39,509 nucleotides of DNA from Deltaproteobacteria bacterium (GTDB lineage: Bacteria > Desulfobacterota > Syntrophia > Syntrophales > Smithellaceae): NCBI GenBank assembly GCA_022711575.1, contig JAKLES010000003.1, positions 1 through 39,509 on the forward strand, in the 5' to 3' direction. The translations under genes and the position numbers were made by a program. Shown here piece after piece: positions 1 through 39,509 of the stretch. Each line of letters opens with the position of its first letter. The first letter of the stretch is position 1. Under the pieces are notes generated by a model, which saw only the letters and a list, made by a program, of their open reading frames with translations, was not told where the DNA came from and ran no database searches.

Positions 1-17
1 ATGGGATAGGGAGTACA

Positions 18-1574
18 ATGGGAGAGAACAGCATGACGCTCAATGACTTTCTGGACATCGTGAAGCGCCGGAAAAATTTTATTATCTGGCCGGCGCTGGC
101 GATATTCTTCACGGCGGTCCTCGTGGCTTTCCTGATTCCGCCGACCTATCGTTCCACCTCCACCATCCTCATCGAGGCACAGGATATCCCCCGGGAATAC
201 GTCATGAGCACCGTGACGAGTTATGCGGAAGAGCGACTTCAAACGATCAACCAGCGAATCATGAGCACCACCAGGCTCATGGAGCTTATCAACCAATTCA
301 ACCTTTACGCGAATGTGCGCAAGAGTTGGTCCATTGAGCAGATTGCCGAGAAGATGCGCCGTGACATCAAGTTTGAGACGATGAGCGCTGATGTGGTTAA
401 TAGGTATGGTAGATCAGGCAGTGCCACCATTGCCTTCAGCGTTGCGTACGAAGGCAATAAGCCTGATGTGGTCCAGCAGGTGGCCAATGCCCTGGCTTCC
501 CTGTACCTTGAGGAAAACCTGAAAATCCGTGAACAGCAAGCCACCGGGGCAACACGCTTCATCCAAGAGGAAATGAACAGCCTTCAGGCAAAGCTTGCGG
601 AAACGGACGCCAAACTGGCGACCTTCAAGTCCCGCAACCTGGGAGCCCTACCGGAGATGGTCCAGCTCAACCTCCAGAACGTGGACCGGATTGACCAGGA
701 TATTACCCGGCTCAACGACCAGCTCCGGACCCTCAAGGAGCAGGAAAAATACATCAAGTCCCAGAACCCTGACAAAAATCGGCTCCAGGACCTCCGGGCA
801 CAGCTGACCGATCTTGAGACTCGCCTTACGGATCAACATCCCGACGTGGTCATCATCAAGAAAGAAATCGCTCAGCTTGAGCGGCGCGTCAATAAAGCGG
901 AACAAGAAGGAAAAGAGAGTAGCGACTCTTACAACCACGCTTACAGCCAGTATGCTGCACAACTCTCCAACATCCAGTCCGAAATACGATCCATCGAGTT
1001 TCAGCTCGATACAATGACCAGAAAGCGAAACGTTTACCTGGGGCGTGTGTCCGCAAGCCCCGGCGTGGAGGAGCAATACAGGAACCTCCTGATGGAGCGG
1101 AACAACACGCAGGCCAAGTACGAAGATCTCATGAAGAAGGGTATGGAGGCCAATGTCGCCTACGGCATGGAGAAGGGTCAACTGGGTGAACGATTCACGC
1201 TCATCGAGCCCGCGCTCATGCCCGTGAAACCAGTGAAACCCAATATCCCGGCCATCCTGCTTATAGGCTTCATCCTGGGTATCGGGAGCGGCATCGGGGC
1301 GGCGTCCCTAAGGGAATTCAGTGACCATTCCGTCCGAACCAAGGAGGCCCTGGCCGAGGCCACTTCCATGACTGTCCTTGCGGGTATTCCGGAGATCGGA
1401 ATTCAACAGGATATCGACCTGGCCAAGAAACAGCGCTCGACCTGGATTATCGTCATTATTGCCGTCATCCTGGTGAGTCTGGTGATCGTTCATTTCCTGG
1501 TCATGGATCTGGATGTGTTGTGGGCCCGCTTCACCCGAAAACTGATCGGGATCGTTCCGGGCTTGTCTCCGTAA
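18..1574 (+). CDS. XrtA-type polysaccharide chain-length determinant (Wzz/GNVR family)
   Basis: A 518-residue inner-membrane protein that sets the chain length of an exported polysaccharide and works with the tyrosine kinase encoded just downstream. A first membrane segment lies at about residues 21-41 after a short cytoplasmic start. A long, mostly helical, coiled-coil-rich periplasmic region follows (about 170-400). Then come a proline-rich PVKPVKP stretch and a second membrane segment (about 412-431), and a third membrane segment sits near 475-496. This layout and length match the chain-length proteins of exosortase (XrtA) polysaccharide loci. An AGGGAG Shine-Dalgarno precedes the ATG at 18; the in-frame ATG at 33 is an alternative start. 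The kinase domain is separate rather than fused. The rest of the locus would lie left of the window. Confidence 0.85.
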   Translation: MGENSMTLNDFLDIVKRRKNFIIWPALAIFFTAVLVAFLIPPTYRSTSTILIEAQDIPREYVMSTVTSYAEERLQTINQRIMSTTRLMELINQFNLYANVRKSWSIEQIAEKMRRDIKFETMSADVVNRYGRSGSATIAFSVAYEGNKPDVVQQVANALASLYLEENLKIREQQATGATRFIQEEMNSLQAKLAETDAKLATFKSRNLGALPEMVQLNLQNVDRIDQDITRLNDQLRTLKEQEKYIKSQNPDKNRLQDLRAQLTDLETRLTDQHPDVVIIKKEIAQLERRVNKAEQEGKESSDSYNHAYSQYAAQLSNIQSEIRSIEFQLDTMTRKRNVYLGRVSASPGVEEQYRNLLMERNNTQAKYEDLMKKGMEANVAYGMEKGQLGERFTLIEPALMPVKPVKPNIPAILLIGFILGIGSGIGAASLREFSDHSVRTKEALAEATSMTVLAGIPEIGIQQDIDLAKKQRSTWIIVIIAVILVSLVIVHFLVMDLDVLWARFTRKLIGIVPGLSP

Positions 1575-1639
1575 TTAAGCCCAAAGTGCATTACCCCATG
1601 TAAATGGGAATCCAGATGTTACGAAGAATGGAGTTTTTC

Positions 1640-2521
1640 ATGAGTTTCAAAAACCTTTTCTCCCGAAGCAAAAAGGGTGAACCAACAATAGCCTATGTTC
1701 CGGCGAAGCCCGTGTCTCCGCATCCGCTGCCGGAAAAAGAAAAGACGGGCTGGTTCTCCCCGGTTTACAACCAATCCCGAGCCATCAAACTCGATCCGAA
1801 CACTCTGGAGAAAAATCGGCTTGTGGCCATGATGCCCGACCGACCTGAGAATGATTTTTACAAAGTCCTTCGCACCCGCATTATGAACCGCACTCACAAG
1901 CAGGGGGGCAAATCCATCATGATTACCAGTGCCCTGCCCGGCGAGGGTAAGACCGTTACCTCCATCAACCTCGCTTTGTCATTTACCAAGTTGTACGAGC
2001 ACACCGTACTGCTCGTGGATGGCGACCTCCGGATGCAGCAAGTGCATAAGCTTCTGGGTTACAAAAGCGATAACGGCCTTCAGGATTACTTCCTTGCTGA
2101 TAAGCCATTATCTGATCTTATTGTATGGCCCCATGTTGAAAAGTTCACGGTGATCTCCGGGGGGGAGACGATCCAGGCAAGCAGCGAGATTCTTACGTCG
2201 CCGCGAATGAAGGCACTGGTGGAGGAGATGAAGAATCGTTATCCGGAGCGCTATATCTTTTTCGATGCGCCCCCTATTCTCATCAGCGATGATGTCATGG
2301 CTTTTGCACACATGGTGGATTGGATCATCGTTGTCGTCCAGGCGGGAAAGACATCCATGCAGGACGTCAATCGCGCGCTCGATTTACTCCCGGATGAGAA
2401 GATACTGGGCCTAGTTTTAAACCGCCAGACCAGTCAGCTTAAGCGGTATGGATACGGCTACTATGGCTACGGTTACGGCTATGGCTATGGATACGGCCAG
2501 AAACCACCTAAACCATCCTGA
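1640..2521 (+). CDS. BY-type tyrosine autokinase of the exopolysaccharide locus
   Basis: A cytoplasmic bacterial tyrosine kinase (CpsD/Wzc kinase-domain family, XrtA-associated type) that cycles between autophosphorylated and free states to control polysaccharide polymerisation through its Wzz partner. From the ATG at 1640 it is 293 residues. Visible motifs are Walker A (SALPGEGKT, 97-105), Walker A' (VLLVDGDLR, 123-131) and Walker B (YIFFDAPP, 205-212). The C-terminal tail (270-286) alternates Tyr and Gly and holds nine tyrosines, the expected autophosphorylation cluster. The start at 1640 is preferred because GGAG lies 6 nt upstream; the in-frame ATGs at 1604 and 1628 lack a comparable site. 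It lies 65 nt after the chain-length gene and is followed by a strong terminator. Confidence 0.88.
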   Translation: MSFKNLFSRSKKGEPTIAYVPAKPVSPHPLPEKEKTGWFSPVYNQSRAIKLDPNTLEKNRLVAMMPDRPENDFYKVLRTRIMNRTHKQGGKSIMITSALPGEGKTVTSINLALSFTKLYEHTVLLVDGDLRMQQVHKLLGYKSDNGLQDYFLADKPLSDLIVWPHVEKFTVISGGETIQASSEILTSPRMKALVEEMKNRYPERYIFFDAPPILISDDVMAFAHMVDWIIVVVQAGKTSMQDVNRALDLLPDEKILGLVLNRQTSQLKRYGYGYYGYGYGYGYGYGQKPPKPS

Positions 2522-2561
2522 ACCAGCTGTGTTTGTCGTGCCTAATTGCCACGGCGAAGAA

Positions 2562-2600
2562 TAAAAAAAGCCACCGGGCATTTACCCGGTGGCTTTTTTT
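2562..2600. terminator. Bidirectional Rho-independent terminator
   Basis: A perfect 9-bp stem (GCCACCGGG 2570-2578 with CCCGGTGGC 2585-2593) encloses a 6-nt loop. It is flanked by an A-tract on the left (2563-2569) and a T-tract on the right (2594-2600), so it can terminate on both strands. It ends the kinase transcript from the left and the minus-strand PEP-CTERM gene from the right. Confidence 0.9.
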
Positions 2601-2631
2601 ATTTTCTGTGAAACTTGAACCTACAGAGGGC

Positions 2632-3309
2632 TTAAGCTTTGAATTTACGACGCAAACCCACCAGACCCAGAAGGCCGGTACCGAGGAGCCAAAGCGCAGT
2701 GGGGATAGGGGTAGCGACCAACACATCCTGAGCAAAACCGCCGTTAGCGTCAGTAAGATTTAATACGGCAACATTGTAAGCACCATTGTTGTCAGCGAAC
2801 GCATTACCAAACTTATTATTTACCAAATTGTAATAGGAGTTGGCTGCGCCACCTTCGCCTTCAAGATACCAAATTGCGTTTTGGAGTAAAGCGGCTGATG
2901 CTTCACGCTCTGCCTCTGTTCCGTTGAAAGCGTAGTTTACGAGTGTCCCTTTTGCAAATTCGGAATAGAGATATGCTGTGCCTATCGAAATAGGATCACC
3001 TGCCAAGCCTACACCACCCGTAATTGCATTGGTGTTAATAGCGGCATTATAAGTTCCGTTAGCGTAAACATGCTCACCAACTTCTAGGCAAAAAGTCTGA
3101 AATGTTGCAGTTCCCGCCAGACTGCTTTTCCCAGGCACGTAATTACCCAGAACCCAAGACAGATCGGCACTCGGTGCTAATGTGAATTCACCACCTAATC
3201 CCGTTTGATAGGGTCCATACCCATTTATAAATGTAACCTGGCTTGCCATCGCCATCGTTGTCAGTGTTAAAAACACGGACAACACCATAACCGAAATTAA
3301 TTTTTTCAT
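2632..3309 (-). CDS. PEP-CTERM protein with thioester-domain-like motifs
   Basis: A secreted 225-residue protein. It has a Sec signal peptide (residues 1-22, ending AMA) and a C-terminal PEP-CTERM sorting tag: TPIPTALWLLG, then a hydrophobic stretch, then RRKFKA at 200-225. The tag is cut by an exosortase (XrtA/EpsH), which is not in this window. The mature part contains only one cysteine, in FCLE (Cys74), and a downstream LQNAIW motif (Gln143). These resemble the Cys and Gln motifs of thioester (TED) domains, which form an internal Cys-Gln thioester bond able to attach covalently to other molecules. That function is an inference. The start codon is preceded by a strong GGGAGGAGG Shine-Dalgarno, and a sigma-54 promoter lies upstream. 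It is divergent from a second PEP-CTERM gene. Confidence 0.85.
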   Translation of the reverse strand: MKKLISVMVLSVFLTLTTMAMASQVTFINGYGPYQTGLGGEFTLAPSADLSWVLGNYVPGKSSLAGTATFQTFCLEVGEHVYANGTYNAAINTNAITGGVGLAGDPISIGTAYLYSEFAKGTLVNYAFNGTEAEREASAALLQNAIWYLEGEGGAANSYYNLVNNKFGNAFADNNGAYNVAVLNLTDANGGFAQDVLVATPIPTALWLLGTGLLGLVGLRRKFKA

Positions 3310-3374
3310 TTATCTCCTCCTCCCGTTTTACTTTATTAAAAGTTTACGAATCATGCAATTATTTAAATTATTTT

Positions 3375-3391
3375 CAGCAATGTTCATGCCA
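3375..3391 (-). promoter_or_regulatory. Sigma-54 (-24/-12) promoter of the left PEP-CTERM gene
   Basis: Read on the minus strand the site is TGGCATG-AACA-TTGCTG. It matches the RpoN consensus TGGCACG-N4-TTGCW at all positions except one (C to T in the -24 box), with correct spacing between GG and GC. The predicted transcript start near 3363 gives a leader of about 55 nt to the ATG at 3309. PEP-CTERM genes are known to be driven by RpoN with the PrsK/PrsR two-component system in some bacteria. Confidence 0.75.
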
Positions 3392-3452
3392 TAAATAATT
3401 ACATAATTATATTAATATGTTACGATAACGCCATGTTGTCCGTTCGTCAAAA

Positions 3453-3470
3453 TTGTAAAATAAATCGACA
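3453..3470 (-). promoter_or_regulatory. 18-bp PEP-CTERM element, copy A
   Basis: On the minus strand this reads TGTCG-ATTTAT-TTTACAA. Its centre is about 98 nt upstream of the predicted sigma-54 transcript start of the left PEP-CTERM gene, a usual distance for an enhancer-binding activator. It is one of four similar copies in this intergenic region. Confidence 0.6.
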
Positions 3471-3475
3471 CTTTC

Positions 3476-3494
3476 CAGGCATGCAAAATGCCTG
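3476..3494. repeat. 7-bp inverted repeat
   Basis: CAGGCAT (3476-3482) and ATGCCTG (3488-3494) are perfect inverted repeats around a 5-nt spacer. It lies between copies A and D of the 18-bp element and could be a small operator or a DNA hairpin. No assignment can be made. Confidence 0.4.
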
Positions 3495-3543
3495 ATATTC
3501 TCATGAATTGATAATTATCAAGCACTTATGTGGTATTTATACA

Positions 3544-3561
3544 TTGTAAGTAAATCCGACG
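3544..3561 (-). promoter_or_regulatory. 18-bp PEP-CTERM element, copy D
   Basis: On the minus strand this reads CGTCG-GATTTA-CTTACAA. It differs from the others at the first base of each half, with the same 6-nt spacer. It lies 91 bp upstream of copy A in the same orientation, so the left PEP-CTERM gene has two tandem copies facing it. Confidence 0.45.
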
Positions 3562-3687
3562 TTTAAAAAAGATGCCCTTAAGACTCGGAAAGGTGTCGTT
3601 GCTGAAAGTTGTGGTGTGCTTTGTCATAGTAGTCCGGGATTGGATGGAATAGCTCTTCCCGGAGCTTTTATCCTGCCCCATTTCAAA

Positions 3688-3705
3688 TGTCGAAATTCTT
3701 TACAA
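3688..3705 (+). promoter_or_regulatory. 18-bp PEP-CTERM element, copy B
   Basis: TGTCG-AAATTC-TTTACAA on the plus strand, pointing at the right PEP-CTERM gene. Over a 24-nt alignment it matches copy A at 18 positions. Confidence 0.55.
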
Positions 3706-3881
3706 TGTTAATAAATAAAAATTTATTGATTCATATTAGGAAGATATATCCTTTCTTTACTGCTGCTCACGGCTATAGCATGCGTAACTATTTTAAATTA
3801 TAAAACATAAGCCAATATATCGATAATATTTTGTAATTTCATGTATATAGATAAGAAAGGAAGCGATCGTGTTTTTTTTAG

Positions 3882-3899
3882 TGTCGGGTTATTTTACAA
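3882..3899 (+). promoter_or_regulatory. 18-bp PEP-CTERM element, copy C
   Basis: TGTCG-GGTTAT-TTTACAA on the plus strand, matching copy A at 16 of 18 positions. It lies about 165 nt upstream of the transcript start predicted from the weak sigma-54 candidate at 4028-4044. Confidence 0.58.
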
Positions 3900-4027
3900 A
3901 ACATATATCTCTTATTTTTCAAATCTTTCGATGCTTAAACAGGACAGAAAAAAATAATTTAATATTAATAAGAAACATTAAGGTGTTATGATTACGTGAA
4001 CCATGAGCAAAGTTAGATATAAAAATT

Positions 4028-4044
4028 TTGGAACAAATATTGAA
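4028..4044 (+). promoter_or_regulatory. Weak sigma-54 promoter candidate for the right PEP-CTERM gene
   Basis: TTGGAAC-AAATA-TTGAA keeps the GG of the -24 box and the TTG of the -12 box at correct spacing, but has TTGA instead of TTGC. The predicted start is near 4055, about 40 nt before the GTG at 4095. Support comes mainly from symmetry with the left gene. Confidence 0.35.
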
Positions 4045-4094
4045 AGCAAGTGCTAAGACCAAATTTTTTACAAAATAAATCAAGGAGGTCTTTT

Positions 4095-4724
4095 GTGAAA
4101 CTGAAAAAACATTTTAGCGGATTAGGAAAGAGAATGATCCTTTTCTTCTGTTTGCTTTCTTTTCTTCTTTTCGCAACCAACGCATTTGCTGATTTTTACT
4201 ATTTCAACCTCACGATAGCCAATAGCGGTCTTAATGGAGGCTTGACGGATGATTACGCAAGGGTGACTGTTGAGCTAACGGATGCAAGTCTTGATCAAGC
4301 AACTATTACCTTTGAAGCCCTGGCCGGTTACAAACTGAAAAACAACCAGCTTGGTGTGCAGCTTAATGTTAATTCAACCAATTTTGTTAGTAATCCTCTT
4401 AGCGATTCAGGCAATATTAGTGAGTTTGGTTTTTTTAATGCTACCTACGGTCCAGATGGCGGCATCTATGACTCTTTTAGTTTCACCATCGATAATAATA
4501 GTGGAATTGATTGGCAATACGCATCAGATGTTCTCGTCCCCAACTGGGAAGGTTATCTCGCTGCTGCCCACATGATTCCGGTGGGTGCGGGTGGTAAACC
4601 AACTGGCGCCAGCACAGGCTATGCAGCCGGTCCAGGCAACCCCGTTCCCATCCCCGCTGCCATATGGCTCCTCGGTTCCGGTTTAATCGGACTGGTAGGA
4701 CTAAGGAGAAGGTTTAGGAAGTAA
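4095..4724 (+). CDS. PEP-CTERM sorting-domain protein
   Basis: A secreted 209-residue protein of unknown function. It has a signal peptide with a positively charged start and a hydrophobic core (about 14-32, ending NAFA). The C-terminal PEP-CTERM tag (about 184-209: VPIPAAIWLLGSG, hydrophobic segment, RRRFRK) marks it for exosortase processing and export to the matrix. The middle part is rich in Asn, Gly, Thr and aromatic residues, consistent with a beta-rich extracellular domain; no known catalytic motif is seen. The GTG at 4095 is chosen because AAGGAGG lies 7 nt upstream. An in-frame GTG at 4050 would add 15 residues in front of the signal peptide and has no such site. It is divergent from the other PEP-CTERM gene and has its own terminator. 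Confidence 0.85.
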   Translation: MKLKKHFSGLGKRMILFFCLLSFLLFATNAFADFYYFNLTIANSGLNGGLTDDYARVTVELTDASLDQATITFEALAGYKLKNNQLGVQLNVNSTNFVSNPLSDSGNISEFGFFNATYGPDGGIYDSFSFTIDNNSGIDWQYASDVLVPNWEGYLAAAHMIPVGAGGKPTGASTGYAAGPGNPVPIPAAIWLLGSGLIGLVGLRRRFRK

Positions 4725-4750
4725 AAAATACCTCAGCGTTTTAATTTCAG

Positions 4751-4782
4751 AAAGGCAGGGTCATAAATGATCCTGCCTTTTT
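4751..4782 (+). terminator. Rho-independent terminator after the right PEP-CTERM gene
   Basis: GGCAGG (4754-4759) pairs with CCTGCC (4772-4777), extended inward by a G-T pair and TCA/TGA, and is followed by TTTTT. It separates the PEP-CTERM unit from the rimP operon. Confidence 0.85.
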
Positions 4783-4912
4783 CATGAGAAAGCCAAAATC
4801 TTTTCTATCGTTTCAGTTCGCCTACCGGCCCTGCCGGGCGGTAAATATTGCTTGCATTGCCTGTTTGTATATGGTAGTTGAATTTCCAACCATCACTGAA
4901 AGTTGTATGCTG

Positions 4913-4936
4913 AAGTGGGCTTTCGCCCACTTTTTT
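4913..4936 (+). terminator. Attenuator-like terminator in front of rimP
   Basis: GTGGGC (4915-4920), a TTTC tetraloop and GCCCAC (4925-4930) are followed by six T, ending 19 nt before the rimP ATG. A terminator hairpin just in front of rimP is known as the rimP leader in proteobacteria. Since rimP starts directly after it, transcription attenuation of the operon is more likely than a simple gene-end terminator. Confidence 0.75.
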
Positions 4937-4955
4937 ATTTTCTGAAGCGATTGAT

Positions 4956-5441
4956 ATGTACGATGATTTAAAAGACAAAATATGGCAGCTGGCCGAGCCG
5001 ATTGCAGCATCCGAAGGAATGGAGCTGATTCATGTCGAATGCCTGAAAATGCATTCACGCTGGGTTTTCCGGCTTTACCTGGACAAGGAAGGCGGCGTAA
5101 CGCTTAACGACTGCACCGAGGTCAGTAATCAGTTGGGTGATGTCCTGGATGTTCATGATCTGTCCCGCGGACCTTATACTTTGGAAGTCTCATCGCCGGG
5201 TCTTGACCGCCCTATTTCGCGCGATCAGGACTTTCAGAAGTTCCAGGGCGCCAAAGTAAAAATCAAGACCCAAAACAAAATTGACGGCATGAAGAATTTT
5301 CAAGGCACACTGGTGGATTTTGTGGAAGAAAGCGGCTGGAAGATTGTCCGAATTGATGTGGCGGGTAAAATATACAACATCCCGAAAAACGAAATTGTCA
5401 AAACCAATCTGGTGGATGACAAAGCTATGGTCTCAGAGTGA
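4956..5441 (+). CDS. rimP: Ribosome maturation factor RimP
   Basis: A cytoplasmic factor for 30S subunit maturation, 161 residues, the usual family length. The typical N-terminal alpha/beta domain is followed by the family signature LEVSSPGLDRPI (about 78-89) and a C-terminal SH3-like beta domain (about 92-155). It is the first gene of the rimP-nusA-infB operon. The Shine-Dalgarno is weak (GAAGCGA), and the upstream hairpin and terminator may tune expression. Confidence 0.95.
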   Translation: MYDDLKDKIWQLAEPIAASEGMELIHVECLKMHSRWVFRLYLDKEGGVTLNDCTEVSNQLGDVLDVHDLSRGPYTLEVSSPGLDRPISRDQDFQKFQGAKVKIKTQNKIDGMKNFQGTLVDFVEESGWKIVRIDVAGKIYNIPKNEIVKTNLVDDKAMVSE

Positions 5442-5501
5442 AAAATGCCGACAGGCTGAAATTATATACAGCCCGAGAGAGAAAAAGGGAGGAATTTGTC
5501 A

Positions 5502-6764
5502 ATGTTGCAAGAGCTTAAACGTCTGATCGAGCAGATGGGTAAGGACCGGGGTATCGACAAACTCATCATTACAGAAGCCCTCGAGGCCGCCATGCTGACG
5601 GCAGCACGCAAAAAGCTGGGGCCGGATGTGGATATTGAAGCCCACTACAATGATGATGCCGGGGAAATTGAGGTTTTCCAGTTTAAAACGGTTGTTGATA
5701 AAGTGCTCGATCCTGAAACACAAATTTCCAAAGGGGATGCCAGAAAAACCCTCGATGAAGGGGCGGAACCGGGTGACTCTTTGGGCATGAAGATCGAAAC
5801 CAGTTCCTTTGGCCGTATTGCCGTGCAAATGGCCAAGCAAATCATTATTCAAAGGGTTAAAGATGCGGAAAGTAACAATATCTATGATGAATACAAGGAC
5901 CGCAAGGGAGAGCTGATCAATGGTTTTGTTCAGCGTTTTGAAGGCGGCAACATTATTGTGAACCTGGGACGGGCGGAAGGCGTCGTGCCGCCCATGGAAC
6001 AGATTCACCGCGAAACCTACAAGCGCGGCGAACGCATCCGGTCTTATCTCTTTGAAGTGAAAAAGAACTCAAAAGGCGCGCAGATCCTTCTGTCGCGCAC
6101 GCACCCCGCGTTTCTGAAAGCGCTTTTTGAAGTGGAAGTGCCGGAAATTTCCGAAGGTCTGATTGACATTGTCAGTGTAGCCCGCGAGCCGGGCAAGCGC
6201 GGGAAAATCGCCGTGAAGGCCAAGGACAAGGACATCGATCCGGTGGGCGCCTGCGTGGGAATGCGTGGCACGCGCGTGCAAAGCGTTGTCCAGGAACTCC
6301 GCGGTGAAAAGATCGATATCATTCCCTACACGGAAGACGCGGCGAAGTTTGTCAGTAGCGCCTTGTCGCCCGCCAAAGTCAATCGGGTGTTTGTTGATGA
6401 GGAAAACCGAGCGATGACCGTCATTGTTCCCGATGATCAGTTGTCGCTGGCTATTGGGAAAAACGGTCAGAACGTTCGTCTGGCGGTTAAGTTGACCGGT
6501 TGGAAAATCGATGTGAAAAGCGAAACCATGGCTGCTGAAAAGGACGACGATGGACAGAAGGCGTTGACTAAGATCCCCGGCATCGGGCCGGCAATGGCGG
6601 AGAAACTCTTTGCCGAAGGCATCAAGAGTATCGCGATGCTGGCGGCGATGGAGCCGGAAGCGCTTTCCGAGATACCGGGCGTTGGTGAAAAAACGAGCAA
6701 GGAATGGATTGAAGAAGCCATCAGGCTTTTGGACGAGGAAACGAGCGATAGTAAAAAAGCGTAA
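5502..6764 (+). CDS. nusA: Transcription termination/antitermination factor NusA
   Basis: Binds RNA polymerase and controls pausing, termination and antitermination. From the ATG at 5502 it is 420 residues. An N-terminal RNAP-binding domain (about 1-130) precedes an S1 domain (about 132-200, GELINGFVQRFEGG). Two KH domains follow, with GACVGMRG and AIGKNGQN signatures. One helix-hairpin-helix unit lies at about 355-412 (IPGIGPAMAEKL). It is shorter than E. coli NusA, with a compact C-terminus instead of two long acidic repeats. ATG 5502 is chosen over the in-frame TTG at 5496 because GGGAGG lies 9 nt upstream of it. No ylxR gene separates it from infB. Confidence 0.95.
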   Translation: MLQELKRLIEQMGKDRGIDKLIITEALEAAMLTAARKKLGPDVDIEAHYNDDAGEIEVFQFKTVVDKVLDPETQISKGDARKTLDEGAEPGDSLGMKIETSSFGRIAVQMAKQIIIQRVKDAESNNIYDEYKDRKGELINGFVQRFEGGNIIVNLGRAEGVVPPMEQIHRETYKRGERIRSYLFEVKKNSKGAQILLSRTHPAFLKALFEVEVPEISEGLIDIVSVAREPGKRGKIAVKAKDKDIDPVGACVGMRGTRVQSVVQELRGEKIDIIPYTEDAAKFVSSALSPAKVNRVFVDEENRAMTVIVPDDQLSLAIGKNGQNVRLAVKLTGWKIDVKSETMAAEKDDDGQKALTKIPGIGPAMAEKLFAEGIKSIAMLAAMEPEALSEIPGVGEKTSKEWIEEAIRLLDEETSDSKKA

Positions 6765-6807
6765 TTTTTTTCAGGGACCCAATATTTAATTTGAGGGAGT
6801 TTCGGGA

Positions 6808-9450
6808 ATGGCGAAAAAGCGAGTTCACGAGTTGGCCAAGGAACTTGGTCTGGAGAATAAGGATCTGATTGCTCATCTGGAAAGATTAGGCATCACGGTT
6901 AAATCCCATGCCAGTACTTTGGAAGATAACGAGGTCGAAAGAGCCAAGGAGGACTTGCAGGCCACGTCGCCGCGGCAAATTGTCGAGGAAAGAATTAAAA
7001 CCACGGTTATTCGCCGCCGCGCGGTGCGGACACCGGTTGAGGCCGCCCCGGCCGAAGAAACCCTTGAGGAAAAAGAAGAAAGATCGGCAGCCGAAAAAGC
7101 CGCAGTGCCCGTCGCTCCGAAAAAAGAGGCTGCCCCTGCCGCGGCCGAAATATCCGAAGCTAAAAAAACAAAAGAAGAGCCGCCGACCTTGCAGCCGGCC
7201 ACACCTGTCGAAGAAGGCAAACCGCAAGTTAAGAAGGAAGAGCCGTCCGCGGAGGAGATCAAACCGCCTGCTGAGCCGGCGTTGCAGGCAAAGCCCGTGC
7301 AGACGACGCCTTTGGCCACACTGGAAAAACCCAAACAGCCGCCGGTAATTCTCCCGGTGAGGCCGCCCATGATGTCGCGGCATAAGATCATCAAGCCGGA
7401 TGAAAAAAAGGAAAGTCCGGCTAAAGCTCCTCTGAAGCCTGGGGAAAGAATTGTTACCCCGCCGCCGGAGAAAATCATCAAAAGAGAATTCGAAAAACCC
7501 AAGAAAAAAGGCAAAGGGCCGGTCGAAGTCTTCATTGAGGAGGAAAAAGAAGTTCCACGCCGCAAAGTGTTAGAGAAGAAAATTGAAAAGAAGTTAAAAA
7601 AAACCGATGACGATCGGGAAATTGTTTTCAGCAAATGGCGCGAAGAGAAAAAAGCCGCGCCCATCCGAATGAAGAAAACCGAAATTACGGTGCCCAAAGC
7701 CATCAAGCGACGCATCCGTGTGGGTGAAACGATTACCACCGGAGAACTGGCCAAAAGAATGGGCGTCAAGGTTGGTGATGTCATCAACAAGTTGATGGGG
7801 ATGGGCGTGATGGCCACGATTAACCAGTCCATTGATTTTGACATTATTACGTTGGTTGCCTCCGAATTCAGTTTCCAGGTGGAAAAAGCAGAAGTGGAAT
7901 TTGAAGACACGATGTTGAAACCGCAAGCCTCAGAAGAAAATCTTAAGCCGCGGGCGCCGATTGTTACCATCATGGGCCATGTTGATCACGGCAAGACGTC
8001 ACTTTTGGACGCGATCCGCCAGACGAATGTCATTGACGGCGAGGCGGGCGGCATCACCCAGGCCATTGGGGCGTATCATGTGCATATCAATGGCCGTGAC
8101 ATTGTTTTTCTGGATACACCCGGCCATGAAGCCTTTACCGCCATGCGTGCGCGTGGCGCCCAGGTCACGGACATCGTGGTTCTGGTGGTTGCGGCGGACG
8201 ACGGCGTTATGGATCAAACCATTGAAGCCATCAATCACTCCAAAGTGGCCGGTGTGCCGATCATCGTGGCCATCAATAAAATTGACAAACCGGGCGCCGA
8301 ACCCGAAAAAATCAAGCAGGCCCTCACTGAACATGGGCTTCTGTCCGAGCAGTGGGGCGGTGATACGATCTTCTGCGAGGTATCCGCCAAGAAGAAAACC
8401 GGCATTGAAGAACTGCTGGAGATGATCCTTTTGCAGGCGGATGTTCTGGAACTCAAGGCCGATCCCGATATGTCTGCACGCGGCATTATCATTGAAGCCA
8501 AACTGGACCGGGGCCGCGGGCCGGTGGCGACTGTGTTAATTCAGCAGGGAACGTTGCATGAAGGGGACGCTTTCGTCTCCAAAACCGAATTCGGCCGTGT
8601 CCGGGCGATGATCAACGATCAGGGCCGTCGCGTCAAGGAAGCCGGGCCCGCCATGCCGGTGGAAGTCATTGGATTTTCCAGCGTGCCCCAGACAGGTGCG
8701 GAATTCGTCTGCGTGGAAGATGAGAAGAAGGCCCGGAATATTTCCGATTACTGGATTCGAAAAACACGTGAAAAAGAGCTTTCCGCTTCTTCAAAAATTA
8801 CCCTGGAGCAGTTGTATCAGAAGATCAAAGAGGGTGTGAAAGATTTGAACGTCATTATCAAAGGCGACGTGCAGGGCTCTATCGAAGCGATTTCCGATGC
8901 CCTGTATAAGCTCTCTACGGAAGATGTTCAGCTCAAAGCCATTCACAGTTCCACAGGAGCGATCAGTGAAACGGACATCATGCTGGCCTCCGCGTCCAAC
9001 GCGATCATTATCGGATTCAATGTGCGTCCGGATGCCCGCGTGAGTGAATTGGCACAGCAGGAAGGTGTGGAAATCAAACTCTACGACATTATCTACAATG
9101 TCATTGCGGATGTCCGTGCGGCAATGGAAGGCCTCCTCGAGCCGGAATACAAAGAAGTGGTGCAGGGACGCGCCGAAGTCCGTGAACTCTTTAAGGTGCC
9201 CAAGGTCGGCATCATCGCCGGTTGTCATGTGACGGACGGGAAAATTCCCCGCTCAGCAGGCATTAAGTTGGTGCGGGACAGTGTGGTCGTTTTCGACGGC
9301 AAAATTCTTTCTCTGAAACGCTTTAAAGACGACGCCAGAGAAGTACTGGCCGGGTTTGACTGTGGTATAGGCATTGAAGGTTATAACGACATCCATGTAG
9401 GGGATGTGATTGAATCGTATATCATGGAGACCCTGGAAAGAAAACTGTAA
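6808..9450 (+). CDS. infB: Translation initiation factor IF-2
   Basis: GTPase that brings initiator tRNA to the 30S subunit; 880 residues. An IF2_N module lies at about 2-50. A long Lys/Glu/Pro/Ala-rich, probably unstructured linker runs from about 70 to 290. A second IF2_N-like module (about 298-360) precedes the G domain: G1 GHVDHGKT (390-397), G3 DTPGH (436-440), G4 NKID (490-493). Domains II-IV follow to the C-terminus. GAGGGAG lies 8 nt before the ATG. The repetitive linker produces long antisense reading frames that are not genes. Confidence 0.97.
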
Positions 9451-9469
9451 GGCGGACGGCTGAACGAAC

Positions 9470-9808
9470 ATGATGGTTATCGGTTACGGCGTCATTCAAT
9501 TACGGATTCCGGAATCCGGTTCTTTGAAAGAAAAAAGAAGCGTTTTGAATAAAATCATAAAACGCGCGCAAAATGAGTTTAACATTTCCATCGCCCAGGT
9601 CGGTGATCTGGATCGCCATCATTTCGCCGAGATCGGATTTGCGCTGACCGGCAATGAGTCGCGCTATATCAACGGCAAAGTTGATCATCTGCTTCGGTTT
9701 ATCGGTGATTTAAATGTGGCGGAAGTGCTAAACTCGAGAGTAGAAATTATGGTGGTTTCTGATTTTCTCGAAGCAACGGATTGGACAGCAGGAAAGTACG
9801 ATGAGTAG
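9470..9808 (+). CDS. YlxP-like DUF503 protein
   Basis: A 112-residue protein of the DUF503 family (YlxP of Bacillus), usually found between infB and rbfA and thought to assist ribosome assembly. Family features are the N-terminal strand followed by SLKEKRSVLNKII (about 17-29) and an alternating alpha/beta pattern. Starts at 9470 and 9473 (two adjacent ATG) are equally possible. The end overlaps the rbfA start by 8 nt, indicating translational coupling. Confidence 0.85.
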   Translation: MMVIGYGVIQLRIPESGSLKEKRSVLNKIIKRAQNEFNISIAQVGDLDRHHFAEIGFALTGNESRYINGKVDHLLRFIGDLNVAEVLNSRVEIMVVSDFLEATDWTAGKYDE

Positions 9809-10163
9809 TTTTAAAAGGGCGGACAGGGTCGGTGAGTTGATTATGGCGGAGATGGCCGATATTCTGCTCAAGGTTGTGAAAGATCCCCGCCTGCACGCGG
9901 TGACGATTACGGCAGTCAAAATGACGGATGATCTGCGCAACGCCAGGATTTATTTTGTCGAGATGGGCAAAGATGAATGCAGTGAAGAAATTGTGACAGG
10001 TCTGAGTAAAGCCAAGGGGTTTGTGCGGCGGGAGTTGGGTCATCGTCTGCAGCTCCGCTTAGTGCCGGATATTGTTTTTGTGCACGATAAGTCATTTGGC
10101 TACGGCAACCGTATTGAAAAACTGCTGGCCGAGATCGCCAAACAGGACGAAGGTCATGATTAA
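9801..10163 (+). CDS. rbfA: Ribosome-binding factor A
   Basis: A 120-residue cold-shock and 16S-processing factor that binds the 30S subunit. The KH-like fold is recognisable from RADRVGELIMAEMADIL at the N-terminus, the KDPRLHAVTITAVKMTDDLR region (about 27-46) and RRELGHRLQLRLVPDIVF (about 76-93). It overlaps the upstream DUF503 gene and the downstream nrnA by 8 nt each, so the three are tightly coupled. Confidence 0.95.
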   Translation: MSSFKRADRVGELIMAEMADILLKVVKDPRLHAVTITAVKMTDDLRNARIYFVEMGKDECSEEIVTGLSKAKGFVRRELGHRLQLRLVPDIVFVHDKSFGYGNRIEKLLAEIAKQDEGHD

Positions 10164-11106
10164 AGAAATACTGGCGGCAATTTCTGCAGGGAAGAAATTT
10201 TTAATTACAGCGCATGTTCGCTTAGATGGAGACGCGCTGGGTTCGGAACTGGCGCTGTATTTGATGTTGAAGGATTTGGGCAAGGAAGCGGTAATTTACA
10301 ACCAGGATGCCACGCCTGAGCACTACCGGTTTTTACCCGCGGCTGAACATATTGTTCACGATCTTAAGCATATTGAAAGGTATGATGTCGGTTTTATCCT
10401 CGATTGTTCCGAGCTGGACCGCGTGGGCAAGATTTCTGAGGACGTGGTCAGGATTAAGACGTTGATTAATATAGATCACCACGTATCCAATGGTGGTTTT
10501 TGTAAATTGAGGCTGCTGGACCCAAAGGCCAGCTCCACGGGCGAACTGCTCTATCGTTTAATGCGTAAGATGCATGTGAAGATGACGAAAGATATCTGCA
10601 CAAATCTCTACGCGGCTATTTTAACGGATACGGGTGGTTTTCGCTATTCCAGTACGCATCAGGAGACGCTCTGGGCGGCAGGTGACTTGGTGGAAGGAGG
10701 CGCTGACCCGCAGTGGATTTCCGAAAATATCTATGAAAGCGATCCGCCGGCCAAGCTTCAGTTGTTGTCCAAAGTTCTGAAGACATTGACCCTGGATATG
10801 GGAACAAGAACCGCATCGCTTACGGTTACACGGAAGCATTTGCAAGATGCCGGCGCCTCCATGGAACATACGGATGGTTTTATTGATATTCCCCGGACGG
10901 TCAAAGGGATTGACATTGCGATGCTCTATACGCAAATGGGGGAAAAACAATTTAAGTTGAGCCTGCGCTCCAAGGGTAAGGTGAACGTGGAAAAAATCGC
11001 CCGGAAATTCGGCGGCGGAGGTCATGTCAATGCCGCGGCCTGCCGGATCGATGGCAATATTCATGAGATCAAACAGCGGGTGCTGGAAGCGGTTAAGGAA
11101 TTATAG
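10156..11106 (+). CDS. nrnA: NrnA-type DHH/DHHA1 phosphoesterase
   Basis: A 316-residue bifunctional oligoribonuclease and pAp phosphatase family member: it degrades nanoRNAs and removes 3'-phosphoadenosine 5'-phosphate. Metal-binding motifs visible are DGD (24-26), LDCSELDR, DHH (107-109) and TDTGGFRYS. The DHHA1 substrate motif is GGGGH (286-290). ATG 10156 is chosen because the protein family begins here; the reading frame is open further upstream only inside rbfA. It overlaps rbfA by 8 nt and abuts truB. The activity split between nanoRNase and pAp phosphatase cannot be read from sequence. Confidence 0.9.
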   Translation: MIKEILAAISAGKKFLITAHVRLDGDALGSELALYLMLKDLGKEAVIYNQDATPEHYRFLPAAEHIVHDLKHIERYDVGFILDCSELDRVGKISEDVVRIKTLINIDHHVSNGGFCKLRLLDPKASSTGELLYRLMRKMHVKMTKDICTNLYAAILTDTGGFRYSSTHQETLWAAGDLVEGGADPQWISENIYESDPPAKLQLLSKVLKTLTLDMGTRTASLTVTRKHLQDAGASMEHTDGFIDIPRTVKGIDIAMLYTQMGEKQFKLSLRSKGKVNVEKIARKFGGGGHVNAAACRIDGNIHEIKQRVLEAVKEL

Positions 11107-12051
11107 GTGCTGATGGACGGTATAGTGGTAATTGACAAACCGGCAGGGCTTACTTCCCACGATGTTGTGAGTGAAGTCAAAAAAATCCTGGGCGCAAAGA
11201 AAGCAGGCCATACCGGAACACTGGATCCGATGGCAACAGGTGTTTTACCGGTTTGCATCAATGAGGCGACAAAACTGGCGCAGTTTTTATCGGCGGAAAA
11301 GAAAACCTATCTGGCGACCATGCTTTTGGGAGTTCAGACGGACACGCAGGATACAGAAGGGGAGGTTACGCAAAAGTCGGATAGGGTTGTTCCTGAAGAG
11401 GATGTTCGGGAAGCGCTAAGAAGCATGGTGGGTCATATAAAACAGGTCCCGCCTGCTTATTCGGCTCTGAAGCATAAAGGCAAGCCTTTGTATAAGTATG
11501 CCCGTGCAGGAGAGTTTCCTGAAATATCGGCGCGGGACGTGGAGATATTCAGCTTGAACGTGAGGGACATTTCCTTTCCTTACGTGACGTTTGATATTTC
11601 CTGCTCCAAGGGGACGTATATCCGGACCGTCTGCTCCGATGTCGGTAATGCGTTGGGCTGCGGGGCGACTTTATCCGGTTTGCGCAGGCTTCAGAGCGGC
11701 TTTTTTACCGAAGACATGGCTTTGTCTCTGGAAGATGTCCCTGTGGCGGAAAAGAAGAAGGAATTGCTGGCTAAAATGCTGCCGATGGCGCAATGCCTGC
11801 GTATATTTGCCACCATTGAGGTCAGTGAATCGCTGGCCGACAAACTGAGAACCGGATTTCAGCCGGATGTGGAGATGATGCGGCAAAATGTTCTTCCTTT
11901 TCTTGCGGCGGGAGATATGATAAAGTTTATCAGTCCAGGCGGTCATTTGGTGGCAGTAGCTGAAATGCAGATGCCGACCAGCGAGATGGCTGATCGGAAT
12001 GGCAGAACCCAGGCGGCCAGGATGCTCAGAATATTTAACGGTACAAATTAA
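11107..12051 (+). CDS. truB: tRNA pseudouridine(55) synthase
   Basis: Makes pseudouridine 55 in the T-loop of tRNAs. Family motifs are GIVVIDKPAGLTSHDVV at the N-terminus, KKAGHTGTLDPMATG with catalytic Asp40, and KGTYIRTVCSDVG in the middle. A C-terminal PUA-like region ends the protein. 314 residues from the GTG at 11107, which directly follows the nrnA stop and has TAAGGA about 8 nt upstream. The ATG at 11113 is an alternative start two codons on. Confidence 0.95.
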   Translation: MLMDGIVVIDKPAGLTSHDVVSEVKKILGAKKAGHTGTLDPMATGVLPVCINEATKLAQFLSAEKKTYLATMLLGVQTDTQDTEGEVTQKSDRVVPEEDVREALRSMVGHIKQVPPAYSALKHKGKPLYKYARAGEFPEISARDVEIFSLNVRDISFPYVTFDISCSKGTYIRTVCSDVGNALGCGATLSGLRRLQSGFFTEDMALSLEDVPVAEKKKELLAKMLPMAQCLRIFATIEVSESLADKLRTGFQPDVEMMRQNVLPFLAAGDMIKFISPGGHLVAVAEMQMPTSEMADRNGRTQAARMLRIFNGTN

Positions 12052-12098
12052 TAAACAACTGAAATAAAAAAGGAACTAAGAAGAGGGAGGAAGAAAGC

Positions 12099-12365
12099 GT
12101 GTTAACTTTGGAAAAGAGAAAAACATTAATCGAGGACTATCGACTTCACGAGAAAGATACCGGTTCTCCGGAAGTACAGATTGCTCTTTTGAGCGCCAGA
12201 ATTGAATATTTAACGGAGCATTTTAAGGCGCACCAGAAAGACCATCACTCACGGCGCGGATTGCTGAAGCTCGTTGGACAGAGAAGAAGATTGCTCAATT
12301 ACATCAAAGAAGATGATGTGGAGCGTTACAGAAACATAATCAAACGTCTGGGTCTCAGGAAGTAA
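12099..12365 (+). CDS. rpsO: 30S ribosomal protein S15
   Basis: An 88-residue primary 16S rRNA-binding protein, full family length. The [13 protein letters not shown] (about 19-31) and [25 protein letters not shown] (in two parts, about 43-67) signatures are clear. It begins with GTG preceded by GAGGGAGG at 12083-12090. It sits between truB and pnp as in most bacteria. Confidence 0.97.
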
Positions 12366-12373
12366 CAAGAGCC

Positions 12374-12461
12374 ATTCAAGGGCGGAAGGCAAAAGTGTAA
12401 CCGATTGGACAAGTATTTATTAATACCTGCGTCAATCGGCTTTTGCGTTTCGCCCTTGAAT
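12374..12461 (+). promoter_or_regulatory. Long rpsO-pnp intergenic hairpin (probable RNase III/PNPase control site)
   Basis: About 88 nt fold into one long stem. TTCAAGGGCG (12375-12384) pairs with CGCCCTTGAA (12451-12460). GCAAAAG (12389-12395) pairs with CTTTTGC (12440-12446). CCGATTG (12401-12407) pairs with CAATCGG (12433-12439). An apical GTATT/AATAC stem with a 4-nt loop closes it. There is no T-tract, so it is not a simple terminator. In E. coli a double-stranded RNA in the pnp leader is cut by RNase III and lets PNPase repress its own mRNA; this stem sits in the equivalent place. Confidence 0.8.
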
Positions 12462-12504
12462 TTCCTGGACCGGGCAACAACCCAAGGAAGGTGGAGGAAA
12501 GTTA

Positions 12505-14625
12505 ATGAGCAACATATTTAGTGCGGATTTTGCTGGGCGTAATTTTTCACTGAAGACCAATTACGTGGCCGCGCAGGCGGACGGTTCCATGCTGGTTTAT
12601 TACGGCGATACGGTCGTGCTGGTAACGGCGGTGTCTTTAAAGAGTGTCAGAGAGGGTGTGGATTTCTTGCCGCTGACGGTGGATTATCAGGAAATGACTT
12701 TTGCCGCGGGAAAAATTCCGGGCGGGTTTTTTAAAAGAGAGGGGCGTCCCAATGAACGCGAAATTTTAACGTCGCGCATCATTGATCGTGCATTGCGTCC
12801 CTTATTCCCCAAGGGATACTATTCGGAAACACAGCTGGTCGCTACGGTGTTGTCCGTGGACAAGGAAAACGATTCGGATGTCGCGGCGATGATCGGCGCG
12901 TCAGCCGCCCTGGAGATATCCGATATCCCGTTTAAAGGACCGATTGCTGGCGTGCGTGTCGGCCGGGTTGGAGGCGAGTTGGTCGCGAACGCCTCGCCGG
13001 ACAAAATGCAGGAAAGCGAGATGAACCTTTTCCTGGTGGGACGTAAAGTGACGCCTGGTAAAACAGGCCGTCCCTATGACGTCGAACTGGTGATGATGGA
13101 AGGCGAGGCCAAAGAGGTTTCGGAAGACATTATCGTTGACGCCATTAAATTCGGGCTGGAGGCCGTCCGCCCGATGATTGATTTACAGGACCAGGCGAGT
13201 GCGGCGATCGGCAAAACCAAAAGATCCGTGGAAGAAGCGGCGCCGGATGAGGAACTTGTCGCAAGGGTGCGAGCCGAAGCGCTGCCGGGCTTGAAAGAAG
13301 GGTACAGCTTGCCGCGTAAACTGGAGCGCTACAGTAAACTGGGCGATGTCCGGGAGGCCGTCATCAAAAGCATCGGCGCTGGTGATGCCGCACTGAGCAA
13401 AAAAGTTGCGGCGATTATCGAACATCTGGAATCACGCATTTTGCGTGATATGATTCTTCAGGACAAGAAGAGAATCGACGGGCGGTCTTCAACGGACATT
13501 CGTCCGATTAGTTCGGAAGTCGGCGTTCTGCCCCGCGCCCACGGTTCGGCATTGTTTAACCGCGGTGAGACGCAGGCACTGGCCGTGCTCACCTTGGGCA
13601 CTTCCGCCGATGAGCAGCGGATGGACTATATCGCCGGCGAAGAACGGAGATCTTTCCTGCTGCACTATAATTTCCCCCCTTACAGCGTCGGTGAGGCCAA
13701 GATGTTGCGAAGCCCCGGTCGGAGGGAAATTGGCCACGGCGCGCTGGCGCGCAAGGCGCTGAGTCCCATCCTGCCGTCTCCTGAATCGTTTCCCTATACC
13801 ATCCGTATTGTTTCGGAGATTCTTTCGTCCAACGGATCATCGTCGATGGCTACCGTGTGCGGCGGTATCCTGGCGTTAATGGACGGCGGTGTGCCGGTGA
13901 AGGACATTGTCGCAGGCATTGCCATGGGGTTGCTCAAAGAAGGTGATGAAGTCGTCATTCTATCCGACATCCTTGGCGATGAAGATCATGCCGGCGATAT
14001 GGATTTCAAAGTCTGCGGCACGGAAAAAGGAGTCACCGCCATGCAGATGGACATTAAAATCGATGGTCTAACCGAAGACATTCTGCGCAAGGCGCTGGCC
14101 CAGGCCAAAGCAGGCCGCATTCATATCATTAGTAAAATCCGCGAGACGATGACTGAGTCGCGGTCGGACATTTCACTTTACGCGCCGCGCATTACGACAG
14201 TCAAAGTGAAGGAAGATCAGGTGCGCACGGTCATTGGTTCCGGCGGCAAGAACATTCGTCAGATTATCAGCGAAACCGGTGTGACCATTGACGTGGAAGA
14301 TGACGGAACCGTGACCATTGCTTCCGCCGATGCTGAAGCGGCCGCCCGCGCTGTGGCGATGGTGAAATGGCTGACCGAGGAAGCGGAAATCGGAAAGATT
14401 TACCGCGGGACCGTGAAGAAGATTGTTGATTTCGGCGCGTTTGTCGAAATTCTGCCCGGAACGGAAGGCCTGTTGCACATTTCGCAAATTGCCAAGGAAA
14501 GAATTGCCAAGGTGACGGATGTATTGCAGGAAGGCGACGAGGTCATGGTCAAGGTGCTGGAAGTCGATAAGTCGGGTAAGATTCGCCTGAGCCGCAAAGA
14601 GGCGCTGGGCGCTGAAGTAAAATAG
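12505..14625 (+). CDS. pnp: Polyribonucleotide nucleotidyltransferase (PNPase)
   Basis: Phosphorolytic 3'-5' exoribonuclease of the RNA degradosome; 706 residues. Two RNase PH domains surround an alpha-helical domain: PH1 from about 10, PH2 from about 320 with FNRGETQALAVLTLGT. They are followed by a KH domain (IGSGGKNIRQIISETG, about 577-592) and an S1 domain (about 630-700). A strong GGTGGAGG lies upstream of the ATG. The leader contains the long hairpin at 12374-12461, suggesting autoregulation. Confidence 0.97.
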   Translation: MSNIFSADFAGRNFSLKTNYVAAQADGSMLVYYGDTVVLVTAVSLKSVREGVDFLPLTVDYQEMTFAAGKIPGGFFKREGRPNEREILTSRIIDRALRPLFPKGYYSETQLVATVLSVDKENDSDVAAMIGASAALEISDIPFKGPIAGVRVGRVGGELVANASPDKMQESEMNLFLVGRKVTPGKTGRPYDVELVMMEGEAKEVSEDIIVDAIKFGLEAVRPMIDLQDQASAAIGKTKRSVEEAAPDEELVARVRAEALPGLKEGYSLPRKLERYSKLGDVREAVIKSIGAGDAALSKKVAAIIEHLESRILRDMILQDKKRIDGRSSTDIRPISSEVGVLPRAHGSALFNRGETQALAVLTLGTSADEQRMDYIAGEERRSFLLHYNFPPYSVGEAKMLRSPGRREIGHGALARKALSPILPSPESFPYTIRIVSEILSSNGSSSMATVCGGILALMDGGVPVKDIVAGIAMGLLKEGDEVVILSDILGDEDHAGDMDFKVCGTEKGVTAMQMDIKIDGLTEDILRKALAQAKAGRIHIISKIRETMTESRSDISLYAPRITTVKVKEDQVRTVIGSGGKNIRQIISETGVTIDVEDDGTVTIASADAEAAARAVAMVKWLTEEAEIGKIYRGTVKKIVDFGAFVEILPGTEGLLHISQIAKERIAKVTDVLQEGDEVMVKVLEVDKSGKIRLSRKEALGAEVK

Positions 14626-14642
14626 CTTTTTAATCTTCAAAC

Positions 14643-14683
14643 AGATCATCCCGTGCTCAAAAATGACGGGCATGGGATGATCT
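14643..14683 (+). promoter_or_regulatory. Hairpin between pnp and dut
   Basis: AGATCATCCC (14643-14652) pairs with GGGATGATCT (14674-14683), extended inward by GTGC/GCAT to a 14-bp stem. No T-run follows, so termination would be inefficient. The stem ends 10 nt before the dut ATG and contains the only Shine-Dalgarno-like bases there (GGGATGAT). It may therefore protect the pnp mRNA end and limit dut translation. Confidence 0.6.
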
Positions 14684-14693
14684 CCTGATTTTC

Positions 14694-15137
14694 ATGGAAA
14701 CAATAAAAGTTCATATTCAAAAGATCGCGGGAAACGAGGACATTCCTCTGCCGAAATACATGACCGGACAGGCGGCGGGTATGGATATCTTTGCAGCCGT
14801 TCCATCCGACGAAACGATCTTGCCGGGTCAGCGCAGGAAAATCCCAACGGGGATCGCTATTGCACTGCCCGAAGGATATGAGGCGCAAATCCGGCCGCGC
14901 AGCGGCTTGGCGATCCATCAGGGTATTACGCTACTGAACTCGCCCGGCACGATTGACGCTGATTATCGGGGTGAGATTGCTTTGATTGTGATTAACCATG
15001 GCGTTGAGTCATTTATCGTTCAAAGGGGTATGCGCCTGGCGCAAATGGTGATTTCGAAAGTCTGCCGGACCCAATGGGTTGAATCATCCAATCTGGATGA
15101 AACCGTGAGGGGGAATGGCGGCTTCGGGCATACCTGA
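14694..15137 (+). CDS. dut: dUTP diphosphatase
   Basis: Trimeric dUTPase converting dUTP to dUMP and diphosphate, keeping uracil out of DNA. 147 residues with all five motifs: AAGMDIFAA (27-35), RPRSGLA, GTIDADYRGEI with the active-site Asp, RGMRLAQMV, and the C-terminal arm RGNGGFGHT. It follows pnp by 68 nt and lacks an exposed Shine-Dalgarno because of the upstream hairpin. Confidence 0.95.
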   Translation: METIKVHIQKIAGNEDIPLPKYMTGQAAGMDIFAAVPSDETILPGQRRKIPTGIAIALPEGYEAQIRPRSGLAIHQGITLLNSPGTIDADYRGEIALIVINHGVESFIVQRGMRLAQMVISKVCRTQWVESSNLDETVRGNGGFGHT

Positions 15138-15209
15138 TTGTTTCCAGCGTTTTGCATTTATCGTTAAACAGTGGTATGAAGAACAAAATCGTATCCGTAA
15201 GACTGGTTC

Positions 15210-16385
15210 ATGAAAAAGCACAAAGTTAAAAAAACATTTCAGGAAATCAACGAAAAGATCAAGCAGGGGCGCGCCGTTGTCGTCACGGCTGAAGAAATGA
15301 TTGATGTCGTGGAAAAGCACGGTGATGTAGAAGCGGCGCGACGGATTGACGTTGTAACGACCGGAACATTTGGCGCGATGTGTTCTTCCGGCGCTTTTCT
15401 GAATTTCGGCCATACATCTCCGCGCATCCGGGCTTCCAAAGTTTGGCTCAACGACGTGCCCGCCTATGGCGGAATCGCAGCGGTTGATTGTTACCTGGGT
15501 GCGACAGAAGTGGTCGAAGGCGATCCGCTCAACAGTGTTTATCCCGGCGAGTTTAATTACGGGGGCGGCCATGTCATTGAAGACCTGGTGTCCGGTAATG
15601 CCGTTAAATTAAGGGCTGAAGGATATGGCACGGATTGCTATCCATCGCGCAAATTTGAAAAAAATATTACCATCAACGATTTAAGGGACGCCATTTTATT
15701 CAATCCACGGAATGCCTATCAGAACTATAATTGCGCAGTGAATCTGTCGGATACGACGATTTACACGTATATGGGCATGTTGCGTCCGCGCATGGCCAAC
15801 GCGTCCTATGCGACATCCGGCCAGTTAAGTCCGCTGTTCAACGATCCCTACTACCGCACGATTGGTATCGGCACCCGGATTTTTTTAGGCGGGGCTCAGG
15901 GTTTTGTGGCTTGGCCGGGCACACAGCATAATCCCAATGTGATAAGAGGTCCCAATGGTGTGCCCAAAGAGGGCGCGGGAACTATAGCCGTCATTGGCAA
16001 TTTAAAGGAAATGAGCCCTGAATGGCTGACCGGCGCCAGTATTTTAGGCTATGGCATTTCGCTGTTTGTCGGTATCGGCATTCCCATTCCCATTCTGGAT
16101 GAAGATATGGCGCGCTTCACCGCGGTGAAAGACGCGGATATATACGCTCAGATTTATGATTATAGTATGGACTATCCTAAAGGTAATCCTAAGCCCATAG
16201 CGGAAGTCAGTTATCAGGATCTTAGGAGCGGCACAATTACCATCGATGGTAAAAACGTCATTACCGCTCCTCTGTCCAGTTATTACAAGGCCAATCAAAT
16301 CGCCAATATCCTGAAAGACTGGATTGAAAGCGGCAAATTTCTGCTCGGTGAACCGCAACTGAGTTTACCTTTTGTCAATATTTAA
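15210..16385 (+). CDS. Homocysteine biosynthesis protein (HcyBio/DUF39)
   Basis: A 391-residue protein of the DUF39/HcyBio family. This family supplies sulfur for homocysteine synthesis from aspartate semialdehyde in methanogens and many anaerobic Deltaproteobacteria (L-aspartate semialdehyde sulfurtransferase). The whole chain is family-like: TTGTFGAMCSSGAFLNFGH (about 50-68) with a Cys, then YPGEFNYGGGHVIEDLVSG, then GIGTRIFLGGAQGFVAWPGT. No CBS or NIL-ferredoxin domain is fused, and no partner NIL/ferredoxin gene lies beside it. The start at 15210 has only a weak upstream site. Confidence 0.85.
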   Translation: MKKHKVKKTFQEINEKIKQGRAVVVTAEEMIDVVEKHGDVEAARRIDVVTTGTFGAMCSSGAFLNFGHTSPRIRASKVWLNDVPAYGGIAAVDCYLGATEVVEGDPLNSVYPGEFNYGGGHVIEDLVSGNAVKLRAEGYGTDCYPSRKFEKNITINDLRDAILFNPRNAYQNYNCAVNLSDTTIYTYMGMLRPRMANASYATSGQLSPLFNDPYYRTIGIGTRIFLGGAQGFVAWPGTQHNPNVIRGPNGVPKEGAGTIAVIGNLKEMSPEWLTGASILGYGISLFVGIGIPIPILDEDMARFTAVKDADIYAQIYDYSMDYPKGNPKPIAEVSYQDLRSGTITIDGKNVITAPLSSYYKANQIANILKDWIESGKFLLGEPQLSLPFVNI

Positions 16386-16942
16386 TTCCTGGAAGATTAT
16401 TTCAGAGCGCATCTCTTTTTGCATTAATCCAGCTTAGACATTTTAATCCATAAAATATTCGTCTCATTTTAAAGATCAAGTAACGATACATACAATTATT
16501 TATTGCGCATAAGCGTATAGCTTTGATGGTTAAATTCAAATTATTGTGGTGAAAATAACCATTTTTCTGGTCGGTGAGGTAATCTATATTTATGGCTATG
16601 ATTAAAGATAGTCTTTTGATTTCATGTGTTAATTTAAAAATCTTTAACTAAAAAAAATTTTTACTGCATTTGGCGTATAAATTGCTTTGAGCAAGGCAAG
16701 AGATATTGACGATCGATAAAGGATATTAAGTTAGTAATAAACATTAAATTTTAACTTGACTTTTTCTGCTGATTATCGTTTTTTAGGTGCAATAAAAAAA
16801 GAATTACTTTAATCATCACGGAAAATTTCAAGAAAAATTGAGTAAAAAAAATTAGAGCATCAAGTCTGTTAAGCGTTTCCAAGCTTGCGCGTTAGGGCAA
16901 ACAGTACTTTGTGAGGTTTTACCTGGAGGCGTTTCTTGTAGG
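16386..16942. other. AT-rich intergenic region before the ftsB-pil operon
   Basis: A 557-bp region without a credible gene. It has a low-GC composition with several homopolymer A/T runs. A sigma-54-like site at 16671-16686 is the clearest signal. No convincing terminator for the HcyBio gene was seen. Confidence 0.7.
16671..16686 (+). promoter_or_regulatory. Sigma-54 promoter candidate for the ftsB-pil operon
   Basis: TGGCGTATAAATTGCT keeps TGGC and TTGCT at exact -24/-12 spacing, with three mismatches in the less conserved part of the -24 box. The predicted start near 16697 would give a leader of about 245 nt to the ATG at 16943. Pilus genes are often RpoN/PilR controlled, which makes it plausible but not proven. 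Confidence 0.4.
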
Positions 16943-17209
16943 ATGAAGATTGGCAGGTATTTGGTTGTTTTTTTGTTTTTGATGACGCTTTTAATAACCT
17001 TTGGCAACAGGGGGGTTGTTGATAATTATTTGATGGGCAAAAGGCTATCGCAACTGCAAGCGGACAATGATGATCTGGAAAAACAAAACCAGGAGCTTGG
17101 GAAGAAAATACTTTTATTACGAAGTGACCCGGCATACATTGAGTCTATTGCACGCAATGAGTTGGGTATGGTAAAAAAAGGAGACGTTGTTTACCGGCTG
17201 GCAAAGTGA
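16943..17209 (+). CDS. FtsB/DivIC-type septum formation protein
   Basis: An 88-residue bitopic membrane protein. It has a short cytoplasmic start, one membrane segment (about 5-22), a coiled coil (about 32-58, LSQLQADNDDLEKQNQELGK), and the C-terminal family pattern DPAYIESIARNELGMVKKGD (62-81). FtsB with FtsL and FtsQ activates septal wall synthesis. GGAGGC lies 12 nt upstream, so the Shine-Dalgarno spacing is long. It sits 41 bp before pilM, so it may be co-transcribed with the pilus genes, an unusual pairing. Confidence 0.8.
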   Translation: MKIGRYLVVFLFLMTLLITFGNRGVVDNYLMGKRLSQLQADNDDLEKQNQELGKKILLLRSDPAYIESIARNELGMVKKGDVVYRLAK

Positions 17210-17250
17210 CGGAAACCATTTTACGTGAAAAATAATATGACGGTGCTTCA

Positions 17251-18327
17251 ATGGATTTAAAAGAATTATTTACCGGGTCAAAGAAACTTGTCGGCTTGGA
17301 CATCGGCTCAAGTTCCCTGAAGCTCGCTGAAATCGTAAGTACATCTCAAGGTCCTATTCTTAACAGGTTCCGACAGATTCCCGTTCCTCCCGGAGTTATT
17401 GTTGACGGTGTTGTGGAAGATGCTGGCGCCCTATCATCGATTATTAAGGAACTTTTCCGTAATTCCGGTTGTAAAGGAAAAGGAATTGTCACCTCCCTTT
17501 CCGGTAATTCTGTCATTGTTAAAAAAGTAACCCTTGCCCAAATGGAAGAGGTTGAACTGCGCGAGTTAATTCATGACGAAGCCGGTAAATACCTTCCTTT
17601 TGATAACATGGATGATGTGAATTATGATTTTCAGATTCTGGGAGACAATGAGTATAATCCCAATCAAATGGATGTTATTATTGTTGCCGCTAAAAAAACG
17701 GATGTCAATAGCTACTTGGATGCGATTAGCGCAGCCGGTCTCACTGTCATGATCATGGATGTAGATTCTTTTGCGCTGGAAACCATGTATGAAGCTAATT
17801 ACCCATTTGAAGATGATGAAATCATCGTCATTGTTAATATTGGCGCGAAGTTGACCAATATTAGCGTCATTAAAGGCGGGATGTCCATTTTTACCCGAGA
17901 TTTCGCTGTTGCAGGAAACGTGATCACTGAAGGCTTGCAGGAAAAATACCATGTGTCGGCAGATGAAGCGGAAAGAATGAAAATAGAAGGTATTCCCGCA
18001 GGCGATCAGGGCGGCATAGATTTTCAAAATGTCATTTTAGATTGCGCCGATCCGATATGTTCGGAAATTGAAAGATCCATTGATTACTTCCGTTCAACTT
18101 TCGGGGGTGACTATATCAAGCATGTGTACTTATCCGGTGGATCATCAAGAATTGTCGGCTTAAAAGACCATTTGTCGCAGAGATTAAATATAGAGACGGA
18201 GCTAATTAATCCCCTTTTAAAAATCGGATATAACAAGGCGAATATTGATGCGGGAAAGCTCGACAGCATCAAAACAATCGGCGCCGTGGCCATTGGGTTG
18301 GGTTTAAGGAAAATAGGTGATAAATGA
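17251..18327 (+). CDS. pilM: Type IV pilus assembly protein PilM
   Basis: A cytoplasmic actin-like ATPase-fold protein, 358 residues, that binds the N-terminus of PilN and links the pilus motor to the PilNO alignment complex. The FtsA/MreB-like nucleotide fold is shown by GLDIGSSSLKLAE (15-27), VIVNIGAKLTNISVI in the middle and YLSGGSSRIVGL near the end. The last 4 nt overlap pilN (ATGA). It lacks a strong Shine-Dalgarno; GGTG lies 5 nt upstream. Confidence 0.95.
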   Translation: MDLKELFTGSKKLVGLDIGSSSLKLAEIVSTSQGPILNRFRQIPVPPGVIVDGVVEDAGALSSIIKELFRNSGCKGKGIVTSLSGNSVIVKKVTLAQMEEVELRELIHDEAGKYLPFDNMDDVNYDFQILGDNEYNPNQMDVIIVAAKKTDVNSYLDAISAAGLTVMIMDVDSFALETMYEANYPFEDDEIIVIVNIGAKLTNISVIKGGMSIFTRDFAVAGNVITEGLQEKYHVSADEAERMKIEGIPAGDQGGIDFQNVILDCADPICSEIERSIDYFRSTFGGDYIKHVYLSGGSSRIVGLKDHLSQRLNIETELINPLLKIGYNKANIDAGKLDSIKTIGAVAIGLGLRKIGDK

Positions 18328-18872
18328 TTAAGATTAATCTTTTACCTTACCATGAAAGGGAGAAAAAAGAGAATCTCGCAAGACAGATGATAATTATTGC
18401 GGGTTTATTTGTCCTTTTTATTCTTTGTCTCGTCTGGTTGCAACTCTTCATGGTTTTTCAAGTAAAACATTTGGAAACAAAGCTTGCGGATTCCAGGCAA
18501 ACTTTAAAAATTTTAGATGCCAAAGTCGGTGATTTGGAAAAGTTTAAACAGCAAAAAGCTGAGTTAGAGTTAAAAATCGGTGTGATTGGTACGCTGGAAG
18601 AAAATCGATTATTACCGGTGAAAACGCTGGATGATTTATCCATGCTGGTCCCGCAAAAAAGTATTTGGCTGGTGAAAATTGCGCAAAGTTATGACAGTCT
18701 GACCCTAGAAGGCATAGGCAGCGACAACATTGTCGCTGCTGATTTTATGAAAACCATTGAAAAGTTTCCTCTCATCCAGTCGGTCGATTTAGTTTCGTCA
18801 AAAAAGGTGGAGATTGCCGACATAACGTTGCAACAGTTTATTTTTTCCTGCAAAATGAAAAAGGGATTTTAA
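18324..18872 (+). CDS. pilN: Type IV pilus assembly protein PilN
   Basis: A bitopic inner-membrane protein of 182 residues. It begins with the PilM-binding motif KINLLPYHERE (3-13). One membrane segment (about 23-46), a periplasmic coiled coil (about 50-90) and a ferredoxin-like domain follow. It pairs with PilO. It is coupled to pilM by a 4-nt overlap and lies 3 nt before pilO. Confidence 0.93.
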   Translation: MIKINLLPYHEREKKENLARQMIIIAGLFVLFILCLVWLQLFMVFQVKHLETKLADSRQTLKILDAKVGDLEKFKQQKAELELKIGVIGTLEENRLLPVKTLDDLSMLVPQKSIWLVKIAQSYDSLTLEGIGSDNIVAADFMKTIEKFPLIQSVDLVSSKKVEIADITLQQFIFSCKMKKGF

Positions 18873-18875
18873 ATT

Positions 18876-19637
18876 ATGGCCATCACCATTAACGATATTA
18901 AAAAATTATCTCCACAGGCCAAAGCCCTGCTCGTCATTTTAATTGTCTTTATCATCGGCTACCTGTACTACTTTTATTTTTTATCCGACACTTTATCCAA
19001 AAAGTCACAGCTTGATAAAGATTATCAGGACGTTCAATTACAAATTAAGCAGAAAGAAAAAATCGCACTGCAACTCGACAAGTATAAAGCTGAAGTCGAA
19101 GCCCTGAAACAAAATTATAAAGTGGCTTTATTAAAACTTCCGGACCAGCGGGAAATTCCCGGACTTTTTCATTCTGTTGCGCTGGCGGGCAGGGATGCGG
19201 GTATTGAGTTTGTATTGTTTGAACCACAAGTTGCCGTCCCTAAAGTTCTGGATAAACCTGACGCCGGAACACCTAAAGCTTCCGCAATGCTTCAACCTTC
19301 AGATAAGAAGCAAGCAGGCACCCCGAAGCCAGAAGCTCCAAAACAGCCTGGCGCGCCTGCCAAGTCCGGTGATGCGAAAAATCCACCGGCGCCCGAACCT
19401 TTTTATGAGGAAATACCGGTAAAAGTGACCGTGACGGGCCATTTTCAAAATATTGTTCATTTTTTTGAAAAAGTGGCCAAACTGCCGCGTATTGTCAATA
19501 TTTCCGATATTTCCATGGGTGATCGAAAGAATATCAAAGGTCGGGGATACCTTATTACCGCATCTTGTACCGTGAAGACGTACATGTTTGTGGATAAAAA
19601 AGAGCAAACAAGTGAAAAGAAAAATGAAAAAAATTAA
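18876..19637 (+). CDS. pilO: Type IV pilus assembly protein PilO
   Basis: Partner of PilN in the periplasmic alignment complex, 253 residues. A short N-terminus, a membrane segment (about 15-36), a coiled coil (about 40-80), then the ferredoxin-like core starting DQREIPGLFHSVALAGRDAG (about 90-109). A Pro/Ala/Lys-rich insertion of about 50 residues (about 125-170) interrupts the core before YEEIPVKVTVTGHF. The insertion makes it longer than a typical PilO of about 200 residues. It overlaps pilP by 14 nt. Confidence 0.92.
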   Translation: MAITINDIKKLSPQAKALLVILIVFIIGYLYYFYFLSDTLSKKSQLDKDYQDVQLQIKQKEKIALQLDKYKAEVEALKQNYKVALLKLPDQREIPGLFHSVALAGRDAGIEFVLFEPQVAVPKVLDKPDAGTPKASAMLQPSDKKQAGTPKPEAPKQPGAPAKSGDAKNPPAPEPFYEEIPVKVTVTGHFQNIVHFFEKVAKLPRIVNISDISMGDRKNIKGRGYLITASCTVKTYMFVDKKEQTSEKKNEKN

Positions 19638-20109
19638 AACCATCATTTTGTGTAATTTGTTGATTCTTTTTACGACAGCTTTTTGCGCTTTTTGCGCTGA
19701 AGTAAATAAACCATCTTTGCAAACGCAGGCGCCCTCCTTGCCGCCGGTTCTTCAGACGCAGGATAATACTTACAGTTACAGTCCGTTGGGCAAGCCCGAT
19801 CCCTTCAGGCCGTTTGTTGATGTAGAAAGTACGGCTGCAAAAAAAGGCAAAGAGGGTAAGGCGGAATCTATTTTCCCGTTGCAGCGGGTGGGAGTTGAAA
19901 ATTTCAACCTTGTTGGAATTGCCGGGGATCAAATACGTCGCGTAGCAGTGGTTGAAGATTCAACCAAAAAGTTTTATCCGCTTTTTGTCGGAACACGAAT
20001 TGGCCTTCATAACGGGAAAGTGACCGATATCCTGGCAGACCGGGTGACTGTGGATGAGTTGCACGGGAAGAAAGTCAAAAGAGTTATTTTGAAACTGCGC
20101 AAAAATTAA
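19624..20109 (+). CDS. pilP: Type IV pilus assembly protein PilP
   Basis: A 161-residue periplasmic protein that joins the PilNO complex to the PilQ secretin. The N-terminal signal segment ends with TAFCAFCAE; the cysteines might serve as a poor lipobox or be lost on cleavage. A proline-rich linker leads to YSPLGKPDPFRPFVD and a beta-sandwich domain (about 85-160) with VGIAGDQIRRVAVVED, typical of PilP. The ATG at 19624 is preferred over 19588, which would place extra charged residues before the signal peptide. Translationally coupled to pilO. Confidence 0.9.
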   Translation: MKKIKTIILCNLLILFTTAFCAFCAEVNKPSLQTQAPSLPPVLQTQDNTYSYSPLGKPDPFRPFVDVESTAAKKGKEGKAESIFPLQRVGVENFNLVGIAGDQIRRVAVVEDSTKKFYPLFVGTRIGLHNGKVTDILADRVTVDELHGKKVKRVILKLRKN

Positions 20110-20124
20110 CGATGAGGTAATATC

Positions 20125-21927
20125 ATGAAAAAATATTTATCCAAAATATTTCCTGTGTTCATAATCCTTTGGATTTTTTTATACACGCCGCTGGGTGTGA
20201 CTACGGGTTCAAGTGCAGACCAAAATAATGTCACGGGCGCTAAAAATGAGACGGCAAATGTCGGCTATCTGGAAAATATATTATTTGAGAAGTTGTCGGG
20301 ACGGGAAAGAGTTATTCTGGTTGTATCTCAACAACCCTCGATTGCTCCTACTTCTCTTCAGGGAGATAATAGTTTGCTCATTAAACTGGAAAACTTGTAC
20401 GCACCCGACAACATGCGGGAACCTCTTGGGGGGGCGCAGTTACTGAATGTGACCGACGTGCGGGCCGAGCAGCGAACAACAGAAGGGGCACAATGGGTTT
20501 ATTTGAAAGTTAGTCTCAAAGAGAATGTTCCCTATTCCATAAGACCGGAAGGAAAGACCATAGTTATTGATTTCAATACTTCCAGCATAGAAGCAAAATT
20601 AAACGCTCATCATCAAAAGGATGCCGTAAGATCCAGAGAATCACTGGCTGGTGTCGGTTCCAATGAAGACAATGAGATAAAAAAACCGGCGCGACACGAG
20701 ACCCTAAAAAGATATACGGATAGAATTATCTCTGTAGATTTTCAGGATGCAGACATTAAAAGCGTGTTACGTTTAATGGCTGAGTACGGTAATATGAGTA
20801 TCATTTCCGGTGATGATGTCAAAGGCAATGTTACTCTGACGATGAAAAATGTGCCGTGGGAACAGGCATTGGATTCTATCCTTGACGTCAAAGGTCTGGC
20901 TAAAAAGCAAATGGGTGATGTCATTAGCGTCATGACACTGGAGCGGAAGAAAAAGGATGAATCTGATAAAAAAGCAGCCGAAGAAGATCAGATTAAAGCG
21001 GAAGATGCTCGTAAGGCAAGAGAATTACAGCTTCTGGTCGAGAAGGGGAAATTACGTCAGATACTGATTGAAGCAAAAATTGTGGAAGTGTCCGAAGAGT
21101 TTGTTAGAAATCTGGGTGTCCAATGGGGATTCGGCAATAATCAAAGAGTTGGAACGTCTTATGGACTGGGTTTGTCTGGGGGATCCAATCCTCTCACGCA
21201 GACCAATGCTCAATCAATGACGTATCCTTCTCAAATTCCTTGGGTAAAATCAGGAACCACCGATCCATTAACGATGGCAGCAGTCAATTTCCCATCCAGT
21301 GTGCTCGGGCCCACTTTTGGTCTTGTTTTTGGCGGCGCGCAAGGCTTTATTGAAACGCAGTTATCAGCCCTGGAAGCGACAACTCAGGGTAAAATCATTT
21401 CATCGCCTAAAGTCGTGACGATGGATAATGTAAAGGCCGTTATCAAGCAAGGTGATGAAGTTCCCTATATTACGAAGAGTGAAGGCAGCACCGATACACC
21501 CACTGTAACTTTTAAGGAAGCTGTCCTGCGTCTCGAAGTCAAACCGAAAATCACCGATGAAGGCCGGATCTCCATGGAAATTAAAGCAACGAATGACACG
21601 CCGGATTACGCCAAAAGAGATCAACTTTACGGTAATCCGCCCATCCGTAAAAATGAAGTGGAATCCAAAATTGTTGTGCAAGATGGGGATACCGTGGTTA
21701 TTGGCGGTATCGCTCGCAATCAAGAGGATAAAATTGTCAGCGGCGTCCCCGGGTTTTATAAGATCCCGGTTTTGGGCTGGCTATTTAAAACCGAAAATAT
21801 TCAGAATCAAAAAAGACAATTGATGATATTTATTACGCCAAAGATATTGGCCGGATCCGGATATGTTGAAGATGAATGCGATTCGATGAATCTCGATAAT
21901 ATGGATCGCTGTCGCAATCGGAAATAG
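20125..21927 (+). CDS. pilQ: Type IV pilus secretin PilQ
   Basis: Outer-membrane secretin ring through which the pilus exits, 600 residues with a signal peptide (about 1-30). One AMIN domain (about 45-160) binds peptidoglycan. An STN/N0 domain follows (about 200-270, ISVDFQDADIKSVLRLMAEYG), then an N1-like charged region and the C-terminal secretin domain (about 310-585). Secretin signatures are VPGFYKIPVLGWLF and LMIFITPKIL. GAGGT lies before the ATG. It is the last gene of the operon and is followed by a terminator. Confidence 0.95.
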   Translation: MKKYLSKIFPVFIILWIFLYTPLGVTTGSSADQNNVTGAKNETANVGYLENILFEKLSGRERVILVVSQQPSIAPTSLQGDNSLLIKLENLYAPDNMREPLGGAQLLNVTDVRAEQRTTEGAQWVYLKVSLKENVPYSIRPEGKTIVIDFNTSSIEAKLNAHHQKDAVRSRESLAGVGSNEDNEIKKPARHETLKRYTDRIISVDFQDADIKSVLRLMAEYGNMSIISGDDVKGNVTLTMKNVPWEQALDSILDVKGLAKKQMGDVISVMTLERKKKDESDKKAAEEDQIKAEDARKARELQLLVEKGKLRQILIEAKIVEVSEEFVRNLGVQWGFGNNQRVGTSYGLGLSGGSNPLTQTNAQSMTYPSQIPWVKSGTTDPLTMAAVNFPSSVLGPTFGLVFGGAQGFIETQLSALEATTQGKIISSPKVVTMDNVKAVIKQGDEVPYITKSEGSTDTPTVTFKEAVLRLEVKPKITDEGRISMEIKATNDTPDYAKRDQLYGNPPIRKNEVESKIVVQDGDTVVIGGIARNQEDKIVSGVPGFYKIPVLGWLFKTENIQNQKRQLMIFITPKILAGSGYVEDECDSMNLDNMDRCRNRK

Positions 21928-21955
21928 AAAATTACTCTCCAGGGACATGACCATC

Positions 21956-21992
21956 AAGCCCCTCTGCATGATAGATGTGCAGAGGGGCTTTT
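21956..21992 (+). terminator. Rho-independent terminator after pilQ
   Basis: A perfect 13-bp stem, AAGCCCCTCTGCA (21956-21968) with TGCAGAGGGGCTT (21978-21990), a 9-nt loop and a short T-run. It ends the ftsB-pilMNOPQ unit. Confidence 0.9.
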
Positions 21993-22045
21993 ATCGACGA
22001 ATTCATAGAATGAAATCCAATGCGCTTGATCGGATTGATTAAACC

Positions 22046-22807
22046 ATGAAACTGAAAATCTTAATCGTCATCTCTGTATTATTTTGCCAAATATTTCTTA
22101 TTTCCTGCACCAGCACTCCCTGGCACAGAGACCAGGCAGATATATATTTAAAAAAGGGAATAGCTTTACTTGAGGCCAGACAGTACCTCGGCGCGCTCAA
22201 GGAATTGCTGGAAGCGGATAAATATGCTCCCCGTGATCCAGTCATCAATTATAATTTAGGAATTGCGTATTTAGGCCGTGGATTGAAAGACATGGCCATG
22301 GAAAGGTTTCAAAAGGCGGTATCCTTAAAAGAGGATTATTCTGAGGCGCATAATTATATAGGCACCATGTATATGGATATGGGGCAGTGGGAAAAAGCAA
22401 TTGCTTCTTTTGATAAAGCGTTAAAAAATTATCTTTATGCGAATTCCGAGCACGCCCTCTATAATTCGGGATGGGCGTATTACAATTTACAGAATTATGA
22501 CATGGCCTTGTCCAGGTATCGGCAGGCTTTGCAGCAAGATCGGCTGTCCGGATTGCAGCCGCAGATCGAGAAAAATATAGGATTAATCTATATAAAACAA
22601 TCTAATCTGGCCCAGGCAAAGGAGCATTTGGAAAAATCCGTTACGTTGGATCCCTCTCTTTATGACGCTCATTTTTTTCTGGCCGAGACTTATTTAAAAA
22701 CAAAAGATACGGCGAAAGCAAAAAAATCATTTCAGCAAGTCGTGAAGCTTGCCCCGCAATCGCCTTTTGGACAAAAAGCTCAAGAGTATTTGCAGTCTTT
22801 GAGGTGA
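22046..22807 (+). CDS. TPR lipoprotein (PilF/PilW-like)
   Basis: A 253-residue lipoprotein. Its signal peptide ends in the lipobox LISC (Cys21), so it is probably anchored in the outer membrane. About six tetratricopeptide units follow (about 28-250), for example YNLGIAYLGRGLKDMAMERF and YNSGWAYYNLQNYDMALSRY. PilF/PilW proteins of this design help PilQ secretin assembly, and the gene lies right behind the pil operon. It is on a separate transcript, since a terminator intervenes, so the pilus role is an inference. Confidence 0.85.
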   Translation: MKLKILIVISVLFCQIFLISCTSTPWHRDQADIYLKKGIALLEARQYLGALKELLEADKYAPRDPVINYNLGIAYLGRGLKDMAMERFQKAVSLKEDYSEAHNYIGTMYMDMGQWEKAIASFDKALKNYLYANSEHALYNSGWAYYNLQNYDMALSRYRQALQQDRLSGLQPQIEKNIGLIYIKQSNLAQAKEHLEKSVTLDPSLYDAHFFLAETYLKTKDTAKAKKSFQQVVKLAPQSPFGQKAQEYLQSLR

Positions 22808-22822
22808 CGGTAATCACGACTC

Positions 22823-23911
22823 ATGCAGAAAACAATCAAACCCGTATTCCTGCAAAGAATTTTTGCCGTTCAAAAAAAATTTCCCAGCTATCAGGTCGAT
22901 GGTATCCTGTTTTCCAATATCAGCAATATCCGTTATCTGTCGGGATTCACCGGCAGTGACGGCATTTTGATTTTAAGCGCAGACGCCGTCCGGCTGCTTG
23001 TTGATGGCCGTTACACGACGCAAGCCGTGGCCGAAGTTCAACCGGTTCCCGTTGTCCAGTATCAAAATAAAATTCAGGGAATCGAAAAGGCCGTGAAGGA
23101 ATTAGGCCTTACAAAAATCGGTTTTGAGGCTTCTTTCGTGAGCGTGGAGATGTTCAATGATCTAACGCGAAGCCTAAAAAAGACAAAGCTTGTTCCGCTT
23201 GGCGACGAGTTGAGATTGCTTCGGGCTTATAAGGATAAATATGAAATTGCTGTGATGAAAAAAGCGGCGGCGATTGCCTCGGCAGCGGTCGCCGTGCTCT
23301 CCTGCGAAATAGAACCCGGCTGGACGGAGCAAGAGACGGCCCTGCAACTGGAAATGACGGCGCGCCGGGCGGGCGCCGAGCAGGTTGCGTTTGAGACGAT
23401 TGTCGCCTCGGGTAAGCATGCGGCGCTTCCTCACGCCCAGCCTACAAATCGGAAGATTCAGAATGGCGATTTTGTTGTCATTGATTTTGGCGTTAAATAT
23501 CAGGGCTACTGTTCCGATGAAACTTGCACCTTCGCAATTGGGGAATTGACAGGTGATCAAAAAAATGCTTATCGTGCAACATTGCAGGCTCACGATGAAA
23601 CTATCGCATTCATTAAAGCAGGCATAGCTGCGGCAGATGTAGATGCTCTGGTGCGCAGGGTGCTGGGGAAAAAATACAGTCGGTATTTTGTACATGGAAC
23701 AGGTCATGGCGTTGGTCTGGAGGTTCATGAAGCGCCGCGCCTGGCGCCGAATTCGCAAGATGTCTTGAATGCCGGAATGGTGGTGACGGTTGAACCCGGT
23801 CTCTACTATCCCGGTCGGTGGGGCATTCGAATTGAAGACACGGTTTTCGTCAAAGAAAATAGTTGTGAAATCATTACAAAGATGAAAAAAGATTACACCA
23901 TCATTGGATAA
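22823..23911 (+). CDS. Xaa-Pro aminopeptidase (aminopeptidase P family, M24B)
   Basis: A 362-residue cytoplasmic metallopeptidase that removes the first residue before proline. The N-terminal creatinase domain (about 10-135) contains ISNIRYLSGFTGSDG. The pita-bread catalytic domain holds the five metal ligands: Asp221 (VIDFG), Asp232 (CSDE), His295 (HGTGHG), Glu324 (TVEPG) and Glu338 (IRIEDT). It lies 15 nt after the TPR gene and 18 nt before gcvH, suggesting one operon. Confidence 0.93.
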   Translation: MQKTIKPVFLQRIFAVQKKFPSYQVDGILFSNISNIRYLSGFTGSDGILILSADAVRLLVDGRYTTQAVAEVQPVPVVQYQNKIQGIEKAVKELGLTKIGFEASFVSVEMFNDLTRSLKKTKLVPLGDELRLLRAYKDKYEIAVMKKAAAIASAAVAVLSCEIEPGWTEQETALQLEMTARRAGAEQVAFETIVASGKHAALPHAQPTNRKIQNGDFVVIDFGVKYQGYCSDETCTFAIGELTGDQKNAYRATLQAHDETIAFIKAGIAAADVDALVRRVLGKKYSRYFVHGTGHGVGLEVHEAPRLAPNSQDVLNAGMVVTVEPGLYYPGRWGIRIEDTVFVKENSCEIITKMKKDYTIIG

Positions 23912-23929
23912 ATTTGAGGGTATGCTGTT

Positions 23930-24325
23930 ATGAAGGTATTTCCAGAAGACCTGCTTTACAGTCACGAACATATTTGGGTGCGGGTTGACGGAGACATGGC
24001 TACGTTGGGGATTACCGATTACGCTCAGGAAAGTCTGGGAGAGATTCTGTCCATCGAATTCCCTGAAGTTGATACGTATGTAGAACGTGACGAAGCTTTC
24101 GGATCGATTGAATCCACCAAGGCTGTTGTGGATCTGATTGCTTCGGTCAGCGGGACAATCGTCAGCGTCAACGAAGACATTAATGACGACATCGGCATTA
24201 TCAACAGCGATCCTCATGATACCGGCTGGCTTGTTGTCATTGAGATGGATGACATGGAGCAACTGGATGAGCTTTTGGATGCGGCGGGTTATCATGATTT
24301 TATTCTCCGACAGGAAGCTGACTGA
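23930..24325 (+). CDS. gcvH: Glycine cleavage system H protein
   Basis: A 131-residue lipoyl carrier. The lipoyl attachment lysine is Lys64 in ESTKAV, within the family pattern YAQESLGEIL...GSIESTKAV. No gcvT or gcvP gene is adjacent. Instead a LipM-like octanoyltransferase gene follows after 9 nt, so this copy may act as the lipoyl-assembly acceptor as well as, or instead of, a glycine cleavage subunit. Confidence 0.95.
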   Translation: MKVFPEDLLYSHEHIWVRVDGDMATLGITDYAQESLGEILSIEFPEVDTYVERDEAFGSIESTKAVVDLIASVSGTIVSVNEDINDDIGIINSDPHDTGWLVVIEMDDMEQLDELLDAAGYHDFILRQEAD

Positions 24326-24334
24326 AGCCCTCTT

Positions 24335-25153
24335 ATGATATGGCGGTTGCTTAATTACCGGTCATACAGCGCCTTTGAAAACATGGCCATCGACGAGGCG
24401 ATTTTTCGGGACACCATGAAAAATAAAAAGCCGCCGACGTTACGTTTTTTTGGCTGGCGTCCGGCAGCTGTTTCTATTGGTTATTTTCAGGAATTGAAAA
24501 ACGAAATTCATTTTGAGCGGTGCCGATTGTCCGGTGTGGATATTGTCCGCAGAATGACCGGTGGGAAGGCCGTTTATCACAGCGATGAGGTCACCTATTC
24601 ACTGACAGCCGGCAATTCGGCCAAGCTTTTTCCCGACAATATAGGCGGGACGTATGAAAAAATCAGTCTTTGTCTGGCGCGTGGCTTATCTCTTCTCGGG
24701 ATCAACGCGCATCTGGCCAAAGCTGGCGCTCCCGGCAAAGAGCCGGATAAGACATCTTGTTGTTTTTCCGTGCCGTCCGGCCATGAGCTGCTGGTTGCCG
24801 GCAGAAAAATTTGCGGCAGCGCACAAATGAGAACGCAGGGAGGTTTTTTGCAGCACGGATCGCTTTTGATGACATTTGATCCGGTTAAAACCGCCGCCTT
24901 GATCCTGTCGCCGCAAACACCGGAACCGGACGAAAAACTCAGATGTTCCGTCACGGCTGTGAATGAGGTAATCCCTTCACCGGTCACGGCAGAGACTGTC
25001 TGCGCTGTTTTGCAAAAAGGTTTTAGCGACGAATTAGGTATTGGCCTGTCAGAAGGGACTTTGACGCCCGCCGAAAAGGCATTGAGCGCTCGACTGGTCA
25101 AAAAATATGAGAGTGACGCCTGGAATTGGGAACGAAAAAAAGGGAGTATTTAA
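24335..25153 (+). CDS. LipM-like octanoyltransferase (LplA/LipB/BirA fold)
   Basis: A 272-residue enzyme of the biotin/lipoate protein ligase fold. VRRMTGGKAVYHSDEVTYS (about 70-88) is the substrate-binding motif. The CCFSVPSGHELLVAGRKICG stretch (142-161) matches the LipM region with its catalytic cysteine, here Cys143 (or Cys142). LipM transfers octanoate from acyl-carrier protein to GcvH via an acyl-cysteine; LplA ligases lack this Cys. Position directly after gcvH supports this role. Lipoate ligase remains an alternative. Confidence 0.8.
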   Translation: MIWRLLNYRSYSAFENMAIDEAIFRDTMKNKKPPTLRFFGWRPAAVSIGYFQELKNEIHFERCRLSGVDIVRRMTGGKAVYHSDEVTYSLTAGNSAKLFPDNIGGTYEKISLCLARGLSLLGINAHLAKAGAPGKEPDKTSCCFSVPSGHELLVAGRKICGSAQMRTQGGFLQHGSLLMTFDPVKTAALILSPQTPEPDEKLRCSVTAVNEVIPSPVTAETVCAVLQKGFSDELGIGLSEGTLTPAEKALSARLVKKYESDAWNWERKKGSI

Positions 25154-25168
25154 ATTAGGTTAACCGGT

Positions 25169-26245
25169 ATGATGATTTTAAAGGATTTGGTAGCAGACGC
25201 AATTTATCAGCAGAACGGCTATAAAGCTCCCGTTCATTCCGGCGCGATCAAAATGGATGCCAATGAAAATCCGTTTGGCCTTCAGCAGCCCTTAAAGAGA
25301 AAACTGATGGAAGAGCTCAAAAACATTGAACTCAACCGTTATCCCGAAGCCGGTAATCCCGAATTGCGGGCAAAATTGGCTAACTACTATGACGTTAATC
25401 AAGATCGGATCATGCTGGGCAACGGTTCCGATGAACTCATTCAAATCCTTTGCCTGACCATGAAAGGGAAAGTCAGCGGTGTGCTGGTGCCTTGCCCGAC
25501 TTTTGTGATGTACAAAATTATTGCCGTTAATGCCGGACAAAAGGTGGCGGAAGTGCCACTGGACGAAAATTTTGATCTGAATCTTGACGCCATGCTGGGC
25601 AAATTCGGTGCCGATTTTCCGTCTCTGATTTTCTTAAGTTATCCCAATAGTCCCACGGGAAACTTATTTGATCGGGATAAAATAGAGACTCTGATTAAGA
25701 AAGCACCGGGCTTGGTTATTGTGGATGAGGCCTATGGAGCCTTTTCCGGGCAAACGCTGTTGGATCTGACCGAGAAGTACGATAATTTGCTGATCTTAAA
25801 AACGTTGTCCAAACTGGGAATGGCTTCGATTCGTCTGGGCTTTATTCTCGGCAATCCAGAGGTTGTGGCCGAGCTCAATAAAGTTAGATTGCCCTATAAT
25901 ATTAATAGTCTATCACAGCAAACCGCCATTTTTTTTCTGAATAATATCGATGAATTTGACCGGCAGGTTGATGACATTGTGCAAAGGCGTGAGGAGCTTT
26001 TTATCGGTTTAAAGAAGATTGCCGGAATTTCTCCATATCCGTCACGGGCTAATTTTATTTATTTTAGTTGCAATTTCGATTCAGATCGCATATATGAAAG
26101 TCTCGCCGCGCAGGGTGTCATGGTAAAAAATTTGAATCAGCCGCCGCGGATGACAAATTGTATGCGGGTGACCGTGGGAAATCATCATGAAAATGAGACC
26201 TTTTTAAAGGCTCTGCAAAAAGTGATTTCCGAGCAGGGAGCGTGA
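25169..26245 (+). CDS. hisC: Histidinol-phosphate aminotransferase
   Basis: A 358-residue class I/II PLP aminotransferase converting imidazole-acetol phosphate to histidinol phosphate. Signatures: MDANENPFG near residue 30, YPNSPTGN for the PLP contact, VDEAYGAF, and the PLP lysine Lys215 in TLSKLGMASIRLG. No other his gene is nearby. It is the last gene before the terminator at 26269, 15 nt after the LipM-like gene. Related aromatic aminotransferases cannot be excluded. Confidence 0.88.
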   Translation: MMILKDLVADAIYQQNGYKAPVHSGAIKMDANENPFGLQQPLKRKLMEELKNIELNRYPEAGNPELRAKLANYYDVNQDRIMLGNGSDELIQILCLTMKGKVSGVLVPCPTFVMYKIIAVNAGQKVAEVPLDENFDLNLDAMLGKFGADFPSLIFLSYPNSPTGNLFDRDKIETLIKKAPGLVIVDEAYGAFSGQTLLDLTEKYDNLLILKTLSKLGMASIRLGFILGNPEVVAELNKVRLPYNINSLSQQTAIFFLNNIDEFDRQVDDIVQRREELFIGLKKIAGISPYPSRANFIYFSCNFDSDRIYESLAAQGVMVKNLNQPPRMTNCMRVTVGNHHENETFLKALQKVISEQGA

Positions 26246-26268
26246 TTTAAAACGTATTGAAAATGTTA

Positions 26269-26320
26269 GGGTAGTTGACGGCACAAGAGAATTCTGCTTG
26301 TGTCGTGCTGCCCTTTTTTT
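26269..26320 (+). terminator. Rho-independent terminator after hisC
   Basis: GGCACAAG pairs with CTTGTGTC (10-bp upper stem including CA/TG), and GGGTAG with CTGCCC below a small internal loop, followed by seven T (26314-26320). It ends the operon that includes hisC and separates it from rpsU. Confidence 0.88.
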
Positions 26321-26380
26321 GCGTTTAAAAGTCAAGAATAATATTTTTTACACTGAAGACATGAATAAGGAGGAGTAACA

Positions 26381-26572
26381 TTGGAAGTAAAAGTCATTGA
26401 TAATGATGTGGAGAAAGCGCTTAAAATTCTGAAAAACAAGTTGTCGAAAAGCGGATTATTCAAGGAATTGAAAGTTCGCCGGGCTTATGAAAAGCCTTCC
26501 GTCAAGAAGAAAAGAAAAACAATCGAAGCACGGCGCAGGCTGGCCAAGGTTCAACGCCGTCGCAGCAATTAA
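26381..26572 (+). CDS. rpsU: 30S ribosomal protein S21
   Basis: A 63-residue basic protein, full S21 length. The pattern NDVEKALKILKNKLSKSGLF followed by KVRRAYEKPSVKKKRK is diagnostic. The start is TTG at 26381, supported by AAGGAGGAG at 26368-26376. S21 helps mRNA binding on the small subunit. Confidence 0.95.
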   Translation: MEVKVIDNDVEKALKILKNKLSKSGLFKELKVRRAYEKPSVKKKRKTIEARRRLAKVQRRRSN

Positions 26573-26638
26573 TTTTTTGAAATAAGAGTAACAAAGCCTT
26601 CAATATCGTCATTTACTCGGTTTTAAGGGATAAGCAGC

Positions 26639-27289
26639 ATGGAAAAGCAATACGTCGTAGACGCATTATCTAAGGAAGAATCGTGGCGGATTTTTCGCAT
26701 CATGGCGGAGTTTGTAGAATCCATCGAGGTTCTTTCCAATGTCCACAACGCCGTGACTATTTTTGGCTCGGCTCGACTCAAACCGGAAGATAAGTATTAT
26801 CAAATGGCGGAAAAGCTGGGGCAGCTTTTAGTTCAAAATGGTTTTTCTGTTATTACCGGCGGCGGTCCCGGGATTATGGAAGCGGCCAATAAGGGAGCGG
26901 CGGAAGCAGGTGGTCAATCTGTCGGCATGAATATTAAACTGCCTTTTGAGCAGAAACCCAATCCCTATGCCAATCTTCAACTTGATTATAAATATTTTTT
27001 CATCCGCAAAGTCATGTTTATTAAATACGCTCTTGCCTATGTGATCATGCCGGGTGGCTACGGGACTATGGATGAGCTTTTTGAGGCGCTGACGCTGATA
27101 CAGACTAAAAGAGTCAAAAGCTTTCCCGTGATCCTGATGGGCCGCGAGTACTGGCAGGGTTTGTTGGAGTGGCTGAAAAACAGCATGCAGCAAAAGAGTA
27201 TGATCCTTCCCTGTGATATCGAGATGATCCAAATTATTGACGAACCTGAAGAAGTCGTTAAACACATCAAGAAATACGTCATCGTTTAA
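26639..27289 (+). CDS. LOG-family nucleotide phosphoribohydrolase-like protein
   Basis: A 216-residue Rossmann-fold protein (TIGR00730/LOG). It carries GGGPGIMEAANKGA (about 79-92) and the active-site signature PGGYGTMDE (about 139-147), both typical of enzymes that release ribose 5-phosphate from nucleoside monophosphates. AAGGGA is 8 nt upstream of the ATG. Substrate is not known. Confidence 0.88.
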   Translation: MEKQYVVDALSKEESWRIFRIMAEFVESIEVLSNVHNAVTIFGSARLKPEDKYYQMAEKLGQLLVQNGFSVITGGGPGIMEAANKGAAEAGGQSVGMNIKLPFEQKPNPYANLQLDYKYFFIRKVMFIKYALAYVIMPGGYGTMDELFEALTLIQTKRVKSFPVILMGREYWQGLLEWLKNSMQQKSMILPCDIEMIQIIDEPEEVVKHIKKYVIV

Positions 27290-27322
27290 ACTCAAAATAT
27301 TTCTCCGCCATGAGAGTCATGT

Positions 27323-28687
27323 ATGATCCTGGAAAAAGCAATCACTGACTTAAAGAAGGGGAAAGTCGCGCCTTGCTATCTTTTGTATGGAGAAGAAGAA
27401 TACCTGATCAATGAGACGCTCCATCAAATACTAGGTATGATCATACCGGCGTCTGATCGGGATTTCGGGCTTTTTTTTCTCGATGGGGAAAATACGGATT
27501 TTGATCTCCTGAAGGATCACCTTATGGCGCCGTCGCTTTTAGGCGGCCGGAAAGTTGTTGTGATAAAAAACACAACAATTTTTCAATCCCGGGAAAATCT
27601 GAGCGATCTGATCCAAAAAATTCGGGACAATATTAATGAGCATCACGATAAAGCCGCCAAATATTTTCTGACTTTTCTGAAAATATCCGGTTTTATCTGG
27701 GAAGACATACAGGGTAATGGATGGCAAAAGATCACCGATGAGCAATGGCGTCAGGCCGTGGCGGAAGATTCCGGGGATGACCGCGGCAAGTGGCTGCCAC
27801 GGATGATTGAAATTTGTGCGGGCCGGGGATGGACTTCTGACAGTGTTATCGACCTGTCCGAGCAATTCGAATCACTCCTGGCGCAGGGCCTTCCAACAGG
27901 GAACTGTTTAATTCTAACAGCCGAAGCGGTTGATAAGAGAAAAAAGCTGTTCAGAGTGATCGACAAGGCAGGTGTTGTTTTGCACTTTGGTGAGATTAAA
28001 GGCGAGGCGGCCACAAAGGAAACACTCAAACTTGAAGCGCAAAAATTGCTTAACCAGTATGGCAAGCGTCTGGTTCCCGCGGCCTGGATTGCGCTGGGGA
28101 AAAAGACAGGATTTCAACTGCGTCCTTCGTTAAATGAAATGGAGAAGCTTATTGCTTTTGTCGGCGAGCGATCCGTTATCGAAGAAAAGGATGTCGAAGC
28201 CGTCGTCGGCAAGACCCGGGAAGATTCGATCTTTGATTTGACAGCGGCGCTTGCGGAAAAGAATGCGAAAGCGGCGCTCTTGGCCTTGAAGGCCTTACTG
28301 GATCAGGGAATACATCATTTAATGATTCTGACAATGATCAGCCGCGAAATCCGTCTGCTTTTACAGGCGTCCCTTCTGATTCGTTCAGGAAAACTGCCCA
28401 GAATCACGCCGAATATGGAGTACGGTTCGTTTCAGAAAAATGTTTATCCCGCTGTAGCCGAACTGGCTTCAGGCGTATCCTCCAAAGAAGATTTTTTAGT
28501 TAAGAAACATCCTTTCGTTATTTTCAATGCGTTGCGCAATTGTGGGCGTTTTTCGTATCCCATACTGGTTGGCTATCTCGATGACTTGCTGGATATCGAC
28601 CGGGCCATGAAATCCTCGACGACTGATCCGCAGTTACTTCTGGAGCGCTTCTTAATTAAAGCCTGCTCTAAAGCTTCCGAATTTTAG
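27323..28687 (+). CDS. holA: DNA polymerase III subunit delta with an insertion
   Basis: Clamp-loader subunit that opens the sliding clamp. 454 residues, about 110 longer than usual. The N-terminal domain is recognisable from CYLLYGEEEYLI (18-29), MAPSLLGGRKVVVIKN (68-83) and LILTAEAVDKRKKLFR (196-211). DSIFDLTAALAEKNAKAALLALKALLDQG in the lid/collar part is typical of HolA. Residues about 86-178 form an extra segment, rich in Trp and charged residues, between the strand KVVVIKN and FESLLAQGLPTGNCLIL. It overlaps the NYN gene by 20 bp at the 3' ends. Confidence 0.9.
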   Translation: MILEKAITDLKKGKVAPCYLLYGEEEYLINETLHQILGMIIPASDRDFGLFFLDGENTDFDLLKDHLMAPSLLGGRKVVVIKNTTIFQSRENLSDLIQKIRDNINEHHDKAAKYFLTFLKISGFIWEDIQGNGWQKITDEQWRQAVAEDSGDDRGKWLPRMIEICAGRGWTSDSVIDLSEQFESLLAQGLPTGNCLILTAEAVDKRKKLFRVIDKAGVVLHFGEIKGEAATKETLKLEAQKLLNQYGKRLVPAAWIALGKKTGFQLRPSLNEMEKLIAFVGERSVIEEKDVEAVVGKTREDSIFDLTAALAEKNAKAALLALKALLDQGIHHLMILTMISREIRLLLQASLLIRSGKLPRITPNMEYGSFQKNVYPAVAELASGVSSKEDFLVKKHPFVIFNALRNCGRFSYPILVGYLDDLLDIDRAMKSSTTDPQLLLERFLIKACSKASEF

Positions 28688-29192
28688 TCTGTGCCTGTCT
28701 TTTTGCACGGGAAAGTTTCCGAGCGGGTCCTTTTTTGTTGATCGGCCGATTGTCTTCTTCGTCATCATCTTTTGTATCCGGAGTTTCATAATCGACAGCC
28801 GCCGCTGATTGCTTATCAACAATGGACTCAAATTCAAGCGATGATAAGGTGGCTTTGCCTCTGCGCGTCGCATATGAGGCTACTTCACGATCGGAAGAAA
28901 CCACAAGGATTTCTTCATCGGTGGAAGCGGTGATTCTTTTCAGAACATCATCGGCCTTGACACCCCTTGACGAGTAGATGATATGAATGCCCGCGGAATA
29001 GTCTCGCTCTTCCTGTGCGGAACCGCTGACCCAGCCGTCAAAGACGACAGTAATCCGGTGGCCTTTCCTGCTTCGGTATTCTGCCAGCCAGTCAATCAGA
29101 GCGTTGCGTCCCGCTTCCAGACTCTGACGCTCAAAGCGCCGCAGGCGGATGGACTGCCGGATCAGGTTATAGCCGTCAATGAAAATATGCAT
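28668..29192 (-). CDS. NYN-domain (YacP-like) RNase family protein
   Basis: A 174-residue protein with a PIN-like NYN fold: FIDGYNLIR (4-12) with Asp6, VVFDGW with a second Asp, GVKADDVL with two Asp, and VVSSDREVASYA. These acidic residues form the metal site in YacP/Rae1-type ribosome-associated endoribonucleases. The C-terminus is acidic then basic (KTKR-rich). It converges on holA with a 20-bp overlap. Confidence 0.85.
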   Translation of the reverse strand: MHIFIDGYNLIRQSIRLRRFERQSLEAGRNALIDWLAEYRSRKGHRITVVFDGWVSGSAQEERDYSAGIHIIYSSRGVKADDVLKRITASTDEEILVVSSDREVASYATRRGKATLSSLEFESIVDKQSAAAVDYETPDTKDDDEEDNRPINKKGPARKLSRAKRQAQTKIRKL

Positions 29193-29292
29193 GGCTGATT
29201 TTTACACATTGCCGCCTCAGGTTCAATAAAAAAAAGAGGCCTGGTATTTTTCTTGATAGTCTGTTACCGTCCACCATCTTTTGTGACTTCAA

Positions 29293-29308
29293 AGCGGGAC
29301 GACCCGCT
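29293..29308 (+). repeat. Small inverted repeat in the leader of the 3-hydroxyacyl-CoA dehydrogenase gene
   Basis: AGCGGG (29293-29298), loop ACGA, CCCGCT (29303-29308). It lies 26 nt before the ATG and could form a short GC-rich hairpin just upstream of the Shine-Dalgarno. Function unknown. Confidence 0.4.
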
Positions 29309-29334
29309 GAACAATTAATCATTTGGAGGTTTGT

Positions 29335-30192
29335 ATGGAAATTAAAACAATATGTGTGTTGGGTGCGGGCTTGATGGGCAATGGTATCGCGCAGGTTTGC
29401 GCTCAGGCAGGGTATAATGTCACCCTCAGAGACATTGAGCAAAGATTTATCGACGGTGGTATGAATACCATCAAAAAGAACCTGAACCGAGATGTGGAAA
29501 AAGGCAAGATTACCAAAGAACAGATGGATGCCATCCTGGGCCGGATCAAGCCGACGCTGGATGTGAAGGAAGCGGCTGCAAACGCCGATGTCGTAGTCGA
29601 AGTGGTCATTGAGCTGATGGATCTGAAGAAAAGAGTCTATGCGGAGCTCGAAGCGGTTGTTCCTTCGCACTGCCTGTTTTTTACCAACACCTCCGGTCTC
29701 AGCATTACGGAAATGGCCTCGATTACCAAGCGGCCGGAGCGTTTTATCGGCACCCATTTTTTCAATCCCGTTCCGGTGATGCGCCTTTTAGAAGTCATCC
29801 GCGGTCAGCAGACCTCGGACGAGACGGTGGAAATCGCCAAGGCTTGGGGCAAGCAAATCGGCAAGGAAGTTGTCATGGTCAATGAAGCGCCGGCATTTGT
29901 CGTGAATCGTATTTTGTGCTCCATGATCAATGAAGCCTTCTTTGTTCTGGATGAGGGCCTGGCAACACCGGAGGACATTGACAAGGCGATGCAGCTGGGC
30001 TGTAATCACCCCATCGGACCGCTGGCGCTGGGCGACCTGATCGGTCTGGATACACAGCTGAGGATCTGTGAAGGCATGCACCGGGAGCTGGGTGATAAAT
30101 ATCGTCCGTCACCGCTTTTAAGGAAGTTGGTTCGTGCCGGCAATCTGGGACGCAAATCCGGACGCGGCGTCTATGATTACAGCAAGAAATAA
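29335..30192 (+). CDS. hbd: 3-hydroxybutyryl-CoA dehydrogenase
   Basis: A 285-residue NAD(P)-dependent dehydrogenase interconverting 3-hydroxybutyryl-CoA and acetoacetyl-CoA, a step in butyrate or fatty-acid oxidation. Rossmann motif [11 protein letters not shown] (about 10-20), catalytic His in [11 protein letters not shown], and the C-terminal helical domain with [12 protein letters not shown] and [17 protein letters not shown] 29335 is chosen because GGAGGT ends 4 nt upstream; the in-frame TTG at 29323 overlaps that site. A monocistronic unit with its own terminator. Confidence 0.93.
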
Positions 30193-30211
30193 TGAGTGGT
30201 GAAAAAATTTT

Positions 30212-30249
30212 GCGGCGGCCACCATGACCCATGAGGCCGCCGCTTTTTT
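30212..30249. terminator. Rho-independent terminator between hbd and rpe
   Basis: GCGGCGGCC (30212-30220) pairs perfectly with GGCCGCCGC (30235-30243), followed by six T. An A-run at 30202-30207, just left of the stem, could serve the converging rpe transcript, so it may work in both directions. Confidence 0.9.
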
Positions 30250-30276
30250 ATTGATGCAGGAGAAAGGGGATCATGT

Positions 30277-30930
30277 CTAGTTTGCCGCGGCTTTCAGTGC
30301 GGTGATCGTTTGCGCATAATCGGCTGTTCCGAAAACCGCCGCACCCGCAACCAGCACATCGGCTCCTGCCTGGGCAATGACGGAAATATTCGAAAGATTG
30401 ACGCCTCCATCCACTTCCAGCAAGGGCTTTTGTGGCAATCCCGCCAGCATTTTATGGGCCCGCTTAATTTTGACCAGGGAATTCTTAATAAATTGCTGTC
30501 CCCCGAATCCGGGGTTGACTGACATGATCAACAGTAGGTCGATGTCGGGCAGAATCTCTTCAATGGAACTAAGCGGTGTTGCCGGATTCAAAGACACCCC
30601 CGCCTTTTTCCCCGCCTTTTTAATGAGTTCAACCGTGCGATGCAGATGAACAGCCGCTTCCACGTGGACGGTGATGTAATCGGCGCCGGCGGCGGCGAAG
30701 GATTCGACATAGCTGTCCGGATTCTTGATCATCAGGTGCACGTCAAAAGGCAGCTTGGTGGTCTTGCGCAAGGCGGCGATTATTGCGGGCCCCATCGTAA
30801 TGTTGGGGACAAAGTGTCCGTCCATGACGTCCACATGAATCCAGTCGGCGCCGGCCTTTTCCACCGCGGCGATTTCCGAGCCCAGCCTTCCGCCGTCGGC
30901 GGAAAGAATCGAAGGGGCAATCCATTTCAT
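30277..30930 (-). CDS. rpe: Ribulose-phosphate 3-epimerase
   Basis: A 217-residue TIM-barrel enzyme converting ribulose 5-phosphate to xylulose 5-phosphate. Signatures: [13 protein letters not shown] at the start, [18 protein letters not shown] with metal/catalytic His and Asp, [20 protein letters not shown], and LEVDGGVN near the C-terminus. AAGGAGA lies upstream of the ATG. It is transcribed away from waaA. Confidence 0.96.
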
Positions 30931-30960
30931 GAAAGGTTCTCCTTATAATTGTGCCTATCA

Positions 30961-30987
30961 GATATACCAAAGTATATCGCCTGTCAA
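30961..30987 (-). promoter_or_regulatory. Sigma-70 promoter of rpe with an overlapping palindrome
   Basis: On the minus strand: TTGACA (30987-30982), 15-bp spacer, then TGG-TATATC, an extended -10 (30966-30961). A perfect 7-bp inverted repeat, GATATAC (30961-30967) and GTATATC (30972-30978), covers the -10 and spacer, a good position for a repressor. Confidence 0.5.
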
Positions 30988-31087
30988 CTGACACGATTGT
31001 ATCCTGCCTGAAGGTTCAGCCCAAAGCCTATAACCTTGACTAAAGGAAATTCTTGACACGGTCGGTGAAAACATTGAAGATGCGCCC

Positions 31088-32380
31088 ATGAGAATTCTCT
31101 ATAACATTCTTCTACTGATTGTTGCGATTCCGGGGCTTTTGTATTTTTTACTGAAGATGCTTCTGACGGGTAAATATCGCAACAGTTTTCTCCAAAAACT
31201 CGGTGCCCGACAAAAACATCTTTTGGCTGATATTCCGGCAGGCAAGCGGATTTGGATTCACGCGGTATCCGTAGGCGAGGTGACTGCCGCCGCGCCGATC
31301 GTGGCCGCTTTAAAAAAGCATAGGCCGGAGATACGGATCATTTTTTCAACGTCCACTGAGACGGGGCAAGGCATGGCAAACCGGTTGATCACCGGCGCGG
31401 ATGCCTTTATTTATTTTCCGTTGGACATTCCATTTGCTGTTAATAAGATGATGAATCTTGTCCAACCGGATGTCTTTGTTCTTGTCGAGACGGAACTCTG
31501 GCCGAATTTTCTGGCCGCTTGCCGCAAGCGCGGTGTCTCATCGCTGATCGTGAATGGCCGGATTTCACCACGCTCTTTTCACAAATATCGGAAGACCGGT
31601 TTTTTCTGGCGGCGAATCCTTGAAAATGTAGCCGCCGCCGGGATGATTTCCGATATTGATGCGTCAAGAATTTCAATCATGGGTATGGATACCGGAAAGC
31701 TCAAGGTAATGGGCAACGCCAAGTATGATGCTCTGGCAGCGATGGCTTCCGCCGCTCTGCATGATGACATTGCCCGTCGCTTGAATGTTCGCAAAGATGA
31801 AAAATTTCTGGTTGCAGGCAGTACACACTCGGGCGAAGAGGATGCCGTTATTCAGGTATATCGAGAACTGCTGGGGCGCTATCCGGAATTTAAATTAATT
31901 CTTGTGCCAAGGCACATTGAAAGAACCGGTGAGGTGATGAGTCTGCTGCGGCAGGCGGATTTAAATGATACGATTACCGTTACGGAGATCAATAACGGGC
32001 GCCTGCGTCAGGATGAAAAAGTGATCGTGGTCGATGTGATCGGCGAGCTTTTCAAGATTTATTCGCTGGCGACTGTTGTCTATTGCGGCGGTTCGCTGGT
32101 GCCGAAAGGCGGACAGAATATTCTGGAGGCCGCGGCATGGGGCAAAGTGATTTTTTACGGTCCGTCGATGGAGGATTTCAGCCAGGAGGCGGCGCTTCTG
32201 GAGGAGGCAGGCGCGGGCTTTCGCATTCATAACGCTCAGGACTTGTCGGAGGGAATTTTGCATATACTGGCTGATCCGCAGGATTTGCTCGCCCGCGGCG
32301 AAAACGGCCAGGCAGTTGTCCGCGCGAACATGGGTGCGGCGGAACGCTATGCGGAAATGGTGGTAAGATATATCGGCTAA
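31088..32380 (+). CDS. waaA: 3-deoxy-D-manno-octulosonic acid (Kdo) transferase
   Basis: Inner-membrane GT30 glycosyltransferase that adds Kdo to lipid A precursor; 430 residues. One N-terminal membrane anchor (about 4-24) is followed by HAVSVGEV (58-65), with the catalytic Glu64. The C-terminal GT-B half has VAGSTHSGEE, LILVPRHIERTGE and YCGGSLVPKGGQNILEAAAWGK. Presence of this gene shows a Gram-negative LPS-bearing organism. Confidence 0.95.
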   Translation: MRILYNILLLIVAIPGLLYFLLKMLLTGKYRNSFLQKLGARQKHLLADIPAGKRIWIHAVSVGEVTAAAPIVAALKKHRPEIRIIFSTSTETGQGMANRLITGADAFIYFPLDIPFAVNKMMNLVQPDVFVLVETELWPNFLAACRKRGVSSLIVNGRISPRSFHKYRKTGFFWRRILENVAAAGMISDIDASRISIMGMDTGKLKVMGNAKYDALAAMASAALHDDIARRLNVRKDEKFLVAGSTHSGEEDAVIQVYRELLGRYPEFKLILVPRHIERTGEVMSLLRQADLNDTITVTEINNGRLRQDEKVIVVDVIGELFKIYSLATVVYCGGSLVPKGGQNILEAAAWGKVIFYGPSMEDFSQEAALLEEAGAGFRIHNAQDLSEGILHILADPQDLLARGENGQAVVRANMGAAERYAEMVVRYIG

Positions 32381-32454
32381 CCTCCTGACCGACTTAATAT
32401 CCTGGTTATCTCAAGGTCAAGTGCAGGGTCTCAAGACGGAGGACTGAAGTTGTC

Positions 32455-32482
32455 TTGACACCCGATGAAAAGATGGTAAAAA
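32455..32482 (+). promoter_or_regulatory. Sigma-70 promoter candidate for the threonine dehydratase-like gene
   Basis: A perfect TTGACA (32455-32460), 16-bp spacer, and TAAAAA (4 of 6). The predicted start would be about 27 nt before the ATG at 32517. Confidence 0.4.
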
Positions 32483-32516
32483 GATAACGGCTGTAAAATT
32501 TTGGGAGGTTTTGTTT

Positions 32517-33500
32517 ATGCAGAAAAAATACGAAGCGCTAGGCGAGCAGGTCAACCTGACCAGAACTTTAATGGCGAGATCCGTCATTTACAGGTACCTG
32601 AACAGAACAAACCTGACATGCTATTCAGAGCTCTCCAGACTTTTCGGCTGCGAGGCCTTCGTCAAGCATGAAAACCACAATCCGACCGGATCATTCAAGA
32701 TCCGGGGGGCGCTTAATTTCTTCCATCACATGTCTCAGGAAGAGCTGGAAACGGGTATCCTTGTTGCAACCAGAGGCAACCACGGTCTGGCGATGGCTTG
32801 GGCTGGACAATGGTTCCATGTGCCCTGCACAGTTGTCGTACCGGAAAACAACAATCCCGAAATCAACAGAATCATCGAAAGCTACGGTGCGGAAGTCATT
32901 GTTCACGGGGAAGACTTCTACGATGCCCAGTCATACTGCGATGAGCTTGTGGACAGCGCGGGGTATTACTATGTCCAGCAGGGCAACGAACCGGAAATCT
33001 TAAACGGACTGGCCACCATGGGACTGGAGATTTTAGAGGATCTGCCCGAAGTGGATACCATCATTTGTCCTATCGGTGGCGGCGCAGGCTGCGCGTCACT
33101 TCTGAAGACCGCGCGTGCTATCAAGCCAAACATCGAGATCATTGGTGTGGAGCCTCAGAATGCGTCATCTTTTTACAAATCATGGAAGAAGGGTGAAATT
33201 GTCACGCTCGATGATGCCCATACAGTTGCCGACGGGCTGGCTGCCAGAACGGTATTCCATCTGCCGTATATCCTTCTCAAGGGCACCATCAACGATGTCG
33301 TGCTGCTGACCGAAGATGAAATACTCGAAGGCATTAAAATGGCGCTGACAGCTACCCATAACTTGGCCGAGGGCGCTGGCGCCGCTTCCTTGATGGCTGC
33401 TTACAAAATCAAAGATCATCTGGCGGGCAAAAAAGTAGTGATGATCATGTCCGGCGGCAACCTAAAAACGGATACCCTGAAAGCGGCCTTGGCGTGCTGA
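32517..33500 (+). CDS. Threonine/serine dehydratase-like PLP enzyme
   Basis: A 327-residue fold-type II PLP enzyme. The PLP lysine is Lys61 in NPTGSFKIRGA. The substrate loop is TRGNHGLAMA (usually S-x-GNHAQG). The phosphate-binding loop is PIGGGAGCAS and the C-terminal SGGN also fits. No regulatory ACT domain is present. It most likely deaminates threonine or serine; other members of the family (racemases, hydroxy-aspartate dehydratases) are possible. ATG 32517 is chosen because GGGAGGT lies 7 nt upstream; the in-frame TTG at 32511 is too close. Confidence 0.82.
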   Translation: MQKKYEALGEQVNLTRTLMARSVIYRYLNRTNLTCYSELSRLFGCEAFVKHENHNPTGSFKIRGALNFFHHMSQEELETGILVATRGNHGLAMAWAGQWFHVPCTVVVPENNNPEINRIIESYGAEVIVHGEDFYDAQSYCDELVDSAGYYYVQQGNEPEILNGLATMGLEILEDLPEVDTIICPIGGGAGCASLLKTARAIKPNIEIIGVEPQNASSFYKSWKKGEIVTLDDAHTVADGLAARTVFHLPYILLKGTINDVVLLTEDEILEGIKMALTATHNLAEGAGAASLMAAYKIKDHLAGKKVVMIMSGGNLKTDTLKAALAC

Positions 33501-33523
33501 TACGCTTCGCAAGGATCTATCGA

Positions 33524-33552
33524 GGTGATGGGTGATGGGTGGCGGGTGGCGG
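33524..33552 (+). repeat. G-rich short tandem repeat
   Basis: The 29-nt stretch repeats GGTGATG and GGGTGGC units back to back, with three GGG runs and three GG runs. It could form a G-quadruplex on the plus strand or be a simple slippage-prone repeat. Confidence 0.5.
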
Positions 33553-33638
33553 ACATTCTGTGATTCGCAGGATGAAGCTATTCTTATTTAAAACGTAAAT
33601 TATTGCCTCTTTATTCAAGATTATTGGGTAAAATCCGC

Positions 33639-33667
33639 TTGACATGCCGGATCAATATTCATATGCT
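33639..33667 (+). promoter_or_regulatory. Sigma-70 promoter candidate for the acyl-CoA ligase gene
   Basis: TTGACA (33639-33644), exactly 17 bp, then TATGCT (33662-33667; 4 of 6). It would give a leader of about 210 nt that includes the palindrome at 33788-33799. Confidence 0.5.
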
Positions 33668-33787
33668 GTGTCCAAAGAAAAAAGCAGTGTCGATCAGACA
33701 GGGCTAAGCCATCCTTTAAACTGTAAATTTTGAATTTGCCAAAATATCCAGATTCACCCTTATTTTTAGAAGTATAATAGAAATAGA

Positions 33788-33799
33788 TTTACCGGTAAA
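33788..33799. promoter_or_regulatory. Perfect 12-bp palindrome, possible operator
   Basis: TTTACCGGTAAA is a perfect palindrome 86 nt before the acyl-CoA ligase start codon, directly followed by a -10-like TATAAC. A TetR- or GntR-type fatty-acid regulator could bind here; no regulator gene is nearby. Confidence 0.4.
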
Positions 33800-33885
33800 A
33801 TATAACCAGACAAGAAATCAGCTATAGCGTAGGGACGTTCTTTGTTCATTTCAAATTAAAAAATGAGAAAGGAAGGGAGAGGGAT

Positions 33886-35712
33886 ATGGCGATTTTTGAA
33901 TATGGCGAGTATAAAAACACGTATGAAGCCCCGGATAATTTGGTGGATTGCTTCGAGGCCAGCGCAGCGAAATACGCGAATAATCCTTTGATCGGTGAAA
34001 AAGACAGTGCCGGAGTTTATCAGTGGGTCACCTATGGCCAAATCGCGCAACGCGTGAATAATTTGCGGGCAGGGCTGGCCTCAATCGGTGTGGGGGTTGG
34101 AGATACGGTCGGCATTATCGCGAACAATCGCAAGGAATGGCTGATCGCGGAAATTGCCACACAGGGATTGGGCGCCGCCTATGTCCCGATGTATGAAAAA
34201 GAACTAGTCTCGATGTGGAAATACATCGTGAAGGATGCCACCATAAAGGTTCTGCTCGTATCTAAGAATGATATTTTGGAAAAGATAAAGGATTTTCCCG
34301 CCGAAATTCCTACCTTGAAGCACCTCTATCTTATTGAAGGCAGCGGAGAGAAAACTTTGGCAGCTCTTGAGAAAAAAGGAGCAGAAAAACCCGTGCCTTC
34401 CCGCAAGCCCAAATATTCTGAAGTCGCTGTTTTGATTTATACCTCAGGCACGACGGGCGAGCCGAAGGGTGTTTTGCTGTCACACGGCAGTCTGGTGGAA
34501 AATTTCAAACTCAGCCTGTCCTGGTTTCCACACTTAAACGAAAAGAGCTGTTGTATCTCCATGCTTCCCTGGGCTCACTCTTTCGGCATTACCGCTGATT
34601 TACATGGTTCAATCTGGAGAGGCAGTTCCCTTGGAATCATGGGGTCGGTGGAGACACTCATTGATGACTTGCCCAAAATTAAACCAACCGTCATGGTATC
34701 CGTGCCCCGGGTCTTTAATAAGGTCTATAATGGGGTGTGGGCCAAAATGAGGGAAGAAGGCGGGTTAAAATTAAAGCTCTTTGAAGCAGCGCTGGCGGCG
34801 GCAAAGCTCAAACGGGAAAAGGGCAAAGCCGGTCTGAAATACAAAATTCTGGATAAAATCGTCTTACAAAAGATTCGGGACCGCTTTGGAGGGAAGTTGG
34901 AAAATGCGGTCACCGGTAGCGCCCCTATGAATGTGGACATTGCCAAATTTTTCATTGATGTCGGGATCCCAACCTATGATTGCTATGGTCTTAGCGAAAC
35001 ATCACCGGCTATTACCGTTAACTCTCCATTAATGGGAAATCGTTTGGGATCGGTCGGGAAACCGATCCTCAAAACCAAGGTCGTAATTGATCGCTCACGA
35101 ACAGGTGAAACCAGTGACGATGGTGAGATCATTTGCTTTGGACCGCAATGCATGATTGGATACCACAACAAACCGGAACAAACCAAAGAGGTAATTGTGG
35201 AGATGAACGGCATGCGTGGTGTGCGCACCGGGGACCGGGGACGCCTTGACAATGACGGATTTTTATTCATCACCGGCCGTTTCAAGGAGGAATACAAACT
35301 GGCCAATGGTAAATATATTCATCCGGAAAGCCTGGAACTTGAAATGAAGGTGTTGCCGTGGATCTTAAACGCCGTTGTCACCGGCGCGGGACATGAATAT
35401 AATGTGGCCCTGCTTGTGCCTGACCTGAAATTACTGGAAAATCTTGCCGCAAGTTTGAAGCTAACAGTGAACCCGAAGGATCTCTTGGAATCATCCAATC
35501 CTGAAGCTCGGAAATTCAAGGAACTGCTTGCCGCAGAGGTGCAGAACCATCTCAGAAAGACATTCGGTTCCTATGAAATTCCGCAGAAGTTTGCATTCAC
35601 TCTTGAAGATTTCACCCTGGAAAATGGCTTACTCACGCAAACCATGAAACTCAAGCGCCGTGCGGTCATGGAAAAATACGGAGAAATGTTGGAAAATCTT
35701 TACAAAGAATAA
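33886..35712 (+). CDS. AMP-forming long-chain acyl-CoA ligase
   Basis: A 608-residue member of the ANL superfamily (FadD15-like long-chain acyl-CoA synthetases), activating a fatty acid to acyl-AMP and then acyl-CoA. Motifs: YTSGTTGEPKG (185-195) for ATP, YGLSETSP (367-374), GDRGRLDNDGFLFITGR with the ribose-binding Asp, and a C-terminal catalytic lysine region (about 590). A purine-rich GAAGGGAGAGGG precedes the ATG. It fits fatty-acid degradation together with the 3-hydroxyacyl-CoA dehydrogenase. Exact chain length cannot be read. Confidence 0.9.
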   Translation: MAIFEYGEYKNTYEAPDNLVDCFEASAAKYANNPLIGEKDSAGVYQWVTYGQIAQRVNNLRAGLASIGVGVGDTVGIIANNRKEWLIAEIATQGLGAAYVPMYEKELVSMWKYIVKDATIKVLLVSKNDILEKIKDFPAEIPTLKHLYLIEGSGEKTLAALEKKGAEKPVPSRKPKYSEVAVLIYTSGTTGEPKGVLLSHGSLVENFKLSLSWFPHLNEKSCCISMLPWAHSFGITADLHGSIWRGSSLGIMGSVETLIDDLPKIKPTVMVSVPRVFNKVYNGVWAKMREEGGLKLKLFEAALAAAKLKREKGKAGLKYKILDKIVLQKIRDRFGGKLENAVTGSAPMNVDIAKFFIDVGIPTYDCYGLSETSPAITVNSPLMGNRLGSVGKPILKTKVVIDRSRTGETSDDGEIICFGPQCMIGYHNKPEQTKEVIVEMNGMRGVRTGDRGRLDNDGFLFITGRFKEEYKLANGKYIHPESLELEMKVLPWILNAVVTGAGHEYNVALLVPDLKLLENLAASLKLTVNPKDLLESSNPEARKFKELLAAEVQNHLRKTFGSYEIPQKFAFTLEDFTLENGLLTQTMKLKRRAVMEKYGEMLENLYKE

Positions 35713-35722
35713 ATGTCAGCGA

Positions 35723-35748
35723 GCAGGAGGGACATCGGTCCCTCCTGC
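35723..35748 (+). repeat. Strong hairpin after the acyl-CoA ligase gene
   Basis: GCAGGAGGGA (35723-35732) pairs perfectly with TCCCTCCTGC (35739-35748), closed by an extra C-G pair and an ATCG tetraloop. No T-run follows, so it is more likely a 3'-end stabiliser or Rho-related element than a classical terminator. Confidence 0.6.
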
Positions 35749-35879
35749 ACCTACCCATTTGCTTTTAAGTCATCAGCTTCTCTTTTACCCGTGCTTCCGC
35801 AACTTACATCCTTGATATATTTCAAGGAATATTATAGATTCCAGCCCGTATTTTATGGATATTAAAGGAGTCTGAATTC

Positions 35880-37562
35880 ATGACGCAAACGACAGCCTCA
35901 AACCCAACCGATTTTATCCGTGATATTATCGACCAGGATATCCGGACAAACAAAAACGCAGGCCGTTTGGCTACCCGTTTCCCTCCAGAACCTAACGGCT
36001 ATATCCATATTGGGCATGCCAAATCGGTATGCCTCAATTTCGGCCTCGCCCGTCAGTATCAGGGAACCTGTAATCTCCGGCTGGATGATACGGACCCGGC
36101 AGGCGAGTCCATGGAATTTGTGGATTCGATCATCCGCGATGTCCACTGGCTGGGGTTTGACTGGGAGGATCGTCTGTTTTACGCCTCCGACTATTTTGAA
36201 AAACTTTATTTATTTGCTATTGAGCTTATCAAATCCGGTAACGCCTATGTTTGCAGCTTAAGCCCCGATGAAATTCGGGAGCACCGCGGAACGTTTACCG
36301 AGCCGGGCAAGGAAAGTCCCTATCGCAACCGATCCGTGGAGGAAAACCTCAACCTGTTTGAACGGATGCGGGCCGGTGAATTCGAGGATGGCGCCCATGT
36401 TCTTCGCGCTAAAATTGACATGGCTGCCGCGAACATCGTCATGCGGGATCCCATCCTCTATCGGATTAAACGTGAACCTCACTATAGGACAGAAACGAAA
36501 TGGGTCATCTATCCCATGTATGATTTTGCCCACTGTCTGTCCGACGCGTTGGAAGGCATCACCCACTCCATCTGTACACTGGAGTTTGAAAACAACCGAC
36601 CTCTATACGACTGGATTGTAGGGAAACTTATTCCTGCCAACCGCCCGAAGCAGATTGAATTTGCCCGCCTCAGTGTGAGCTATACGGTGCTCAGCAAGCG
36701 CAGACTCATTGAACTGGTGCAAAAAGGTTATGTGCGGGGATGGGATGATCCGCGTATGCCCACTGTGACGGGAATGCGGCGCCGGGGCTACACACCGGAG
36801 GCTATCCGAAAATTCTGCGCCCAAATCGGCGTGGCCAAAAACGACAACTTGATTGATGTGGCTCTGTTGGAGCATTGCGTCCGCGAGGATCTCAATGAAC
36901 GGGCGCCCAGGGTGATGGGTATCTTGAGACCTTTGCGGGTCGTGATTGACAATTATCCGGAAAACCAGACGGAGGATTTTGACTGCGCCAACCATCCCCA
37001 ACGGCCCGAAATGGGAACCCGGAAAGTTCCTTTCTCGCGCGTTCTTTACATTGAGCGCGACGACTTTATGGAAGATCCGCCAAAAAAATACAACCGTCTC
37101 GCTCCAGGACGCGAAGTCCGTCTGCGCAATGCTTACATTATCAAGTTTGAAAGCATGGTGAAGGATGAGCAAAGCGGCGAATTGTTAGAAATCCACTGCA
37201 CCTATGATCCCCAGACCCGCAATGCGCCGCCTGCGGACGGACGCAAGGTACCCGGTGTCATTCACTGGGTCTCAGCGGGTCACGGTGTGCCTGCGGAGGT
37301 TCGTTTATATGACAGGCTGTTCAATATCGAAGATCCAGGGAGCGAAGAGGATTTTATAAAATATCTGAACCCGGACTCACTTCAAACCGTGATGACCTGC
37401 CATGTCGAGCAAAGTCTGAAAAACGCCGAACCGGGGAGCCAATATCAGTTTGAAAGGCTTGGGTATTTTTGTGTTGATGAAGATACCGGAGCTGGCCGAC
37501 TTGTATTCAATCGTGTTGTGCCGCTGAGGGATTCGTGGACCAAGATAGCTGCGGGAAAGTAG
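35880..37562 (+). CDS. glnS: Glutaminyl-tRNA synthetase
   Basis: Class I aminoacyl-tRNA synthetase charging tRNA-Gln directly; 560 residues. HIGH motif is HIGH (43-46) in [15 protein letters not shown]; the KMSKS equivalent is VLSKR (270-274), as usual in GlnRS. The C-terminal beta-barrel anticodon-binding domains follow from about 340. AAAGGAG lies 9 nt upstream of the ATG. A GlnRS means direct charging rather than only the GatCAB amidation route. Confidence 0.96.
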
Positions 37563-38019
37563 GAATTAAATATTGGCTGGGGAACAAGGATTCGAAGTTT
37601 GTATTTCGCCTTGAAGTATTTAATTTTATTTTATGTATTTTTGCCTATCGGCACGTTGTCGGCACGGACATTGTTTGTCGGTGGACGAAGTCATCTTGAC
37701 AGAAGGTGTAAAGACGATCATAGGTCGAGACTTTCTTCCCGTAATTTTGTTTTTGCGCTTTTCCTTTGGTATGCAACACTTCAATCCGCAATAAACATTA
37801 TTCGCGTCTAACGTTTTGTGGTCAAGATTGCCTTGACACACAAGACACCTCCCCATATACTCAGCCCAGCAAAAAGGAACTTATTATCAATCAATTAAAT
37901 AAAGCCTAGTGATTCTTTTTCAAAGGAACGAGATGTGATATATTAATCCCCGGCAAGTTAGAAAAAATGAAGTTCAGATATTAATCTTTACCCTTCTTTC
38001 GACACATATGGTGAATTAA
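37563..38019. other. Intergenic region between glnS and the DUF2846 lipoprotein gene
   Basis: A 457-bp gap with only short, non-family reading frames. The clear element is a near-consensus sigma-70 promoter at 37833-37861. Confidence 0.65.
37833..37861 (+). promoter_or_regulatory. Near-consensus sigma-70 promoter for the DUF2846 lipoprotein gene
   Basis: TTGACA (37833-37838; 6 of 6), a 17-bp spacer and TATACT (37856-37861; 5 of 6). The predicted start near 37868 gives a leader of about 150 nt. It is the best housekeeping promoter match in the window. Confidence 0.65.
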
Positions 38020-38865
38020 ATGATAAAGAATTGGGCAATAAAATTAAGTATCCCTTTCTTCGTATTATTCGTGGTTTCCGGATGCGCTAGTCTGCCATTG
38101 CCGGAAGAGATGAAAGCTCAGGTTGCCACCTATCAGCTACCCAAGTTCCCGGAAGATGGTGAGGCGATAGTGTATATCGTCCGTCCATCATCATCCTACA
38201 AAGTAAGCATGCTCAATGTGTTTTTAGACAATCAGGATACGAAATCGGAAATGGGTTCCACGCTGGGACGCCAGTATATATATTTTAGTCTTACGCCGGG
38301 TGAACATAAATTATTATCAAAAGGCGAGAACTGGGCAGAAACCAATGTGTTTGCAAAAGCAGGGGATGTTATATTTATCCAACAGGAACCTGCCATGCCA
38401 ATACTTAGGGGAGCGAGAAACAAACTCTTAAAGCTTAACGATTATGAAGGAAAATATCATGTTAAGACTCTAACTATGGGAACAACCATCAATCGCAATC
38501 AGCCAAATGTGCAGACACGAGAGGTTCAGGCAAGAATTGGACAAAATGCGAAAGCCAACACATATACAGGAAGTGTCACTGCTGGAAGATTTGCAAAAGG
38601 GATTGGGTTTTCCAACATGAACTACAAGCTTGAAGTTACCGCCGATAACGGTGACAAAACCACTTTCTATATAAGGTCCGATTCCAGAGTTATTGACGTT
38701 AATGGGAATCAGATCGATTGGAAAACCCTCTCCGGCTTCAAAGGCAGAAAAGTAGAAATAGAATATTTCACTATTACCGATGCGACAGGCGGCGACCCGT
38801 CTCGCAACGACTTCGCCTATGAAATCGGACAGAAGGGAGTACGCCTGCTGCGTTTTCTCGATTGA
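38020..38865 (+). CDS. DUF2846-type lipoprotein
   Basis: A 281-residue lipoprotein with signal peptide and lipobox VSGC (Cys22). The N-terminal half (about 45-150) resembles DUF2846: EAIVYIVRPSSSY, then IYFSLTPGEHKLLSKGE, a beta-rich domain. The second half (about 165-280) is a separate beta-rich extension with DSRVIDVNGNQIDW, with no family recognised. Role unknown; probably periplasmic face of a membrane. The Shine-Dalgarno is weak. Confidence 0.75.
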   Translation: MIKNWAIKLSIPFFVLFVVSGCASLPLPEEMKAQVATYQLPKFPEDGEAIVYIVRPSSSYKVSMLNVFLDNQDTKSEMGSTLGRQYIYFSLTPGEHKLLSKGENWAETNVFAKAGDVIFIQQEPAMPILRGARNKLLKLNDYEGKYHVKTLTMGTTINRNQPNVQTREVQARIGQNAKANTYTGSVTAGRFAKGIGFSNMNYKLEVTADNGDKTTFYIRSDSRVIDVNGNQIDWKTLSGFKGRKVEIEYFTITDATGGDPSRNDFAYEIGQKGVRLLRFLD

Positions 38866-38990
38866 TGTATCCTGGTTGCATACCACATATTTCGGCGATC
38901 ATAAGGATCCTAAAGTGCACATTTCAATAGGTAAGAAGCATTATTTTCGACCACTTTCCCCAAGAGACAAAACCGGCGAATATAATCAGT

Positions 38991-39019
38991 TTGACGAATT
39001 CTGAAGAATACTCTAGAAG
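38991..39019 (+). promoter_or_regulatory. Sigma-70 promoter candidate for tatA
   Basis: TTGACG (5 of 6; 38991-38996), 17-bp spacer, TAGAAG (4 of 6; 39014-39019), with a start predicted about 25 nt before the tatA ATG. Confidence 0.35.
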
Positions 39020-39050
39020 TACAAAAATAATAGTTATTGGAGGTGTTAAA

Positions 39051-39236
39051 ATGTTTGAGGGACTTCTGCAACCGATGCACCTTATAATCATTCTGGTTAT
39101 AGTTTTGATTATCTTTGGCCCGGGGAAACTTCCGGAATTGGGAGGTTCAATCGGTAAAGCGATCAAGGGATTTAAGCGGGCGATGAATGAACCCGAAAAA
39201 AAACCTGAGGAAGAAGAAAAGAAAATTGAAAAATAA
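39051..39236 (+). CDS. tatA: Twin-arginine translocase subunit TatA
   Basis: A 61-residue TatA/E protein that forms the pore for folded proteins. An N-terminal membrane segment (about 9-21) ends in [20 protein letters not shown] (21-40), the Tat hinge and amphipathic helix, then a highly charged Glu/Lys tail. GGAGGT precedes the ATG at 39051. No tatC lies in the window. Confidence 0.92.
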
Positions 39237-39265
39237 ACAAGGGATTAGCAGCGTTAAATCTATCA

Positions 39266-39310
39266 ATGAAGAAAAATCTCCTTATACTCATTCTATTATT
39301 ACTATCTGCA
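39266..39310 (+). pseudogene. Possible remnant start of a secreted protein gene
   Basis: An ATG opens with MKKNLLILILLLLSA, which looks like a signal peptide start, but the frame then runs into low-complexity AT-rich sequence without family features. No good Shine-Dalgarno is present. It could be a gene cut by the transposon end to the right, or chance. Confidence 0.25.
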
Positions 39311-39451
39311 ACCTTCAGGTCTTCAGTCTTGAAAATTATTCAATCTTTCAAATTGAAAGAATCATGCCTAAAATATCATCGCCTGAGCTGGTTTGGACTC
39401 TTCGGACAGGGAACAGGGCGCTATAAGTGTAAAGCTGCTCTGGGTTGATGA

Positions 39452-39508
39452 TCATGCCGCAGCCTGTTTCTGCGCCAGTGAATCGAAGTAAACCATACTT
39501 GGCGTCTT
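39452..39508 (-). mobile_element. C-terminal end of a transposase (partial, runs off the window)
   Basis: On the minus strand the frame entering at the right edge reads KTPSMVYFDSLAQKQAAA followed by TGA. The TP-x-x-VYF pattern just before the stop is typical of the C-terminus of rve/DDE transposases of IS3-like elements. Only about 18 residues are in the window, so family assignment is tentative. The element end would lie left of 39452. Confidence 0.5.
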
Positions 39509-39509
39509 C

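Follow-up and report, generated by a model that had tools for sequence, protein, structure and literature searches.

The window, that is, the whole stretch of DNA that was analysed (39,509 nucleotides), contains two divergent genes for secreted proteins with a C-terminal CTERM signal. Between them lie four copies of a short element, two oriented toward each gene, and each pair is followed by a predicted sigma-54 promoter. The features are as follows.

18 to 1574, plus strand: polysaccharide chain-length determinant, a neighbour; the best model is of the XrtA system, below its cut-off
1604 to 2521, plus strand: polysaccharide tyrosine autokinase, a neighbour; over the TIGR01007 cut-off, with the XrtA-associated TIGR03018 below cut-off
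2632 to 3309, minus strand: left target gene, encoding a 225-aa secreted protein that carries a VPLPA-type CTERM signal at its C-terminus, ATPIPTALWLLGTGLLGLVGLRRKFKA
3377 to 3391, minus strand: predicted sigma-54 promoter, left gene, TGGCAT-GAACA-TTGC, 18.3 bits, 62 bp past the proximal box
3454 to 3470, minus strand: predicted PrsR box, left gene, proximal, TGTCGATTTATTTTACA, 20.3 bits; 18-bp form at 3453–3470, TGTCGATTTATTTTACAA
3545 to 3561, minus strand: predicted PrsR box, left gene, distal, CGTCGGATTTACTTACA, 20.2 bits; 18-bp form at 3544–3561, CGTCGGATTTACTTACAA
3688 to 3704, plus strand: predicted PrsR box, right gene, distal, TGTCGAAATTCTTTACA, 25.3 bits; 18-bp form at 3688–3705, TGTCGAAATTCTTTACAA
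3882 to 3898, plus strand: predicted PrsR box, right gene, proximal, TGTCGGGTTATTTTACA, 24.4 bits; 18-bp form at 3882–3899, TGTCGGGTTATTTTACAA
4029 to 4043, plus strand: likely sigma-54-like promoter, right gene, TGGAAC-AAATA-TTGA, 10.9 bits, 130 bp past the proximal box
4095 to 4724, plus strand: right target gene, encoding a 209-aa secreted protein that carries a VPLPA-CTERM signal, VPIPAAIWLLGSGLIGLVGLRRRFRK

Both target genes are open and have good signals, the N-terminal secretion signals having been judged by eye. Against TIGR03370 (cut-off 25.35 bits), the two proteins scored 33.8 and 22.8 bits, and a second profile search placed both over the cut-off. The sequence-only reading had called the pair PEP-CTERM genes. 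The CTERM signal is present in both, but it is of the VPLPA type, with no literal Pro-Glu-Pro. The most likely start of the right gene is the GTG at 4095, which follows AAGGAGG. No relatives of the left protein were found in a contig search. The window’s assembly (G000; 1.5 Mb in 370 contigs, 70% complete) has a third CTERM gene, on contig C146 at 6159–6827, with a box pair in front. Just upstream of that box pair, at C146:5746–5796 (locus L340), is a CTERM tail that lacks a gene body. The 6159–6827 gene has a nearly identical end and following terminator, so the tail looks like the remnant of a tandem duplication. Elsewhere in the window, positions 15210–16385 on the plus strand encode a protein that matches the methanogenesis marker 16 metalloprotein at 144 bits, below the cut-off, on what is a bacterial contig.

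A pattern search of the window placed the four copies at exactly the coordinates and on the strands claimed for them. The consensus proposed along with them, TGTCG-N6-YTTACAA, holds exactly for three; the copy at 3544–3561 on the minus strand reads CGTCG, a single mismatch. One box ends in CTTACA rather than TTTACA, a variant present in 12% of sites. For scoring, a 17-mer matrix was derived from 81 sites in other genomes. These sites had been found with the sequence-only consensus, so the matrix is independent in its flanking and central columns. The four boxes score 20.2–25.3 bits and the runner-up position in the 39.5-kb window only 11.6 bits; in 500 Markov-shuffled versions of the intergenic DNA the maximum was 15.1 bits. 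All boxes lie outside coding DNA, upstream of CTERM genes. In the whole assembly, a pattern search, used in place of the matrix scan that had been suggested, gave five exact 17-mer matches, compared with one for the reversed pattern. Three are window copies and two are on contig C146, at 5930 and 6030, and all five precede the assembly’s three CTERM genes. A repressor site and a transposon end were dropped on inspection, the copies being tandem, oriented and in register with the sigma-54 sites. No mobile element was seen on inspection, and the intergenic DNA had no match to plasmids. An IHF-like site, TATCAAGCACTTA, lies at 3516–3528 on the plus strand, between the two left-hand boxes.

The element has been described before. 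Haft et al. (2006, PMC1569441) reported a motif 1 of 17 nt, ending in TTTACA and sometimes repeated, upstream of proteobacterial PEP-CTERM genes. A sigma-54 site, their motif 2, comes 62.8 ± 10.6 nt (range 32–92) further on, and motif 1 was predicted to be the site of the response regulator PrsR (PMC1569441). The window boxes are alike in their 17-nt length, the TTTACA end, the repetition of some copies, the −24/−12 site that follows and the single-gene CTERM transcription units. Judged on the properties given in the text of that paper, rather than on its logo, the window boxes are motif 1. The statement of the sequence-only reading that no published match was known thus falls, and its proposal that the boxes are sites of PrsR acting with RpoN gains support from the length, end, repetition, sigma-54 distance and target class that motif 1 shares with them. 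The window and its relatives differ from the published description in two points: the spacers extend to about 130 bp in further classes roughly 11 bp apart, and the tandem boxes are phased; register is unmentioned in the text of Haft et al. (PMC1569441). The sigma-54 site of the left gene, at 62 bp, falls inside the published 32–92 range, whereas the sigma-54-like site of the right gene, at 130 bp, falls outside it.

Two other systems are informative. In Desulfovibrio vulgaris, DVUA0057 (PrsR) bound predicted PEP-CTERM promoters in vitro (PMC3333781, PMC4641369). The regulon resembles the window in its adjacent sigma-54 promoters; it differs in belonging to another lineage and in that its motif was assigned jointly to DVU0110 and DVUA0057. 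The PEP-CTERM gene pepA of Aquincola tertiaricarbonis is RpoN-dependent, with a mapped −24/−12 start and an upstream enhancer (PMC9850573). Unlike the window, this is a single experimentally mapped promoter, known without a demonstrated role of PrsR. On this reading, the two surface-protein genes are preceded by a regulatory switch that is already published, though little tested. The element is a known one and its earlier interpretation is supported; what is new is the helical register of boxes and promoters and the additional, likely promoter of the right gene.

The predicted promoter between the left box pair and its gene, TGGCAT-N5-TTGC at 62 bp, agrees with what had been noted there, and the CTERM gene on C146 has TGGTAT-N5-ATGC 61 bp past its box. 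A sigma-54 site had been seen on the left side alone, there being no GG-N10-GC site within 160 bp downstream of the right-hand boxes. The right gene, too, has a sigma-54-like site. The sequence at 4029–4043 is the top-scoring site within the 15–230 bp searched downstream of the right boxes, and it stands 51 nt ahead of the GTG start. Its −12 element has GA, not GC; TTGA variants recur, in register, at three other loci (L117, L179 and L170). Its 130-bp offset falls within a 126–132 bp mode shared with 12 other loci. From its position and sequence, we consider it likely that 4029–4043 is the promoter of the right gene, perhaps a weak one. Register with the sigma-54 site is a sharper rule for finding targets, and it recovered a likely promoter that plain inspection had missed.

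In other sigma-54 systems, enhancer sites can depend on the face of the helix. We took 78 box arrays, from Syntrophales relatives and the window, and for each recorded the highest-scoring sigma-54 site beyond its last box, on the downstream side. The sequence-only consensus had served to seed the list of sites, and the set is not independent by descent, most sites being supplied by three genomes (G034, G031 and G085). Sixty-five sites scored at least 9 bits, 63 of them within 160 bp. The offsets fall into classes at 61–68 bp (26 sites), 74–75 (5), 85 (1), 96–99 (4), 106–109 (10), 117–120 (3), 126–132 (13) and 152 (1), with class centres at about 62.6, 74.4, 85, 97, 107.5, 118.7 and 129 bp. The period is 11.2 bp (bootstrap 11.06–11.34), and 11.0 bp on omission of the first class (61–66 bp), which had supplied the sigma-54 matrix. 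Among 1000 random draws, uniform or jittered, none was as periodic. A generic sigma-54 consensus gave the same periodicity; its sites numbered 55, compared with 3 for the opposite strand.

A separate scan searched 84,980 species genomes (GTDB) for boxes with a strict sigma-54 site 81–111 bp away. It yielded, among the matches listed, at least 81 sites: 41 at 82–87 bp, 1 at 88–93, 24 at 94–100 and 15 at 102–111. At least 42 of the listed sites precede CTERM genes. Taken alone, the period among these listed matches is poorly fixed (best 12.0, bootstrap 10.7–13.0 bp); the troughs are clear.

Tandem boxes are phased as well, at 90, 100, 111 and 121 bp in Syntrophales. The left-gene pair of the window, 91 bp apart, falls within the 86–93 bp mode, and the right-gene pair, 194 bp apart, is outside the main spacing modes. 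A matrix scan between the right-hand copies found no degenerate third box (best −7.6 bits), so that a hidden third copy does not explain the 194-bp spacing. A pair-pattern search of 395 genomes of the phylum had matches in 8 genomes, too few for pair spacing.

DNA loops in living E. coli have 10.95–11.6 bp per turn (PMC1762422, PMC8501960). The agreement of this in vivo repeat with the offset period of about 11 bp suggests short loops with a fixed face. No report of register for PrsR was found in the open-access literature. It is quite probable that a register rule holds across distant bacteria, with box-to-promoter offsets of about 62.6 + 11n bp and tandem spacings of about 90 + 10.5n bp; the spacer lengths retained by evolution would then record an in vivo helical repeat of about 11 bp and point to small, torsionally stiff activation loops. 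If the rule is true, the window holds n = 0 (left) and n = 6 (right) back to back. Because of the register, sequence alone can be used to test the loop model of sigma-54 activation, and this in a natural regulon that occurs in many bacteria.

We propose, with a probability of roughly 0.86, that the four elements are upstream activating sequences of PrsR, two for each of the divergent CTERM genes, with sigma-54 promoters in register. PrsR would act as an NtrC-type response regulator that is phosphorylated by the kinase PrsK. Phosphorylated PrsR would bind the tandem boxes and form an AAA+ assembly, which would reach the RNA polymerase–sigma-54 complex by a short DNA loop and open the promoter through ATP hydrolysis. 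The right-hand loop, at 130 bp, would exceed the 62-bp loop on the left by about six 11-bp turns, leaving both in helical register.

The distribution of PrsR was followed in 118 relatives, 119 genomes with the window’s own. It is over the TIGR02915 cut-off in 18 of the 118, 17 of them at 588–649 bits; the next best match is 459 bits. Four of the PrsR genomes belong to the genus of the window (G005, G009, G014 and G017), PrsR being split over two stretches in G017. The motif tracks PrsR across these relatives. The 18 genomes with PrsR have 221 motif copies against 55 for the reversed control, and the 100 in which it was not found have 314 against 194 (Mann-Whitney p = 2e-8 on counts, uncorrected for descent). 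The earlier reading had named two outcomes that would count against it, a motif as frequent in unrelated intergenic DNA and a motif missing in front of other CTERM genes. The motif is instead present upstream of the genome’s other CTERM gene and of many CTERM genes in relatives, and it is at background in most genomes where PrsR was not found. Among these is G068, with 29 VPLPA-CTERM hits; since PrsR was not found there and the motif is at background (3 versus 3), its CTERM genes are probably controlled in another way.

In the window’s own 70%-complete assembly, rpoN was found (446.8 bits). The best TIGR02915 match there reaches 434.8 bits, under the cut-off of 502.6, and neither PrsK nor an exosortase (TIGR02602 or PF09721) was found. 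Boxes without a detected PrsR also occur in G085, G102, G018, G016 and G112; G085 (loci L161–L176) has 49 exact boxes against 3 reversed, the most of the 119 genomes. Exosortase, PrsK and PrsR were all undetected in G000, G018, G085 and G102, and G016 has an exosortase, with PrsR and PrsK not found. The three genes form one operon in G005, G014, G034 and G050. Since they are missing together, their absence probably reflects a single stretch that the assembly lacks; loss of this stretch from the genome itself is less likely. Contig C223, which carries the window, starts inside a polysaccharide gene cluster, so that an assembly gap is plausible; the prsR gene of this bacterium would then lie in the unassembled part of its genome. 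Completeness is 95% for G018, 100% for G102 and 89% for G085, and such figures for metagenome assemblies are compatible with a missing operon.

The boxes might instead be read by another NtrC-type regulator with the DNA preference of PrsR, as may be the case for DVU0110 and DVUA0057 in Desulfovibrio. We regard this as improbable. The occurrence of the motif in five genomes without detectable PrsR or PrsK (G000, G018, G085, G102 and G016) is in its favour, as are the single motif predicted for a pair of regulators (PMC4641369) and the seven regions of the window’s own genome that match the response-regulator model below the cut-off. However, the recognition segment of PrsR, SRPTLYD, is absent from all response regulators inspected in the box-carrying genomes with no PrsR detected, and those of the window’s own genome were rejected as PrsR on this ground. 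The best matches to the DNA-binding segment of PrsR are 23.7 bits in G000 and 34.3 in G085, compared with 111–112 for true PrsR, and loss of a single stretch already accounts for the joint absence of exosortase, PrsK and PrsR.

Still less probable is that the boxes are unused relics, left after the exosortase–PrsK–PrsR operon was lost. The 95–100% completeness of G018 and G102, where the three genes are jointly undetected, would fit such decay, and so would the imperfect sigma-54 site on the right. Against it, the sigma-54 site on the left and all four boxes are intact and keep register, both genes have open reading frames and good signals, and the start of the contig in a polysaccharide cluster makes an assembly gap plausible. 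That the boxes arose by chance, or from low sequence complexity in AT-rich intergenic DNA, is hardly credible: the tail of the motif is T-rich and matches with two mismatches occur in the window at about the chance rate (8 versus 5.4 expected), yet the boxes score 20–25 bits with an external matrix against a null maximum of 15.1, every exact match in the genome is at a CTERM gene, and the boxes are in register with sigma-54 sites. Activation by PrsR remains our preferred reading.

Boxes with sigma-54 sites also precede PilZ-domain genes, at L182:1548(+), L187:2424(-), L197:1230(+), L109:618(+), L252 and L212, where the L182 match is below the Pfam cut-off and L197 was assigned by its near-identity to L187. 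Such PilZ-type loci are found in Syntrophales and on gamma- and deltaproteobacterial contigs. The Syntrophales PilZ proteins have an N-terminal stretch resembling a ribbon-helix-helix fold, with a weak match in one. As possible c-di-GMP receptors, these proteins, if they are further targets, would link PrsR to c-di-GMP signalling. In Desulfotignum, at L207 and L210, the gene downstream of a box with its in-register sigma-54 site encodes a single-domain response regulator.
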